DNA from: Yersinia artesiana
Lineage (GTDB): Bacteria > Pseudomonadota > Gammaproteobacteria > Enterobacterales > Enterobacteriaceae
Assembly: GCF_902726545.1 (NCBI RefSeq)
Contig: NZ_CACVAD010000011.1
Span: 1-64,000 of the forward strand
Direction of reading: 5' to 3'
Length of the DNA: 64,000 bases
Position 1 is the stretch's first letter. Every line of letters starts with the position of its first letter. The notes under the pieces are model-generated. The model was not told where the DNA came from, ran no database searches, and saw only the letters and a program-made list of their open reading frames with translations. Shown here piece by piece: positions 1 to 64,000 of this stretch. The translations under genes were made by a program, and so were the position numbers.

Positions 1-330
1 GTGTTTCCAGTCCTTGCTCTCGATAAAGGCGCTCAGACAGAGAACGTTGCTCATGGAAGGTTGGCGCAGTTCCCTCCATCCATGTGATACCAGAACGGAT
101 CCTGGCTTTTTTAAAGGTTGTGGTGATGGCGATGAACCAAATATTTACTGAGCACCGCATCGCGACACTTGGCCACCACCTCCCTCAATGACATGTTTAT
201 CGACTGACAAGTCAGATCCAGTGGAATAGCCAGGCGTGAACCTGTTTTCTCCTGGGTAATGTGCAGCATGTCATGACGAGTGTGACCGGCGCACCCGCTT
301 AATTGATAGTGACACTGCCCGTCTGTATCA
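1..330 (-). pseudogene. Lambdoid phage integrase remnant (frameshifted, runs off window edge)
   Basis: Read on the minus strand, positions ~290-119 translate to a stretch containing DMLHITQEKTGSRLAIPLDL, then INMSLREVV; after a stop and a frame change the reading continues near 108-1 with KKARIRSGITW and TFHEQRSLSERLYREQGLE. These are the catalytic-domain signatures of lambda-like tyrosine recombinases: the QEKTG strand, and the HEQR box holding the catalytic His/Arg. The frame break lies near 110-120. Upstream of ~290 the match fades, so the 5' limit is approximate. The C-terminal Tyr would lie to the left of base 1. A broken integrase marks the edge of a decayed prophage. The family assignment is from memory of motifs, not a search. 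Confidence 0.75.
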
Positions 331-381
331 CGCGGAGGGCGTTATGCGCACCCAGTATATTTTACGAAAGGAAGGGAAGTT

Positions 382-733
382 ATGAGAGCCGCACCGCAAA
401 GCCTGCCGTCAGAGCAGGAAAAACCAATGCTGGATACTCTATATCTATTGGAGCTTTGGGGGCATGGGCCGCCAATGATAATAGCCAGGTAGATTGGCAA
501 CCTATTGCCGCAGGTTTAAAGGGCAGCTCCCCTATACCAACAAATCACGGCCACAGTGCTGTGATGATGACGGCATTATGATTGATGGCTGTGTGGCACG
601 GCTGAAAAAGTATCAACCAGAAGAGTATGAGCTGGTTATTTTGCACCATGTATATGGTGTTTCACTGCGCATGATCGCTAAAAGGCGTAAGTGCTCAGAT
701 ATGACCATCAGGAAAGAGATGCAAACGGCGTAA
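382..733 (+). pseudogene. Phage Q-type antitermination protein remnant (two frameshifts)
   Basis: A well-placed Shine-Dalgarno (GGAAGGG) precedes the ATG at 382. Frame one encodes MLDTLYLLELWG; after a five-G run at 458-462 the reading must move to another frame to give GAWAANDNSQVDWQPIAAG. Between about 515 and 535 it must shift again to give KSRPQCCDDDGIMIDGCVAR and CSDMTIRKEMQTA, ending at 731-733. Joined, these pieces match the order expected for the lambdoid antitermination Q family (WGAWAA..., SRPQCCDDD, KxCSDxxIRKxMQ). One missing G at 458-462 would explain the first break. The product, if intact, would let RNA polymerase read through the late phage terminator. Its closeness to the integrase remnant supports a prophage scar. 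Confidence 0.7.
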
Positions 734-768
734 GGGTTTATATTTGGGGTGTTATGTATGTTTGATGC

Positions 769-1194
769 TCAGTTATAATCATTATAAATGTTAAGGCCAC
801 TAACCCCACATGGAGGGGAGCGGGCCAGCTTACACAACACTCTTAGCAGTTGTGTGAACAGGACAAGACCTTCAGGCTGAACAGTTGCGGATTGTTTGCC
901 TAAATTTAGTGATTTTGAATCCACTAATTTATGAACATTGCCAATAAAAGACGTTGTTTTGATTCGCCGCTGGTTTCCCATGAATCTAAATACTGAGGAA
1001 ATTATGGCCTCACTAATAGACTCATCTGAAATTGCAGAGTCGTCATAAAACTGAATATGAGAGCGCAATTCCTTCTGGGATACAGAGACATTGTGTAAAC
1101 CTTCGGCAGCCCATTCAATAACTCGATGAATTTTATCGAGATTGATGCGCTCCCTTGTTCCGTCTCTGTTGGTTACCAGTAGTGAATTGTTCAT
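769..1194 (-). CDS. Orphan NrdA-like ATP-cone ORF (truncated/diverged ribonucleotide reductase N-terminus)
   Basis: The 141-residue product begins like class Ia ribonucleotide reductase large subunit NrdA: residues 2-54 (NNSLLVTNRDGTRERINLDK, then IHRVIEWAAEGLHNV and ELRSHIQFYDD) closely follow the E. coli NrdA ATP-cone, the allosteric dATP/ATP-binding domain. From about residue 55 the likeness weakens (SDESISEAIISSVFRFMG), then disappears. No catalytic barrel is present, so it cannot reduce ribonucleotides. It is either a broken nrdA copy with a random tail or a small stand-alone ATP-cone protein. A weak GGAACC lies before the ATG at 1194. It lies beside prophage remnants, which suggests arrival with phage DNA. 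Confidence is high for the NrdA relationship, low for function. Confidence 0.55.
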   Translation of the reverse strand: MNNSLLVTNRDGTRERINLDKIHRVIEWAAEGLHNVSVSQKELRSHIQFYDDSAISDESISEAIISSVFRFMGNQRRIKTTSFIGNVHKLVDSKSLNLGKQSATVQPEGLVLFTQLLRVLCKLARSPPCGVSGLNIYNDYN

Positions 1195-2126
1195 AGGTTC
1201 CTGGCCTAAAATACTACCCTAACTCATTTAGCGGCTGCTTCAGCGAAATGAGCCTAAATGGGAGGATGTGGCGCTTCCTCCAATTTCACAGCGATTAATG
1301 AGAGATTAAGTCGTGTCTTTTCTTAATAGTTGATTTCATGTTTTACTCCTAAGCTAAAAAATACATAATAATATCAGTGTGTTGTTTTTTTATTTTTCCG
1401 TTAAATACCTCCCTACATGCAGGTTGATGATGGATGCCGTGTCACCACCAACTATGTCCAGTAATGAGTCGATACAAACGCAGAAACCAGTATGTAAATC
1501 TAAAAAAATCGCCAGCTTTCTTAAAGAAGTGCGACTCTTGTTTATCTACTGTGTCCTTAGTTATTTTCTTGTCATTATTTGGCCGTCTTGCACGTTTTCC
1601 TTTGAATGAGCCAGAGTTTTTTAGCGGCTTTTTCATATCCTTTATCCTTTTTCCTGAATGGGATATGAAGGAAGCCACATTAACCGTCTGTTGCTGCGGG
1701 TAGGCCAGCTTTATTTATATGGAGGTGAAATATCCGAATTCAAGGATATTTTTTATAATAAAATCACAAAGATAGGTGGTTGTTTTTCGTTCGGTCAGAT
1801 GTGATATGGAACCTTTAGATGATTGTTTTGCTCTTTAGCAAAACACAAGTCAATTTTATTGGTTTGACCTGCTCCTCATTGATTAACACTGTTGTGGTCA
1901 CAAAAACTGGCCACGGATTTAGAGTTTTTCCAGAACAATCGTTCTGACTCATTCGGCATCAAACCACCATTATATTGATGAGCTCTGAGCTGGCTTTAAT
2001 ATCTATTCAGGTGGGCAAATTTAGTGTGTCACTACAGTTGCGTGCGTTTAACACATTGATTAATATCACTTCTGTCAGTATGCGAGTTAAGTGTATCAAT
2101 GCTGTTTAGGACGGGTCACAGAAAAC
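1195..2126. other. Gene-poor AT-rich spacer with hairpins
   Basis: No convincing gene is seen in this 0.9 kb stretch. The short open frames near 1379-1703 overlap each other on both strands, use GTG or weak starts and have no good ribosome binding site. Two perfect hairpins are visible: AAATATCC/GGATATTT at 1728-1751 followed by T residues, and GTTTTGCT/AGCAAAAC at 1825-1844. I read the stretch as decayed DNA between the prophage scar and lacZ. Confidence 0.5.
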
Positions 2127-2153
2127 AAAAAAAGCGCCCAACAGGGTGGGCGC
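2127..2153 (-). terminator. Rho-independent terminator downstream of lacZ
   Basis: On the minus strand GCGCCCA-(6-base loop)-TGGGCGC (2153-2134) is followed directly by seven T residues. It sits about 160 bases after the lacZ stop codon and points the right way. Confidence 0.8.
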
Positions 2154-2315
2154 ATAAATTTGCAAAGGAGTAGTACATGTATGACTCGTTGCATTGCAAT
2201 AAGCGAGACTAAGAGATGTTTAGAACACATTGATACTAGTGGTATTCCTCTTGGCCTGATATAGGTATAAATCTGAAACTCTGTGTTGATATTGTTGCAA
2301 AATTTGTCGCGTTCA

Positions 2316-5545
<3,230 letters not shown>

Positions 5546-6039
5546 TGCGTTTATAGTTGGCTGGCAGGCGTGTTTGCCGTGGTCATTAACCATAGCAAAT
5601 TCAAAGGATAAATTTTCAGCGCCAGGCCGCAAATAGAATTAAAACAGGCTATTGAAGGTTTTTTGGCTCTGCTGATTCTAAAATCAGGAGAAGTATTGGG
5701 GTGGGTTTACAATATTTTTACTGATTATCCTGCGTAATACCGAGTAGCAAGAGTATAATAAATAGCTTTTTTGGTCTTATTTTAGTCATGCAAACAAGAA
5801 TCTTCAGTTTGCTTGCTAAAAAGAGTTGCTATTAAAAGCCGGTCATGAGTTAATGCGTCTCGGCCTGTGGTACAGACCTATTTATGCACGACATCTTGAG
5901 TAAAGTGGTTCATATTTAAAGCGTTATCGTTGATAGCTCTTCACTGACGAATTTCCTTCATAGTGCCTCCATAAGTAACGACTGATAACCGGCTATAACA
6001 CGCCCATGGTGGCAAAATTTTTTAATAAAGGAAATACAC
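5546..6039. other. lacZ-csp intergenic region
   Basis: No gene is visible in this ~500-base divergent spacer. It should hold the promoter and leader of the cold-shock gene on the plus strand. I could not recognise a clear cold box or a confident -35/-10 pair for that gene. Confidence 0.4.
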
Positions 6040-6252
6040 ATGTCTAACATGATGAAAGGTCAAGTAAAGTGGTTCAACGAGTCTAAAGGCTTCGGTTTCA
6101 TCACTCCAGCTGATGGCAGCAAAGACGTGTTCGTTCACTTCTCTGCAATCCAAGATCAAGGCTTCAAGACCCTGGCTGAAGGCCAGAATGTACAGTTCTC
6201 TATCGAGAACGGTGCTAAAGGTCCGTCTGCAGCAAACGTAACTGCAATCTAA
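6040..6252 (+). CDS. Cold-shock domain protein, CspC/CspE-like
   Basis: The 70-residue product is a single OB-fold cold-shock domain that binds single-stranded RNA and DNA and melts RNA secondary structure. The RNP1 motif KGFGFI and the RNP2 motif VFVHF, with the surrounding aromatic residues, are intact. Sequence details are mixed between E. coli CspC ([25 protein letters not shown] end) and CspE ([10 protein letters not shown]), so I do not assign one letter. AAAGGA lies eight bases before the ATG at 6040. The gene is monocistronic: it has a long upstream spacer and a strong intrinsic terminator at 6272-6298. Whether it is cold-induced or constitutive cannot be read from the sequence. Confidence 0.93.
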
Positions 6253-6271
6253 TTGGCCTTTGGCTGATTAT

Positions 6272-6298
6272 AAAAAAACCCGCCAAGGCGGGTTTTTT
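6272..6298 (+). terminator. Intrinsic terminator of the cold-shock gene
   Basis: The stem CCCGCC-AA-GGCGGG is flanked by an A-run and followed by six T residues, 20 bases after the stop codon. Confidence 0.92.
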
Positions 6299-6504
6299 AC
6301 TTTCTGGCGTTAAGTTGTCGAATTAACCCACTCTTCTTTTGCTCCCCATCTGCTCATTTCCCAACAACTTTTTAGTGCGAATTCATTCTTTTCTGACGCT
6401 TAAATATATTCATCAAAAGCATAGGCTTGATTGCGCGTAAACCTTATCATTCTCACCTGATTCTGTACTACACTAGCAACATTGATTTAAACGAAGGTAA
6501 TATC

Positions 6505-6696
6505 ATGAAAGTGAATGATCGGGTGACGGTAAAAACCGATGGTGGCCCTCGGCGCGAAGGGGTTGTGTTAGAGGTGGAACAGTTTAGCGAGGGCGTCATG
6601 TATTTGGTTTCGCTGGAGGATTATCCGGCAGGCGTCTGGTTCTTTAATGAAATTGATAGCCATGATGGCACCTTTGTTGAGCCGCTTCACAAGTAG
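6505..6696 (+). CDS. yebV: YebV family protein (DUF1480)
   Basis: The 63-residue product ([19 protein letters not shown]... to ...[15 protein letters not shown]) matches my recollection of the small enterobacterial YebV/DUF1480 family, whose biochemical role is unknown. I chose the ATG at 6505 rather than an in-frame start at 6427 because GAAGG lies eight bases before it and homologues begin with MK(V/T)N. The sequence is acidic, has no signal peptide or membrane segment, and looks like a compact cytosolic beta-rich domain. It is followed by a two-sided terminator shared with the convergent chemoreceptor gene. Confidence 0.82.
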
Positions 6697-6740
6697 AGTG
6701 ACTCATACATTTATTTGCTGAACGTTCATTGAGCGACAAT

Positions 6741-6779
6741 AAAAAACCGGAGGAAGGTGTGTGCCTTGTCTCCGGTTTT
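6741..6779. terminator. Bidirectional terminator between yebV and the chemoreceptor gene
   Basis: AAAACCGGAG (6743-6752) pairs with CTCCGGTTTT (6770-6779), with an inner AAGG/CCTT stem. A- and T-runs on both sides allow use in both directions between the two convergent genes. Confidence 0.8.
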
Positions 6780-6829
6780 GCTATCAGCCTTTGCAATTAT
6801 CATTCAACTGAATAGCTTCTGGTGATCGC

Positions 6830-8569
6830 TTAGAAAGTTTCCCAGTTTAGTGAATCATCTGTTGGTTTCTTGCTCCCACCGGTTTTATTCTGGCCTGCTG
6901 AGGTTGGGGCGGGTGTTTTAAGTGCCGGAGCAGGGTTACGTCCATTTAAATGGAATACCGCAACCGCTTGAGTCAGTATTTCAGCCTGTTGTTCCAAAGA
7001 GGCGGCAGCGGCGGATGCTTCTTGCACTAAAGAGGCATTTTGCTGTGTTACGTTATCCATCTCGGATACGGCTTGTGCAACCTGACTGATACCACGGCTT
7101 TGCTCATCAGAGGCAGAGGCAATCTCTCCCATAATATCAGTCACATGCGTGACGGCTGTGACAATCTCGTCCATGGCTTTACCGGCATCAGAAACCAGAA
7201 TCGAGCCATCGCCAATAAGATCAACCGAGACTTCGATCAGTGATTCTATCTCTTTGGCCGCATCAGCACTGCGCTGTGCCAAATTACGAACCTCGCTGGC
7301 AACCACGGCAAATCCACGGCCTTGCTCACCGGCGCGGGCAGCTTCTACCGCCGCATTCAATGCCAGAATGTTGGTTTGGAAAGCTATGCTGTTAATGACA
7401 TTAGTAATTTCAGCAATTTTCATTGAGCTAAGCGATATTTTATCCATCGTGCTGACAACATCATTCACGATGTCACCACCTTGGGCTGCCTTACCGGATG
7501 CATTCGCTGCCAATTGGCTGGCGTGATGAGCATTTTCCGCATTTTGTTTAACGGTTGCGGTCAGTTGCTCCATGCTGGCTGCGGTCTGTTCAAGTGAGGC
7601 GGCTTGTTGCTCGGTTCGTGCGGAGAGGTCTGTATTACCCAGCGCGATTTCACTGGAACCTTGATAGATAGATTCTGCACTGCTGCGGACGGCTTCAACC
7701 GTGGAGGATAATGAATCCTGCATTTGCTGAATATTATGACCTAATACGCCGATTTCATTGCGGCCAAATGGGGCTGGACTTTGTGTCAAATCCCCTTGAG
7801 CAATGCGTTGAATTCTTTCTACCAGCCGGTTAATCGGTTTGATAATGACTTTGCTGATCACTAAAAAAGCGATTAATGTCAGCAAAATAGCCAGAATAAA
7901 GGCACCACCCATCAGCATGTACCCAAGGCGTGCTTCTTGCTGAGCCGACTGATTAATTTCGTTGGCGCGTTCGGTGCGATATTTAACGGCTTTTAGCAAC
8001 GGCTCGTTATAGGCATCATCTAACTGATTAAGTTTTTCTGCCTCCAGTGAGATAACTTCTTCGAAATGTCCCTCTTTAGTCGCTTCTAGCATGAGTTTCA
8101 TGCCATCGTCGCGATACTGTTCATAGGCCTTTTTGAGAGGGGCGTCCAGAGCGGTGTCCGTTTCAGATTTGATTGGGCGGTTATAGTAGAGGTCAAACAT
8201 TTGCTGCGACTGAGAAATCAGATTTTCAGCATTCTTCAAGCCCTGTTGGTAGCCCGTCGCATCGCCAATACGTGCCGATGACGCGGCCTGAATCAAGATA
8301 AGGCGTGCTGTACGCAAATGGTTTGAGCTGTTAGACAGGCCCAGACGGATATCGAGTTCTTGAGTCGCTTCTTCCAGCGATTGATTACTTTGTTTTAAAA
8401 AGTAACCAGATGTACCAATTGCCGCAGCAAATAACAGCAGTATTCCCGTCAAGATGGCGATAAACAGAGTGACCAGACGCATATTATTAATAAAAAATAC
8501 TTTCGTATCTTTATTATGTTCTGGCGTTATTTTTATATCCAATGGCTTATGCGTACTTCCACGTTTCAT
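6830..8569 (-). CDS. Methyl-accepting chemotaxis protein with NWETF tail
   Basis: This 579-residue transmembrane chemoreceptor has an unusually long cytoplasmic N-tail (~30 residues), TM1 at about 31-52, a periplasmic ligand domain (~53-216), TM2 at about 217-240, a HAMP domain and the long signalling coiled coil. The hairpin tip is typical ([28 protein letters not shown]). The last five residues NWETF form the CheR/CheB docking pentapeptide, so this is a full-length adapting receptor. The periplasmic domain is of the four-helix type but not recognisably Tsr or Tar, so the ligand is unknown. The gene lies 10 kb from the che operon, yet a sigma-28 promoter at 8746-8772 ties it to the flagellar regulon. 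It converges on yebV. Confidence 0.93.
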
Positions 8570-8745
8570 TGTTAGTTCCGTTTCTATAGTCGCTCGAGGA
8601 AAGGTCCTTGCCCTATCTGCCCTTACATGAAGTTACCCTGTGGTTGGCAGCCAATTGGCAACGTCAATGAGTTCGGGTTAAGGCATCGCTACTTAAAGTT
8701 AATCCACCCCTATATCTAAAATTTTCTCAACAGTCCTTTAAGAAT

Positions 8746-8772
8746 CTATCGGCAACAGCCCTAAAATAGTTA
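8746..8772 (-). promoter_or_regulatory. Sigma-28 (FliA) promoter of the solitary chemoreceptor gene
   Basis: On the minus strand TAACTATT, an 11-base spacer and GCCGATAG match the sigma-28 consensus TAAAGTTT-N11-GCCGATAA in spacing and in 7 of 8 -10 bases. The transcription start would lie near 8738, about 170 bases before the ATG. Confidence 0.7.
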
Positions 8773-8856
8773 GGACTATAAATGAGATCGCGATCGCAGT
8801 TTGAATTAAAGAGTCATTACATTTCTGTAATTACGTCAAGGACTTGACAGGTGTTC

Positions 8857-8881
8857 CTGACGCAGCACTGTCCTGCGTCAG
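8857..8881. terminator. Hairpin after the CoA-transferase gene
   Basis: CTGACGCAG and CTGCGTCAG form a perfect nine-base-pair stem with a seven-base loop, 16 bases after the CoA-transferase stop codon. No T-run follows on the minus strand, so termination is possible rather than certain. Confidence 0.5.
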
Positions 8882-8896
8882 TTAGGGGAAGTGGCA

Positions 8897-10282
8897 CTAT
8901 TGAAGCCATTGTGCAGTGGCGCTGCCAAGGGGAGATGCAGCAAGCTCCCAAGACCATTGGGTCGTAGATAAGGATAGTGGCGCGCGCAAACGTAGAGCTG
9001 GGCCCCAATAGGTCATTTCGGGTTGCAATTGATAATCTTCGGTTGTTGCACTACTGGTTTTTAAATTGATGTCATCTGGCTGATAAGAAGTATCAATCAA
9101 TATATTGGCGGTACGGGCTAAAGATAGGCGGGCACTGTAACCGGTATTTTGTGTCAGGCGCTGAATCAAACCCTGTATCGCTGCCGCCGCCATTAAATAA
9201 CCTGTTGCATGATCTAACGCTTGCACAGGAAGGGGGAACGGGTGCAGTGTGTTTTGCCATTTCATCCCCGCTTCAGCAATACCACAACTCATCTGGACCA
9301 GGCTGTCAAAGCCACGTCTGCTACGCCAAGGGCCACTCCAGCCATAGGCATTCAGACAAATATCAACTAATCCGGGGGATAATTGCCGCCGCTGATGTGA
9401 CCCATAGCCTAATTCATCTAATGCACCTGCTCGGTAGCCGTGAATAATGATATCTGCCTGACGTAATAATGCTTCAAAGATATGACGATCATGATGATTA
9501 GTGAGATTCAATCGCGCACAGCGTTTGCCTGGGGTAACTTCTGGCTCAATCGCGGGTTCATTCCAGGAAAAAGGATCGATGCGTAAGACATCGGCCCCTA
9601 ATCCGGCCAGAAAGCGGGTAGCGATGGGGCCGGCCAGTACACGAGTGAGATCGAGTACCCGAATACCTGCCAATGGCTGTGCCAGTGGGATTCCCCAGGT
9701 GGGGGCGGTTACCTGTGGATGATCAAAGGCGGCAAAAATTGACTCTTGCGCAACACTCTTTCCCTGTATATGTTGTTGCCACTGTTGGAGGGAGTACATT
9801 TGTGCTGCACATCCACCAGATGTGATCACTGCATGCTCTAACTCACTGACTTTCCACTGACTAACTGCATCTGCTACGGCTGCTTTATGTTCATGCGGCC
9901 CTAATATACCCTCAACAACTCTACGATGATGTGGGGCATTAGTGTGCAAACGAATCCAACCATCACTGGCTTGATAATCGCCAGCAATAGCATCCCATGC
10001 GGAAGGCAATTGCCAGTTAATCGGTTTCAGTGACCAGCCAAACCACAAGGCAGCCAAACGTTGATCAACTGTCACTTGGGGGTGTAAACCGTGTTTTGCT
10101 TCGATTAATGCAGCAACCGCTAATCCGGCAGTGGCAATGGATGCACAAGCCAGTGAGGTGACAGGGAATGCTGACGGTAGTTGCCCTTCGCCGCTGAATA
10201 ATAATGAGTTATCAGGTAAATCGGCATAACCCAAGCTGTTCCACAATTGGTGGGTCATCGTTGCTGTTGGCGATATTGTCAT
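8897..10282 (-). CDS. CaiB/BaiF family (class III) CoA-transferase
   Basis: The 461-residue cytosolic enzyme belongs to the family III CoA-transferases, which move CoA between carboxylic acids through an aspartyl-CoA thioester. The core signatures are GIRVLDLTRVLAGPIATRFLAGLGADVLRIDP, IIIHGYRAGALDELGYG and RRGFDSLVQMSCGIA, the last including the presumed catalytic Asp. A degenerate second domain precedes the core, giving a longer protein than the ~400 residues of FRC or CaiB. I take the ATG at 10282 (MTISPTAT); the frame stays open to 10363, but that extension looks unlike the family. The substrate cannot be named. The gene is monocistronic, ends in a hairpin, and has the chemoreceptor gene downstream on the same strand. 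Confidence 0.85.
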   Translation of the reverse strand: MTISPTATMTHQLWNSLGYADLPDNSLLFSGEGQLPSAFPVTSLACASIATAGLAVAALIEAKHGLHPQVTVDQRLAALWFGWSLKPINWQLPSAWDAIAGDYQASDGWIRLHTNAPHHRRVVEGILGPHEHKAAVADAVSQWKVSELEHAVITSGGCAAQMYSLQQWQQHIQGKSVAQESIFAAFDHPQVTAPTWGIPLAQPLAGIRVLDLTRVLAGPIATRFLAGLGADVLRIDPFSWNEPAIEPEVTPGKRCARLNLTNHHDRHIFEALLRQADIIIHGYRAGALDELGYGSHQRRQLSPGLVDICLNAYGWSGPWRSRRGFDSLVQMSCGIAEAGMKWQNTLHPFPLPVQALDHATGYLMAAAAIQGLIQRLTQNTGYSARLSLARTANILIDTSYQPDDINLKTSSATTEDYQLQPEMTYWGPALRLRAPLSLSTTQWSWELAASPLGSATAQWLQ

Positions 10283-10443
10283 GGAAAGCCCCAGTGATAA
10301 CTTCAATGCATGCAGTGTAGCAACAAGGTGGATGCTTTGCCGGAGAAGCCTTATTTTTAGCAAAATGATACGGGATGGTGAGATGTTATTAATTTAGGGC
10401 TTATATATGCATTGTTATTTCTATTATTTAATTAATTCTAATT

Positions 10444-10500
10444 GGTTTAAGTTTTGTTTAGAAATATAGTCTTTACATGATTATCATCGGAAACTATACT
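10444..10500 (+). promoter_or_regulatory. PhoP box and promoter of mgtC
   Basis: GGTTTA-N5-TGTTTA (10444-10460) is an exact PhoP direct repeat of the form (T/G)GTTTA-N5-(T/G)GTTTA. Eleven bases further, TTTACA (10472-10477), a 17-base spacer and TATACT (10495-10500) form a strong sigma-70 promoter. Transcription would start near 10507, leaving a leader of about 460 bases before mgtC. Known biology: mgtCB is PhoPQ-activated in low Mg2+ in Salmonella and Yersinia. Confidence 0.75.
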
Positions 10501-10526
10501 CTTGGAAAATTTCGGTGGAGAAACTA

Positions 10527-10568
10527 ATGGATACGCAAAGTAGTAGTCAAATAAGCAAGGCAAGCTAA
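10527..10568 (+). CDS. Candidate mgtC leader peptide (13 codons)
   Basis: An ATG at 10527, six bases after GGAG, opens the short frame MDTQSSSQISKAS and stops at 10566-10568. It begins only ~20 bases after the predicted transcription start, the position in which Salmonella places the regulatory ORF mgtM. The peptide resembles no known leader peptide I recall. A second, poorly preceded frame (10702-10758, MVFNSHALFPPGANTRYC) contains a Pro-Pro pair and could be compared with the proline-sensing mgtP. Function is inferred from position only. Confidence 0.35.
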   Translation: MDTQSSSQISKAS

Positions 10569-10657
10569 CTCATCTCCCGACCGATTTGTTGCTTGCCGAA
10601 ACATGGCGGGCAGCACTCTCCTGTATTTCCTGAGCTGTGCAGACCCTATAATTTCCT

Positions 10658-10681
10658 AACTCAATGATGATATTTTGAGTT
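10658..10681 (+). promoter_or_regulatory. Hairpin in mgtC leader (possible attenuator)
   Basis: AACTCAA and TTGAGTT form a seven-base-pair stem with a ten-base loop, followed by a T-rich stretch that includes TTTTT at 10694-10698. It lies between the first leader ORF and mgtC, where an attenuator would be expected. This is weak evidence. Confidence 0.3.
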
Positions 10682-10813
10682 TATTAGTTTGGGTTTTTAT
10701 TATGGTATTTAACAGCCACGCACTTTTCCCTCCAGGCGCTAACACCCGTTATTGCTGATTTGCCTTTAGGTATATATCAGCACAATAGCCTGTGTGCTAA
10801 ATAGCACATGATT

Positions 10814-10938
10814 ATACCCGTTATACTTCAAGCTGCATATGCGTTGGCTATGTTCAATAACCCGAATCACTTACTACAGTAAGCTCATCGGGATTATCTC
10901 ACTTGCCGCCTTCCTGCAACTCGAATTATTTAGGGTAC
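10814..10938. repeat. ERIC element 1 (in the mgtC leader)
   Basis: The ~125-base imperfect palindrome has the ERIC core (complement reads GATGAGCTTAC ... GTAAGTGATTCGGG ... AGCCAACGC). Its ends are inverted copies (CTTCAAGCTGCA / TGCAACTCGAATT). The same unit recurs near 22.5, 25.1, 57.6 and 62.7 kb. This copy ends about 20 bases before the mgtC ribosome binding site, so it is part of the mRNA leader. Confidence 0.9.
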
Positions 10939-10970
10939 ATTCTACCAATGATTAATTCATGGAGAGAATC

Positions 10971-11669
10971 ATGGCCTTAACTCCTTTTGTTGTAAATTTA
11001 TTACTGGCAATGTGTCTGGGTTCATTAATTGGTGCCGAAAGACAATGGCGTCAACGCATGGCCGGTTTGCGAACCAACGCATTGGTTGCAACGGGTGCAG
11101 CTGTATTTATGCTCAGTTCTTATGCCACATCGCCAGACAGCCCCGGCCGTATTGCCGCTCAAGTAGTGTCAGGAATTGGTTTTCTTGGGGCAGGTGTCAT
11201 CATGCGCGAAGGTATGAATATTCGCGGCCTGAACACCGCAGCAACTTTATGGTGTTCCGCCGGCATTGGTGTGCTTTGTGGCCTGGGATTATATTGGAAT
11301 GCCGTCGCAGCAACCGCGGTTATTCTATGCGCCAATATATTGCTACGCGAGGCTGCGCAACGTATTAATATGCAACCTCAGCAACAAGCCGTTGATTTAG
11401 AAGTTCGTTACCGCATTCAAGTGACTTGTGGCGCGGAAGACGAAGTATTGGTTCGTACCCTTATTTTACAGGCCCTCAATGGTGTGGCATTACGGTTGCA
11501 ATCATTATGCAGTGCCGATATTGCCAAGCCGGGGCAATTGGAAGTTTGTGCTGAAATAATGGCGACCCCTGCGGCACAAAAAGAAATCGAAAGTATTGTT
11601 TGCCGCGTCAGTCTGGAACGTAGTGTCAGTGCTATTCATTGGCGTATTGCCTCAGAGTTGCCAGTATAA
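10971..11669 (+). CDS. mgtC: MgtC/SapB family inner-membrane virulence factor
   Basis: The 232-residue protein has the MgtC architecture: four or five membrane helices in the first ~140 residues (LIGAERQWRQRMAGLRTNALV, GIGFLGAGVIMREG, GLNTAATLWCSAGIG) and a soluble ACT-like C-terminal domain (~150-232). In related pathogens MgtC is needed for survival in macrophages and at low Mg2+, and it inhibits the F1Fo ATP synthase in Salmonella. I prefer the ATG at 10971, which GGAGAG precedes by five bases, to the upstream ATG at 10959. mgtB follows after 215 bases, the Salmonella mgtCB order. Regulation is indicated by a PhoP box and long leader. An ERIC insertion just before the gene is unusual. Confidence 0.93.
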   Translation: MALTPFVVNLLLAMCLGSLIGAERQWRQRMAGLRTNALVATGAAVFMLSSYATSPDSPGRIAAQVVSGIGFLGAGVIMREGMNIRGLNTAATLWCSAGIGVLCGLGLYWNAVAATAVILCANILLREAAQRINMQPQQQAVDLEVRYRIQVTCGAEDEVLVRTLILQALNGVALRLQSLCSADIAKPGQLEVCAEIMATPAAQKEIESIVCRVSLERSVSAIHWRIASELPV

Positions 11670-11743
11670 GTCAGGTAATTAATATATTTTCCAAATTAGC
11701 AGTTAATAAATAATTCTGCCCCATGTGGTAGTAAGGAGTTGTT

Positions 11744-11785
11744 ATGGACGAACACCCCGAAGTTAACTTAATTAGCTGCTGTTAA
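11744..11785 (+). CDS. Candidate Mg2+-sensing leader peptide of mgtB (13 codons)
   Basis: A strong AAGGAG precedes, by five bases, the ATG of the frame MDEHPEVNLISCC, which stops at 11783-11785, 99 bases before mgtB. The acidic/proline start M-D-E-H-P-E resembles the opening of E. coli/Salmonella MgtL (M-E-P-D-P), whose acidic-proline nascent chain destabilises the ribosome when Mg2+ is low and so raises mgtA expression. An AT-only hairpin (TTAATT 11768-11773 with AATTAA 11784-11789) overlaps its end. The match to MgtL is by character, not alignment, so the role is a hypothesis. Confidence 0.5.
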   Translation: MDEHPEVNLISCC

Positions 11786-11884
11786 TTAAATATAAAATTG
11801 GCAGCGCAATAATAGTTCAGCACATTTGTCTCTCAATAATTGAGCGGATAAACCCTGTGCGTTTAGAATTAAAAGAGAAGCGTT

Positions 11885-14584
11885 ATGACCAAATTTCAAA
11901 AGACAGGTACAGGCCGTAGCAATAATAAAAAACATTTTACTATTGCATTAGAGGCTAAAAATAGCCTGGATCAAACATTATCCAGGCTGAATGCTAATTT
12001 GAACGGGATAACAGAAGAAGACGCCAAAGAACGGCTGGAACTATACGGTCTTAATGAAGTCGCGCATGAGAAAGCGCCGCCGGCATTAATTCAATTATTG
12101 GCCGCATTTAATAACCCTTTTATTTTTGTTTTAATGATCCTGGCAGCAATCAGTTTTGTGACAGATTATTGGCTACCTTTACAACGTGGCGAGGAAACCG
12201 ATCTGGTTGGTGTTGGTATTATTGTCACAATGGTCTTAATCAGTGGGTTATTACGTTTTTGGCAGGAATACCGTACCAACAAAGCGGCAGAAGCACTGAA
12301 ATCGATGGTGCGCACCACGGCGACGGTTCTGCGCCGCAGCAACCATAGTGCTCAACCGGCAAAACAGGAAATTGCCATTAAGCAGTTGGTGCCGGGCGAT
12401 ATTATTTTATTATCTGCCGGGGATATGATCCCAGCTGATTTGCGACTGATTAAATCCAGAGATTTGTTTATCAGCCAGGCAATTCTGACAGGAGAAGCTA
12501 TTCCTATTGAGAAATATGATGCCATGGGAGCGATAGCAGCAAAATCGGTCGAGGTGGATGCCAGCAGCGAGAGCGAATTACTGGAGTTGTCGAATATTTG
12601 TTTGATGGGGACCAACGTTGCCAGCGGAACAGCAATGGCGGTGGTGGTTGCCACCGGCGGGCATACTTATTTCGGGTCGCTTGCCAAGTCTATTGTGGGC
12701 AACCGTGCACAAACCGCGTTTGACCGGGGAGTTAACAGTGTTAGCTGGTTATTGATCCGCTTTATGTTGGTGATGGTGCCGATTGTATTGCTGATTAACG
12801 GATTCACAAAAGGCGATTGGAGCGAGGCGGCGTTGTTTGCGTTAGCGGTAGCCGTTGGTTTGACACCTGAAATGTTGCCGATGATTGTCAGCTCTAACCT
12901 GGCTAAGGGCGCGATAGCGATGTCGCGGCGCAAAGTGGTGGTTAAGCGGCTGAATGCCATACAAAATTTTGGTGCAATGGATGTGTTATGTACCGATAAA
13001 ACGGGGACATTGACGCAAGACCGGATCATTCTTGAACACCATTTAGATGCTCGTGGTAGCAATGACAGCAAAATATTACAACTGGCATGGCTGAACAGCT
13101 TCCATCAAAGTGGCATGCGCAATCTGATGGATCAGGCGGTTATCAAATTCAGCCGTGGTAAACCAGAAATTGATGCTTTGCGCAGTTTTAATAAAGTGGA
13201 CGAGTTACCCTTTGATTTCATCCGCCGCCGTTTGTCGATTGTGGTGAAAGATGAACAGCAGCATCAGACATTGATCTGCAAAGGTGCGGTGGAGGAGATG
13301 CTGAGCATCTGTACTCACGTGCGCGAAGGGAGTGATATTTATCCACTGGATGAAACTCGCCGCACCTCATTGTTGGCATTGGCTACGCAATATAATGAAG
13401 ACGGTTTTCGCGTTTTGCTATTGGCTACGCGTGAATTAGGTACTAAAATCAATGAATTACCTTTAAATAGTGATGATGAGCGCGAGTTGGTGGTGCAGGG
13501 GTTACTGACGTTCCTTGACCCACCAAAAGAGAGTGCAGAGGCGGCGATTGCTGCATTGCGGGAAAATGGCGTGGCGGTAAAAGTATTAACCGGTGACAAC
13601 CCGATTATCACAGCCAAAATCTGTCGTGATGTGGGGCTGGATCCTGGCGAGCCGCTGAGTGGCCTTGATATCGAAAACATGGATGATGAAACGCTGGCGC
13701 GAGAAGTGGAGTTGCGCACGGTGTTCACCAAGCTGACGCCGCTACAAAAATCACGTGTTTTGAAAATGCTGCAAAGTAACGGGCACACTGTCGGTTTTCT
13801 TGGCGATGGTATTAATGATGCTCCGGCATTGCGCGATGCAGATGTGGGGATTTCTGTTGATACTGGCACCGATATCGCCAAAGAGTCCGCCGATATCATT
13901 TTGCTGGAAAAGAATTTGATGGTGTTGGAAGAGGGTGTAATTAAAGGACGCGAGACTTTTGGCAATATCATCAAATACTTGAATATGACCGCCAGTTCGA
14001 ACTTCGGCAATGTTTTCTCTGTATTGGTGGCTAGTGCATTTATTCCATTCTTGCCCATGCTTGCCATTCACTTGCTGCTACAAAATCTGATGTATGACAT
14101 CTCTCAGCTCTCTCTGCCGTGGGATAAAATGGACAAAGAGTTTTTACGTAAACCGCGCAAGTGGGATGCTAAAAATATTGGTCGTTTTATGCTGTGGATT
14201 GGGCCAACTTCGTCCATCTTTGATATCACTACCTTTGCATTGATGTGGTTTGTCTTTGCAGCTAATAGTGTCGAGCATCAAGCTCTGTTCCAATCAGGTT
14301 GGTTTATTGAGGGCCTATTGTCACAGACATTGGTCGTTCATATGTTGCGCACACAAAAAATTCCGTTTATTCAAAGCACTGCGGCACTGCCAGTGTTATT
14401 AACCACCGGTGTCATTATGGCTATCGGTATTTATATCCCGTTCTCACCATTAGGAACATTGGTTGGGTTGCAACCATTGCCATGGCAATATTTCCCATGG
14501 TTAGCCGGTACTTTAATTAGTTACTGTGTTGTTGCGCAACTGATGAAGCAGTTTTATATCCGTCGCTTTGGCAAGTGGTTCTAA
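11885..14584 (+). CDS. mgtB: P-type Mg2+-importing ATPase MgtB/MgtA
   Basis: The 899-residue P3B-type ATPase imports Mg2+ from periplasm to cytoplasm. Visible are the actuator-domain motif LTGEA, the phosphorylation site CTDKTGTLT with Asp371, the nucleotide-domain KGAVEEM, the hinge VGFLGDGINDAPAL, and ten expected membrane segments with the conserved QNLMYDISQLSLPWD loop. The C-terminal half reads almost exactly like Salmonella MgtB as I recall it, and the gene follows mgtC, so mgtB is preferred; MgtA is so similar that the label is partly positional. The ATG at 11885 follows AGAGAAG. A possible leader peptide lies at 11744. A GC-rich hairpin at 14609-14628 separates it from convergent curA. 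Confidence 0.94.
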   Translation: MTKFQKTGTGRSNNKKHFTIALEAKNSLDQTLSRLNANLNGITEEDAKERLELYGLNEVAHEKAPPALIQLLAAFNNPFIFVLMILAAISFVTDYWLPLQRGEETDLVGVGIIVTMVLISGLLRFWQEYRTNKAAEALKSMVRTTATVLRRSNHSAQPAKQEIAIKQLVPGDIILLSAGDMIPADLRLIKSRDLFISQAILTGEAIPIEKYDAMGAIAAKSVEVDASSESELLELSNICLMGTNVASGTAMAVVVATGGHTYFGSLAKSIVGNRAQTAFDRGVNSVSWLLIRFMLVMVPIVLLINGFTKGDWSEAALFALAVAVGLTPEMLPMIVSSNLAKGAIAMSRRKVVVKRLNAIQNFGAMDVLCTDKTGTLTQDRIILEHHLDARGSNDSKILQLAWLNSFHQSGMRNLMDQAVIKFSRGKPEIDALRSFNKVDELPFDFIRRRLSIVVKDEQQHQTLICKGAVEEMLSICTHVREGSDIYPLDETRRTSLLALATQYNEDGFRVLLLATRELGTKINELPLNSDDERELVVQGLLTFLDPPKESAEAAIAALRENGVAVKVLTGDNPIITAKICRDVGLDPGEPLSGLDIENMDDETLAREVELRTVFTKLTPLQKSRVLKMLQSNGHTVGFLGDGINDAPALRDADVGISVDTGTDIAKESADIILLEKNLMVLEEGVIKGRETFGNIIKYLNMTASSNFGNVFSVLVASAFIPFLPMLAIHLLLQNLMYDISQLSLPWDKMDKEFLRKPRKWDAKNIGRFMLWIGPTSSIFDITTFALMWFVFAANSVEHQALFQSGWFIEGLLSQTLVVHMLRTQKIPFIQSTAALPVLLTTGVIMAIGIYIPFSPLGTLVGLQPLPWQYFPWLAGTLISYCVVAQLMKQFYIRRFGKWF

Positions 14585-14608
14585 CAACGCATATTTATCT
14601 CCAGAAAT

Positions 14609-14628
14609 CCGGGGCCAATAGGCCCCGG
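14609..14628. terminator. Hairpin between convergent mgtB and curA
   Basis: CCGGGGCC-AATA-GGCCCCGG is a perfect eight-base-pair GC-rich stem in the 55-base gap between the two convergent stop codons. T-runs are poor on both sides, yet its position suggests a shared terminator. Confidence 0.65.
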
Positions 14629-14639
14629 AACGATGATAA

Positions 14640-15674
14640 TTATTCATTACTGACACGAATAACCAGCTTGCCAAAGTTCTTACCTTCCAATAGGCCGATA
14701 AAGGCTTGTGGTGCATTTTCCAGGCCATCAACCAAATCTTCGCGGAACTTGATTTTCCCTTGCTCCACCCAAGGAGTCATCTGCTGTAAGAAGTCATCGA
14801 AATGCGGGGCATAGTCATCAAAAATGATAAATCCTTGCATCCGAATGCGTTTGCGCAAAATGATGCTTTGCAACAGTGGTAAACGATCCGGGCCGTCCGG
14901 CAACTCGGTGTCATTATAGCGGGCAATCAAGCCGCAAACCGGGATGCGAGCGCGGGGGTTCAATAAGGGTAATACCGCGTCGAAAACCGCACCGCCCACA
15001 TTTTCGTAATAGATATCAATGCCCGCTGAACAGGCTTTTTCTAGTTGTTGCGCAAAATCTGTTGCCTTATGGTCAATGCATGCATCGAACCCCAATTCTT
15101 CAACTACATAGCGGCATTTTTCTGCTCCGCCAGCAATACCGATAACTTTGCATCCTTTCAATTTACCTATTTGCCCGACGACGGAACCTACGGCTCCACT
15201 GGCCGCCGCCACGACTAATGTTTCACCCGCTTGGGGCTGACCAATATCCAATAAGCCCATGTAAGCCGTAAAGCCCGGCATCCCCAACACACCGAGTGCG
15301 CGTGACGGATGGGAGAGTTGTGGCCCTAAATTGCGAATATCAGAGCCATCCGATAATGCATAATCCTGCCAGCCGCTCGGAGCCAGTACCCAATCCCCAA
15401 CCTGAAAGTCCGGATGTTGTGAGGCTTCAACCCGTGAGACGGCACCACCCACCATCACATCACCCACCTCAACTGGAGCGGCATAAGATGGTGCATCGCT
15501 CATTCGGCCTCGCATATAGGGGTCGAGAGATAAATAACGAGTACGTAGTAACACTTGCCCCGCTGCCGGTTGCGGGATGGGTTGAGTGTCTAATATAAAA
15601 TTTTCTTGGGTCGGTGTACCGCGTGGGCGTGAGGCCAATAGAATACGGCGATTCTTTATTTTATCTTGAGTCAT
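14640..15674 (-). CDS. curA: NADP(H)-dependent zinc-independent MDR oxidoreductase (CurA/YncB-like)
   Basis: The 344-residue medium-chain reductase belongs to the leukotriene B4 dehydrogenase / CurA group, which reduces alpha,beta-unsaturated ketones with NADPH. The cofactor site AAASGAVGSVVGQ (glycine-rich Rossmann loop), the start region LSLDPYMRGRM and the motif YYENVGGAVFDAVLP are diagnostic, and no zinc ligands are present. Its length equals that of E. coli CurA (formerly YncB). AGGGAATCAG places a good Shine-Dalgarno before the ATG at 15674. The gene is monocistronic and converges on mgtB. The natural substrate in this organism is not known; curcumin reduction is the assay activity for the E. 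coli enzyme. Confidence 0.87.
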   Translation of the reverse strand: MTQDKIKNRRILLASRPRGTPTQENFILDTQPIPQPAAGQVLLRTRYLSLDPYMRGRMSDAPSYAAPVEVGDVMVGGAVSRVEASQHPDFQVGDWVLAPSGWQDYALSDGSDIRNLGPQLSHPSRALGVLGMPGFTAYMGLLDIGQPQAGETLVVAAASGAVGSVVGQIGKLKGCKVIGIAGGAEKCRYVVEELGFDACIDHKATDFAQQLEKACSAGIDIYYENVGGAVFDAVLPLLNPRARIPVCGLIARYNDTELPDGPDRLPLLQSIILRKRIRMQGFIIFDDYAPHFDDFLQQMTPWVEQGKIKFREDLVDGLENAPQAFIGLLEGKNFGKLVIRVSNE

Positions 15675-15839
15675 CTGATTCCCTTATTTCGAATCATTCA
15701 ATACGGGGAGTAAAAAGAGTGAGTGCTGAAAATCATAGTAGAACTCTTCATAAGGAGTTCAGCTAATAGTGCGCAAGTGTGAGAAAAGCGTTGCCATTGC
15801 GGGAGGCGAACGCCTTTAAAGATGAGAAGGGGGCTCGTT

Positions 15840-16262
15840 TTAAAGAGGCACGATCAGCACATCCACCGTACTGGTATTAATCAGACGAGCCGCTGAGCAG
15901 GAAAATTTATTGAGCAGCCTCGTGCTGTGGTTGCCACATATCACCAGGTCAATATGTTGCTGCTGACAGAAATAAGCCATGCTCTCGGCGAATTCGCCAT
16001 GAACAACAGTTCGCTTTTCAATGGGATAATCAGCATGGCTAGCCAGTTCCTCCATAAACAACAGCGCCTCTTCTTGCAATACCGAACGCAAATCTCCCAA
16101 CATTGGGGCCGCGTAGCTGCTGTACATTTCCGGTTCTGTTGTCAGGGTAATTAATGAGACACGACCATCATAAGGCCGGACGATAGAAACTGCTTTATTC
16201 ACCAATTGTTGGCTATCCGGTGAAAGTGCGACTGCGACCAGCACATTCCTGTATCCCATCAT
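15840..16262 (-). CDS. uspC: Universal stress protein UspC
   Basis: The 140-residue USP-fold protein shows the family opening YRNVLVAVALSPDSQQLVNKA and the closing segment LVICGNHSTRLLNKFSCSAARLINTSTVDVLIVPL. The nucleotide loop has the form G-N-H-S-T-R rather than the exact G-2x-G-9x-G(S/T) of ATP-binding USPs, as in the UspA/UspC branch. In E. coli uspC (yecG) lies beside flhDC and helps motility and UV resistance; the same neighbourhood is seen here, transcribed away from flhDC. Start: two adjacent Met codons (16262 and 16259) are both possible behind GGGAGC. The 1 kb between it and flhD is regulatory. Confidence 0.88.
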   Translation of the reverse strand: MMGYRNVLVAVALSPDSQQLVNKAVSIVRPYDGRVSLITLTTEPEMYSSYAAPMLGDLRSVLQEEALLFMEELASHADYPIEKRTVVHGEFAESMAYFCQQQHIDLVICGNHSTRLLNKFSCSAARLINTSTVDVLIVPL

Positions 16263-16930
16263 TAAGCTCCCATAAGCGCGGCTGTAGCATAAAGGTTAGA
16301 GGATCATATCTTTAAGAAATGAGATGTTAATCACATTTGACTGTGGCCAGGAAAAAAACCATTTACAGCAGCTAGTTAAGTGAAGGTAATAATATAAAAA
16401 GACATGCAGAACTTATATTCCAAACATTATTAATTAATTTATCTTACATTTTACTTACAAAACCCTTGTAAAACTACGGATATCAACCAAAGTTGAAAAT
16501 GTACGCAAAAAAATATGGAGAGAAAAAAGCGTGAAACATGTGGTTACCTCTACTGCCTTTTTTAATACGTGTTATCGATCCTTTTAACGAAAAACGACAA
16601 ATAGGTTAATAAACAAACGATGAAAAGCATTTTTTCATGCCGCATAAATATTCGTTAAAACAAAATAGTTTCTAGTAGTTACTTATAGGATTACCGAGTT
16701 ATAAAGTGTCAAATTAGCCCTTAATGCTAATAATTTGCGGTTATGACAGATTTATATTCTGCTATTTTGCTTTAGGGATGCTTTTGTTCGAATTGATCTA
16801 AAAACACTGAGAATTAGGCCTATATCCTTAGTTTTTTAGCTCTTTTCTGACTTATGGTTATTTTTTGAACACTCTAGTGGTCAAAAAACGAACAAAAAAA
16901 GAGAGCGGTAGCAGTTTTTTATTTTATTTT
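16263..16930. other. AT-rich upstream regulatory region of flhDC and uspC
   Basis: No gene is visible in this ~670-base stretch, which is markedly AT-rich. It is the upstream part of the flhDC control region, a typical target for nucleoid proteins and upstream regulators. I could not assign further sites with confidence. Confidence 0.5.
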
Positions 16931-17003
16931 TGTGATCTATGTCACATTACATTTAAAATGAATCACTAGTCACATTGTATGTGCTAACGATTCGGGAGTA
17001 GAG
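16931..17003 (+). promoter_or_regulatory. flhDC promoter with CRP-cAMP site
   Basis: TGTGATCTATGTCACA (16931-16946) is a perfect CRP palindrome (TGTGA-N6-TCACA). About 30 bases later TTGTAT (16975-16980), a 17-base spacer and GTAGAG (16998-17003) give a weak promoter with a start near 17010. That puts the CRP site centre about 71.5 bases upstream, the position reported for E. coli flhDC. A weak -10 agrees with activator dependence. Confidence 0.8.
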
Positions 17004-17014
17004 TTGGGCCTCTC

Positions 17015-17028
17015 TAGGATTATTCCTA
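17015..17028 (+). promoter_or_regulatory. RcsAB box repressing flhDC
   Basis: TAGGATTATTCCTA matches the RcsAB consensus TAAGAATATTCCTA at 12 of 14 bases. It lies just after the predicted transcription start, the same place as in E. coli, where RcsB represses flhDC. The ~270-base leader that follows also contains several GGA motifs (for example at 17205-17212), possible CsrA contacts. Confidence 0.78.
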
Positions 17029-17280
17029 ATATTTTGTAAGAAAAGTTTCATGTCGAAGAAGCAAGATCAGAATCAGAGCAGCATAAAATCAAACTGCCAG
17101 AAAGACGACATGTCATTTCAGACCGAAGCGGTATTTTTGCAATGTTGCACTAGCAGGTTTCAATTACTTTTAGTTCTATAAGTTTTAATTAACTGTATAA
17201 CGGGAAGGATCCCAGGTCTTGGGTGAGGAATATTATCATCCAACTTATGTTTTAAAACATAATCAGTCGGGATGCATAAA

Positions 17281-17631
17281 ATGAGTACGTCTGAATTACT
17301 CAAACATATTTATGATATTAATTTGTCATATTTGCTTTTAGCTCAACGGTTAATTAACGATGAGAAAGCCTCAGCGATGTTTCGTCTCGGTATTACAGAT
17401 ACCATGGCCGATGCATTATCGCAGTTAACATTACCGCAGATGGTTAAATTAGCGGAGACTAACCAATTGGTCTGTCATTTCCGTTTCAGTGATCACAATA
17501 CAATTCATCATCTGACGAAAGAATCTCGTGTGGATGATTTGCAGCAAATCCACACAGGAATTTTATTGTCGAGTCATTTACTCCACGAACTATCGTTAAA
17601 AGACGGTAGTGCGTCTAAGAAAAGAGCATGA
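17281..17631 (+). CDS. flhD: Flagellar master regulator FlhD
   Basis: FlhD pairs with FlhC as an FlhD4C2 complex that activates class 2 flagellar promoters with sigma-70. The 116-residue sequence is strongly conserved ([61 protein letters not shown]). I choose the ATG at 17281 over 17272 because GGGATG lies upstream at proper distance and the length then equals that of E. coli FlhD. First gene of the operon; flhC starts three bases after its stop. Control: CRP site, RcsAB box and a ~270-base leader, as annotated. Nothing is unusual in the protein. Confidence 0.97.
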
Positions 17632-17634
17632 CCG

Positions 17635-18216
17635 ATGGTTGAGAAAAGTATTGTTCAGGAAGCCAAAGATATTCATTTGGCAATGGAGTTGATAACTTTA
17701 GGTGCGCGCTTGCAGATGTTAGAAAGCGAGACGCAACTCAGTCGGGGGCGTTTAATTAAGCTCTACAAAGAGCTGAGAGGCAGTCCTCCTCCTAAAGGAA
17801 TGTTGCCGTTTTCGACCGATTGGTTTATGACTTGGGAACAAAATATTCATTCATCGATGTTTTATAACGCCTATAGTTTCTTGCTAAAAAGTGGGCAATG
17901 CACCGGTGTTGAGGCCGTTATTAAGGCTTATCGTCTTTATCTCGAACAGTGCCCGGATCAGTCTGGAATACCGCCATTACTGGCGTTAACCCGTGCCTGG
18001 ACCTTGGTTAGGTTCGTTGACAGTGGTATGTTGCAGCTCTCTGGTTGCAGTTGCTGTGGTGGCACTTTTATCACTCATGCGCATCAACCACGCAACAGCT
18101 TTGTTTGCAGTCTTTGCCAGCCACCTTCCCGCGCAGTAAAAAAACGTAAACTTTCTCCGCAATCTGCCGATATAACTTCACAACTGCTGGATGAGCAGGT
18201 TAGACGCGCAGTTTGA
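17635..18216 (+). CDS. flhC: Flagellar master regulator FlhC
   Basis: This 193-residue partner of FlhD carries the zinc site needed for DNA binding by FlhD4C2. The four zinc ligands correspond to Cys138, Cys141, Cys158 and Cys161 in [15 protein letters not shown]...CSLCQPP. The N-terminal helices ([40 protein letters not shown]) are almost identical to those of E. coli. The gene follows flhD by three bases and is co-transcribed. The last ~70 bases of its coding sequence contain the sigma-28 promoter for motA (18147-18173), so the coding and regulatory sequence overlap. Confidence 0.97.
18147..18173 (+). promoter_or_regulatory. Sigma-28 promoter of motABcheAW, inside flhC
   Basis: TAAACTTT-N11-GCCGATAT differs from the consensus TAAAGTTT-N11-GCCGATAA by one base in each box. 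It lies within the last 25 codons of flhC. Transcription would begin near 18181 and give a leader of about 175 bases before motA. Confidence 0.85.
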
Positions 18217-18353
18217 GTTTCTTTGAGTTGTCAGAATTTTGGGTTGCAGCAGCGGTATGGATACCGTTTCTGTCACCCGCCAATGGCAACTCATGACCCT
18301 CAAAGGGTGCTAACGCCTCACCTTCCACCCACACACTTTGCTAAGGATATCGC

Positions 18354-19241
18354 GTGTTAGTTATTTTGGGTTATATCGTGGTCTTAGGTGCGGTTTTTGG
18401 CGGCTACATCATTGTCGGTGGTCACCTGGGCGCATTATATCAACCAGCTGAATTTTTAATTATCGGTGGTGCGGGTATTGGCGCATTTATTGTGGGCAAC
18501 AATGGCAAAGCGATAAAAGCCACAATGAAAGCCATGCCAAAACTGATGCGTCGTTCTAAATATAATAAAGTCCTCTATATGGACTTAATGGCGCTGTTGT
18601 ACCGCTTATTAGCAAAATCCCGTCAACAGGGAATGCTGTCATTGGAGCGGGATATTGAAAGCCCCTTGGAAAGTGAAATTTTCTCTAATTATCCGAGAAT
18701 TTTGGCCGATAAGATATTAGTGGAATTTATTACCGACTATTTGCGGTTAATTGTCAGTGGGAATATGAACGCTTTTGAAATCGAAGCCTTGATGGATGAA
18801 GAGATCGAAACTCACGAGCAAGAATGCGAAGTGCCTGCCGGTAGCCTGACGATGGTGGGCGATTCTTTACCTGCATTCGGTATTGTTGCCGCCGTGATGG
18901 GGGTTGTGCATGCCTTGGCATCCGCAGACCGGCCCGCCGCAGAGCTTGGGGCGTTAATTGCCCATGCGATGGTAGGGACATTCCTCGGTATTTTGTTGGC
19001 ATATGGATTTATCTCACCGTTGGCGACGTTGTTACGTCAACAGAGTGCGGAAACCACCAAAATGATGCAGTGCATCAAGGTGACTCTGCTTTCCAGTCTG
19101 AACGGATATGCGCCGCAAATTGCCGTGGAATTTGGTCGTAAAACGCTCTACACCACGGAACGTCCTTCGTTCATTGAGCTGGAAGAGCATGTGCGCAGAG
19201 TGAAAGCGCCGGCACCGCAAGCGACAGAAGAGGACGCATGA
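18354..19241 (+). CDS. motA: Flagellar stator protein MotA
   Basis: MotA (295 residues) forms the proton channel of the stator with MotB in the inner membrane. Four membrane helices are visible: two at the N-terminus ([37 protein letters not shown]) and two near 170-230 ([41 protein letters not shown]), with a large cytoplasmic loop between them. Pro-containing and charged loop residues that contact FliG are conserved. The start is GTG at 18354, as in E. coli, behind AAGGAT. motB overlaps by four bases (ATGA), which suggests translational coupling and equal stoichiometry control. Confidence 0.97.
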
Positions 19242-20467
19242 AGCATCAGAACCACCCCGTTATTCTGGTCAAAAAGCGCAAAGCCAAACATGGCCAAGCC
19301 CACCATGGCGGGTCATGGAAAATTGCTTATGCTGACTTTATGACAGCAATGATGGCCTTCTTTCTGGTGATGTGGTTGCTGTCAGTTTCCAGCCCGCAAG
19401 AGCTGACGCAAATTGCTGAGTATTTCCGCACACCATTGAAAGTTGCTCTGTCCAGCGGTGAAAAAAGCAGCGACAGTACCAGCCCAATTCCTGGCGGTGG
19501 TGATGATCCCACCCAACAAGTCGGTGAAGTGCGCAAGCAGGTTGATTCTGAAGAGCGCCGCAAAGAAGAATATCGACTCAATAAATTACGGGAAAAACTG
19601 GACCAATTAATTGAATCAGACCCGAGACTGAAAGCTTTGCGGCCACATCTGTTGATTAACATGATGGATGAAGGGCTGAGAATTCAGATTATTGATAGCC
19701 AAAACCGGCCAATGTTCAAGATGGGGAGTGCTCAGGTTGAACCGTATATGCGCGATATTTTACGTGCCATTGCCCCTATTTTGAATGATATTCCCAATAA
19801 GATCAGCCTGTCTGGCCACACCGATGACTTGCCGTATGCTTCGGGTGAACGGGGTTACAGCAACTGGGAATTGTCAGCAGATCGTGCCAATGCTTCACGG
19901 CGTGAGTTACTGGTCGGTGGTTTGGATGAAGGCAAAGTATTACGCGTGGTAGGCATGGCATCGACGATGCGCTTAAAAGAGCAGGCATCAGATGACCCGG
20001 TTAACCGCCGTATCAGTATTCTGGTGCTGAATAAGCAGACTCAACATGATATTGAGCACGAGAATTTAGATAACAAAGCGCTGGATATCGAAAAAGCTGA
20101 GAGCTTAAAACAGATTGATTCTACCGGGACGACACCTGCGGTGGCATCACCCGCTACTGTTGCGACACCGCCAGTGACCAGCGGTGCGACGATACCGACA
20201 GCACAATCTGGTACTCGCGGATCAGCACCTGTACCCGCGGCGGTCTCGACAACATCAGCCTCGACAACATCAGCCTTGATAACATCAGCCTCGTCAGCGA
20301 CGGCAACTGAGTCGGTGAAAGCGGTGGCACCGCCTGTAACAGCACCACAAACACAACAATCGAGCACGGAGAACATTACTCAAGCTGCCCGCGGACCAAC
20401 GACATCGTTGCCAGCGGCACCAGCAAGTAATGCACCGGTCTCTCCGACAAGCCGCGACGCACAGTAG
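19238..20467 (+). CDS. motB: Flagellar stator protein MotB with long repetitive C-terminal extension
   Basis: MotB anchors the stator to peptidoglycan and supplies the proton-carrying Asp33 in the single membrane helix ([19 protein letters not shown]). The plug and linker follow, then the OmpA-like peptidoglycan-binding domain (~150-265; [40 protein letters not shown]). At 409 residues it is about 100 longer than E. coli MotB (308). The extra tail (~290-409) is a Thr/Ser/Ala/Pro-rich low-complexity segment with three in-frame copies of a five-residue unit ([15 protein letters not shown]). The tail lies in the periplasm and has no recognised function. cheA starts 10 bases after the stop. Confidence 0.95.
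20246..20290 (+). repeat. 15-base tandem repeat (three copies) in motB
   Basis: Units 20246-20260 and 20261-20275 are identical (TCGACAACATCAGCC); the third, 20276-20290, differs at two bases. The unit is a multiple of three, so copy-number change would alter tail length without breaking the frame. Confidence 0.9.
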
Positions 20468-20477
20468 AGGTGACACC

Positions 20478-22526
20478 GTGAGCATGGATATTACCGCGTT
20501 TTATCAGACTTTCTTTGATGAAGCAGATGAATTGCTGGCAGATATGGAACAGCACCTGTTATTGCTGGATCCGCTGGCCCCTGATAATGAACAACTCAAT
20601 GCCATTTTCCGCGCTGCTCACTCAATTAAGGGCGGCGCTGCGACATTTGGATTTACTGTCTTACAAGAAACAACCCATCTGTTGGAAAACCTGTTGGATG
20701 GTGCCCGCCGCGACGAGATGCGCTTGAGCACTGATATCATCAACCTGTTTTTGGAAACGAAAGATATTATGCAAGAACAGTTGGACGCCTACAAAACCTC
20801 TCAAGAACCTAATGCAGAAAGTTTTGAGTATATCTGCCATGCATTGCGCCAACTGGCACTCGAAGCTTTAGAACAACAACCCCCCCATAATGTGGCGACC
20901 ACAGATAAAGCGACCACCCCGACCGCTGAAGCCAAGGCCAGCAGCAAGTCTCCTGCCTTAGTTCAGGGGGGAATGCGCATCCGCCTGTCGGGTTTGAAAG
21001 AGCAAGAAATCCCTTTGATGCTGGAAGAACTGGGCAATTTGGGTGAAGTCAAAGATCCGCACCAAGGTACAGATAGCCTGGAAGCGACCCTGATTACCTC
21101 TGTTAGCGAAGATGATATCAGTGCGGTGCTCTGTTTTGTGCTGGAGCCGGAGCAGATTAGCTTTGTTCAAGCCGAGTCGGCGCAAGAAGCTGAAGTGGCT
21201 GTTGTCGCGCCGGTGGTTGAAGTGCCTCAAGTTACCGCTGTTGCTGAAATCAAGAACCCACCTAAGGTTGAGGCCGTCGTTGCCCAGCCAACCAGCGCAG
21301 AGCATGTCAAACCTAAAGCGAAAGCCAGTGAATCCACCAGTATTCGCGTGGCAGTTGAGAAAGTCGACCAACTGATTAATTTAGTGGGTGAATTGGTTAT
21401 CACTCAATCAATGTTGGCTCAGCGTTCCAGCACCTTAGACCCGGTGATTAACGGCGATTTACTCAATAGCATGGGGCAGTTGGAGCGCAACGCGCGCGAC
21501 TTGCAAGAGTCGGTGATGTCGATTCGAATGATGCCGATGGAATATGTATTCAGCCGCTTCCCGCGCTTGGTGCGTGATTTGGCCAGCAAGTTGAATAAAC
21601 AGGTTGAACTGACACTGCTTGGCAGTTCGACTGAGCTGGATAAAAGTCTGATTGAACGCATTATCGACCCATTAACCCATCTGGTGCGTAACAGCTTGGA
21701 CCACGGTATTGAAGATCCAGCAACGCGCATCGCGGCCGGTAAACAACCGGTAGGTAATCTGACACTGTCGGCCGAACATCAAGGTGGCAATATTTGTATT
21801 GAAGTCCTCGATGATGGGGCAGGGCTAAACCGGCAGAAAATTCTGGCGAAAGCACAATCGCAGGGTATGGCTGTTAATGAGCATATGAGTGATGAAGATG
21901 TCGGCATGCTGATTTTCGCCCCTGGATTCTCTACAGCCGAGCAGGTGACCGATGTTTCTGGTCGCGGTGTTGGCATGGATGTGGTTAAGCGAAATATTCA
22001 GGAAATGGGCGGCCATGTACAAGTCAGTTTCCAGGCCGGTAAAGGTACCTCAATTCGGATCTTGCTACCATTGACGCTGGCTATTCTTGATGGCATGTCC
22101 GTTAAAGTCAGTAATGAAGTGTTCATTTTACCATTGAACGCCGTAATGGAATCTCTGCAACCATTGGCTGAGGATCTCCATCCACTGGCTGGCGGTGAAC
22201 GCGTATTGCAAGTGCGTGGTGAGTATCTGCCTCTGGTGGAGCTGTTCCGGGTATTTGATGTTGAAAATGCGAAAACTGAAGCCACCCAAGGCATTGTTGT
22301 GATTCTACAAAGTGCTGGTCGTCGTTATGCCCTGCTGGTAGATCAATTGATTGGTCAGCATCAGGTGGTGGTGAAAAACCTGGAAAGCAATTATCGCAAG
22401 GTTCCAGGTATTTCTGCCGCCACCATTTTGGGTGATGGCAGTGTGGCATTAATTGTGGATGTGTCGGCGTTGCAGGCCTTAAACCGGGAAAAGCGTGTTA
22501 CGGCTGATGATGTCGTCGTCGCGTAA
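20478..22526 (+). CDS. cheA: Chemotaxis histidine kinase CheA
   Basis: CheA is the receptor-coupled kinase that phosphorylates CheY and CheB. The 682-residue protein has P1 with phospho-acceptor His48 (AAHSIKGGAATFGF), P2 for CheY/CheB docking, P3 dimerisation, and a P4 kinase domain (N-box RNSLDHGIED, DDGAGLN, GRGVGMDVVKRN). A P5 CheW-like domain (LAILDGMSVKV, QLIGQHQVVVKNL) ends it. I use the GTG at 20478 (MSMDITAFYQTFFDEADEL), behind AGAGG, which matches E. coli; an upstream in-frame ATG at 20430 lies inside motB. The stop codon TAA is abutted directly by ERIC element 2, which separates cheA from cheW. Confidence 0.97.
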   Translation: MSMDITAFYQTFFDEADELLADMEQHLLLLDPLAPDNEQLNAIFRAAHSIKGGAATFGFTVLQETTHLLENLLDGARRDEMRLSTDIINLFLETKDIMQEQLDAYKTSQEPNAESFEYICHALRQLALEALEQQPPHNVATTDKATTPTAEAKASSKSPALVQGGMRIRLSGLKEQEIPLMLEELGNLGEVKDPHQGTDSLEATLITSVSEDDISAVLCFVLEPEQISFVQAESAQEAEVAVVAPVVEVPQVTAVAEIKNPPKVEAVVAQPTSAEHVKPKAKASESTSIRVAVEKVDQLINLVGELVITQSMLAQRSSTLDPVINGDLLNSMGQLERNARDLQESVMSIRMMPMEYVFSRFPRLVRDLASKLNKQVELTLLGSSTELDKSLIERIIDPLTHLVRNSLDHGIEDPATRIAAGKQPVGNLTLSAEHQGGNICIEVLDDGAGLNRQKILAKAQSQGMAVNEHMSDEDVGMLIFAPGFSTAEQVTDVSGRGVGMDVVKRNIQEMGGHVQVSFQAGKGTSIRILLPLTLAILDGMSVKVSNEVFILPLNAVMESLQPLAEDLHPLAGGERVLQVRGEYLPLVELFRVFDVENAKTEATQGIVVILQSAGRRYALLVDQLIGQHQVVVKNLESNYRKVPGISAATILGDGSVALIVDVSALQALNREKRVTADDVVVA

Positions 22527-22654
22527 TATGCCCGTCATACTTCAAGCTGCATGCGTGTTGGCTACGTTCAATCACCCGAATCACTTACAACATCGTAAGT
22601 TCATCGGGATTTATTCACTTGCCGCCTTCCTGCAACTCGAATTATTTAGGGCAT
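22527..22654. repeat. ERIC element 2 (between cheA and cheW)
   Basis: This is a full-length copy with inverted ends (CCCGTCATACTTCAAGCTGCA ends mirrored by TGCAACTCGAATTATTTAGGG) and the ERIC core. It begins at the base after the cheA TAA stop and ends about 50 bases before cheW, so it is transcribed within the mot-che operon and would fold into a long hairpin. Confidence 0.9.
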
Positions 22655-22706
22655 AGAGCTTTGAAAAATAAACATAAATTCAACCTATTGATTGAAGGGT
22701 AAAAAC

Positions 22707-23204
22707 ATGGCAGGACTAGCAACCGTCACGAAGCTGGCTGGCGAAACGGTAGGACAAGAATTCCTGATTTTTACGCTGGGTGCTGAAGAGTACGGCATTG
22801 ATATTCTGAAAGTTCAAGAGATCCGGGGTTATGATCAAGTGACCCGTATCGCTAACACCCCGGCTTTCATTAAAGGTGTTACTAACTTACGCGGCGTTAT
22901 TGTTCCTATTATCGATTTACGGGTTAAATTTGCCCAACAGGGCGTCAGCTATAACGAAAATACAGTGGTCATCGTACTGAATTTTGGTCAGCGCGTTGTC
23001 GGTATTGTCGTGGATGGTGTGTCTGATGTGCTGTCATTGACTGCTGAGCAAATCCGCCCAGCCCCTGAGTTTGCTGTGACTTTGGCGACCGAATACCTGA
23101 CAGGTTTAGGTTCACTGGGTGAGCGGATGCTGATTTTGGTTGATATTGAGAAGTTGCTGAGCAGTGAAGAGATGTCATTGCTTGATTCAGTGGTGAAAGG
23201 TTAA
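22707..23204 (+). CDS. cheW: Chemotaxis coupling protein CheW
   Basis: CheW links chemoreceptors to CheA in the polar signalling array. The 165-residue sequence is a typical double beta-barrel scaffold ([60 protein letters not shown]). The ATG at 22707 follows GAAGGG; the frame extends to a TTG at 22692 but without a signal for it. It closes the motABcheAW operon. ERIC element 2 lies upstream and an imperfect hairpin (AGGAGGGC / GCCCTTCT, 23240-23261) lies 35 bases after the stop; the hairpin lacks a T-run. The next gene has its own sigma-28 promoter. Confidence 0.97.
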
Positions 23205-23309
23205 TTAAGCCTAATCTATCATTACCTTTTCCAACGCGCAGGAGGGCAAGTTAGCCCTTCTGCTTCAAATTTGGTCTAAAGCCAAAGATCAAATTGTTAA
23301 TACTCAGTA

Positions 23310-23366
23310 TCTCCCCGGTAAAATAATCTTTCTCCCCGGTAAAGTTCCCCCCTGTGGTGCCGATAA
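23310..23366 (+). promoter_or_regulatory. Sigma-28 promoter of the tsr-like gene with a 13-base direct repeat
   Basis: TAAAGTTC (23340-23347), an 11-base spacer and GCCGATAA (23359-23366) make a near-perfect FliA promoter. TCTCCCCGGTAAA occurs at 23310-23322 and again at 23331-23343, exactly 21 bases (two helical turns) apart; the second copy overlaps the -35 box. The upstream copy may be a duplicated -35 region or a regulator site. Confidence 0.85.
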
Positions 23367-23437
23367 CACAGTTAATTAAACGTCTTATGTTTTGGCGTAC
23401 CCGTATTTTGACGTAATCGTAATAATGAAGGGATAAC

Positions 23438-25111
23438 ATGTTTAAGCGTATGAAAGTGGTCACCAGCTTGCTGTTGGTGTTAGTGCTATTTGGTGCCTTA
23501 CAGCTGGTTTCCGGCGGGCTTTTCTTTAACTCACTGAAAAATGACAAAGAAAACTTCGCGGTTTTACAAGTTATCCGTCAACAACAGTCGGTATTGAATG
23601 AAAGCTGGGTCAATCTACTGCAAACACGCAATACGTTAAACCGCGCGGGCATTCGCTACATGATGGATGTGAATCACACTGGCAGCGGCCCGACTGTAAA
23701 TGATCTTTTGGCGTCAGCCAAAGGAACATTAGGTGTGGCGGCAGAACGTTTTAAAAGCTACGAGCAAATTCCGCTGGATAGCCAGCAAGACCCGGAATCG
23801 GCTAAAAAATTAAAACAGACTTATGAGCAATATTTTGGCGCGTTAACTGAGCTTATCCAATTGATGGAAGCGGGTAAGATCAATGAATTCTTTGACCAGC
23901 CAACCTCCAGTTTCCAAAATGCTTTTGAGCATGACTACAACACTTACCTGACACAAAACGACCGTCTGTATTCCGGTGCCGTGGAAGACAGTAACCGCTC
24001 CTTTACTTATGCGATGAGCGTGATTGTCTTTGTATTGATTGCCGTATTCGTCGCCATTGTGGTGGTGTGGCTGGGTATGCAACACATCTTGATTAACCCA
24101 CTCAAACACTTGATTGAGCATATCAAACATATTGCTAACGGTGATTTGACTCAGAATATTGAAGTGCACAGTCGCAACGAAATGGGCACCCTGGCAGCTA
24201 GCCTGAAGCACATGCAATCTGAATTGGTGACTACCGTCAGTGATGTCCGTTTAGGCGCTGATGCTATTTATAGTGGTGCATCAGAAATTGCTGCGGGCAA
24301 CAATGATTTGTCAGCACGTACCGAGCAACAAGCCGCCTCTTTGGAAGAAACCGCTGCCAGCATGGAGCAGTTAACCGCTACGGTGAAACAGAATGCTGAA
24401 AATGCCCGTCAGGCTAGCCAACTGGCATTAAGTGCATCTGAAACCGCGCAAAAAGGTGGAAAAGTCGTCGCGAACGTGGTGCAAACCATGCATGACATTG
24501 CCGGTAGCTCGCAGAAAATTGCCGATATCACCAGCGTCATTGATGGCATCGCTTTCCAAACCAATATTCTGGCATTGAATGCTGCGGTTGAAGCCGCTCG
24601 TGCCGGCGAGCAGGGCCGTGGTTTTGCCGTTGTCGCCGGTGAAGTGCGCAATCTGGCCCAGCGCAGTGCGCAAGCAGCCAAAGAAATCAAAGGCTTGATC
24701 GAAGATTCAGTCAACCGTGTCGATATGGGTTCTGTACTGGTTGAAAGTGCCGGCGAAACCATGGGCGATATCGTGAATGCGGTGACCCGCGTAACGGACA
24801 TCATGGGCGAAATCGCTTCCGCCTCTGATGAACAAAGCCGTGGTATCGATCAGGTCGGTCAGGCGGTGACTGAAATGGATCGTGTGACCCAACAAAACGC
24901 CTCTTTGGTGGAAGAGTCTGCCTCTGCCGCCGCAGCACTGGAAGAGCAAGCCAGTATGCTAACCCAATCCATGTCCGTATTTGTTCTGCGTATGGATAGC
25001 AGTAGTAGCAAAAAAGATGTGAGAAAAACCAAGCAGCCGACACAGGATAAGAGCGGTACTGCTAAAAAAGCACTGGGAAGTGACCTGCAAGAAAATTGGG
25101 AAACTTTCTAG
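23438..25111 (+). CDS. tsr: Serine-type chemoreceptor Tsr
   Basis: This 557-residue methyl-accepting receptor senses serine and related attractants across the inner membrane. It follows E. coli Tsr closely from the start ([26 protein letters not shown]) and keeps the ligand arginines in [20 protein letters not shown]1 is at about 8-30 and TM2 at about 190-213, then HAMP, methylation helices, the conserved tip ([21 protein letters not shown]) and the NWETF docking tail. GGGATAAC precedes the ATG. A strong sigma-28 promoter lies 75 bases upstream. In E. coli this slot holds tar, so the receptor gene content has shifted. An ERIC element follows the stop codon by seven bases. Confidence 0.92.
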
Positions 25112-25118
25112 TCCCCTA

Positions 25119-25242
25119 CAACCCTTCATACTTGAAATTGCAGGGGTGTTAGCTGCGCTCACGAACCCGAATCACTTACCGGAGTAAGCTCATCGGGATT
25201 CGTTTGCTGGCAGCCTACCTGCAACTCCAATTATCTTGGGTA
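25119..25242. repeat. ERIC element 3 (between the two chemoreceptor genes)
   Basis: This is a diverged full-length copy: the core CCCGAATCACTTAC ... GTAAGCTCATCGGGATT is intact while the arms have changed (TTGAAATTGCAGG / CCTGCAACTCCAATT). It starts eight bases after the tsr stop codon and lies within the transcription unit. Confidence 0.85.
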
Positions 25243-25254
25243 GATAAAAATAGA

Positions 25255-25274
25255 AGCCGGCCAACGAGCCGGCT
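25255..25274 (+). other. Hairpin just upstream of the second chemoreceptor gene
   Basis: AGCCGGC-CAACGA-GCCGGCT is a perfect seven-base-pair GC-rich stem ending two bases before the AGAAGAGG ribosome binding site. It could limit translation or protect the mRNA 5' end after processing. Confidence 0.5.
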
Positions 25275-25288
25275 GAGAAGAGGTTACG

Positions 25289-26941
25289 ATGTTTGGCCGA
25301 ATCCGGATTTCTACCAGCTTTTTCCTGTTATTGATGTTGATTTGCTCGATACAGTTGATTTCAAGTGGTCTGTCATTTACTGCATTTCGTTCAGACTATC
25401 AAAATTTAAACCGAGTGGATCTCAGCAGCCAGCAACGGGATGCATTAAGCCTCAGTTGGGTATCCTTACTTCAGGCGCGTAATACCTTAAACCGGGCGGC
25501 GACTCGCTCGGCTCTCAAAGTCCCTCAGGAGCAAGTCAACGCGCTAATGGGCAATGCGCGGAGTTCACTACAGAAAGCCGATCTCTATTTTAATCAGTTT
25601 CTGGCGGTACCTCGTCTGGATGAGAGTGATACCGGTGGTGAGTTGTTAGATGCAACCAAGAACAGTTATCAGAACTTACGCAGTTCACTCCGGGAGTTAA
25701 TCGATTTCCTGGAAGCCGGTAATTTGCAGAGTTTTATGGATCAACCCACCCAGAAAACTCAAGACCTGTTTGAAGCTGATTTCTTGCAATATTTACAGTA
25801 TGCCAATGAAGTGATTGCAGAAGCCGGCACTCAGAACCAACAGGCTTACCACCTCGCCATGTGGATCTTTGCCGGTGCAATTCTGATGGTAATTGCTATG
25901 GCGATTTCTTCACTGATCTGGCTGCGCACTATGTTTGTCTCGCCATTAAAAACCATGCGCGCCCATTTTGACCGCATTGCCCAAGGTGATTTATCCGCCC
26001 AGATTTCGGTGACGGGCAGTAATGAAATCAGTCAGATGTTTGCCAGTTTGCGCACCATGCAACAGTCGCTCATCACCACCGTTAGCCATGTGCGCGATGG
26101 GACAGAATCGATGTTAACCGGTATTCAGGAAATCTCTGCCGGTAACAATGATTTGTCGGCAAGAACCGAGCAGCAGGCGGCTTCATTAGAGCAAACAGCG
26201 GCTAGCATGGAACAACTGACGGCGACGGTGAAACAGAATGCCGATAATGCCCGTCAGGCGACACAACTGGCGCGAGATGCGTCGGGTACCGCAGCTAAAG
26301 GCGGTGAGTTAACCGGAAGTGTCGTGACAACCATGCATGATATCGCCACCAGTTCGCAGAAGATCGGTGCTATTACCAGCGTTATCGATGGCATCGCCTT
26401 CCAAACCAATATCCTGGCTCTGAATGCCGCTGTTGAAGCAGCTCGCGCCGGAGAGCAAGGGCGCGGTTTTGCCGTGGTGGCGGGCGAGGTGCGCAATTTA
26501 GCCCAGCGCAGTGCGCAGGCAGCAAAAGAAATCAAAGGGTTAATCGATGAATCGGTTAGCCGTGTTCGCCAGGGCTCCACCCTGGTGGAAAATGCGGGTA
26601 CCACCATGGAAGAGATTGTTCGCTCAGTGACTCGGGTTACCGACATTATGGGTGAAATCGCTTCCGCTTCGGATGAGCAAAGCCGGGGTATTGAGCAGGT
26701 TTCACTCGCGGTAACACAGATGGATCAGGTCACTCAGCAAAACGCCGCATTAGTGGAAGAGGCAGCGGCTGCGGCTAATGCACTGGAGGAGCAAGCAGGT
26801 ATGCTCTCCGATGCAGTGTCTGTTTTTCGTTTGGAGCAGGATAGCGACAGCGGGGAGGGGCAGGCAGCAGTTCGCAGTAGTCAGCAATTTGTTGTGAAAA
26901 CAGCGGCTGTTAAGGAAACCCCAGATTGTCAAACGGTGTAA
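25289..26941 (+). CDS. Chemoreceptor of the Tar/Tap type, lacking the NWETF pentapeptide
   Basis: The 550-residue receptor has TM1 (~8-30), a periplasmic four-helix domain keeping the arginine pattern [18 protein letters not shown]2 (~190-212), HAMP, and a signalling tip ([21 protein letters not shown]) nearly identical to that of the neighbouring Tsr. It ends in ...KETPDCQTV, with no CheR/CheB docking pentapeptide, so it must be modified with help from high-abundance receptors, as E. coli Tap and Trg are. Position just before cheR is that of tap. Ligand is not predictable. The ATG at 25289 follows AGAAGAGG. Its signalling half is so like tsr that gene conversion is possible. Confidence 0.9.
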
Positions 26942-26969
26942 CGAAGACTGTATTGTGGGGTGAAACCGG

Positions 26970-27830
26970 ATGAAACCATCACCCCAAGAGTTTGGGTCTC
27001 CCCTGACCCAGATGATTCAGCGGCTGCCGCTGTCGGATGTTCACTTCCGACGCATTTGCCAACTTATTTACCAACGAGCTGGGATTGTGCTGGCCGATCA
27101 CAAACGGGAAATGGTCTATAACCGCCTGGTGAGGCGGTTGAGGTTGCTGGGGATTAACGATTTTGGTCAATACCTGGCTTTACTGGAGACCGATCCTAAC
27201 AGTGCAGAGTGGCAGGCGTTTGTTAATGCTTTGACCACTAACCTGACGGCATTTTTCCGTGAGGCGCACCACTTCCCAATTCTGGCAGAGCATGCTCGTC
27301 AGCGGCCGGGGAGTTATTCGGTTTGGAGTACGGCGGCATCGACCGGAGAAGAGCCTTATTCCATCGCCATGACATTGTGTGATGTGTTGGGAAATCGGTC
27401 GGGATCTTGCCAGATATTGGCCAGTGATATTGATACGCAAGTCCTGGAGAAAGCCACCAGTGGCGTGTATCGACAAGATGAATTGCGCTCATTGTCTGCG
27501 CAACAAATGCAACGCTATTTTTTGCGTGGCACCGGCCCCCACCAGGGCATGGTCAGAGTGCGACCGGAACTGGCCAATATGATTCATTTTCAGCAACTGA
27601 ATCTGTTAGCACCCGAATGGGCATTACCGGGGCAGTTTGACGCTATTTTTTGTCGTAATGTGATGATTTATTTTGATAAAGAAACGCAGGAGCGCATCTT
27701 GCGTCGCTTTGTTCCTTTGCTAAAACCCGGCGGCTTGATGTTTGCAGGCCACTCGGAGAATTTCAGTCAAATTAGTCGGGAATTCTATTTGCGCGGGCAG
27801 ACCGTTTATGGACTGACCAAGGAGAGGTGA
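26970..27830 (+). CDS. cheR: Chemotaxis receptor methyltransferase CheR
   Basis: CheR uses S-adenosylmethionine to methylate glutamates on chemoreceptors, raising kinase activity during adaptation. The 286-residue protein has the N-terminal helical receptor-binding domain ([28 protein letters not shown]) and a Rossmann methyltransferase domain with SAM-site features ([42 protein letters not shown]). The beta-subdomain that grips NWETF is present, in keeping with two NWETF receptors in this window. The ATG at 26970 follows a weak GGGGTG. cheB overlaps by one base (TGATG), so translation is probably coupled. Confidence 0.97.
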
Positions 27831-28879
27831 TGAGTAAAATCAGAGTATTGTGCGTTGATGATTCCGCGTTAATGCGCCAGTTAATGACAGAGATTATTAA
27901 CAGTCACCCAGATATGGAAATGGTTGCAGCAGCACCAGATCCATTAGTTGCCCGTGATTTGATTAAAAAATTCAATCCGCAGGTATTAACACTTGATGTT
28001 GAAATGCCACGGATGGATGGTTTGGATTTTCTTGAAAAATTGATGCGGTTACGGCCGATGCCGGTGGTGATGGTTTCATCACTAACCGGGAAAAACTCAG
28101 AGATAACCATGCGCGCGCTGGAGTTGGGGGCTATCGATTTTGTCACCAAACCGCAGTTGGGTATCCGAGAAGGGATGCTGGCTTACAGCGAGTTGATTGC
28201 GGAGAAAATCCGCACGGCCGCGAAAGCTCGCTTACCACAGCGCGGTCCGGAACATGCCCCGGTGATGCTGAGCCATACGCCGCTGCTCAGTAGTGAGAAA
28301 CTCATTGCGATCGGCGCATCGACGGGGGGGACTGAAGCCATCCGTACCGTGTTACAACCTTTGCCACCGACCAGTCCGGCATTGTTGATAACACAGCATA
28401 TGCCACCGGGTTTTACCCGCTCATTTGCGGAGCGGCTCAATAAATTGTGCCAAATTACCGTGAAGGAAGCAGAAGACGGTGAGCGGGTATTGCCCGGACA
28501 CGCCTATATTGCACCCGGTGATCGGCACATGGAATTGGCGCGCAGTGGGGCAAACTATCAGGTGCGTATTCATGACGGGCCTGCGGTTAATCGCCATCGT
28601 CCCTCGGTTGATGTGCTTTTCCGTTCAGTGGCGCAGTATGCCGGGCGCAATGCGGTCGGTGTCATTCTGACGGGAATGGGTAATGACGGTGCTGCCGGTT
28701 TACTGGAGATGCATCGGGCAGGGGCTTACACCATTGCCCAAAACGAAGCCAGTTGTGTGGTCTTCGGGATGCCGCGCGAAGCTATTGGGATGGGCGGCGT
28801 TAATGAAATCCTGGATTTGAACCAGGTAAGTCAGCGCATGTTGGCACAGATAAGCAGCGGTCAAGCCCTGCGAATCTAG
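27830..28879 (+). CDS. cheB: Chemotaxis methylesterase/deamidase CheB
   Basis: CheB removes methyl groups from receptors and deamidates glutamines; phosphorylation by CheA activates it. The 349 residues equal the E. coli length. The receiver domain (~1-120) holds the Asp pair in [10 protein letters not shown] and the phospho-Asp in [16 protein letters not shown]; the esterase domain has the Ser nucleophile in [11 protein letters not shown], the His in [10 protein letters not shown] and the Asp in GMGNDGAAG. The ATG at 27830 overlaps the cheR stop and follows GGAGAGG; the GTG three bases earlier is less likely. It is part of the tsr-receptor-cheRBYZ unit. Confidence 0.97.
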
Positions 28880-28917
28880 TAGAAATTTTCCGGTGGAAAT
28901 CGGGCGTTGGTATTTAA

Positions 28918-29343
<426 letters not shown>

Positions 29344-29352
29344 GGAGGCGAG

Positions 29353-29997
29353 ATGAGTAACCATCAAATGCCCGCAACAGATGCGGCATCAGCCAGTGAT
29401 ATAATCAGTCGTATTGGTCAACTGACGCGGATGTTACGCGACAGTTTGCGTGAGTTGGGTCTTGATCAGGCAATTGCTCAGGCGGCAGAAGCCATTCCTG
29501 ATGCCCGCGACCGGCTGGACTATGTGGTTCATATGACCGCGCAGGCGGCGGAAAGAGCCTTGAACTGTGTTGAAGCAGCACAGCCGCGTCAGAATGAGCT
29601 TGAGTCATCAGCAAAAGCGCTAAAAGTTCGTTGGGATGAATGGTTTGAGAACCCAATCGAACTGTCAGATGCCCGTTCTCTGGTCACTGATACCCGTGAA
29701 TATCTGGATGTAGTGCCACAACATACCTCATTCACCAATGCGCAATTATTGGAAATCATGATGGCACAGGATTTCCAAGATCTGACCGGTCAGGTCATCA
29801 AGCGTATGATGGATGTGGTGCAAGAGATTGAGAAACAGTTATTAATGGTATTGATGGAGAACATTCCTGATATGCCGTCAAAACCGCAGAAACCGACTGA
29901 CAGTTTACTCAATGGGCCGCAATTGGATAAAAATGGCGCTGGCGTCATTGCGAGCCAGGATCAGGTTGATGATCTGTTAGATAGCCTGGGCTTCTAA
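29353..29997 (+). CDS. cheZ: CheY-P phosphatase CheZ
   Basis: CheZ dephosphorylates CheY-P at receptor clusters and ends the tumble signal. The 214-residue protein has the long helical hairpin with the catalytic-Gln motif in [18 protein letters not shown], and the C-terminal CheY-binding peptide [22 protein letters not shown] lies six bases before the ATG at 29353. It is the last gene of the che unit; two hairpins follow (30019-30064), then the convergent subtilase gene instead of flhB, which follows cheZ directly in E. coli. Confidence 0.97.
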
Positions 29998-30018
29998 GCG
30001 GCAGAAAATGTTTCGGGT

Positions 30019-30064
30019 GCAGATGAGGCCGTTTCCTCATCTGCATGACCGCTGGTTAAGCGGT
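30019..30064. terminator. Double hairpin between cheZ and the subtilase gene
   Basis: GCAGATGAGG-(6)-CCTCATCTGC (30019-30044) is a perfect ten-base-pair stem; ACCGCT-(5)-AGCGGT (30048-30064) is a second stem followed by ATTTCT. They sit between convergent genes and probably end the che transcript. Confidence 0.75.
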
Positions 30065-30081
30065 ATTTCTCTGCGCCTCCT

Positions 30082-31731
30082 TTATTTATGGCCCTCCACC
30101 ATTTCCTGATACAATTTTTGGGCTAACGACACGGCTTTGCCCGCATTGACTCGCCCGTGTCCATACCATTCACTGTGACCATTTTCATCATAGTCTCCAT
30201 TCTTTTCATCTATTTTGTCACAGCTGTCACGAATGATATCTTTGACCTCCTGATAGTTCAGAGAGGGGTTGACTGAAATAATCAATGCAGCAACACCGGC
30301 AGCACCGGGACAGGCGCTGGACGTCCCACCAAAATTATTAATGTAATTACCAAAAATATCCCCTATAGCAGTGCTGCTCCCCGGATTATCACCATATTCA
30401 CGACGCAGGTCGGTGGTCCAGATACCCGGTGTTAGAGGAGCAGGGTGGTTAAACAGGGGGTCTGCGGAGTCATCACTAGGGAAAGCACACCAAAGTGATT
30501 TACCATAATTGCTGTAAACGGAGCGGATACTTCGGTCATTACAAGCAGCAACAGCAATAACCGGTTCGTAGCTGGCGTAACCATCCTTTTCGACAGATTC
30601 ATTGCTGTTACCGGCGGCAAAAAAGATCACGCACCCCTTACCTTTGCGTCCTTTCTTTACCGCATAATCAATGGCCATGCGGGTCAGTGCTGGCAGTGCG
30701 GCCACAGCGTCATGTTGAGAATCATCTGAGTTAGCCGACAGACTCCCTTTTGGCCCCCAACTGCAAGAGATAACATCGGCTCCATTATCTGTCGCCCACA
30801 CGAAGGCGAGAGCTTCGTCTAATGAACCTAAACCCCCCGCCTGACGTATTGGCATAAGATTAGCTTCAGGTGCTACACCAGAGGCACCATAGCGACCATC
30901 GGCACAAGCCACCCCTGCACAGGGGGTACCGTGAGTATCATATTTTCCCGGTGTGGGATCATCATCGGTGTTTACGCCAGACAGGTTACAAGGATGAACG
31001 ATTTTTCCTTCACGACTAAACTCCGGGTGACCCATATCGAAACCGTCATCAATGACGGCGATAGTCGTGCCTTTTCCTAAGGTAATTTTATGCGCGTTTT
31101 CGACGTTGGCGCTGGCGTCCACCTCAACTTCATGGCGCACTATGGTTTTCTTTAAATGCCACTGATTAGGATGAATGGTCTTGTGTTCTTTGTGATAAAT
31201 TAATTCAGGATAGCAATGCTTAATATCTTTTCGATTTAGAATATTTTCCGCAATAGCAAAAGTATTTTCACCGGTATATTTTTGTGTTGAGGTAAAGTAA
31301 GCATTGTTAAGAAATGCTATTTTATTCTTAATAGTGAGATTGCATTCACATATTATTTTTTCACATTCAGATTCGGATAAATTATCATTGAATTGAACAA
31401 ATATATTCTCAGTATAAATAATCGGTTCTTTATTTTTTTCTGTTTTAAATCCATAGCCGGCAAACCTGACTGCTTTATTACCCGCGATGATTTTCTTGAG
31501 ATCACTTACTCTATCTGCTGGGGCATCTATGCTGATGACATAGGTATTGGCACTGATAACCTTAAATATAACCTTATATTTTATATCACTATCATTGATA
31601 GCATTGAGCATCATTTTGGAAAAATCTGTATCAGGATGCATTCTTATGACAAGGATGTGAGCAGATTTTATTATTGAGATGTTTTTTCGTTTATTGTTCA
31701 AAGTATCATAAGTAACGTCAAATCGTTTCAT
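30082..31731 (-). CDS. S8 family subtilisin-like serine protease, no signal peptide
   Basis: The 549-residue protein carries a complete subtilase triad: Asp228 (AVIDDGFDMGHPEF), His267 (DTHGTPCAGVACA) and Ser471 (GGTSSACPGAAGVAAL), with the oxyanion Asn375 (FFAAGNSNES). The catalytic domain covers about 210-540. The first ~200 residues are AT-rich in DNA and Lys/Ile/Asn-rich; residues ~105-200 have the layout of an S8 pro-domain, ending in HPNQWHLKKT, which often precedes the mature enzyme. No N-terminal signal peptide, membrane anchor or C-terminal secretion domain is visible, so it may act in the cytoplasm or leave by another route. It is antisense to and inserted between cheZ and flhB, a place empty in E. 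coli. The target is unknown; horizontal gain is inferred from composition and position. Confidence 0.9.
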   Translation of the reverse strand: MKRFDVTYDTLNNKRKNISIIKSAHILVIRMHPDTDFSKMMLNAINDSDIKYKVIFKVISANTYVISIDAPADRVSDLKKIIAGNKAVRFAGYGFKTEKNKEPIIYTENIFVQFNDNLSESECEKIICECNLTIKNKIAFLNNAYFTSTQKYTGENTFAIAENILNRKDIKHCYPELIYHKEHKTIHPNQWHLKKTIVRHEVEVDASANVENAHKITLGKGTTIAVIDDGFDMGHPEFSREGKIVHPCNLSGVNTDDDPTPGKYDTHGTPCAGVACADGRYGASGVAPEANLMPIRQAGGLGSLDEALAFVWATDNGADVISCSWGPKGSLSANSDDSQHDAVAALPALTRMAIDYAVKKGRKGKGCVIFFAAGNSNESVEKDGYASYEPVIAVAACNDRSIRSVYSNYGKSLWCAFPSDDSADPLFNHPAPLTPGIWTTDLRREYGDNPGSSTAIGDIFGNYINNFGGTSSACPGAAGVAALIISVNPSLNYQEVKDIIRDSCDKIDEKNGDYDENGHSEWYGHGRVNAGKAVSLAQKLYQEMVEGHK

Positions 31732-32147
31732 TTTAATTTCCCTTTAATATGATGGTTGTCATTTTACTCTTATTTGGATAAATACTATTCAGAGGTGCAG
31801 GAACAACAGCAGTCAAAACTGTTTATATAGCACTCAATCTGTCTATTTCCTCAACAGGTGCGTTTTAAACGCTCAATTAATTTAATAACAGATGCAGAGT
31901 CATTTTTTCATCTCATCACGACCTTGGCTATGTGGGCATTTGACGTGCAAGGTCTGTTCTACTCATCAATCCATTCCAGCTCAATCCATGCCAATGGAGT
32001 GCACTCATCCGAGAAATAACCCCCTAATTGCAGCGTTGTTCCAGCCATAGGCTAACTAAATGTTTGTCATGCTACGCATATTAATTTTCTCTTGGATGGG
32101 AACGCTTACGCTGAACAGGAACATTTACGTTAACGGAAGCCATTGCT
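31732..32147. other. Divergent spacer between subtilase gene and flhB
   Basis: No gene is visible. The stretch must contain the divergent promoters of the subtilase (minus) and of flhBAE (plus, expected FlhD4C2-dependent). I could not identify either with confidence, and no sigma-28 box is present. Confidence 0.4.
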
Positions 32148-33299
32148 GTGGCTGAAGATAGCGATGCGGACAAAAGCGAGGAACCCACAGCCCATAAGCT
32201 GGAGAAGGCTCGCGAAAAAGGCCAGATCCCGCGTTCACGCGAACTGACCTCGATGCTGATGCTCGGGGCTGGTTTGGCTATTCTCTGGGTTTCAGGGGAA
32301 TCGATGGCGCGACAACTGGCCGCCATGATTTCCCAAGGGTTACATTTTGATCACGCTCTTATCAGTGATGATAAGCAAATGCTGCGTCAAATTGGCATGT
32401 TGCTTAGACAAACGCTGATAGCGCTGATACCTATTTTTGCCGGATTGGTCATCGTAGCAATGGCGGTACCGATGTTACTGGGCGGCGTACTGTTTAGCGG
32501 CGAATCGATCAAATTTGACCTCAAGCGAATGAGTCCGATTGCCGGTTTAAAGCGGATGTTTTCCTCACAGGCGCTGGCGGAGCTGCTGAAAGCCATCTTG
32601 AAAGCGACACTGGTGGGTTGGGTTACCGGCATATTTCTCTGGCATAACTGGCCCGATATGATGCGGTTAATGGCCGCACCGCCGGTAGCCGCCTTAGGTG
32701 ACGCGCTCCACCTGATTATTTTCTGTGGGCTTGTGGTGGTTCTGGGCCTGACCCCTATGGTCGGGTTCGATGTGTTTTTCCAAATAACCAGCCATATTAA
32801 AAAGTTACGTATGACCAAACAGGAAATACGTGATGAGTTCAAGGATCAAGAAGGTGATCCTCATGTGAAAGGGCGTATCCGCCAGCAGCAACGGGCTATG
32901 GCCCGCCGACGAATGATGGCTGATGTGCACAAAGCGGATGTGATAGTGACTAACCCGACTCACTATGCTGTCGCGTTGCAATACAACGAAGCCAAAATGA
33001 GTGCGCCAAAAGTATTGGCGAAAGGGGCGGGAGCCGTGGCACTGCGCATTCGTGAATTGGGCGCTGAACATCGCATTCCTTTATTAGAAGCTCCGCCGTT
33101 GGCCAGGGCATTATTCCGGCACAGCGAAGTGGGGCAACATATTCCTGCCACCCTTTATGCGGCGGTAGCGGAAGTCCTTGCCTGGGTGTATCAGCTGAAA
33201 CGTTGGAAGCGGGAAGGTGGGCTAATCCCGAAAAAACCTGAACATCTGCCGGTACCGGAAGGGCTGGATTTTGCAACAGAAGAGAGTGAGACTGACTAA
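32148..33299 (+). CDS. flhB: Flagellar export apparatus protein FlhB
   Basis: FlhB is the substrate-specificity switch of the flagellar type III export gate, changing from rod/hook to filament substrates after self-cleavage. The 383-residue protein has four membrane helices in its first ~210 residues and a cytoplasmic domain with the autocleavage motif NPTH at residues 269-272, the same number as in E. coli. The start is GTG at 32148 behind GGAAG. flhA overlaps its stop (TAATG). The gene heads flhBAE; the upstream subtilase separates it from the che genes. Confidence 0.97.
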   Translation: MAEDSDADKSEEPTAHKLEKAREKGQIPRSRELTSMLMLGAGLAILWVSGESMARQLAAMISQGLHFDHALISDDKQMLRQIGMLLRQTLIALIPIFAGLVIVAMAVPMLLGGVLFSGESIKFDLKRMSPIAGLKRMFSSQALAELLKAILKATLVGWVTGIFLWHNWPDMMRLMAAPPVAALGDALHLIIFCGLVVVLGLTPMVGFDVFFQITSHIKKLRMTKQEIRDEFKDQEGDPHVKGRIRQQQRAMARRRMMADVHKADVIVTNPTHYAVALQYNEAKMSAPKVLAKGAGAVALRIRELGAEHRIPLLEAPPLARALFRHSEVGQHIPATLYAAVAEVLAWVYQLKRWKREGGLIPKKPEHLPVPEGLDFATEESETD

Positions 33300-35377
33300 T
33301 GGCTAATTTGGCCGCCCTGCTTCGTTTACCGGGCAATTTCAAAGATACGCAGTGGCAAATTCTGGCTGGCCCTATCTTAATCCTCATGATCTTGTCGATG
33401 ATGGTGCTGCCACTGCCGCCTTTCGTCCTTGATTTGCTGTTTACCTTCAACATCGCGCTGTCCATCATGGTATTGCTGGTTGCGATGTTTACTCAGCGCA
33501 CTTTGGATTTTGCGGCATTCCCGACCATTCTGTTGTTCTCCACTTTATTGCGTTTATCCCTAAACGTGGCTTCTACCCGTATCATTTTGATGGATGGACA
33601 CACCGGTGCCGCAGCTGCGGGCCGAGTGGTTGAAGCATTTGGTCATTTCCTGGTGGGCGGTAACTTCGCCATCGGTATCGTGGTCTTTGTTATTTTGGTT
33701 ATCATCAACTTTATGGTCATCACCAAAGGGGCAGGGCGTATTGCCGAAGTTGGCGCACGTTTTGTTCTTGATGGTATGCCCGGTAAACAGATGGCTATCG
33801 ACGCCGACTTAAACGCCGGTTTGATTGGTGAAGACGAAGCGAAAAAGCGCCGCTCAGATGTGACACAAGAAGCGGACTTCTACGGTTCAATGGACGGGGC
33901 CAGTAAGTTTGTTCGGGGTGATGCGGTCGCCGGGTTACTGATCATGGTCATTAACGTGGTCGGCGGCCTGTTAGTGGGGGTGCTTCAGCACAACATGGCC
34001 GTGGGTCATGCTGCCGAAACCTATACGCTGTTGACCATTGGTGATGGTTTGGTTGCGCAAATCCCGGCATTGGTTATCTCCACCGCCGCGGGTGTTATTG
34101 TTACCCGAGTGAGCACGGATCAGGATGTAGGCCAGCAAATGGTCACCCAGTTGTTCAACAACCCACGGGTGATGGTGTTGAGTGCTGCCGTGCTGGGTTT
34201 ACTGGGTATGGTGCCCGGTATGCCTAACTTTGTGTTTCTATTATTTACGGCAGCATTGCTGGCATTAGCCTGGCGTTTGCGCGGTAAGCAATCACAGCAG
34301 CCTGCGGCGGCTGAAACGCCGGTTGTACAGGATCAGCAGCAAGCGTCTGAAGCCACCTGGTCAGATGTGCAACTGGAAGATCCTCTGGGGATGGAAGTCG
34401 GTTACCGCCTAATCCCGATGGTCGATTTCCAGCAAAATGGTGAGTTGCTCGGGCGTATTCGCAGTATCCGCAAAAAGTTTGCTCAGGAAATGGGCTATCT
34501 GCCGCCGGTAGTTCATATCAGGGATAATCTGGAACTCCCGCCTGCGAGTTATCGGATTTTGATGAAAGGGGTCGAGATTGGCAGCGGCGAAGCCCATCCA
34601 GGCCGCTGGCTGGCGATCAATCCAGGTAACGCGGTGGGGACATTGCCCGGCGAAGCCACACAGGATCCAGCCTTTGGTTTGGCTGCGGTATGGATTGAAA
34701 GTGCATTACGTGAACAAGCACAAATTCAAGGGTTTACCGTGGTTGAGGCCAGTACGGTCGTCGCCACGCATTTAAATCATCTGATCAGTCAATATGCGAG
34801 TGAATTGTTCGGCCGTCAGGAAACCCAACAACTGTTGGATAGGGTTTCACAAGAAATGCCGAAGCTGACCGAGGACTTCATTCCCGGTGTAGTGACCTTA
34901 ACCACGCTGCATAAGGTGCTGCAAAACCTGTTAATGGAGCGAGTCTCCATTCGTGATATGCGCACCATTATTGAAACACTTGCTGAACATGCACCCAATC
35001 AAACCGACCCATATGAGTTAACCGCAGTGGTACGTGTTGCGCTGGGTCGCTCAATTGCCCAACAGTGGTTCCCCGGTACTGGCGAAATTCAAGTTATTGG
35101 GCTGGATGCGGCCTTGGAGCGCTTGTTATTACAGGCACTGCAAGGTGGCAGCGGCCTGGAACCGGGGCTGGCTGACCGCCTGTTGGAACAATCCAAACAA
35201 GCACTGCAACGCCAAGAGATGCTGGGCGCTCCGCCGGTGTTGTTGGTTAACCACGCACTGCGGGCATTATTAGCCCGCTTCTTGCGCCGCAGCCTGCCGC
35301 AGATGGTGGTGCTGTCTAATCTGGAGATTGGCGACAATCGCCAAATCCGTATGACCTCAACCATAGGAGCTGCCTGA
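33299..35377 (+). CDS. flhA: Flagellar export gate protein FlhA
   Basis: FlhA (692 residues) forms the nonameric ring of the export gate and energises secretion with the proton gradient. The N-terminal ~320 residues contain about eight membrane helices with the FHIPEP-family signature (AAFPTILLFSTLLRLSLNVASTRIIL) and the cytoplasmic loop GMPGKQMAIDADLNAGLIGEDEAKKRR. The C-terminal ~350 residues form the soluble docking domain for chaperone-substrate complexes. It overlaps flhB by one base and flhE by one base, so the three genes are translationally coupled. The sequence is intact and ordinary for the family. Confidence 0.97.
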   Translation: MANLAALLRLPGNFKDTQWQILAGPILILMILSMMVLPLPPFVLDLLFTFNIALSIMVLLVAMFTQRTLDFAAFPTILLFSTLLRLSLNVASTRIILMDGHTGAAAAGRVVEAFGHFLVGGNFAIGIVVFVILVIINFMVITKGAGRIAEVGARFVLDGMPGKQMAIDADLNAGLIGEDEAKKRRSDVTQEADFYGSMDGASKFVRGDAVAGLLIMVINVVGGLLVGVLQHNMAVGHAAETYTLLTIGDGLVAQIPALVISTAAGVIVTRVSTDQDVGQQMVTQLFNNPRVMVLSAAVLGLLGMVPGMPNFVFLLFTAALLALAWRLRGKQSQQPAAAETPVVQDQQQASEATWSDVQLEDPLGMEVGYRLIPMVDFQQNGELLGRIRSIRKKFAQEMGYLPPVVHIRDNLELPPASYRILMKGVEIGSGEAHPGRWLAINPGNAVGTLPGEATQDPAFGLAAVWIESALREQAQIQGFTVVEASTVVATHLNHLISQYASELFGRQETQQLLDRVSQEMPKLTEDFIPGVVTLTTLHKVLQNLLMERVSIRDMRTIIETLAEHAPNQTDPYELTAVVRVALGRSIAQQWFPGTGEIQVIGLDAALERLLLQALQGGSGLEPGLADRLLEQSKQALQRQEMLGAPPVLLVNHALRALLARFLRRSLPQMVVLSNLEIGDNRQIRMTSTIGAA

Positions 35378-35799
35378 TGCTGACTTGTCTTTCCCGCAGA
35401 GTTTTGGTGGGTTTATTTTCAATCGGAATATTGCCATTAAATGCCATGGCTTCAGGCTCTTGGGTGGCAGACGATATTGGCATTACGCAAAGTGTGCGCG
35501 GTGTGGCAATCTCAGCCAAGCCGCTGCAATCACCGGTTGCACTGGCGCAAGAGAACGCGCGAATTGTCTCGGTAAGTTGGCGCTACCAATTAATGTCGGC
35601 AGCACCAGATGGTTTACAAGTTAAATTATGTACGCCAACCCGCTGTATGCCCCTTGAGGGGGGGAGCGGCCTGAGTCGCGGATTGGCCGGAGAGGCGGCT
35701 GCGACTCAACTGACGTTTATCTACTTTATCGCAGGAAAAGGGCGGGTCAATCCGCCACTGCAAGTGATTAATAACCAGGTCATCGTCAATTATCGCTGA
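35377..35799 (+). CDS. flhE: Flagellar protein FlhE
   Basis: The 140-residue periplasmic protein has an N-terminal signal peptide with cleavage expected after NAMA (before SGSW). In Salmonella FlhE prevents proton leakage through the export gate. The conserved Cys pair of the family is visible in KLCTPTRCMPL. The gene overlaps flhA by one base (TGATG). Its last ten bases overlap, on the opposite strand, the end of the small secreted-peptide ORF at 35790-35939. Confidence 0.93.
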   Translation: MLTCLSRRVLVGLFSIGILPLNAMASGSWVADDIGITQSVRGVAISAKPLQSPVALAQENARIVSVSWRYQLMSAAPDGLQVKLCTPTRCMPLEGGSGLSRGLAGEAAATQLTFIYFIAGKGRVNPPLQVINNQVIVNYR

Positions 35800-35939
35800 A
35801 TCCAAAATGGATAAGTGAAGGCGCAACACACTGGAAGCAACATCATGCTGCTTCGCTCTTTTGCCTGCGCCGTTGAATGTACTGACATCGCCATCACACC
35901 GCAAAAAATCAAACTCAAAAGTACGCTCTGTTTTTTCAT
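35790..35939 (-). CDS. Small secreted-peptide ORF (49 residues) convergent with flhE
   Basis: A perfect AAAGGAGG stands four to six bases before an ATG at 35939. The frame encodes a classic signal peptide (MKKQSVLLSLIFCGVMAMSV then HSTAQA) with Lys-Lys, a hydrophobic core and an A-Q-A cleavage site after residue 26. The predicted mature part is 23 residues (KERSSMMLLPVCC AFTYPFWIQR), with an adjacent Cys-Cys pair and aromatic end. It stops at 35790 inside the 3' end of flhE. I do not recognise a family. It is divergent from inv and shares the AT-rich 35940-36306 region with it. Evidence that it is real: strong Shine-Dalgarno plus a textbook signal sequence. Alternative: the truncated 5' end of a once longer secreted protein. 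Confidence 0.6.
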   Translation of the reverse strand: MKKQSVLLSLIFCGVMAMSVHSTAQAKERSSMMLLPVCCAFTYPFWIQR

Positions 35940-36306
35940 ATAGCCTCCTTTAAACTAAGCCGACGATTGCTTAGTCGCATCAGATTAATGCATTGTGAAA
36001 AATGTAGAGAATCTATTTTATGAATCGAAGATAAGCTATTTTGATAATAAAACTCAGGGTCTATATATTTAGCATAAATATACTTCAATGATTAAATTAA
36101 TTATTGAATATTATCATGCCATCTTATAATTATCTTTCAATAATTCCATTGGTATTTTTTTAATATTTTAATTTGCATTGTGTAAATTCTGCTACTCTAT
36201 TATTGCTGCTTGTGAAATCGGCTGTGGATTCTTTTTTATTACTGTTTATTATCGTAACTCTTTAAGTAAATATTGCTGCGTTAGCTCATGCCAAAGGAGT
36301 GCATTA
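35940..36306. promoter_or_regulatory. AT-rich divergent control region of inv and the small peptide gene
   Basis: This ~370-base AT-rich stretch separates inv from the divergent small ORF. In Y. enterocolitica the inv promoter is controlled by RovA against H-NS silencing; the high AT content here is compatible with that, but I cannot point to defined sites. The reading frame of inv stays open back to 36178, though without a ribosome binding site. Confidence 0.5.
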
Positions 36307-38820
36307 ATGTATTCATTTTTTAATACGCTAACTGTGACTAAAATTATTGCCAGGTTAATATTATCGGCTGGTTTAATATTGGGCACATTTACCTCTGGGG
36401 GCTCACAGCAACATTATTTTAATTCAGACGAGTTAGATAATCCTGCTGACCACAATGAAACCATCAATAAGATGATCAATGCCGGAACCAGTCTGGCGGC
36501 GTCGGGTAATGCATCTAATATTACCAGATCAATGGTAAATGACGCGGCAAATCAGGAAATAAAGCATTGGTTAAATAGGTTCGGGACGACGCAAGTCAAT
36601 GTTAATTTTGACAAAAAATTCTCCCTCAAAGAAAGTTCTCTCGACTGGCTGTTGCCTTGGTATGACTCTGCTTCATATATCTTTTTTAGTCAGTTGGGTA
36701 TAAGAAATAAAGACAGCCGCAATACCCTTAATATCGGTGCTGGGGTGCGTACTTTCCAACAAAATTGGATGTATGGTTTTAACACTTTCTATGACAATGA
36801 TATGACCGGGCACAATCATCGTCTTGGCGTGGGTGCAGAAGCCTGGACTGATTATTTACAGTTATCGGCTAATGGTTATTTTCGTCTCAATGGGTGGCAT
36901 CAATCTCGTGATTTCGTTGACTATAATGAGCGCCCGGCAAGCGGAGGTGATATTCACGCCAAAGCGTATCTACCTACACTTCCTCAGTTGGGTGGGAAGT
37001 TAAAATATGAGCAATACCGTGGTGAGCGGGTGGCTTTATTTGGCAAAGATAACCTGCAAAATAACCCTTATGCGGTGACCGCAGGGCTTATTTATACGCC
37101 GATCCCTTTCATTACCCTCGGCGTTGATCAACGAATGGGAAAAAGTCGGAAACATGAAACACAATGGAACTTACAAATGGATTATCGACTGGGAGAAAGT
37201 TTCCGTTCGCAGTTTAGCCCCGCAGTGGTGGCCGGAACCCGGTTACTGGCCGAGAGCCGTTATAATCTGGTTGAACGCAATCCGAATATTGTTCTGGAAT
37301 ACCAAAAACAGAATACGTTCAAATTAGCCTTCTCCCCCGCGGTGCTTTCCGGTTTGCCGGGGCAGGTCTTTTCCGTTGGTGCACAAATACAGTCTAAATC
37401 TGCCCTGCAACGCATTCTCTGGGATGATGCGCAATGGGTTGCGGCCGGCGGTAAATTAATACCCGTCAGTGCCACACAGTACAATGTGGTATTGCCACCT
37501 TATAGACGTATCGCGGCAGCGAGCCGGACTGTCGGGACAACCGACGTGAATGAACCGGCGGTCAACACCTATACCCTCAGCGCCACGGCCATCGATAACC
37601 GCGGCAATAGCTCTAATCCCTCAACATTGACCGTTATTGTGCAGCAACCTCAGTTTAATATCACCTCGAAGGTGACTAATGATGGTGCGCTTGCTGATGG
37701 CAGCGCCGCCATCACGGTGGCATTTACGGTGACGGATAGTGATGGTGCGCCGGTTGTCGGGCAAGAGGGGGTGGTAACCACCAGTAATGGTGCGCTTCCC
37801 AGTAAAGTCACGGAAAAAACCGATGCGCAAGGTATGATAAGCATTGCATTAACTAATACCTCTGCTGGTGTGTCAGTGGTCACGTTAGACACTGAAGGGC
37901 AACAGTCTGGCGTTGATGTGCAGTTCGCCATGCTGCCGCCAGATGCCACAAAATCCAGTTTTAACGTTTCCACAGCTGATATTGTTGCCGATGGCTCCAT
38001 GCAGTCGCAACTGACGTTTGTTCCGCGTAATAAAAATAATGAGTTTATCAGTGGGCTAACAGATCTTGAATTTATGCAAAGTGGTACGCCTGTCACTATC
38101 AGTGCGTTCACTGAAAATACTGATAACTATACCGCCAGTGTGGTGGGGAATAATGTTGGAGATGTCGATATCACGCCACAGGTGGGTGGGGTGCCATTTA
38201 GCTCGTTACAGGAAAAAATCACTCTGTATCCAGTACCGCAGATAACCGGTATTCAGGTGAACGGTGAGCAATTCGCCACAGATACAAGTTTCCCGAAAAC
38301 CATCTTTAGTAATGCTACGTTCCAGTTGGTAATGAATAATAATGTGACGAATAATACTCAGTATGAATGGACGTCATCCTTTGCGGGCAATGTGCCGGTT
38401 GATAGTCAGGGTAAGGTCAAGATTACCTATAAAACTTATGGCAACACCGTCACTGTGAGCGCCAAAAGTAAAAAATTCCCGACTTATACGGCAACCTATC
38501 AATTCAAACCTAATTTGTGGGTCTCCTTAGAGAGCAGTTCACCGATGGAAAGTTTAGCGGCAAGTAGAGAGTGCCAGCAGCTTGGTGATTTAGTCACGCT
38601 GATTGAGTCGTCGCGCGCCACCAATGGCTCGCGATCGCCAGACGGCACTTTATGGGGAGAGTGGGGGAATTTGACTAACTATGATAGTGCTAACTGGCCA
38701 GCAGGCAATTATTGGACTAAAAAGACCAGCACAGTATTTGTCGCTATGAATATGGCTAGCGGTGCATTGCAGGGGACATCGGTGTCACAGGCGTATCCCC
38801 TCTGTGCGCAGCCGCAATAG
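36307..38820 (+). CDS. inv: Invasin (inverse autotransporter adhesin)
   Basis: Invasin is an outer-membrane adhesin that binds beta-1 integrins and drives uptake into M cells and epithelial cells. The 837-residue protein has a signal region (residues ~1-35), an inverse-autotransporter beta-barrel (~90-400; GVGAEAWTDYLQLSANGYFRL, YEQYRGERVALFGKDNLQ), and Ig-like passenger domains (~450-740). The tip is a C-type-lectin-like domain with Cys residues near both ends (REC and PLCAQPQ) for its disulfide. The start at 36307 (MYSFFNTLTV) is fixed by AAAGGAG and by the known Inv N-terminus. Length is close to the 835 of Y. enterocolitica Inv; many substitutions suggest a related species or lineage. It is intact, and lies between flhE and flgN. 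Confidence 0.95.
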   Translation: MYSFFNTLTVTKIIARLILSAGLILGTFTSGGSQQHYFNSDELDNPADHNETINKMINAGTSLAASGNASNITRSMVNDAANQEIKHWLNRFGTTQVNVNFDKKFSLKESSLDWLLPWYDSASYIFFSQLGIRNKDSRNTLNIGAGVRTFQQNWMYGFNTFYDNDMTGHNHRLGVGAEAWTDYLQLSANGYFRLNGWHQSRDFVDYNERPASGGDIHAKAYLPTLPQLGGKLKYEQYRGERVALFGKDNLQNNPYAVTAGLIYTPIPFITLGVDQRMGKSRKHETQWNLQMDYRLGESFRSQFSPAVVAGTRLLAESRYNLVERNPNIVLEYQKQNTFKLAFSPAVLSGLPGQVFSVGAQIQSKSALQRILWDDAQWVAAGGKLIPVSATQYNVVLPPYRRIAAASRTVGTTDVNEPAVNTYTLSATAIDNRGNSSNPSTLTVIVQQPQFNITSKVTNDGALADGSAAITVAFTVTDSDGAPVVGQEGVVTTSNGALPSKVTEKTDAQGMISIALTNTSAGVSVVTLDTEGQQSGVDVQFAMLPPDATKSSFNVSTADIVADGSMQSQLTFVPRNKNNEFISGLTDLEFMQSGTPVTISAFTENTDNYTASVVGNNVGDVDITPQVGGVPFSSLQEKITLYPVPQITGIQVNGEQFATDTSFPKTIFSNATFQLVMNNNVTNNTQYEWTSSFAGNVPVDSQGKVKITYKTYGNTVTVSAKSKKFPTYTATYQFKPNLWVSLESSSPMESLAASRECQQLGDLVTLIESSRATNGSRSPDGTLWGEWGNLTNYDSANWPAGNYWTKKTSTVFVAMNMASGALQGTSVSQAYPLCAQPQ

Positions 38821-38822
38821 TG

Positions 38823-39266
38823 CTAAATACCAATCTTGCGGCCCAGTAAACTGGCTCCTTTGGAGTGACCATCTGGCCCGTAGAGGGATTGGCCGTGACG
38901 TGTATTCAAAACCGCCAGAGCTTGAGTGTTATGCTCGATATGCTGTTGCAGCAAAAGCCCGTTATGCAGGTTGCCGTAGCGCAGGCTTTCGGCCAGTTCC
39001 AAAATACGCTGCCAGCGCTCCGCCAGCGCAGTGATGCTGCTGTAGGGCGCTTGAATATTGGTGGCTTTTTCGGTGGTGAGCCGGGTCTGATCCAGATAAG
39101 CCAAGGTCGCCAAAATTGAACTTTTTTGTTCAGTGACGCCTTGCAGCACGATACCTTGAATCCGGCCGGAGCACAGCAGTTGCTGCTCTTGTGCTACTAC
39201 GGTTTTCAGGGATTCAAGCAGTTCCAGTTGCTGGTCCAGATTGGTTTGTAATCTTTCCACCACCAC
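38823..39266 (-). CDS. flgN: Flagellar export chaperone FlgN
   Basis: FlgN is the cytoplasmic chaperone for hook-filament junction proteins FlgK and FlgL, both encoded in this window, and delivers them to FlhA. The 147-residue product is helical (QEQQLLCSGRIQGIVLQGVTEQKSSILATLAYLDQ) and ends in an amphipathic segment with SLYGPDGHSKGASLLGRKIGI, as in the family. The start is one of three tandem GTG codons (39266 or the next two) behind AAGGAT. It follows flgM by 45 bases in the flgMN unit and ends two bases from the inv stop, with no visible terminator between them. Confidence 0.93.
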   Translation of the reverse strand: MVVERLQTNLDQQLELLESLKTVVAQEQQLLCSGRIQGIVLQGVTEQKSSILATLAYLDQTRLTTEKATNIQAPYSSITALAERWQRILELAESLRYGNLHNGLLLQQHIEHNTQALAVLNTRHGQSLYGPDGHSKGASLLGRKIGI

Positions 39267-39311
39267 CTATCCTTTTACGGTTAATAATTTTACAGTTAAC
39301 GATTTTTACGT

Positions 39312-39611
39312 TTAGCTATTCTTCAGGTCATCGGCGACATTTTTGAGCAAGGCATCGGCAATTTTACCGGTGTCCATGGTCAGTTGGCCTGAACGGATCG
39401 CCTGTTTTAATGTTTCGACACGTTCTACATTGATGTCCTGACTGCCCGGTTGCATCAGTTTTGCCTGCGCATCACTCAATTTAACCTCAGTACCGCTTAC
39501 CGGTGTTTTTGATTGAGCGGAAGGTTTACGCGTCTGTTGCGCAATATCACTGGTTTCCCGTGGCTGCACTTGTGTAACCGGTAATAGCGGCTGAGTGCGA
39601 TCAATACTCAT
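39312..39611 (-). CDS. flgM: Anti-sigma-28 factor FlgM
   Basis: FlgM binds FliA until the hook-basal body is finished and is then exported through it, which releases sigma-28. The 99-residue protein is mostly unstructured in its N-half and has the FliA-binding helices in its C-half ([31 protein letters not shown]). GGGAGC precedes the ATG at 39611. A consensus sigma-28 promoter lies 117 bases upstream, directly after flgA, so flgM is both class 2 (from flgA) and class 3, the feedback arrangement known in Salmonella. Confidence 0.96.
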
Positions 39612-39727
39612 GTTCTGTTGCTCCCTTTATAGCGGGATTGACGTTTATCGACCCGCGAGACTTTTATCTTTCAGTAAAAGAATGGCGGGATTGTCACTTT
39701 TTACCCGCAAATAACTGCATATAAGAG

Positions 39728-39754
39728 TTATCGGCACAGGTTAAAAAAACTTTA
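39728..39754 (-). promoter_or_regulatory. Sigma-28 promoter of flgMN (exact consensus)
   Basis: On the minus strand TAAAGTTT (39754-39747), an 11-base spacer and GCCGATAA (39735-39728) match the FliA consensus at every position. It begins four bases after the flgA stop codon. Confidence 0.95.
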
Positions 39755-39758
39755 ATAA

Positions 39759-40439
39759 CTATAACAGAATACGTACGGTGCCATCGTCGGCCACAGTGCC
39801 ACTGACGATTTGGCCTGATGCCATGCGCACACGTACATTATCTTGAATAGCCGCATTATTCATTGCTTTACCGTTACTATTAACATTAAACCCTTCACCT
39901 TGTGCCAAGACCTGCACATCTTGCCCAGCTTTGACTATCCACAGGCGGCGCAACATATTGCGTGTCAGCGGCTGGCCGGCATTGATTTGCCGTAAACTGA
40001 CTGCACCTTGAGCAAAATTGGGTTCCAATAACGCGCCGGGAGGCAGGGTATCGAGCCGACCTTTTTTCATGTCGATATCTTGTGGTGTGATTTTTGCACC
40101 TGCGGCCAGTTGACGGGCAGCCACGGCATAATGACCACTGACCTGTACTTGCGTCTGAATAAAACGCCGCACGCCATCACAACGTACTGACAGACTGATA
40201 TTGCCCCATGGGCGGGCATTAGCCGGTAGCGTGATTTCCGGCATATCACATTGTGGCCACTGGTTCTGCGGGGTTTTAATCACCACGTTAACCTGGCTCT
40301 CTTTATCCGGATAGTGCTGTTGGAAGAATTGATTCACCTGCGCTGATAAATCTGCCGCCATCGCCTGATGAGTGGCGGCTTGACTTAGCAACAGCACCCC
40401 CAATGCACATGTTATGACGCCATTTCTGTTCATTGCCAT
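39759..40439 (-). CDS. flgA: Flagellar P-ring assembly chaperone FlgA
   Basis: FlgA is a periplasmic chaperone that helps FlgI polymerise into the P ring. The 226-residue precursor has a signal peptide cleaved after HQAMA. The mature part contains the SAF-type domain (AAGAKITPQDIDMKKGRL, GQPLTRNMLRRLWIVKAGQDVQVLAQGEGF). I use the ATG at 40439, five bases after AGAGAGGA, rather than the TTG at 40442. It is divergent from flgB across 200 bases, where an FlhD4C2 site is expected. flgM and flgN follow on the same strand. Confidence 0.94.
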   Translation of the reverse strand: MAMNRNGVITCALGVLLLSQAATHQAMAADLSAQVNQFFQQHYPDKESQVNVVIKTPQNQWPQCDMPEITLPANARPWGNISLSVRCDGVRRFIQTQVQVSGHYAVAARQLAAGAKITPQDIDMKKGRLDTLPPGALLEPNFAQGAVSLRQINAGQPLTRNMLRRLWIVKAGQDVQVLAQGEGFNVNSNGKAMNNAAIQDNVRVRMASGQIVSGTVADDGTVRILL

Positions 40440-40547
40440 CAATCCTCTCTTCGTTTACACAACCCGGTAACGCCAGGGGCTGTCTTTTCACACACTGCTG
40501 CCCTCTTGCACACTAGTGTACCTGTACCTCGCTGAGGTTAAGGGAAC

Positions 40548-40573
40548 AAATAGCAACGCATTTTGCCCTTATT
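40548..40573. promoter_or_regulatory. Possible FlhD4C2 binding site between flgA and flgB
   Basis: AAATAGC (40548-40554) faces TTTTGCCCTTATT (40561-40573) as an imperfect inverted repeat of AATA(R)GGC-like half-sites, the general form of FlhD4C2 boxes. The location between the divergent class 2 genes is as expected. The match is loose. Confidence 0.35.
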
Positions 40574-40640
40574 CTGACGATAGGCTTCCCTGTACGGCGT
40601 TTATGCTGTCGACTCCAAATTCTAACCTTGCGGGGGGACT

Positions 40641-41054
40641 ATGCTCGACAAACTGGACGGTGCTCTGCGTTTTCAACAAGAGGCGCTTAATTTGCGTGCG
40701 CAACGACAGGAGATCCTGTCGTCCAATATTGCTAATGCGGATACACCCGGCTTTCAGGCGCGTGATATTGATTTCTCCAGCCAACTGAAAAAAGTGATGG
40801 AGCAAGGACGTGCCAGCGGTACCGGGGTGTCGCTCAGTTTGACGTCAGCCCGTCATATCCCGGCAAGTACAGTTCAGCCACCTGACCTGGACTTATTATT
40901 CCGTGTCCCGGATCAGCCATCAATGGATGGTAACACGGTGGATATGGACCGTGAACGTACCAATTTTGCCGATAATAGCCTGAAATATCAGACCGATTTG
41001 ACCGTTCTTGGCGGTCAGATTAAAGGGATGATGTCAGTGTTACAACAAGGATAA
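40641..41054 (+). CDS. flgB: Flagellar proximal rod protein FlgB
   Basis: FlgB (137 residues) builds the proximal rod with FlgC and FlgF. The N-terminal rod/hook signature is seen in [28 protein letters not shown] and the C-terminal helix in [28 protein letters not shown], both needed for coiled-coil packing and export. GGGGGAC precedes the ATG. First gene of the flgB-J operon; flgC follows after five bases. Confidence 0.96.
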
Positions 41055-41059
41055 GACGG

Positions 41060-41464
41060 ATGTCTTTACTGAATATTTTTGATATTGCCGGTTCAGCATT
41101 ATCAGCCCAGTCGCAGCGACTGAACGTGAGCGCCAGTAACATGGCGAACGCCGACAGCGTAACCGGCCCGGATGGTCAACCTTACCGCGCCAAGCAAGTG
41201 GTATTTCAGGTAGCGGCTCAACCGGGGCAAGAAACGGGCGGCGTGCGTGTGGCTCAGATAATCGATGATCCGGCACCGGATCGTTTGGTTTTTCAACCCG
41301 GCAACCCGCTGGCTGATGCCAAGGGATATGTTCGTATGCCAAACGTTGATGTGACCGGCGAGATGGTGAACACCATTTCAGCTTCACGCAGCTATCAAGC
41401 CAACGTTGAAGTATTGAATACGACCAAATCCTTGATGCTCAAAACGCTGACACTGGGTCAATAA
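41060..41464 (+). CDS. flgC: Flagellar proximal rod protein FlgC
   Basis: FlgC (134 residues) is a rod subunit exported by the flagellar type III system. It has the family N-terminus ([43 protein letters not shown]) and the C-terminal motif [52 protein letters not shown] gives the Shine-Dalgarno. It sits between flgB and flgD, with short gaps on both sides. Confidence 0.96.
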
Positions 41465-41479
41465 CAGGAGCCCGCATAA

Positions 41480-42166
41480 ATGGCCATTACCAATTCCCTG
41501 ACCGATAGCGATTACGGTATCACCAGCACCACCGGTACCAGTTCGACCACCGGCAGCACCAGTCAGGATCTGCAAAACAGCTTTCTGACCTTACTGGTGG
41601 CGCAGTTAAAAAATCAGGACCCGACCAACCCAATGCAAAACAACGAGTTGACTACGCAATTAGCGCAGATCAACACCGTGAGCGGCATTGAAAAGTTGAA
41701 TACCACGTTGGGTTCTATTTCCGGCCAAATTGATAGCAGCCAATCCCTGCAAGCCAGCAGCCTGATTGGTCGCGGTGTGATGGTGCCGGGAACCAATGTG
41801 TTGGCCGGCAGCAAAGATGGCGTTGTGACGACCACACCATTTGGTGTTGAGCTGGAGCGTGCCGCAGACAAAGTGACTGCCACTATCACCGATAGCAATG
41901 GTTTGGCGGTACGTACCATTGAGATTGGTGGCCTGACGGCGGGCGTACATGCCTTTACCTGGGATGGTTCGCTGGAAGCGGGCGGCAATGCACCGGATGG
42001 CGCTTATACCGTCACTATCAGTGCCACCAATGGGGGGGCACAAGTGGTTGCCACACCATTGAGCTATGCCATTGTCAACGGTGTCACCCGTGGTAGTGAT
42101 GGTTCTAAATTGGATCTCGGTCTGGCAGGCACTATCACCATGGATAAGGTTCGTCAGATTCTATAA
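41480..42166 (+). CDS. flgD: Hook capping protein FlgD
   Basis: FlgD (228 residues) forms the scaffold cap under which FlgE subunits polymerise into the hook; it leaves when the hook is complete. The N-terminal export/cap region (SQDLQNSFLTLLVAQLKNQDPTNPMQNNELTTQLAQI) is diagnostic. The middle has the FlgD Ig-like fold with TFTWDG-type repeats (GVHAFTWDGSLEAGGNAPDG). AGGAGC precedes the ATG. flgE follows after 145 bases, an unusually long internal gap for this operon with no gene in it. Confidence 0.96.
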   Translation: MAITNSLTDSDYGITSTTGTSSTTGSTSQDLQNSFLTLLVAQLKNQDPTNPMQNNELTTQLAQINTVSGIEKLNTTLGSISGQIDSSQSLQASSLIGRGVMVPGTNVLAGSKDGVVTTTPFGVELERAADKVTATITDSNGLAVRTIEIGGLTAGVHAFTWDGSLEAGGNAPDGAYTVTISATNGGAQVVATPLSYAIVNGVTRGSDGSKLDLGLAGTITMDKVRQIL

Positions 42167-42311
42167 CGCACTTATTTGACCGAAGCAGTAGCCAAAAACA
42201 TTACGGTGAACCAATGATTCGAACTGATTCACCATCATTTTTAAAAGTAGCGTTTGATATGTCATCAATGCTTAAGGTCTTTCACGGACCCCGAATCTAA
42301 CGGAGAAGAAA

Positions 42312-43571
42312 ATGGGCTTTTCTCAAGCAGTCAGCGGTTTGAACGCAGCGTCCAGTAACCTGGATGTGATCGGTAACAACATCGCCAACTCGGCGACGTC
42401 AGGTTTTAAAGCCGGCTCAGTTTCTTTTGCCGATATGTTTGCCGGCTCTCAGACCGGGATGGGCGTTAAAGTCGCAGGGATTACTCAGGACTTTAACGAC
42501 GGTACCACCACCACCACTAACCGCCGTCTGGATCTGGCTATCAGTCAAAGTGGTTTCTTCCGTATGCAAGACAGCAGCGGTGGTGTGTTATATGCCCGTA
42601 ACGGTCAGTTTAAACTGGATGAGAACCGCAATATCGTCAATATGCAGGGCCTGAGCCTGACCGGCTACCCGGCGACCGGTACCCCGCCGACTGTACAGCA
42701 AGGGGCGAACCCGGTAGCGCTGTCTGTTCCGCAGGATATGATCCCGGCCAAGGCAACAACCTCAGGCACCATGGTGGCTAACCTGACCTCAACCCATGAT
42801 GTTATTCCTGATACCACCAATTTTGATGCCACCAAACCTGACACCTACAGTTTCGTCAATAACATGACCACCTTCGATAGCTTGGGTAACCGCCATGAAA
42901 TCAATGTGTTCTATGTTAAACGTTCTGAAAGCACCACGGCGGGCAACTCCTGGGATGTGTACACCCTCGATAGCAGCGCTAACCCGGCACAAACTGCGGA
43001 GAAACGCGGTTCCATGACGTTTGATACCAACGGCGCACTGCAAAGTGTTACCAATGGTACGAACGCTGCCAGTACCACTGACTTCACCTTGACTATCCCA
43101 ATGGGTGTGGTTAACGGTGCACCAGAACAGACTTTCACGCTGAGTGTGGCGGGCAGCAAGCAGCAAAATACCGGTACAGATAGCATCGTGACCCAAAACC
43201 AGACTGGCTACGCTGCGGGTGAATTCACCGGCTTCCAGATTAATAACGACGGCTCGGTAGTTGGTACTTATTCCAACTCGCAGACTCAATTGCTCGGTCA
43301 AATCGTGATGGTCAACTTCGCTAACCCTGAAGGTTTGTCATCCGAAGGCGATAACGTATGGAAAGAAACGCTTTCATCCGGTAACCCAATCCTTGGGACA
43401 GCGGGCAGCGGCGGTTTCGGAACCTTGACCAGCGGCGCACTGGAATCCTCTAACGTGGATTTGAGTAAAGAGCTGGTGAACATGATTGTGGCGCAGCGTA
43501 ACTATCAGTCTAACGCGCAAACCATCAAAACCCAGGATCAGATCTTACAAACTCTGGTTAACCTGCGTTAA
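42312..43571 (+). CDS. flgE: Flagellar hook protein FlgE
   Basis: FlgE (419 residues) is the hook subunit, the universal joint between rod and filament. It has the rod/hook N-terminal signature (FSQAVSGLNAASSNLDVIGNNIANSATSGFKAG) and the C-terminal packing helix (SSNVDLSKELVNMIVAQRNYQSNAQTIKTQDQILQTLVNLR). The central surface domains D1-D2 vary among species. ACGGAGAAG lies before the ATG at 42312. flgF begins 22 bases after the stop. Confidence 0.97.
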   Translation: MGFSQAVSGLNAASSNLDVIGNNIANSATSGFKAGSVSFADMFAGSQTGMGVKVAGITQDFNDGTTTTTNRRLDLAISQSGFFRMQDSSGGVLYARNGQFKLDENRNIVNMQGLSLTGYPATGTPPTVQQGANPVALSVPQDMIPAKATTSGTMVANLTSTHDVIPDTTNFDATKPDTYSFVNNMTTFDSLGNRHEINVFYVKRSESTTAGNSWDVYTLDSSANPAQTAEKRGSMTFDTNGALQSVTNGTNAASTTDFTLTIPMGVVNGAPEQTFTLSVAGSKQQNTGTDSIVTQNQTGYAAGEFTGFQINNDGSVVGTYSNSQTQLLGQIVMVNFANPEGLSSEGDNVWKETLSSGNPILGTAGSGGFGTLTSGALESSNVDLSKELVNMIVAQRNYQSNAQTIKTQDQILQTLVNLR

Positions 43572-43592
43572 TCGAACTGACGGGACTCGCTC

Positions 43593-44348
43593 ATGGATCA
43601 CGCAATATATACCGCAATGGGGGCTGCCCGGCAGTCACTCGAACTGCAAGCGGTTACCGCTAATAACCTGGCGAATGCCTCAACGCCGGGTTTTCGTGCG
43701 CAGTTGGCGGCGATGCGGGCTGTGCCTATTGATGGGCCAAGTATGGCCACTCGCACCATGGTCACAGCATCGACCCCCGGCGTAGATATCAGTCAGGGGA
43801 CGATGAACTACAGCGGTCGTCCGTTGGATGTGGCCTTGCAGCAAGATGGTTATTTGGCGGTTCGACTGCCCGATGGCACCGAGGCTTATACCCGTAACGG
43901 GAATATTCAAGTTTCGGCTGATGGGCAAATGACGGTGCAGGGTTACCCGCTAATGGGTGACAACGGCCCGATCGAAGTGCCTCCTCAGGCGGCGGTCACT
44001 ATTGCGGCTGATGGCACTATCTCGGCACTGAATGCCGGTGATTCGCCGAATACCATTGCTCAGCTTGGTCAGATTAAACGGGTCAGAGCAACAGCAGGTG
44101 AAGTGATGCACGGTGATGACGGGTTATTTCATCTAACTCCTGCAACACAACAGGCGCGGGGTGCTCAGTTGGCGAATGACCCGCTTATCAAGATTATGCC
44201 GGGCGTGCTGGAGGGCAGTAACGTGAAAGCGGTTGAAGCCATGGCTGACATGATTGCCAATGCCCGTGGTTTTGAAATGCAGATGAAAGTCATCCACAGC
44301 GTGGATGAAAACGAACAGCGCGCTAATCAACTATTAGCCCTGAGCTAA
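43593..44348 (+). CDS. flgF: Flagellar proximal rod protein FlgF
   Basis: FlgF (251 residues) is a proximal rod subunit. The start MDHAIYTAMGAARQSLELQAVTANNLANASTPGFRAQLAAM and the end EGSNVKAVEAMADMIANARGFEMQMKVIHSVDENEQRANQLL are characteristic and separate it from the similar FlgG. The weak GGGAC precedes the ATG at 43593. It is co-transcribed, with flgG following after 26 bases. Confidence 0.96.
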   Translation: MDHAIYTAMGAARQSLELQAVTANNLANASTPGFRAQLAAMRAVPIDGPSMATRTMVTASTPGVDISQGTMNYSGRPLDVALQQDGYLAVRLPDGTEAYTRNGNIQVSADGQMTVQGYPLMGDNGPIEVPPQAAVTIAADGTISALNAGDSPNTIAQLGQIKRVRATAGEVMHGDDGLFHLTPATQQARGAQLANDPLIKIMPGVLEGSNVKAVEAMADMIANARGFEMQMKVIHSVDENEQRANQLLALS

Positions 44349-44374
44349 GCGCCTAGGCGCAGAGGAATAAACTG

Positions 44375-45157
44375 ATGATCCGATCACTCTGGATTGCCAA
44401 AACCGGCCTGGATGCACAGCAGACCAATATGGATGTTATCGCCAACAACCTGGCGAACGTCAGCACCAATGGTTTTAAACGCCAGCGGGCGGTGTTTGAA
44501 GATTTGTTGTACCAAACCATGCGTCAACCGGGAGCGCAATCTTCCGAGCAGACCACCTTGCCATCGGGTTTGCAGATTGGTACCGGTGTTCGTCCGGTAG
44601 CCACTGAGCGTTTACACAGTCAGGGTAACCTGTCTAAAACCGATAACAGCAAAGATATCGCTATTAAAGGTGAGGGGTTCTTTCAGGTGCAAATGCCTGA
44701 TGGCACCAATGCCTATACCCGCGATGGGTCTTTTCAGGTTGACCAAAATGGTCAGTTGGTGACATCGGGTGGTTTTCAGGTGCAACCGGCTATCACCATT
44801 CCGGCTAATGCGCTAAGCATGACGGTTGGGCGCGACGGTATCGTTAGCGTCACCTTGCCGGGGCAAACTGCTACTCAGCAAGTTGGGCAACTGACACTGA
44901 CGACCTTCATCAATAACAGTGGCCTGGAAAGTGTCGGCGAGAACCTGTATCAGGAAACCGCCAGTTCCGGTGCCCCGAATGAAACTACACCGGGTCTGAA
45001 CGGCGGCGGCTTGTTGTATCAGGGGTATGTTGAAACGTCTAACGTCAATGTGGCGGAAGAGTTGGTCAACATGATCCAGACGCAACGCGCCTATGAAATC
45101 AACAGTAAAGCGGTTTCAACGTCAGATCAGATGTTGCAAAAACTGACACAGCTGTAA
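44375..45157 (+). CDS. flgG: Flagellar distal rod protein FlgG
   Basis: FlgG (260 residues) makes the distal rod that spans the periplasm and carries the P and L rings. The FlgG-specific segment near residues 46-65 ([20 protein letters not shown]) that straightens the rod relative to the hook is present. Terminal signatures are [36 protein letters not shown] and [47 protein letters not shown] precedes the ATG. A GC-rich hairpin lies between it and flgH. Confidence 0.97.
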
Positions 45158-45168
45158 ATCCGCTCTCG

Positions 45169-45186
45169 GGGGGCAATGATGCCCCC
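45169..45186 (+). other. Intercistronic hairpin between flgG and flgH
   Basis: GGGGGCA-ATGA-TGCCCCC is a perfect seven-base-pair stem 11 bases after the flgG stop codon. No T-run follows. It could stabilise the upstream mRNA or reduce read-through into flgHI. Confidence 0.55.
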
Positions 45187-45248
45187 TGATTGCCGCAGAA
45201 TGGCTGATCTTGCCAGCCGCCAACAGGTTACAGGACAGATAATCAGAG

Positions 45249-45965
45249 ATGGATAGAAAGCCGCTGCGTAAACTCGCTGAGTTGAGATGGGTGGGTGCGC
45301 CGTTGATGGCGACGCTGCTACTCAATGGCTGCGCGTATATTCCGCACAAATCACTGGTAGATGGCTCGACGTCTGCCCAGCCAGCACCTGCCAGTGCGCC
45401 ACTGCCGAATGGCTCTATTTTTCAGGCTGCCCAGCCGATGAACTATGGCTATCAGCCACTGTTCGAAGACCGTCGCCCACGTAATGTCGGTGACACGCTG
45501 ACCATTACTTTGCAGGAAAATGTCAGTGCCAGCAAAAGCTCCTCAGCGAATGCGAGCCGTAATGGTTCCAGCAAATTTGGCGTCGCGACTGCTCCGCGTT
45601 ATCTCGACGGCTTACTGGGTAATGCGCGTGCGGATATGGATATTTCTGGTGATAGCACCTTTGGTGGCAAGGGTGGGGCCAATGCGAATAACACCTTCAG
45701 TGGCACCATCACGGTGACCGTTGATCAAGTTTTGGCTAACGGTAACTTGCATGTAGTGGGCGAGAAGCAGATAGCCATTAATCAGGGCACCGAATTCATT
45801 CGCTTCTCTGGGGTCGTCAACCCACGCACCATCAGTGGCAGCAATACCGTGACCTCAACTCAGGTCGCTGATGCGCGCATTGAGTATGTGGGCAATGGTT
45901 ATATCAATGAAGCGCAAACCATGGGCTGGTTGCAGCGGTTCTTCCTTAATGTTTCGCCATACTAA
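45249..45965 (+). CDS. flgH: Flagellar L-ring lipoprotein FlgH
   Basis: FlgH (238-residue precursor) forms the L ring in the outer membrane. The lipobox LLNGC places the lipidated Cys at residue 28. The mature protein has conserved segments [33 protein letters not shown] and [36 protein letters not shown]. The Shine-Dalgarno is weak (AGGACAG some distance upstream), but the start is fixed by the signal sequence. flgI begins 11 bases after its stop. Confidence 0.96.
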
Positions 45966-45976
45966 GAGGCCCATTG

Positions 45977-47098
45977 ATGCGTAAACAGTCACTTATCACT
46001 CAATTTATTATGCAGCTTGTTGTGCTGTTCACGCTGGTGTCATTACCGGCGTCAGCCGAGCGTATCCGCGATTTGGTGACCGTTCAGGGCGTACGCGATA
46101 ACGCATTAATTGGTTATGGTCTGGTGGTCGGTTTAGATGGTTCCGGTGACCAAACCATGCAAACACCGTTTACCACGCAAAGCCTGAGTAACATGTTGTC
46201 CCAATTGGGGATTACCGTGCCACCGGGCACCAATATGCAGCTCAAAAACGTGGCCGCAGTGATGGTTACCGCTAAGTTACCGGCGTTTTCCCGCGCCGGG
46301 CAAACCATTGATGTGGTGGTGTCATCAATGGGGAATGCCAAAAGTATTCGTGGCGGTACGCTGCTGATGACCCCACTAAAAGGGGTCGATAATCAGGTTT
46401 ATGCTCTGGCGCAAGGTAACGTATTAGTGGGCGGGGCGGGTGCTTCTTCTGGTGGTAGCAGTGTTCAGGTCAACCAATTGACGGGTGGGCGTATCAGCAA
46501 TGGTGCAACTATTGAACGCGAACTGCCGACCACCTTTGGCACCGATGGGGTGATTAATCTGCAATTGAATAATGAAGATTTCACCATGGCGCAACAGGTC
46601 AGTGATGCTATCAACCGCCAGCGTGGTTTCGGTTCTGCCTCCGCCATCGACGCCCGAACTATTCAGGTTTTAGTCCCGCGCGGTAACAGTTCGCAAGTGC
46701 GTTTCCTGGCCGATATCCAGAATATTCCGGTCAATGTTGATGCAGGCGACGCCAAGGTGATTATCAACTCACGTACTGGTTCGGTGGTGATGAACCGTAA
46801 TGTGGTGCTGGATTCCTGTGCTGTGGCCCAAGGGAACTTGTCGGTGGTGGTGGATAAACAAAACACTGTTAGTCAGCCTGATACACCTTTCGGTGGTGGT
46901 CAGACGGTCGTCACTCCGAATACTCAGATTTCCGTGCAGCAACAAGGCGGCGTATTGCAGCGCGTTAATGCCAGCCCGAATCTGAATAATGTGGTACGCG
47001 CCTTGAACTCACTGGGGGCCACACCGATTGATTTGATGTCTATCTTGCAGGCGATGCAAAGTGCTGGCTGCTTACGGGCTAAATTGGAAATTATCTAA
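45977..47098 (+). CDS. flgI: Flagellar P-ring protein FlgI
   Basis: FlgI (373-residue precursor) forms the periplasmic P ring around the rod. A signal peptide ends at SLPASA before [13 protein letters not shown]. The body is highly conserved ([37 protein letters not shown] end), with the two Cys residues for its disulfide near the C-terminus ([11 protein letters not shown] and SAGCLRA). I use the ATG at 45977 behind AAGAGG, rather than a TTG three bases earlier. It overlaps flgJ by one base (TAATG). Confidence 0.96.
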
Positions 47099-48060
47099 TG
47101 AGCGATTTAATGGCAATGCCCGGCAGCGCCAATGAAATGTTCGGGGCGGCTTATGATACCCAATCACTGAACAGCTTAAAACGTGACGCGGCGAGAGATC
47201 CCGATGGCAACCTGAAGCAGGTTGCCCAGCAGGTGGAGGGGATGTTTGTGCAGATGATGCTGAAAAGCATGCGCTCCGCCTTGCCGCAAGATGGTGTGAT
47301 GAACAGTGATCAAACCCGGCTCTATACCTCAATGTATGACCAACAGATTGCCCAGCAAATGTCGGTCAAGGGGTTAGGGCTGGCGGATATGATGGTGGAG
47401 CAGCTTTCAGGGACAACATCACCGAGTGAAACTGCCGGTACAGTGCCAATGATGCTGGATAACGAAGTTCTGCAAACTCTGCCAGCGCAAGCATTGGAGC
47501 AAATGGTGCGTCGGGCAATGCCGACACCACCGGCCAACAATTCAGCGTCATTGCCACAAAGCACCGGTAATTTTGTCGCGCGCATGTCGATTCCGGCACA
47601 AATTGCCAGCCAACAGAGTGGTATTCCGCATCAGCTTATTATGGCGCAGGCCGCGTTGGAATCTGGTTGGGGGCAACGTGAGATCCCAACGGCTGATGGT
47701 AAGAGCAGCTACAACGTCTTTGGTATTAAAGCAGGCAGCAACTGGGATGGCCCGGTCAGTGAAATCACCACCACGGAATATGAGCAAGGTGTGGCGAAGA
47801 AAACCAAAGCTCGCTTCCGGGTTTATGGCTCCTACGTCGAGGCTGTCAGTGATTATGTCAAATTGCTGACTCAAAATCCGCGCTACGCCAATGTCGCTGC
47901 CGCCCAAAGCCCTGAACAAGGCGCGCATGCTCTGCAACGTGCCGGTTATGCGACTGACCCGCAATATGCCCAAAAATTAGTGAGTGTCATTCAGCAAATG
48001 AGGAATGCCGGTGAGCAGGCGGTAAAAGCCTACAGCAGCGATCTGAGCCAGTTGTTCTAA
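47098..48060 (+). CDS. flgJ: Rod-cap and peptidoglycan hydrolase FlgJ
   Basis: FlgJ (320 residues) caps the growing rod and cuts peptidoglycan for its passage. The N-terminal half is the rod-binding domain (LKQVAQQVEGMFVQMMLKSMRSALP). The C-terminal half is a glycosaminidase domain (IAQQ... type) with Glu188 in LESGWGQREI, then SSYNVFGIKAG and YGSYVEAVSDYVKLL. This dual form is typical of gamma-proteobacteria. It overlaps flgI by one base and is the last gene before a 350-base spacer containing a hairpin and the flgK promoter. Confidence 0.96.
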   Translation: MSDLMAMPGSANEMFGAAYDTQSLNSLKRDAARDPDGNLKQVAQQVEGMFVQMMLKSMRSALPQDGVMNSDQTRLYTSMYDQQIAQQMSVKGLGLADMMVEQLSGTTSPSETAGTVPMMLDNEVLQTLPAQALEQMVRRAMPTPPANNSASLPQSTGNFVARMSIPAQIASQQSGIPHQLIMAQAALESGWGQREIPTADGKSSYNVFGIKAGSNWDGPVSEITTTEYEQGVAKKTKARFRVYGSYVEAVSDYVKLLTQNPRYANVAAAQSPEQGAHALQRAGYATDPQYAQKLVSVIQQMRNAGEQAVKAYSSDLSQLF

Positions 48061-48150
48061 TAGGCAATTTTACTTGGCATTTTGGGGTTGAGCAGTGTTT
48101 GGACTCCAATATCTATTGGTGAGGGGAGGATAGGCAGAAGAGTAAAGCGT

Positions 48151-48170
48151 CCGCGCCAGGGAGGGCGCGG
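48151..48170 (+). terminator. GC-rich hairpin after flgJ
   Basis: CCGCGCC (48151-48157) pairs with GGCGCGG (48164-48170). It is 90 bases after flgJ, between the class 2 flgB-J operon and the class 3 flgKL promoter. No T-run follows at once, so it may be a partial terminator. Confidence 0.5.
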
Positions 48171-48280
48171 CTCGAGCCCCCAGGGAAGGGTTTACGGCGT
48201 CTTTATGATCTGCCTGTCCTCACTGTAACGTGCGCGACTTTATTCATTGGTTTTACTGGCAATAACACCCATATTTTCAC

Positions 48281-48307
48281 TCAAGTTTTCCAAACTCGGG
48301 CCGATAC
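48281..48307 (+). promoter_or_regulatory. Sigma-28 promoter of flgKL
   Basis: TCAAGTTT-N11-GCCGATAC differs from the FliA consensus by one base in each box. The start would be near 48315, about 95 bases before flgK. Confidence 0.88.
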
Positions 48308-48409
48308 TCTGAATAGGCTGTGCGGGGGCTTAGGTTTCCTCAGGCAGTATCCCCATATTAATAAATGCAGGTGTGCGATGTGAATCGCCTGCGGTAAAAG
48401 GATCTCTTC

Positions 48410-50074
48410 ATGTCCAATAGTTTAATGAATACTGCGATGAGTGGTCTGAGCGCAGCACAATATGCCCTGAGCACCGTCAGTAACAATATCACCAATTTCC
48501 AGGTGGCCGGTTATAACCGTCAGAACACTATTTTTGCGCAAAATGGTGGCACCTTAAGCCCGGCGGGCTTTATTGGTAACGGCGTGTCCGTAACCGGTGT
48601 TAACCGCGAATATAATGCCTTTATTACCAACCAATTGCGCGCCTCACAAACGCAAAGCAGTGGGCTGACAACCTATTATCAACAAATTTCGCAAATTGAT
48701 AATTTACTGTCCAATACTTCAAATAACATCTCAACCACGATGCAGGACTTCTTTAGTAACCTGCAAAATCTGGTGAGTAATGCGGGCGATGATGCTGCGC
48801 GTAAAACCGTATTGGGTAAAGCCGAAGGGTTGGTTAACCAATTCCAAAATGCCGATAAATATCTGCGTGATATGGATACCGGCGTTAATCAAAAGATAAG
48901 CGACAGTGCGACGCAAATTAATAACTATGCAGAGCAAATCGCCAAGCTAAATGACCAGATTACTCGCCTGCGGGGCAGTAGTGGTAGCGAGCCAAATGCG
49001 TTGCTCGACCAACGTGACCAACTGGTAACCGAGTTAAACCAGATTGTTGCCGTGACGGTAACCCAGCAAGATGGCGATACTTACAATGTGTCATTTGCCG
49101 GTGGTTTGTCGCTGGTGCAAGGGCCGAATGCTTATAAAGTGGAAGCTATTCCTTCCAGCGCGGATGCGACTCGCCTCACCCTGGGTTATAACCGTGGCTC
49201 TGGCGAGACCATGGAGATCGACGAAAGTCGTCTGACTACCGGGTCACTGGGTGGAACCCTGAAATTCCGCAGCGAAGCGCTGGATAGTGCCCGTAACCAA
49301 TTAGGGCAATTGGCGCTGGTGATGGCTGATAGCTTTAACACCCAACATAAAGCTGGCTTTGATGCTAATGGTGATGCGGGCACAGATTTCTTTAGCTTCG
49401 CCAACCCTTCTGTGGTGAAAAATAGCAAAAATCAGGGTGATGCTGGTTTAACCGTGGCTTATACCGATACCTCTAAAGTAAAAGCCAGTGATTATACCGT
49501 GGAATTCGATGGGACTAACTGGCAGGTCACACGTTTGTCGGATAACACCAAAGTGCCTACTACGGCGGGTACGGATGCCGACGGTAAGCCGACACTGAAT
49601 TTTGACGGTGTGGCGGTCAGTATTGATAGCGGCACAACCGGCCCGCAAGCGAAAGATAAATTCACAGTTAAAACTGTTTCTAATGTTGCGGCTAATTTAC
49701 AGGTCGCCATTACAGACTCCAGCATGATTGCCGCAGCCGGTACTGCTGATGGTGGTGCGAGCGACAACGTTAATGCACAAGCGCTGTTGGATTTGCAAAC
49801 CAAGAAATTGGTTGATGGTAAAGCAACACTGTCAGGTGCTTATGCCGGGTTGGTCAGTAATGTGGGTAACCAGACGGCAACGGCAAAAACCAACAGCACG
49901 GCGCAGGCCAACATCGTTACCCAGTTGACGGCAGAGCAGCAGTCAATTTCTGGCGTGAATCTGGACGAAGAGTACGGCGATTTACAGCGTTTCCAGCAAT
50001 ATTATCTGGCGAATGCGCAGGTGATTCAGACCGCTTCAACCTTGTTCAACGCGTTGCTGGACTTGCGTGGTTAA
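48410..50074 (+). CDS. flgK: Hook-filament junction protein FlgK (HAP1)
   Basis: FlgK (554 residues) is the first junction protein between hook and filament and is exported with the chaperone FlgN. The N-terminus (LMNTAMSGLSAAQYALSTVSNNITNFQVAGYNRQ) and the C-terminus (LTAEQQSISGVNLDEEYGDLQRFQQYYLANAQVIQTASTLFNALLDLRG) carry the conserved D0/D1 helices. The central part is variable. AAGGATC precedes the ATG at 48410. It is transcribed with flgL from the sigma-28 promoter at 48281. Confidence 0.96.
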   Translation: MSNSLMNTAMSGLSAAQYALSTVSNNITNFQVAGYNRQNTIFAQNGGTLSPAGFIGNGVSVTGVNREYNAFITNQLRASQTQSSGLTTYYQQISQIDNLLSNTSNNISTTMQDFFSNLQNLVSNAGDDAARKTVLGKAEGLVNQFQNADKYLRDMDTGVNQKISDSATQINNYAEQIAKLNDQITRLRGSSGSEPNALLDQRDQLVTELNQIVAVTVTQQDGDTYNVSFAGGLSLVQGPNAYKVEAIPSSADATRLTLGYNRGSGETMEIDESRLTTGSLGGTLKFRSEALDSARNQLGQLALVMADSFNTQHKAGFDANGDAGTDFFSFANPSVVKNSKNQGDAGLTVAYTDTSKVKASDYTVEFDGTNWQVTRLSDNTKVPTTAGTDADGKPTLNFDGVAVSIDSGTTGPQAKDKFTVKTVSNVAANLQVAITDSSMIAAAGTADGGASDNVNAQALLDLQTKKLVDGKATLSGAYAGLVSNVGNQTATAKTNSTAQANIVTQLTAEQQSISGVNLDEEYGDLQRFQQYYLANAQVIQTASTLFNALLDLRG

Positions 50075-50188
50075 GTTTGGGTCAGCGGCAAGGCGTTACT
50101 GCCGCTACTTATCTCATTTTAGGTTTAGTCAGTATTGCGCTTAACGCGGAAAAACTGGCTAAGCTGTTGCTAAAAAGGAACTGACATC

Positions 50189-51169
50189 GTGCGCTTAAGT
50201 ACCAGCATGCTGTATCAGCAAAATATGCAGGGCATCACCAATGCTCAATCCCTGTGGATGCAGTCGGGCCAACAGCTCTCGACGGGCAAGCGGGTGGTTA
50301 ATCCCTCTGATGATCCGATGGCGGCATCGCAGGCGGTTATGGTGTCACAGTCCCAATCGGAAAATAACCAGTACACCTTGGCGCGGAGTTATGCTCGCCA
50401 AAGTTCCTCGCTGGAAACCACGGTATTATCACAGGCGACCTCCACCATTCAGTCGATTCAAAGCCTGATCATTGGTGCGGCGAAAGACTCTTTGAGTGAT
50501 GATGACCGGGCGTCAATGGCGACACAATTGCAGGGTCTAAAAGACCAGTTGTTGAATCAGGCCAACTCAACTGACGGTAATGGCCGCTATATGTTTGGTG
50601 GTTTTAAAAGCGATAAAGCGCCTTTCGCGGTGAGCACTACCGGTGAAGTGACTTACGTTGGGGGGGATGTTGCGATTCAACAACGGGTAGATTCGAACCG
50701 TACCATGACGGTGGGTCATACCGGTTCCAGCATATTTATGGCATTAACCAGCAATGCGACACCAGAGCCGAATGATGCGAATGGTGATCCGGTGGCTGCT
50801 GAAAGCAATATCTTTAATACCATCGACACCGTGTTGAAATCATTGAAGACCCCACTGCAAGGCGCAACGGATGATGTGAAACAGCAGGCTTCTGATGAGA
50901 TGGATAAAGGTATCCGTGGCATGGCTAACTCACTGAACAACGTGCTGTCAGTGCAAGCTGAAATTGGTACACAATTGGAGGAATTAGACAGCCTCGACAG
51001 CCTGGGTTCTGATCGTACGTTGATCAACACGCAGCGTTTGAGTGACTTGCAAGATGTGGATTGGAACGCTGCTATTTCGTCCTATGTCATGCAGCAAGCC
51101 GCGTTACAGGCTTCTTACACCACATTCACCAATATGCAGGGCTTGTCTCTGTTCCAACTGAATAAATAA
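50189..51169 (+). CDS. flgL: Hook-filament junction protein FlgL (HAP3)
   Basis: FlgL (326 residues) is the second junction protein, flagellin-like at its ends (MRLSTSMLYQQNMQGITNAQSLWMQSGQQLSTGKRVVNPSDDP and DVDWNAAISSYVMQQAALQASYTTFTNMQGLSLFQLNK). The start is GTG at 50189 behind AAAAGGAAC. It follows flgK by 114 bases. A strong hairpin (51181-51201) begins 11 bases after the stop. Together with FlgK it is a client of FlgN. Confidence 0.96.
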   Translation: MRLSTSMLYQQNMQGITNAQSLWMQSGQQLSTGKRVVNPSDDPMAASQAVMVSQSQSENNQYTLARSYARQSSSLETTVLSQATSTIQSIQSLIIGAAKDSLSDDDRASMATQLQGLKDQLLNQANSTDGNGRYMFGGFKSDKAPFAVSTTGEVTYVGGDVAIQQRVDSNRTMTVGHTGSSIFMALTSNATPEPNDANGDPVAAESNIFNTIDTVLKSLKTPLQGATDDVKQQASDEMDKGIRGMANSLNNVLSVQAEIGTQLEELDSLDSLGSDRTLINTQRLSDLQDVDWNAAISSYVMQQAALQASYTTFTNMQGLSLFQLNK

Positions 51170-51180
51170 TCCGTCTTCTA

Positions 51181-51201
51181 CCTGTGGGCCAGCCCCACAG
51201 G
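51181..51201 (+). terminator. Terminator hairpin after flgL
   Basis: CCTGTGGG-CCAGC-CCCACAGG is a perfect eight-base-pair stem followed by a pyrimidine-rich stretch (TTCCCTCTT). Confidence 0.75.
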
Positions 51202-51238
51202 TTCCCTCTTAAGTGTGCTTAAACCGGGTACACTTTTT

Positions 51239-51279
51239 GGTATGTCACCTTTTCCCACTAAGGTTTGGGGTGACATACC
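51239..51279. repeat. 11-base inverted repeat between flgL and fliR
   Basis: GGTATGTCACC (51239-51249) and GGTGACATACC (51269-51279) are perfect inverted copies with a 19-base loop, flanked by T-rich sequence on both sides. It could be a bidirectional terminator for the convergent flgL and fliR transcripts. Confidence 0.6.
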
Positions 51280-51287
51280 TTCTTTTC

Positions 51288-51342
51288 TATCCGTCATCTT
51301 TCAAGTTGCAGCAGTGTTGGCTGTGCTCGCTTACCCGAATCA
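51288..51342. repeat. Half ERIC element 4, fused to the 3' end of fliR
   Basis: Only one arm and the core start of an ERIC unit are present (CCGTCATCTTTCAAGTTGCA, then TTGGCTGTGCTCGC, then ACCCGAATCACTT). It breaks off exactly in the fliR coding end; the ERIC base triplet TCA (51340-51342) supplies the fliR stop codon TGA on the minus strand. Confidence 0.75.
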
Positions 51343-52122
51343 CTTTGCCAGACCACTTAACACACCCGCCAGCCGGTCAAAAAACTCGCCAAACAGATGT
51401 TCGGTAAAAGGTGCCAATAACGGCATGATTAATCCCAGCGAGATAATACCAACCGTCAATGTGAGTGGGAAACCGATAACGAAAACAGAAAGTTGCGGTG
51501 TCATACGGTTAAGCATCCCTAACGCCATATTTAGGGTAAGCAGCAGGGTGATGAGCGGCAATGCCAACATTAAGCCATTCATAAAGATCAATGAACCGGC
51601 CTGAGTTAATGCCAGGAAACCATTACCATTAAGCGGTTCAAACTGGATAGGCAAGGTATGAAAACTGTCAGCTAATAAAGAAATTAGCCACAAATGACCA
51701 TCGAACGAGAGAAATAACAACATCGCTAGCAAGTTTAGCAACCGGGCGAGGACGGGCATATTCGGCCCGCCGGAAGGGTCAAAAAAGGTGGCGAACGATA
51801 GCCCCATTTGCAAACCAATCACTTCACCGGCCAGCCGGATAGCGGCAAAAGCAAACTGCATGGTTAAACCGATGGCGACGCCAATTAATACTTGCTGGCC
51901 AGCGACCCAGAAAGCGCCGCTGGAGACTAAAGGAATATTCACCGGTGGCAGAGAGGGGGCAATCAAAAACGTAATTAATACTGCCAGCCCGACTTTAACT
52001 TTACGGTTTATCTGCTTTTCACTTAATACCGGTGCAGTGGTGATCAGCGCCAAAATGCGGATCAGAGGCCAGAAATACTGGCTGACCCAGATGCTAAGTT
52101 GAGTGGTATCAAGAGACAGCAT
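51340..52122 (-). CDS. fliR: Flagellar export gate protein FliR
   Basis: FliR (260 residues) forms the core of the export gate with FliP and FliQ. Six membrane segments are visible, with conserved runs [40 protein letters not shown]-type and [33 protein letters not shown]. The C-terminal residues ([12 protein letters not shown]) end at a stop provided by ERIC-derived sequence, so the native tail may have been replaced; the E. coli tail differs. The ATG at 52122 follows the fliQ stop by two bases. Confidence 0.95.
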
Positions 52123-52124
52123 GC

Positions 52125-52394
52125 TTAGCCAATCAACGTTGGCAGGCTGGTGAACAAATTACGCATATAGTCGAGGATCAGGCTGAGCATCCATGGGCCT
52201 GCAATGACCATGGTGGCGAACACCGCCAGTATTTTGGGGATAAATGATAGTGTCATTTCGTTGATCTGCGTTGCGGCTTGCAGCAGGCTGACAATCAAGC
52301 CGCTGATCAATGCCGCCAGCAATAATGGTGCAGCCAGTGCAAGGGCTATCTTCATTGCCTCAACGCCGAGGGCCATTACCGATTCAGGTGTCAT
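52125..52394 (-). CDS. fliQ: Flagellar export gate protein FliQ
   Basis: FliQ (89 residues) is a two-helix membrane protein of the FliPQR gate. The sequence [18 protein letters not shown], then [26 protein letters not shown], matches the family over its full length. It lies 12 bases after fliP and two before fliR on the minus strand and is part of the fliL-R unit. Confidence 0.96.
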
Positions 52395-52406
52395 GACGTA
52401 TTTACC

Positions 52407-53159
52407 TTAGCTATAAAAACTCTGCGCTAACGAGCCGAGTAGCAACTGCCAGCCATCAACCAACACAAACAGCATCAGTTTGAAGGGCAGCGAGATACTG
52501 GCGGGCGGAACCATCATCATCCCGAGCGCCATCAACACACTGGCAACCACCAGGTCGATAATCAAAAACGGAATAAATACGGTAAAACCAATTTGGAACG
52601 CGGTTTTCAGCTCGCTGGTCACATACGCCGGTAACAGAATGCGCAAAGGCACCACTTCTGGCCCTTCCAGTGGCGGCAGATTGGCTAAGCGGGCATACAG
52701 TGCCAGGTCAGATTCGCGGGTCTGGCGTAACATAAACTCACGCAGCGGTTGCGAGCCTTTATCCATCGCCACTTCCATACTTATTTTGTCCTGACTGAAG
52801 GGCAGATAAGCATCTTGATAGACCTTGTCAAACACCGGCGACATGATGAAAAAAGTCAGGAACAGCGCCAAACCCAGCATCACCTGATTCGGTGGCGCAG
52901 AAGGAGTTCCTAATGCGTTGCGCAGCAAACCGAGCACAATAATGATGCGGGTAAAGCTGGTCATCATCAGTAATGCGGCGGGCAGGAAGCTCAGGGTGGT
53001 GATAAAGACCAGCGTCTGTACCGGTAAAGACCAGCTCTGACCACCATTGGCCAGCGGCTGGCTGATAATACCCGGCAGTTGCGCCATTGCCGCCGGAGAG
53101 CACAGCAGAGCAAGTAGCAGTAGGGGGGCTTTATTCATGATCGGGCGCAGAGACATCAT
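52407..53159 (-). CDS. fliP: Flagellar export gate protein FliP
   Basis: FliP (250-residue precursor) forms the pentameric core of the export gate. A signal peptide is cleaved after SPAAMA; four membrane helices follow with the family blocks [40 protein letters not shown] and [40 protein letters not shown]. Two Met codons (53159 and 53156) overlap the fliO stop, so translation is coupled; I list the first. Confidence 0.95.
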
Positions 53160-53722
53160 GCCGATTTTTCCGGATGTTTTGAATGCTTGTTTAACAGCGA
53201 TTTTTTGTTTAATAGATAGGTGTTCAGTATCTGGCGAAAATCAGCCGGTTTTCCACTATCAGCCGACAGCGCGGTGTCGGTTTCGTCAACCGCTGGGCGT
53301 GGCAGTGTATGGAGCTGCGTTACGTTTTGGGCAGTGACACCCAATACCAGCCAGGTGTCATCTACTTCGACAATAACAACGCGTTCGCGCTGACCAACCT
53401 GACAACTGGCTCGCACATTTAACAGCTTATTATTGCGGGCCTGTGGTGCAAAACCTAAGCGGCGCACCAGCCAGGCGGCACATAAAATCAGCAGTAAAAT
53501 ACCGCCCAGCACCGAGCCAACTTGCGTCAACACCGAGCCTGCGGGCATCGCCGGGGCAGCTTGTTGCGAGGCGATACCTGGGTGACTGGCCGCAAACCCG
53601 GTAACAGGGGTTTGGGCTGTTGTCACCTGAGTATTTCCTAACACCGGCATATTGGCAGCCGGTGCGGAATCAGAAGATGTTGAGTCAGTGGTGGTTGTCG
53701 CCACTGTTTGCGCTGCGGTCAT
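53156..53722 (-). CDS. fliO: Flagellar protein FliO with long N-terminal extension
   Basis: FliO helps assemble or stabilise the FliP ring. The core (~residues 62-150) resembles E. coli FliO: a single membrane helix ([25 protein letters not shown]) and a cytoplasmic SH3-like part ([32 protein letters not shown]). At 188 residues it is well above the ~121 of E. coli because of a ~60-residue Thr/Ser/Ala/Pro-rich N-terminal segment, probably periplasmic. The start overlaps the fliN stop by one base (TAATG), which supports it. Confidence 0.9.
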
Positions 53723-54138
53723 TAGCGACTCAGACGACGCATGCGTTCTGACGGGGTAATAATGTCAGTGATGCGAACGCCATATTTATCCGCGACCACC
53801 ACCACTTCACCCTGCGCAATCAGATAACCGTTGATCAGAATATCCAAAGGCTCACCCGCCAGGCCATCAAGGGAAACAACTGAACCTTGCGACAGGCGCA
53901 GCAGCTCTTTGATAGTCATTTTGGTGCGACCCAACTCAACGGTCAGCTTCACCGGAATATCAAGAATCAAATCGATATCCTGTAGATTACCCAGTGCGTC
54001 AGGCGCTTCCAGTGATTTAAATACACCATCAGTAGTGGCCGCTGGCTTATCCGATGCCAGCTGCTCATTAAACGCATCAGCCCACAGATCGTCCACGGAT
54101 TCCTTTCCATCGTCAGACGGAAGCTTAGGGTCACTCAT
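53722..54138 (-). CDS. fliN: Motor switch protein FliN
   Basis: FliN (138 residues) is a C-ring protein that with FliM and FliG sets rotation direction and docks FliH. The SpoA domain is nearly identical to that of E. coli (LDIPVKLTVELGRTKMTIKELLRLSQGSVVSLDGLAGEPLDILINGYLIAQGEVVVVADKYGVRITDIITPSERMRRLSR). I take the ATG at 54138 (MSDPKL), preceded by GAGG and overlapping the fliM stop, in place of the ATG at 54153, which lies deeper in fliM. Confidence 0.96.
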   Translation of the reverse strand: MSDPKLPSDDGKESVDDLWADAFNEQLASDKPAATTDGVFKSLEAPDALGNLQDIDLILDIPVKLTVELGRTKMTIKELLRLSQGSVVSLDGLAGEPLDILINGYLIAQGEVVVVADKYGVRITDIITPSERMRRLSR

Positions 54139-55135
54139 TGGGCTGTTCCTCATTCAGAGCATTCAAAATAGGGTTAATCAAATGTTCAACACGTAGGGCA
54201 TATTGCCCGTTTAATGTCCCGTACTGACTGGTCAGCACAGGTACGCCGTCGACATGAGCAATCAGTCGGTCCGGTTTATCTATCGGTAATACATCCCCCG
54301 GTTGTAGCTTGAGTATCTGCGACAATCTCAGCGGGATATCAACAAAATTAGCCACCAGTTCCAGCTCGGAATGCTGAACTTGCTTGACCAGCGTTTCACG
54401 CCAATGACTGTCTTCCTGACGGGAGTTTTCCAGTGGCGGATTGGTCAGTAGTTCGCGTAACGGCTCAATCATGGCGAAGGGAATACAGATATTAAACTCA
54501 CCACTCAACGCCCCGATTTCCACCTGGAACGGGGTCGTGACCACGATATCGTTGGGGGAGGTGGTGATATTGGTAAACTTCACCTGTATTTCAGAACGGA
54601 CATATTCCACATCTATTTTATAGATAGGAGCCCAGGCATCGCGATAAGCGTCCAACGCTAAGCGCAACATCCGGTTAATAACGCGTTGTTCTGTATGCGT
54701 AAACTCGCGGCCTTCCACTTTAGTCGGGAAACGGCCATCGCCACCAAACAGGTTATCAACCGCAATAAACACCAAACTCGGAGCGAAAACAAACAGTGCT
54801 GTTCCGCGTAACGGTTTCAAATGTATCAAGTTGAGGTTAGTTGGCACCGGCAAGTTACGGGCAAAATCATGATATGGCTGGATTTTTATCGGGCCAACCG
54901 TGATGTCTGGGCTGCGGCGCAACAGGTTAAACAGCCCCATACGGAACTGGCGGGCAAACCGCTCATTGATTATCTCCAGCGCATGCAGGCGCTCACGCAC
55001 CACACGTCGCTGGGTCGTCGGGTCATAAGGCTTGACGTCTGTCTCGTTGCCAGTGGCAGCTTCGGGTTCATCACCTCCGCTGTCACCGTTCAACAGTGCG
55101 TCAATCTCTGCTTGTGAAAGAATGCTATCGCCCAT
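54131..55135 (-). CDS. fliM: Motor switch protein FliM
   Basis: FliM (334 residues) binds CheY-P and transmits the signal to FliG. The N-terminal CheY-binding peptide is LSQAEIDALLNGDS. The middle domain has the conserved GGXG loop region (NLFGGDGRFPTKVEGREFT) and the C-terminal domain is FliN-like (SQILKLQPGDVLPIDKPDRLIAHVDGVPVL). It starts at ATG 55135, five bases after fliL, and overlaps fliN by eight bases. Confidence 0.97.
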   Translation of the reverse strand: MGDSILSQAEIDALLNGDSGGDEPEAATGNETDVKPYDPTTQRRVVRERLHALEIINERFARQFRMGLFNLLRRSPDITVGPIKIQPYHDFARNLPVPTNLNLIHLKPLRGTALFVFAPSLVFIAVDNLFGGDGRFPTKVEGREFTHTEQRVINRMLRLALDAYRDAWAPIYKIDVEYVRSEIQVKFTNITTSPNDIVVTTPFQVEIGALSGEFNICIPFAMIEPLRELLTNPPLENSRQEDSHWRETLVKQVQHSELELVANFVDIPLRLSQILKLQPGDVLPIDKPDRLIAHVDGVPVLTSQYGTLNGQYALRVEHLINPILNALNEEQPNE

Positions 55136-55140
55136 AATGA

Positions 55141-55611
55141 TTATCGCAATATAAATGCGGTAAACAGCACATCGCTGACTACCTGATTAGGTTGACCTTT
55201 AACCATTGGCGGGCTAAGAACGTTTTTAATTTCACCCACTAACCGCTGTTTGCCTTCTTCATTCGCCAGGCTATCAGCGGACTGACGGGAGAGCAGTAGC
55301 AGCAGACGGCTGCGCACTTCCGGCAGATAGTCATTTAGTCTTGTGCGCGTGCTATCGTCGGGAAGTCTTAACGTTAATCCGATATAAAGCACACGATCCA
55401 GATTATTATCTGGCGTGATCAGATTGACCGTGAAGGTTTCCAGTGGCATGAATACTGGGATTACCGGGGCCACTTTCGCTGTGGTGGTTTTACTCTGATT
55501 GAGTATCCACCAGCTATAACCGCCACCCGCAGTGGCTGCTACGGCAATCAGCACCAGCAGGATCACCCAGATCGAACTCTTACGCTTGGCCGGGAAGGTA
55601 TTTTGAGACAT
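55141..55611 (-). CDS. fliL: Flagellar basal-body stator-associated protein FliL
   Basis: FliL (156 residues) is a single-pass inner-membrane protein next to the stator that supports motor torque. The membrane helix is [21 protein letters not shown] and the periplasmic SPFH-like domain contains [36 protein letters not shown] and the end [11 protein letters not shown] prefer the ATG at 55611 ([13 protein letters not shown]) to the TTG at 55641, from family alignment; the Shine-Dalgarno is weak. It heads fliLMNOPQR, 190 bases after fliK. Confidence 0.93.
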
Positions 55612-55801
55612 GGAGAAGGCAAATTCCTGTTTTGGTATCAAACCGGTGGATCACGGTAATAGCCAGGAGCAACTGACACCAGGCTATCCAAATTATTACT
55701 AATGATTATCCCGCGTATCTTTAATCCCAATAGGCAGAATAGGTGGCGAAAAACGGCCTAACTTGCCCGTTTGTCACCTTTTGGCGCAATTAACATCCGC
55801 G

Positions 55802-57151
55802 TTAGGCGAAAATATCAACGCCGCCATTACCGTTTGCCAGCGCTTGCAGCGAGGCTGGCGTCACCAATGGTGTGCTGGTCAGCGCCTCTCCCGTGGTGGT
55901 TTCACCGTATCCAGGTTGACCGCGTGAGGCAAAATCTTGCTGATTCTGTTGGCTTTGTTGCTGCGCTTGTTGCCATTGGCCTTCGCTGCCGACACTGCTT
56001 TGACCTAACTGAATGCCACTTTCAGCCAGAGCGGTGCGCAAACTTGGCATGGCAGCTTCAATGGCGGCCCGAACCTGACTGTGCGCTGAAGCAAAGTGTA
56101 GCTGCGCCTGATTGTCGTCGATTTTGAGGCTAATTTGTAAGGCACCCAACTCTTGCGGATTGAGGCGCAACTCGGCATTTTGTTGCCCATTGCGGCTGAA
56201 CATAATCACTTGTTGTCCCAGCGATTGTTGCCATTCCTGGCTACCCAACTGCGCACTTAAATAACCGCTGGCGGGAGCCGCGATGTGGGCGCTGGCGGTG
56301 GTCGATAACACCGGGCTGGACACTGGAGGGAGAGATGGGGTCACGGTAGCCGAGCTGATCAGCGTTCTATCCGCGGCGGTCGCTGTGGTATCCGCTTGTG
56401 CGACCAGCGGTGCAACTTTGGCATTAAGAGTGTCGGCATCTTTCGCACTTAACTGGGCCAGCTTATCTTGTGCGGCGCTGGTTTTGGTTTTAGTGGTTGC
56501 ACCCGCCAGGGTATCGCCACTGTTTGCGGCTTTATCACTCTTTATACTGCCTACGGTGCCGCCAATCAGCGCAGCTAACCCTTTATCTTGCGATGTCAGG
56601 CTGGTCAAAGTGGCAATATCTTGCTGGGCGGTAGTTTTGCTGTCCGCCAAGCCTTTGCCATCAGTCAGTGTGGCCTTTTGCCCATTGTTCGCCGTACCCA
56701 ACGTATTAGCGACCTGATGCGGCAACATTGCCAGCAAAGTCTGCAATGCGGAGGGATCCGTTTTATCACTGGCACTGTCGAGCTTACTGTCATCATGGAC
56801 TACGGTTTTCTTGCTACCCGCAGCGTCGCCAGTTTGCCCGGCATGGGTCAAACCCGCTGGCAGCGTGGCGCTGATATCACCTAATGCTGCCAACAATTGG
56901 TTCAATTTGCTGTTGCCGCTGGCTGACTTACCACTGTCAACATCGGCGGTGAGATCAGTTGTGGCGGCCAGGGATGATTTCAAGGTCGAAGCATCCAGAG
57001 CGGTGAGTTCTTTTCCCAATTGATCGCCTAACAGTTTGGCGAAATCAGCCGGTAACCCTGCGTCGGTAAAGAGTGCTGCAATGGATGACGAGGATGATGC
57101 CCCCTCGGCTTCACCAGCGGTTGTAACAGCAGGCAATAAAGACAGATTCAT
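55802..57151 (-). CDS. fliK: Hook-length control protein FliK
   Basis: FliK (449 residues) measures hook length and triggers the FlhB specificity switch. The C-terminal Flg_hook domain is at about 305-390 (QQVIMFSRNGQQNAELRLNPQELGALQISLKIDDNQAQLHF then AAMPSLRTALAESGIQLGQ), followed by a Gln-rich tail. The N-terminal ruler part is Ala/Thr/Ser/Lys-rich and variable. AAGGAG lies inside fliJ before the ATG at 57151, which overlaps the fliJ stop by four bases. Confidence 0.94.
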   Translation of the reverse strand: MNLSLLPAVTTAGEAEGASSSSSIAALFTDAGLPADFAKLLGDQLGKELTALDASTLKSSLAATTDLTADVDSGKSASGNSKLNQLLAALGDISATLPAGLTHAGQTGDAAGSKKTVVHDDSKLDSASDKTDPSALQTLLAMLPHQVANTLGTANNGQKATLTDGKGLADSKTTAQQDIATLTSLTSQDKGLAALIGGTVGSIKSDKAANSGDTLAGATTKTKTSAAQDKLAQLSAKDADTLNAKVAPLVAQADTTATAADRTLISSATVTPSLPPVSSPVLSTTASAHIAAPASGYLSAQLGSQEWQQSLGQQVIMFSRNGQQNAELRLNPQELGALQISLKIDDNQAQLHFASAHSQVRAAIEAAMPSLRTALAESGIQLGQSSVGSEGQWQQAQQQSQQNQQDFASRGQPGYGETTTGEALTSTPLVTPASLQALANGNGGVDIFA

Positions 57152-57594
57152 GAATTTAGACTCCTTTGTGAGGCGCGCTGGGCGAACTCATCCATCAATT
57201 TTTGATCCAATCGGTTTTCTTGCAAGCGCGCGCTGGTTTCGGCTCGCTCATTCAGTGTTTCAAACGCATTTAACCGCTGTTGCTTTTCTTGCCAATGCTT
57301 GACTGCCTGTTCAACTTTGGTATTCCACTGGGCCAATTGATGACGATGTTGCTCAATGGCTTGCTCCAATGTTTGAATAAATTGCTGATAATTTTGCCAA
57401 CTGGAAGAGGCCATGCCGTTACTCAGCGTGTCATTCAACCGCACCCGATATTCATCCTGATAGGACAGCAACATACTGAGTTGCTGCTCAGCATTCTGGT
57501 AGGACAAGCGTGCTTGCCCTAATTGGGTGCTTGCCTGTTCGACCGCCTTTTGAGCCAGGTCGCGCAGGGTGACGAGAGGTGACTGACTTTTCAT
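57148..57594 (-). CDS. fliJ: Flagellar export protein FliJ
   Basis: FliJ (148 residues) is the coiled-coil stalk protein of the export ATPase complex, similar in role to the gamma subunit of F1. The whole sequence is helical with heptad character (QNAEQQLSMLLSYQDEYRVRLND, NYQQFIQTLEQAIEQHRHQLAQW) and ends RLDQKLMDEFAQRASQRSLNS. I use the ATG at 57594 behind GAGGAA rather than an upstream in-frame codon. An ERIC element separates it from fliI, with which it is normally closely packed. Confidence 0.94.
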   Translation of the reverse strand: MKSQSPLVTLRDLAQKAVEQASTQLGQARLSYQNAEQQLSMLLSYQDEYRVRLNDTLSNGMASSSWQNYQQFIQTLEQAIEQHRHQLAQWNTKVEQAVKHWQEKQQRLNAFETLNERAETSARLQENRLDQKLMDEFAQRASQRSLNS

Positions 57595-57606
57595 CGTATT
57601 CCTCAA

Positions 57607-57730
57607 ATACCCTTCGTATTTGACGCCGCAGGGTCGTTAGCTACGTTCATGCACCCGAATCACTGACTTGAACCAGCTCATCGGGGTTTATTCACTTGCC
57701 TACCTGCAACGCCAACTACTTTGGGTATAC
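57607..57730. repeat. ERIC element 5 (between fliI and fliJ)
   Basis: This is a diverged full-length copy: ends TACCCTTCGTATTTGACGCC and TGCAACGCCAACTACTTTGGGTA are inverted, and the core CACCCGAATCACTGAC ... CAGCTCATCGGGG is recognisable. It lies about 50 bases after fliI and ends about 12 bases before the fliJ start, inside the fliF-K transcription unit. Confidence 0.85.
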
Positions 57731-57781
57731 GGCAGGGGCTGTGGCCTGGGTTATTGGCTATCAACCCGGAAATTTCTTTTA

Positions 57782-59146
57782 TCAACCCGGAAACAGACTT
57801 TTCAGATGCTGGCAGGCATCTTCGTAACTGCTGCGTTCAAACATGCCTTGCTGTAAGAAGATTTCCATTTGTGGATACAAGGCAATGGCCTTATCCAGTA
57901 ATGGGTCACTGCCGGCGGCATAGGCCCCAACGCTGACCAAATCACGGTTACGTTGGAAGCTTGCAAGTAATTGTTTAAATTGACGAACTTTGCGGTAGTG
58001 GTTCTCATCTATCAGTGATGTCATGGCACGACTGATAGAGGCTTCAATATCAATAGCGGGGTAGTGGCCTGATTCTGCCAGGCGGCGTGATAGCACCACA
58101 TGCCCGTCAAGAATGGCGCGCGCCGAGTCGGCGATCGGGTCTTGCTGATCATCGCCTTCGGTCAATACTGTATAAAATGCAGTGATCGAACCGCCGCCAG
58201 ACACCCCGTTACCGGCTCGCTCAACCAGCGCCGGTAATTTGGCGAATACGGATGGCGGATAACCTTTGGTCGCTGGAGGCTCGCCGATAGCCAGTGCGAT
58301 TTCACGTTGCGCCATGGCATAGCGCGTCAAAGAGTCCATGATAAGCAGGACATGCTGGCCACGGTCACGAAAATCTTCTGCAATACGAGTGGCATAAGCC
58401 GCACCTTGCATGCGCAGTAACGGCGATACGTCCGCCGGTGCCGCGATGACGACTGAGCGCGCACGCCCTTCGGGGCCTAAAATATTCTCAATAAAATCTT
58501 TTACTTCACGACCACGTTCACCGATCAAGCCAACCACAATCACATCCGCCTGGGTGTAGCGAGCCATCATGCCTAACAACACACTTTTCCCCACCCCGGA
58601 GCCGGCGAACAGGCCCATACGCTGCCCACGACCGACGGTTAGCAGAGCATTAATGGTGCGCACGCCAACGTCCAAGACCTGTTCAATCGCGGTACGTTGT
58701 AATGGGTTGATCGGGGGAGTGATGAGCGGGGCGCGATAGCCGGTTTCAGGGGCGGGTAAACCATCAAGTGGTTTGGCGCTGCCATCTAATACGCGCCCCA
58801 GTAATTCTGGGCCGAGTGGCAACTGTTTACTGGCCGAGGCTCCACCGGTGGTGATACGCGCATAAACGCGGGCGCCGGGCACAATCCCTTCCACTTCTTC
58901 CAATGGCATCAAGAACAGGTGTTGACCGTTAAAGCCGACCACTTCGCTCTCAACTTCTTGTACTTCGCCGTTATCGTGGCGTTCAATCAGACAGGTGGCC
59001 CCCAGTGGCAGTTGCAAACCAGTGGCTTCCAGCACCAGACCGGTGGCGCGCGTTAATCGCCCGTAACGACGAATGGTAGTTGATTGGCTAATACGTTCTT
59101 CGAATTTATCCATCGAAGCCAGCCAGCGACCGAGGCGCGCAGTCAT
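57782..59146 (-). CDS. fliI: Flagellum-specific export ATPase FliI
   Basis: FliI (454 residues) is the hexameric ATPase of the flagellar export system. It has the F1-beta-like layout with a Walker A loop ([17 protein letters not shown], near residue 180), Walker B ([36 protein letters not shown]) and the catalytic Glu region [15 protein letters not shown] take the ATG at 59146 (MTARLGRW), with GGGAG seven bases upstream; the ATG at 59149 is directly adjacent. It overlaps the fliH stop. Confidence 0.96.
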
Positions 59147-59868
59147 CATAATTCTCCCGGCGCAGCCAGACGGCATAATTCATGCCAGCGCGTCGCCAGA
59201 CTGGCATCCAAATCACCTTCTTCAGCGCTGACTTTGCAGCCACCTGGGTGAATTTGGCTATCGCCCAACAAACGCCAGCCATGCAGACTCAAAGTCGAGC
59301 CTAAGCGCTGCTCAACCACGGCGAGATCATTAGGGTTGACACGCAATTGCGGTTTACCGGCAAACATCGGCTCTTGCTGAATCATTTGCTGAATTTGTGC
59401 CAGCAACGCGGTGCCATCACAAATTGCCGGTTGACCCAGAATCTGCTTGGCTGCCGCCAATGCCATTTGCATTAGCCGTGAGGCAATCACACTGTCCAGC
59501 GCATCAAGGGTATTTTGGAAATCGCTGACCAAGTTTTGCCAGTGTGCGGTGATAGGGGCCAACTGTTTCTCAGCATCGGCCAGCGCTTGCTGATGACCCT
59601 CTTCCAGACCGGTTTGATAACCTTTATCCAGACCTTCCTGCAACCCTTTGGCAAATCCTTGCTGGCGACCCTGCTTCTCAGCTTCGAGTTGCAGGTTCAT
59701 CAATATCTGCTGTTCATCACCTGCTGTTGGTTCGCCGTCCTCTCTTGGCTCATCAGTAAACAGCATACTGATGTCCGGCGGCGTAGTCGCCGCAGTAGGC
59801 TCAGGTTGGCTGGCAAAGTCATTTAGTGACCAGGGTTGCCAGGGCAGGGTATTAATCCTATCAGACAT
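59146..59868 (-). CDS. fliH: Flagellar export ATPase regulator FliH
   Basis: FliH (240 residues) dimerises, binds FliI and anchors it to the C ring through FliN. The central segment contains the family glycine-repeat helix ([30 protein letters not shown], GxxxG pattern at ~85-115) and a C-terminal ATPase-binding domain ([53 protein letters not shown]). It overlaps fliG by eight bases and fliI by a few bases. Confidence 0.95.
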
Positions 59869-60853
59869 AGATATCCTCGCCGCCGCCGATGACTATCTCG
59901 CCGCTTTCCGCCAAACGACGGACGATAAGCAAGATGGCTTTCTGTTCGTTTTCGACCAGCGACATACGTACCGGCCCACGGGTGGCCAGATCGTCGCGCA
60001 GGATTTCTGCTGCTCGCAGCGACATGTTGCTGAGGAAGCGCTCGCGCAGCGCCTGATCGGCACCTTTCAAGGCAATCAGTAGCGACTCGTTGTCGACCTC
60101 TTGCAGTAAGCGCTGGATGCTGCGGTCGTCGACACTGACCAGATTCTCGAACAGGAACATTTCGTCGATGATCTTCTGTGCCAGCTCGCCGTCGTATTCG
60201 CGTACCGCGTCCATAACCGTCTCTTCCTGCTGGCTTTTCATCAGGTTGATAATCTCAGCCGCGGTGCGGATACCGCCCATTTTGCTGCGTTTGAGATTCT
60301 GACCATCGAGCAGGTTGTTCAGCACTTCGGTCAATTCAGCCAATGCCGCCGGTTGAACGCCGCCGAAGGTGGCGATACGCAACATGACATCGTTACGCAG
60401 GCGTTCGTCGAACAGTGCCAGAATATCGGCCGCTTGAGCGCGTTTCAGATGAACCAAAATAGTGGCGATAATCTGCGGATGCTCGTCGCGGATCAGATCG
60501 GCCGCCATCTGCGGTTCCATAAAGTTGAGGGTTTCCATGCCGCTGGTGGTTTCGCGTGATTCCAGAATGTCTTCCAACAGACTGGAGGCGCGTTCTTCCC
60601 CCAATGCTTTTATCAGCACGGTGCGCAGATAATCGCTGGCATTCACACTCAGTGCGGCATATTGCTCTGCATCGTCTTCAAACTCAGCCAATACATCAAC
60701 CAACTGTTGGTGAGAAACCTGACGCATACTCGCCATGGTGGTACTGAGTTGTTGGACTTCGCGCGAGGAGAGGTGTTTAAACACCTCGGCGGCATGGTCT
60801 TCACCCAGAGTCATCAGCATGATGGCGCTTTTTTCAGTTCCGGTCAGGCTCAT
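59861..60853 (-). CDS. fliG: Motor switch protein FliG
   Basis: FliG (330 residues) is the rotor protein that meets the MotA stator and generates torque. N-, M- and C-domains are intact: [26 protein letters not shown] start, the [25 protein letters not shown] middle, and the C-terminal charged torque helix with [45 protein letters not shown]. It overlaps fliF by four bases (ATGA). Confidence 0.97.
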
Positions 60854-62550
60854 TGGTCATTACTCATCCATTGACGGATAACCAGCGCGACAACACGTGG
60901 GTCTTTATCCGCTAGTTCGCGTATACGCTGGGCCTGAACTTCAGCACTGACTCGTTGCTGATTTTTCTTACGCAGGGCCAGCTCTTCTTTAGTTTGTTTC
61001 GCTGTTTCAGTGGTTTGTGCAGCCTGAACAATGTTATTGACCGACGCCGCTGCTTTATCCGCCACTTGTTTCTTAGCTATCAGTGGGCGCACCAGTTTGC
61101 GCCACAAGATCCACGCCACCAGTAAGATGAGCAAGTAGCGACCAATATTCAGCAACTGATCAAAGAACGACTGTTGTTGCCAGAATGGCAAGTTACTGCC
61201 GCCAGCATCGTCAGTGGCATTAAACGGTGTGTTCACCACATTTAATGTGTCGCCGCGTACCGTGGAGAAGCCCATGGCCTCGCGCGTTAGCGATTCCACT
61301 TGCGCTAATTGATCTTTGCTCAGCGCGATAGGTTTACCCGCTTTATCGCTGCCGTAGTTAACCACCACGGCAACGGAGAGGCGCTGCACCATGCCGGCTT
61401 GTTGCTGGGTATGGCGGATAGTACGGTCAACTTCGAAGTTGGTGGTTTGGTCGTGACGACTATTACTGGACGTGGCGGTTTGTCTGGCTGCGGTTGCCGG
61501 GCGATTGGCTGCATTTGCCGCCGCGCCAGCACCTGCCGCAGGGGTAGCCTGAGGCACTTCAATCGGTGCGACCGGTGTGGCTGAAGGCTGGTTGGATAAT
61601 GCCCCTGGAACGCCCCCGACATTGGTCCCACCCAGTTGTTCGCTGGTGCTGACTTGCTGAGAGCGCACCGCTCCTTGGTTAGCAGCCTGATTCGGTTTGT
61701 ACTCTTCGTCAGTCTGCTCACGGCTGGCAAAATCAACTTGTGCGGTCACTTGGGCATGAACATTACCGCTGCCCACCATCGGTGCGAGGATAGTTTCAAT
61801 GCGGCGCTGGAAGCGGTTTTCAACTTCATTGGTAAATTTGAGTTGCGCTGCATTTAAATCACGGCCGGCGCTATCAGATTGTGTCAACAGACGTCCGGTC
61901 TGATCGACGACGGTGACGTTAGCAGGTGGTAAACCCGCCACACTGCTGGAAACCATATAGACAATGGCGTTGATTTGACCATCATCAAGAGCACGACCGG
62001 GTTGTAGGGCGAGTGTGACAGAGGCCGTTGGTGATTTTTGCTCACGGACGAACAGTGACGGTTTCGGCATGGCTAAGTGCACCCGCACATTTAATACCGG
62101 GCCGAGTGTGCCAATCGTTCGTGCCAGTTCGCCTTCCAACGCACGCTGATAGTTGACTTGTTCGCTAAATTGGCTGATGCCAAATTTTTCCTGATCCAGT
62201 AGCTCAAAGCCTACTGCACCACCTTTAGGTAAACCTTGTTGAGCCAGACGCAGACGGGTTTCATGCACTTTATCTGCCGGGATCAACAATGCTCCGCCAT
62301 TATCAGCGAAGCGATAGGGAATATTCAGTTGCGTCAACTGCGTGACGATATCACCACCATCACGATCATTTAGGTTGCTATAAAGGACGCGATAGTCCGG
62401 GCTTTTAGCCCATAACATCAGCGCGACAATAATAGCGACGGCCGCAGCAGCCGCAATCAGCAGTGGGATTTTTGGATTCGCGCGTAGGCGTGCCAGTGTC
62501 GTCGTAAAGGTGTTTTCACGATTTTCACCGCCAGTTATCGAGGCATTCAT
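60850..62550 (-). CDS. fliF: Flagellar MS-ring protein FliF
   Basis: FliF (566 residues) forms the MS ring, the base on which rod, export gate and C ring assemble. It has two membrane helices (~31-49, [19 protein letters not shown], and ~455-475, [16 protein letters not shown]), ring-building motifs in the periplasmic part, and a C-terminal FliG-binding tail ([21 protein letters not shown]). A Pro/Ala/Gln-rich linker sits at ~300-370. AAGGAC precedes the ATG at 62550. It heads fliFGHIJK, divergent from fliE. Confidence 0.97.
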
Positions 62551-62998
62551 ACACGTCCTTGGCCAAGCTGAATAACGTTTGAGTTAGTATTTTTTATGTA
62601 ACTAATGTGTTGGAACAAAACAGACTCCCAAATGCTGTGAGCGATAACGCATCAATAGCTGATATCCCCTTTTATACTCGTCATACTTCAAGCCGCATGT
62701 GCGTTGGCCGCGTTCAATCACCCGAATCACTTACTACAGTAAGTTCATCGGGACTCTCTCCCTTGCCGCCTTCCTGCAACTCGAATTATTTGGACTATAT
62801 CGGCATGCCATTATTTGCTGTAAGTGGAAATTCGATGGCTCAATAAGCCGGTATTTTTACGTCTATTTAGCCGCTTTAGCGCAAAAATGATGTGTTAGGG
62901 TGTCATCCTGAAAAAAGTGATAGCTGTTTGAATGGTGAACAACCGCTTTTGCGCGCGAATTTGTCACGCAGTTATTAACCTACTGACGCACTCTGAGG
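62551..62998. other. fliF-fliE divergent intergenic region
   Basis: This ~450-base spacer holds ERIC element 6 and must contain the divergent class 2 promoters of fliF and fliE. I see no gene and no sigma-28 box. A clear FlhD4C2 box could not be assigned by eye. Confidence 0.5.
62673..62798. repeat. ERIC element 6 (between fliF and fliE)
   Basis: This full-length copy is close in sequence to element 1 (core CACCCGAATCACTTACTACAG ... GTAAGTTCATCGGGA; arms CGTCATACTTCAAGCCGCA and CTTCCTGCAACTCGAATTATT). It lies in the divergent promoter region, about 120 bases from the fliF start. Confidence 0.9.
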
Positions 62999-63004
62999 AT
63001 GAAC

Positions 63005-63316
63005 ATGTCTGTTCAAGGTATCGAAGGGGTTTTACAGCAGTTGCAAGTCACGGCATTGCAAGCCTCGGGTTCAGCGAAAACACTGCCCGCTGAGGCCGGC
63101 TTTGCGAGTGAATTAAAAGCGGCTATCGGCAAAATCAGTGAAAACCAGCAAACAGCCCGTACGTTGGCGCAGAATTTTGAATTAGGTGTGCCTGGCGTAG
63201 GTATCAATGACGTGATGGTAAATATGCAGAAGTCGTCTGTATCTTTACAGCTAGGTATTCAAGTGCGTAATAAGCTGGTAGCGGCTTATCAAGACGTTAT
63301 GAATATGGGTGTCTAA
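63005..63316 (+). CDS. fliE: MS ring-rod junction protein FliE
   Basis: FliE (103 residues) joins the MS ring to the proximal rod. It opens MSVQGIEGVLQQLQVTALQA and ends in the conserved GVGINDVMVNMQKSSVSLQLGIQVRNKLVAAYQDVMNMGV. I use the ATG at 63005, with GAGG at proper distance; the in-frame ATG at 62999 lies inside that signal. It is monocistronic and its last four bases overlap the convergent glycosylase gene. Confidence 0.95.
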   Translation: MSVQGIEGVLQQLQVTALQASGSAKTLPAEAGFASELKAAIGKISENQQTARTLAQNFELGVPGVGINDVMVNMQKSSVSLQLGIQVRNKLVAAYQDVMNMGV

Positions 63317-63915
63317 ACTTCATGGGACAACGCCCATAAATAAAGTGATGCAGTTGTGCCATAAGGGGTGTAGCGGCGGCGATAGCGTTCAAAACGTTCG
63401 CGCGGTAGCGTTTTGTGGCGATATAAATTCATCATGCCGCGGCGAATGGCCAAATCACCCCAACTGAGCACATCAGGGCGAGAAAGTGAAGAAATAAGCA
63501 GCATTTCTGCCGTCCAGATACCGACACCATTCAGGCTTGAAAGCTGGGTAATGACCTCATTATCCGGTAACTGAGAAATAGCCGATAAATTCAGTGAACC
63601 ATCGAGTGCTGCATCGGCAGCACCCTTAATGTATCCGGCTTTACGCATCGTCATTCCGCACCCCTGAATAGCTTCTATCGGGGCTGCGGCAATAGTTATC
63701 GGTGTGACCGTGCCGACTAATGCCATCAGCCGTGCATTAACGGTGAGCGCCGCTTTAACGGAAATTTGCTGATCAACAATGTTTCTGATGAGTGCAGCAA
63801 ATAAATCTGGTGATAATGGACGGGCAATCATTCCTAATCGTTCGATAGCTGCTGCCATCTTTTTATCCCGCCGCTTAAGATGATTAATCTCTGTTTCACC
63901 GTAACTGTAGAACAC
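63313..63915 (-). CDS. HhH-GPD DNA glycosylase (AlkA-type 3-methyladenine DNA glycosylase II)
   Basis: The 200-residue enzyme belongs to the helix-hairpin-helix base-excision glycosylases that remove alkylated purines. The HhH element is LSSLNGVGIWTAEMLLI (~126-141) and the catalytic Asp154 lies in SWGDLAIRRGMM. The motif DQQISVKAA near residue 48 is typical of AlkA relatives. It lacks the N-terminal TBP-like domain of E. coli AlkA (282 residues), so it is a short-form member. It has no iron-sulfur cysteines, which argues against EndoIII/MutY. The gene converges on fliE with a four-base overlap; no terminator separates them. Confidence 0.87.
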   Translation of the reverse strand: MFYSYGETEINHLKRRDKKMAAAIERLGMIARPLSPDLFAALIRNIVDQQISVKAALTVNARLMALVGTVTPITIAAAPIEAIQGCGMTMRKAGYIKGAADAALDGSLNLSAISQLPDNEVITQLSSLNGVGIWTAEMLLISSLSRPDVLSWGDLAIRRGMMNLYRHKTLPRERFERYRRRYTPYGTTASLYLWALSHEV

Positions 63916-64000
63916 GCATTTGCTCCCAACATTGCCAACTCTAAAATGATTTAATTTAGCATAGCCTTAACGTCTGTCGATGACTCTCTGTTTCTTGCTG

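What the first reader, a model, noticed from the sequence alone, without database searches (positions are those of the whole stretch)
35790..35939. Unannotated-type 49-residue secreted peptide gene divergent from inv
AAAGGAGG, ATG, a textbook signal peptide ending A-Q-A, and a 23-residue mature peptide with Cys-Cys and aromatic residues lie on the minus strand between flhE and inv. Too short for usual gene calling. It shares the inv control region and overlaps flhE by ten bases at the stop. It could be a secreted or membrane-active peptide co-regulated with invasin, or the stub of a lost larger gene.
Basis: partly seen in the sequence, partly recalled or inferred. Interest (0 to 1): 0.7.

Follow-up and report, generated by a model that had tools for sequence, protein, structure and literature searches.

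The report
Conserved Yersinia small secreted protein gene
A 49-residue exported protein gene beside flagellar gene flhE is real: most Yersinia species looked at keep it, with a folded RNA hairpin at the start of its message, and it is not tied to the neighbouring invasin gene; what the protein does is still unknown.

Summary
Window 35790-35939 (-) encodes 49 residues with a strong ribosome site and an export signal ending A-Q-A. The frame lies at the same place, convergent with flhE, in 21 of 25 Yersinia genomes. It is under purifying selection (pooled pN/pS 0.30, 18 close pairs). Its mature part has exactly two cysteines in 21 of 21: CxxC in 18, CC in the window and two kin. A 7-bp leader hairpin sits just before the ribosome site: 147 of 147 cells pair, with 19 G-T and 0 A-C cells and a loop of 6-8 nt, the mark of an RNA made from the minus strand. 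The tie to invasin fails: inv begins beside it in only 6 of 21 genomes, one has an inv relic, in 14 flgN follows directly, and Y. similis has inv without the peptide. No relative was found in the non-Yersinia genomes sampled and no convincing known family. Most likely it is a genus-specific periplasmic two-cysteine small protein with a structured leader; expression was not seen and its molecular role is inferred only.

The parts
35790..35939 (-). Small protein gene, 49 aa; residues 1-26 export signal (A-Q-A), residues 27-49 mature part with Cys38-Cys39, Pro44, Trp46
   Evidence: same-site frame in 21 of 25 Yersinia genomes; pN/pS 0.30. Cleavage after residue 26 is inferred from the A-x-A pattern; no signal-peptide program was available.
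35944..35951 (-). Ribosome binding site AAAGGAGG, ending four bases before the ATG
   Evidence: several of its columns are nearly invariant in leader alignment A2.
35954..35975 (-). Leader RNA hairpin: 7-bp stem ACTAAGC / GCTTAGT, 8-nt loop
   Evidence: 147 of 147 cells paired, 4 of 7 pairs with changes on both sides; 19 G-T, 0 A-C cells, loop 6-8 nt; one strong model hit in each of 21 of 25 genomes (the 21 that built the model).
35982..35987 (-). Conserved -10-like hexamer TAATCT, 6 bases before the hairpin (putative promoter)
   Evidence: TANTCT in 18 of 21 rows, read from the rows. No consensus sigma-70 or sigma-28 site stands out over shuffles, so this is weak.
35377..35799 (+). flhE, convergent neighbour; overlaps the peptide gene by 10 bases
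Evidence: the anchor used to compare genomes.
36307..38820 (+). inv (837 aa), divergent neighbour; variable occupant of the site, beginning there in 6 of 21 genomes with the peptide
   Evidence: Name recalled.
38823..39266 (-). flgN, same strand as the peptide gene and its direct upstream neighbour in 14 of 21 genomes
   Evidence: Name recalled.

Best explanation
It is a genuine, Yersinia-specific gene for a small exported protein, probably with its own transcription unit, at the flhE-flgN junction. Shown: a conserved coding frame, a conserved two-cysteine tail, and a conserved RNA hairpin in the leader of the minus strand. Inferred: the message starts at or just before the hairpin. The 5' hairpin protects the message from decay or tunes its translation while leaving the ribosome site open. 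The protein is exported by Sec and cut after A-x-A, leaving a mature peptide of about 20-25 residues in most species in the periplasm or on the outer face of the inner membrane. There its two cysteines form a disulfide or bind a metal, and its P-x-W tail rests on the membrane or on an envelope partner. inv is a coming-and-going neighbour, not its partner.
For: Same-site frame in 21 of 25 genomes; pN/pS 0.30 pooled over 18 close pairs from 19 of the 21 sequences, pairwise dN/dS 0.07-0.48, differences by codon position 114/83/211; invariant M1, L7, C38, P44; [AV]-[QR]-A before the mature part in 18 of 21 rows (read); exactly two Cys after residue 26 in 21 of 21; leader hairpin 147 of 147 cells paired, 0 of 500 shuffles as good on pairing or covariation score, 19 G-T against 0 A-C, found once per genome by model R1; site occupancy by inv varies among close species.
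Against: No transcript, ribosome or peptide data were seen; the Y. enterocolitica transcriptome paper PMC6478967 does not name flhE or flgN in its main text (passages only) and its data sets were out of reach. The gene was not found in 4 of 25 genomes (G008, G016, G021, Y. similis), so it is dispensable. On one of the five measures (further pair types) the hairpin does not exceed shuffles (97 of 500 as high). The message from the hairpin's 3' arm to the stop folds no better than shuffles (z -0.63, 52 of 200 as good). A fold prediction from 9 rows is poor (mean pLDDT 63, pTM 0.30, two helices), so disulfide, metal or membrane contact are guesses. No promoter consensus stands out.
Confidence: 0.68

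Rival explanations
1. Uncut membrane-anchored small protein: residues 5-26 stay as one transmembrane helix with a short periplasmic tail, acting on an inner-membrane partner, as many known small proteins under 50 aa do (recalled).
For: Length and one hydrophobic stretch; predicted helix 2-29 (low confidence); the A-x-A site is altered in 3 of 21 rows (L009, L015, L020).
Against: [AV]-[QR]-A at the expected place in 18 of 21 rows (read).
Confidence: 0.22
2. Small peptide toxic to its own cell, of the type I toxin kind, held down by its leader RNA.
For: Small, hydrophobic, structured leader; absent from some species; one promoter-like site on the other strand inside the gene (35882-35909, 9 of 12 matches).
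Against: No toxin family of this kind among the Pfam hits of 21 members at E up to 1; no second match under E 0.1 in a Yersinia genome with the peptide as query, though the profile gives three weak further places in the window's genome (E 0.019-0.098); the consensus fold leaves the ribosome site unpaired; promoter-like sites in the region are near the chance number (5 against 3.1, sd 1.6).
Confidence: 0.08
3. Secreted peptide aimed at other cells or at the host, co-regulated with invasin.
For: Export signal; shares the 367-bp gap with inv in the window.
Against: inv begins beside it in 6 of 21 genomes only; 14 of 21 have flgN there; Y. similis has inv and no peptide; the direct neighbours are flhE and inv or flgN, not an export, processing or immunity gene.
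Confidence: 0.06
4. Chance frame or stub of a lost gene.
For: In one genome alone the frame is only mildly unusual (0.17 expected per shuffled window).
Against:: site, protein and leader all conserved across most of the genus sample.
Confidence: 0.02

Closest known systems
Small exported or membrane proteins under about 50 aa of enteric bacteria (general class, recalled)
   Same: Size, strong ribosome site, one hydrophobic N-terminal stretch, easily missed by gene calling
   Different: No convincing relative in NCBIfam (best E 0.0019, one of 21 members), Pfam (0.041), PHROGs (0.012) or PDB (0.98); two-cysteine P-x-W tail and covarying leader hairpin
5'-terminal stabilising hairpins of enterobacterial mRNAs, as in ompA (recalled)
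   Same: A short perfect stem in the leader, close to the presumed 5' end, leaving the ribosome site free
   Different: No Rfam match at E up to 1; 5' end not mapped; no other convincing site of the model in 25 genomes
Heat-stable enterotoxin type small secreted peptides of Yersinia
   Same: Small, exported, cysteine-bearing (recalled)
   Different: Those carry six cysteines in the mature end (recalled); this has two in 21 of 21
sORF-encoded peptides mapped in Y. pestis (PMC8563848; search listing, start of abstract and two passages seen)
   Same: Small proteins missed by annotation
   Different: flhE, flgN and invasin do not occur in its main text, so nothing seen ties any of its peptides to this site

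Membership tests
Sec-exported small protein | Positive N-terminus, hydrophobic core, A-x-A-like cut site | tested here: met
   Crude rule met for the window peptide; [AV]-[QR]-A in 18 of 21 rows of A1, by eye. No SignalP available.
Sec-exported small protein | Protein is exported and cut | not testable with these tools
   Needs mass spectrometry or a reporter fusion.
Lipoprotein | Conserved lipobox with cysteine at the cut site | tested here: not met
   Cys13 lies inside the hydrophobic core and is V, F or G in some rows of A1.
Heat-stable enterotoxin | Six cysteines in the mature end (recalled) | tested here: not met
   Two in 21 of 21.
Type I toxin (Hok, Ldr, TisB kinds; recalled) | Sequence match to a toxin family | tested here: not met
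   None among the 8 families hit by 21 members at E up to 1 in Pfam.
Type I toxin (Hok, Ldr, TisB kinds; recalled) | Growth arrest on expression | not testable with these tools
   Bench test.
Flagellar regulon member | FliA (sigma-28) promoter upstream (consensus recalled) | tested here: not met
   Mean best score 9.5 against 9.6 in shuffles over 21 upstream regions.
inv-linked gene | Occurs with inv | tested here: not met
   inv begins at the site in 6 of 21 holders and in Y. similis, a non-holder.
Structured mRNA leader | Compensatory changes and strand-specific G-U pairs | tested here: met

The most novel reading that the evidence does not exclude
A genus-specific exported two-cysteine peptide, made from the flhE-flgN junction under control of its own leader hairpin, acts on the flagellar export gate or basal body from the periplasmic side, in partnership with FlhE. 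It would be a small envelope factor by which Yersinia ties motility to envelope redox or metal state.
Probability: 0.08. Interest if true: 0.7.

Novelty: new member of a known kind. Interest (0 to 1): 0.45.

Why it matters
It adds a new, testable small-protein family next to a much-studied virulence gene. The inv control region in the window is also the upstream region of another conserved gene, so deletions or insertions there may affect both. It also shows that the inv site is a changeable slot between flgN and this gene.

Tried and rejected
Rejected: a special link to inv; stub of a larger gene; a relative on plasmids or phages (no match at E up to 1); a relative elsewhere in the order (of 394 genomes drawn, 3 Yersinia and one chance-like hit at E 8.7e-4 inside a 349-residue frame); a remnant in Y. 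similis (best hit 28.3 bits, against a shuffled maximum of 27.4, and not at the matching place; the similarity at the gene's 3' end is 24.7 bits), so the gene is called absent there, not broken. The sigma-28 and sigma-70 consensus scans led nowhere, as did Rfam, the fold of the message without its hairpin's first arm and the fold prediction. Eight paper searches found nothing about this gene in the titles and abstract starts listed; one search gave 0 papers, one search listed 20 of 33, one search listed 12 of 16,326. Any claim of novelty rests on these searches of open papers only, and whether RefSeq annotates the frame as a hypothetical protein could not be checked.

Errors of mine: one search read loci on the contig strand instead of the flhE strand (redone); one search used an inv query out of frame by one base (redone); one search stopped on a label clash (redone); one search used guessed coordinates and is not used.

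Full report
Observation. The minus strand of 35790-35939 reads as 49 residues from ATG to TAA, with AAAGGAGG ending four bases before the ATG, a positively charged start, a hydrophobic core and A-Q-A at 24-26. The frame's last ten bases overlap the end of flhE. In the window, of 459 ATG-started readings of 30-80 aa, 7 have a ribosome site, 8 an export signal by a crude rule, and only this one has both; 30 Markov-shuffled windows give 0.17 on average, maximum 1. That alone would be a hint.

Conservation. flhE was found in 25 of 25 genomes of the genus. Reading the strand opposite flhE just past its stop gives a frame of 47-66 aa with the same layout in 21 of 25. A search with the window peptide alone reached 19 of these at the site, at E up to 0.016, and the profile of the 21 matched 21 of 25, all below E 1e-20, as it must since it was built from them. 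Alignment A1 has invariant M1, L7, C38 and P44. All 21 have exactly two cysteines after residue 26: C-x-x-C in 18 and C-C in the window, G006 and Y. proxima. Species names come and were tied to genome handles by equal contig lengths. Within seven close groups (19 of the 21 sequences, 18 pairs; G024 and G020 have no close partner and were left out) pooled pN/pS is 0.30, 0.30 for the signal part and 0.31 for the mature part, pairwise dN/dS 0.07-0.48, and differences fall 114, 83 and 211 on codon positions 1, 2 and 3. Pairs share branches, so these counts are not independent.

The leader. The 53 bases around the ribosome site align in all 21. A stem of seven pairs, ACTAAGC with GCTTAGT, ends two bases before AAAGGAGG in the window. 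All 147 cells pair; four of seven pairs show changes on both sides (5 of 500 shuffles reach four); covariation score 0.401 against 0.295 in shuffles, 0 of 500 as high; further pair types 10 against 8.8, reached by 97 of 500, so that measure says nothing; sliding the partner by 1-3 columns drops pairing to 53.1% or less. Thirteen different stems occur; the non-Watson-Crick cells are 19 G-T and 0 A-C. A palindromic protein site in DNA should not favour G-T over A-C, and its spacing should be fixed, whereas here the loop is 6, 7 or 8 nt. Hence an RNA made from the peptide's strand is what seems to be conserved. Sequences are related, so 19 cells are fewer events. A covariance model of the leader hits this one place in 21 of 25 genomes (those it was built from) and gives two further matches near E = 1 only (150 of 1,237-1,783 first-look candidates per genome were scored). 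Rfam has no match. A hexamer TANTCT lies before the stem in 18 of 21 rows (read), six bases away in the window; if it is a -10 element the message starts about at the stem, which would fit a 5'-protecting hairpin. Neither sigma-70 (7.7 against 8.2) nor sigma-28 (9.5 against 9.6) consensus scores exceed shuffles, so this is inference.

Neighbours. inv begins at the site in 6 of the 21 genomes with the peptide (window, G006, Y. proxima, Y. alsatica, Y. thracica, Y. pekkanenii); G005 has only a weak match to the end of inv beside flgN; 14 have flgN next, on the peptide's strand, with 182-234 bases between. inv is full length in the window and in the four named species, whose loci reach its end; for G006 only the start was seen. 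Y. similis has inv and no peptide; G008, G016 and G021 have neither at the site and form one clade (100/100) on one side of a midpoint-rooted tree of flhA-flhE DNA; the root is for drawing only, so gain or loss there is open. Close species differ in inv (tree, inv): alsatica with, frederiksenii without; thracica with, G019 and G012 without; pekkanenii with, G007 and G011 without. In these three kinds of pair (one each) and the G005/G010 pair, identity upstream of the ATG is 63-100% at 0-30 nt, 80-87% at 30-60, 53-60% at 60-90, 33-43% at 90-120 and 20-43% at 120-150; three like-with-like pairs show 93-97% at 60-90, 67-90% at 90-120 and 62-93% at 120-150. So the inv-bearing and inv-less forms of the junction change over just upstream of the peptide's leader. 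Which state is older was not settled.

Outside Yersinia. With the profile, 0 of 35 non-Yersinia relatives matched at E 0.01. Of 198 genomes drawn from the GTDB family, 26 matched at E 0.1: 3 Yersinia, and 23 others with E of 0.0034 or worse, 18 of them inside frames of 100 codons or more; none of the 23 lies beside an flhE match of its genome. Of 394 genomes drawn from the order, 3 Yersinia and one weak hit matched at E 0.001. In both draws only part of the first-look candidates was scored. In 20 non-Yersinia genomes (20 of the 22 best flhE matches, of 99 non-Yersinia genomes with a match) the frames listed within 500 bases past flhE held no such peptide by eye. In known families the 21 members gave best E-values of 0.0019 in NCBIfam (one member, a conjugation protein model), 0.041 in Pfam, 0.012 in PHROGs and, as a profile, 0.98 in PDB, none convincing. 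There was no match in 72,556 plasmid and 50,697 phage records.

Mechanism. Shown: coding, conserved cysteines, conserved leader RNA. From general knowledge: Sec export and A-x-A cutting; 5' hairpins protect messages. Inferred: a periplasmic or membrane-edge peptide with a disulfide or a metal site. The fold prediction (9 rows; mean pLDDT 63, pTM 0.30; helices 2-29 and 35-47) does not decide.

Literature. PMC6478967 (search listing and passages found by terms) maps transcription starts and 262 and 486 noncoding RNAs in two Y. enterocolitica strains; its main text names neither flhE nor flgN, and its data sets were not read. It reports an IS1667 element in the invA promoter of O:3 strains; by inference that lies between inv and the place where this gene would be, and any effect on the peptide is unknown. 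PMC8563848 (listing and two passages) concerns Y. pestis and does not mention this site in its main text.

Verdict. A real, conserved small exported protein gene, found only in Yersinia here, with a structured leader; not an invasin companion; function open.

Noticed in passing
14 inv-less genomes among L005-L022, about 280-340 bases past the flhE stop, between flgN and the peptide gene (e.g. L009:2205-2251:-): A second long conserved hairpin just downstream of flgN: 16 pairs, 92.4% of 224 cells paired, 10 pairs with changes on both sides, 0 of 500 shuffles as high on covariation score, though 90 of 500 on further pair types. The stretches were picked by eye from folds, which favours pairing. 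It is not seen in the 220 nt upstream of the gene in inv-bearing genomes. Perhaps the 3' end of the flgMN message.
   Followed up: partly
Junction flgN to peptide gene; window 36000-38820: inv-bearing and inv-less forms alternate between close species and change over about 60 nt upstream of the peptide ATG, as if the inv segment were swapped in and out as a block.
   Followed up: partly
L004 (G005), about 498-707 past the flhE stop: Weak match to the last 124 residues of inv next to flgN (31% identity, E 5.5e-8): a likely relic of a lost inv.
   Followed up: no
L108, L109, L110, L112 (genomes G049, G193, G056, G040): In these four non-Yersinia genomes the stretch next to flhE holds a helix-turn-helix-like frame of 100-107 aa, in three of the four with a frame before it, resembling a toxin-antitoxin pair (by eye, no family search): the junction seems to be a slot for varied inserts.
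   Followed up: no
G000 C54 27246-27629 (L029): A second FlhE-like gene (37% identity) in the window's genome; 6 of the other 24 Yersinia genomes also have a second match, which may mean a second flagellar cluster.
   Followed up: no
L018:1903-2100 (Y. vastinensis): The peptide runs on to 66 residues, a C-terminal extension not seen in the other 20 copies.
   Followed up: no
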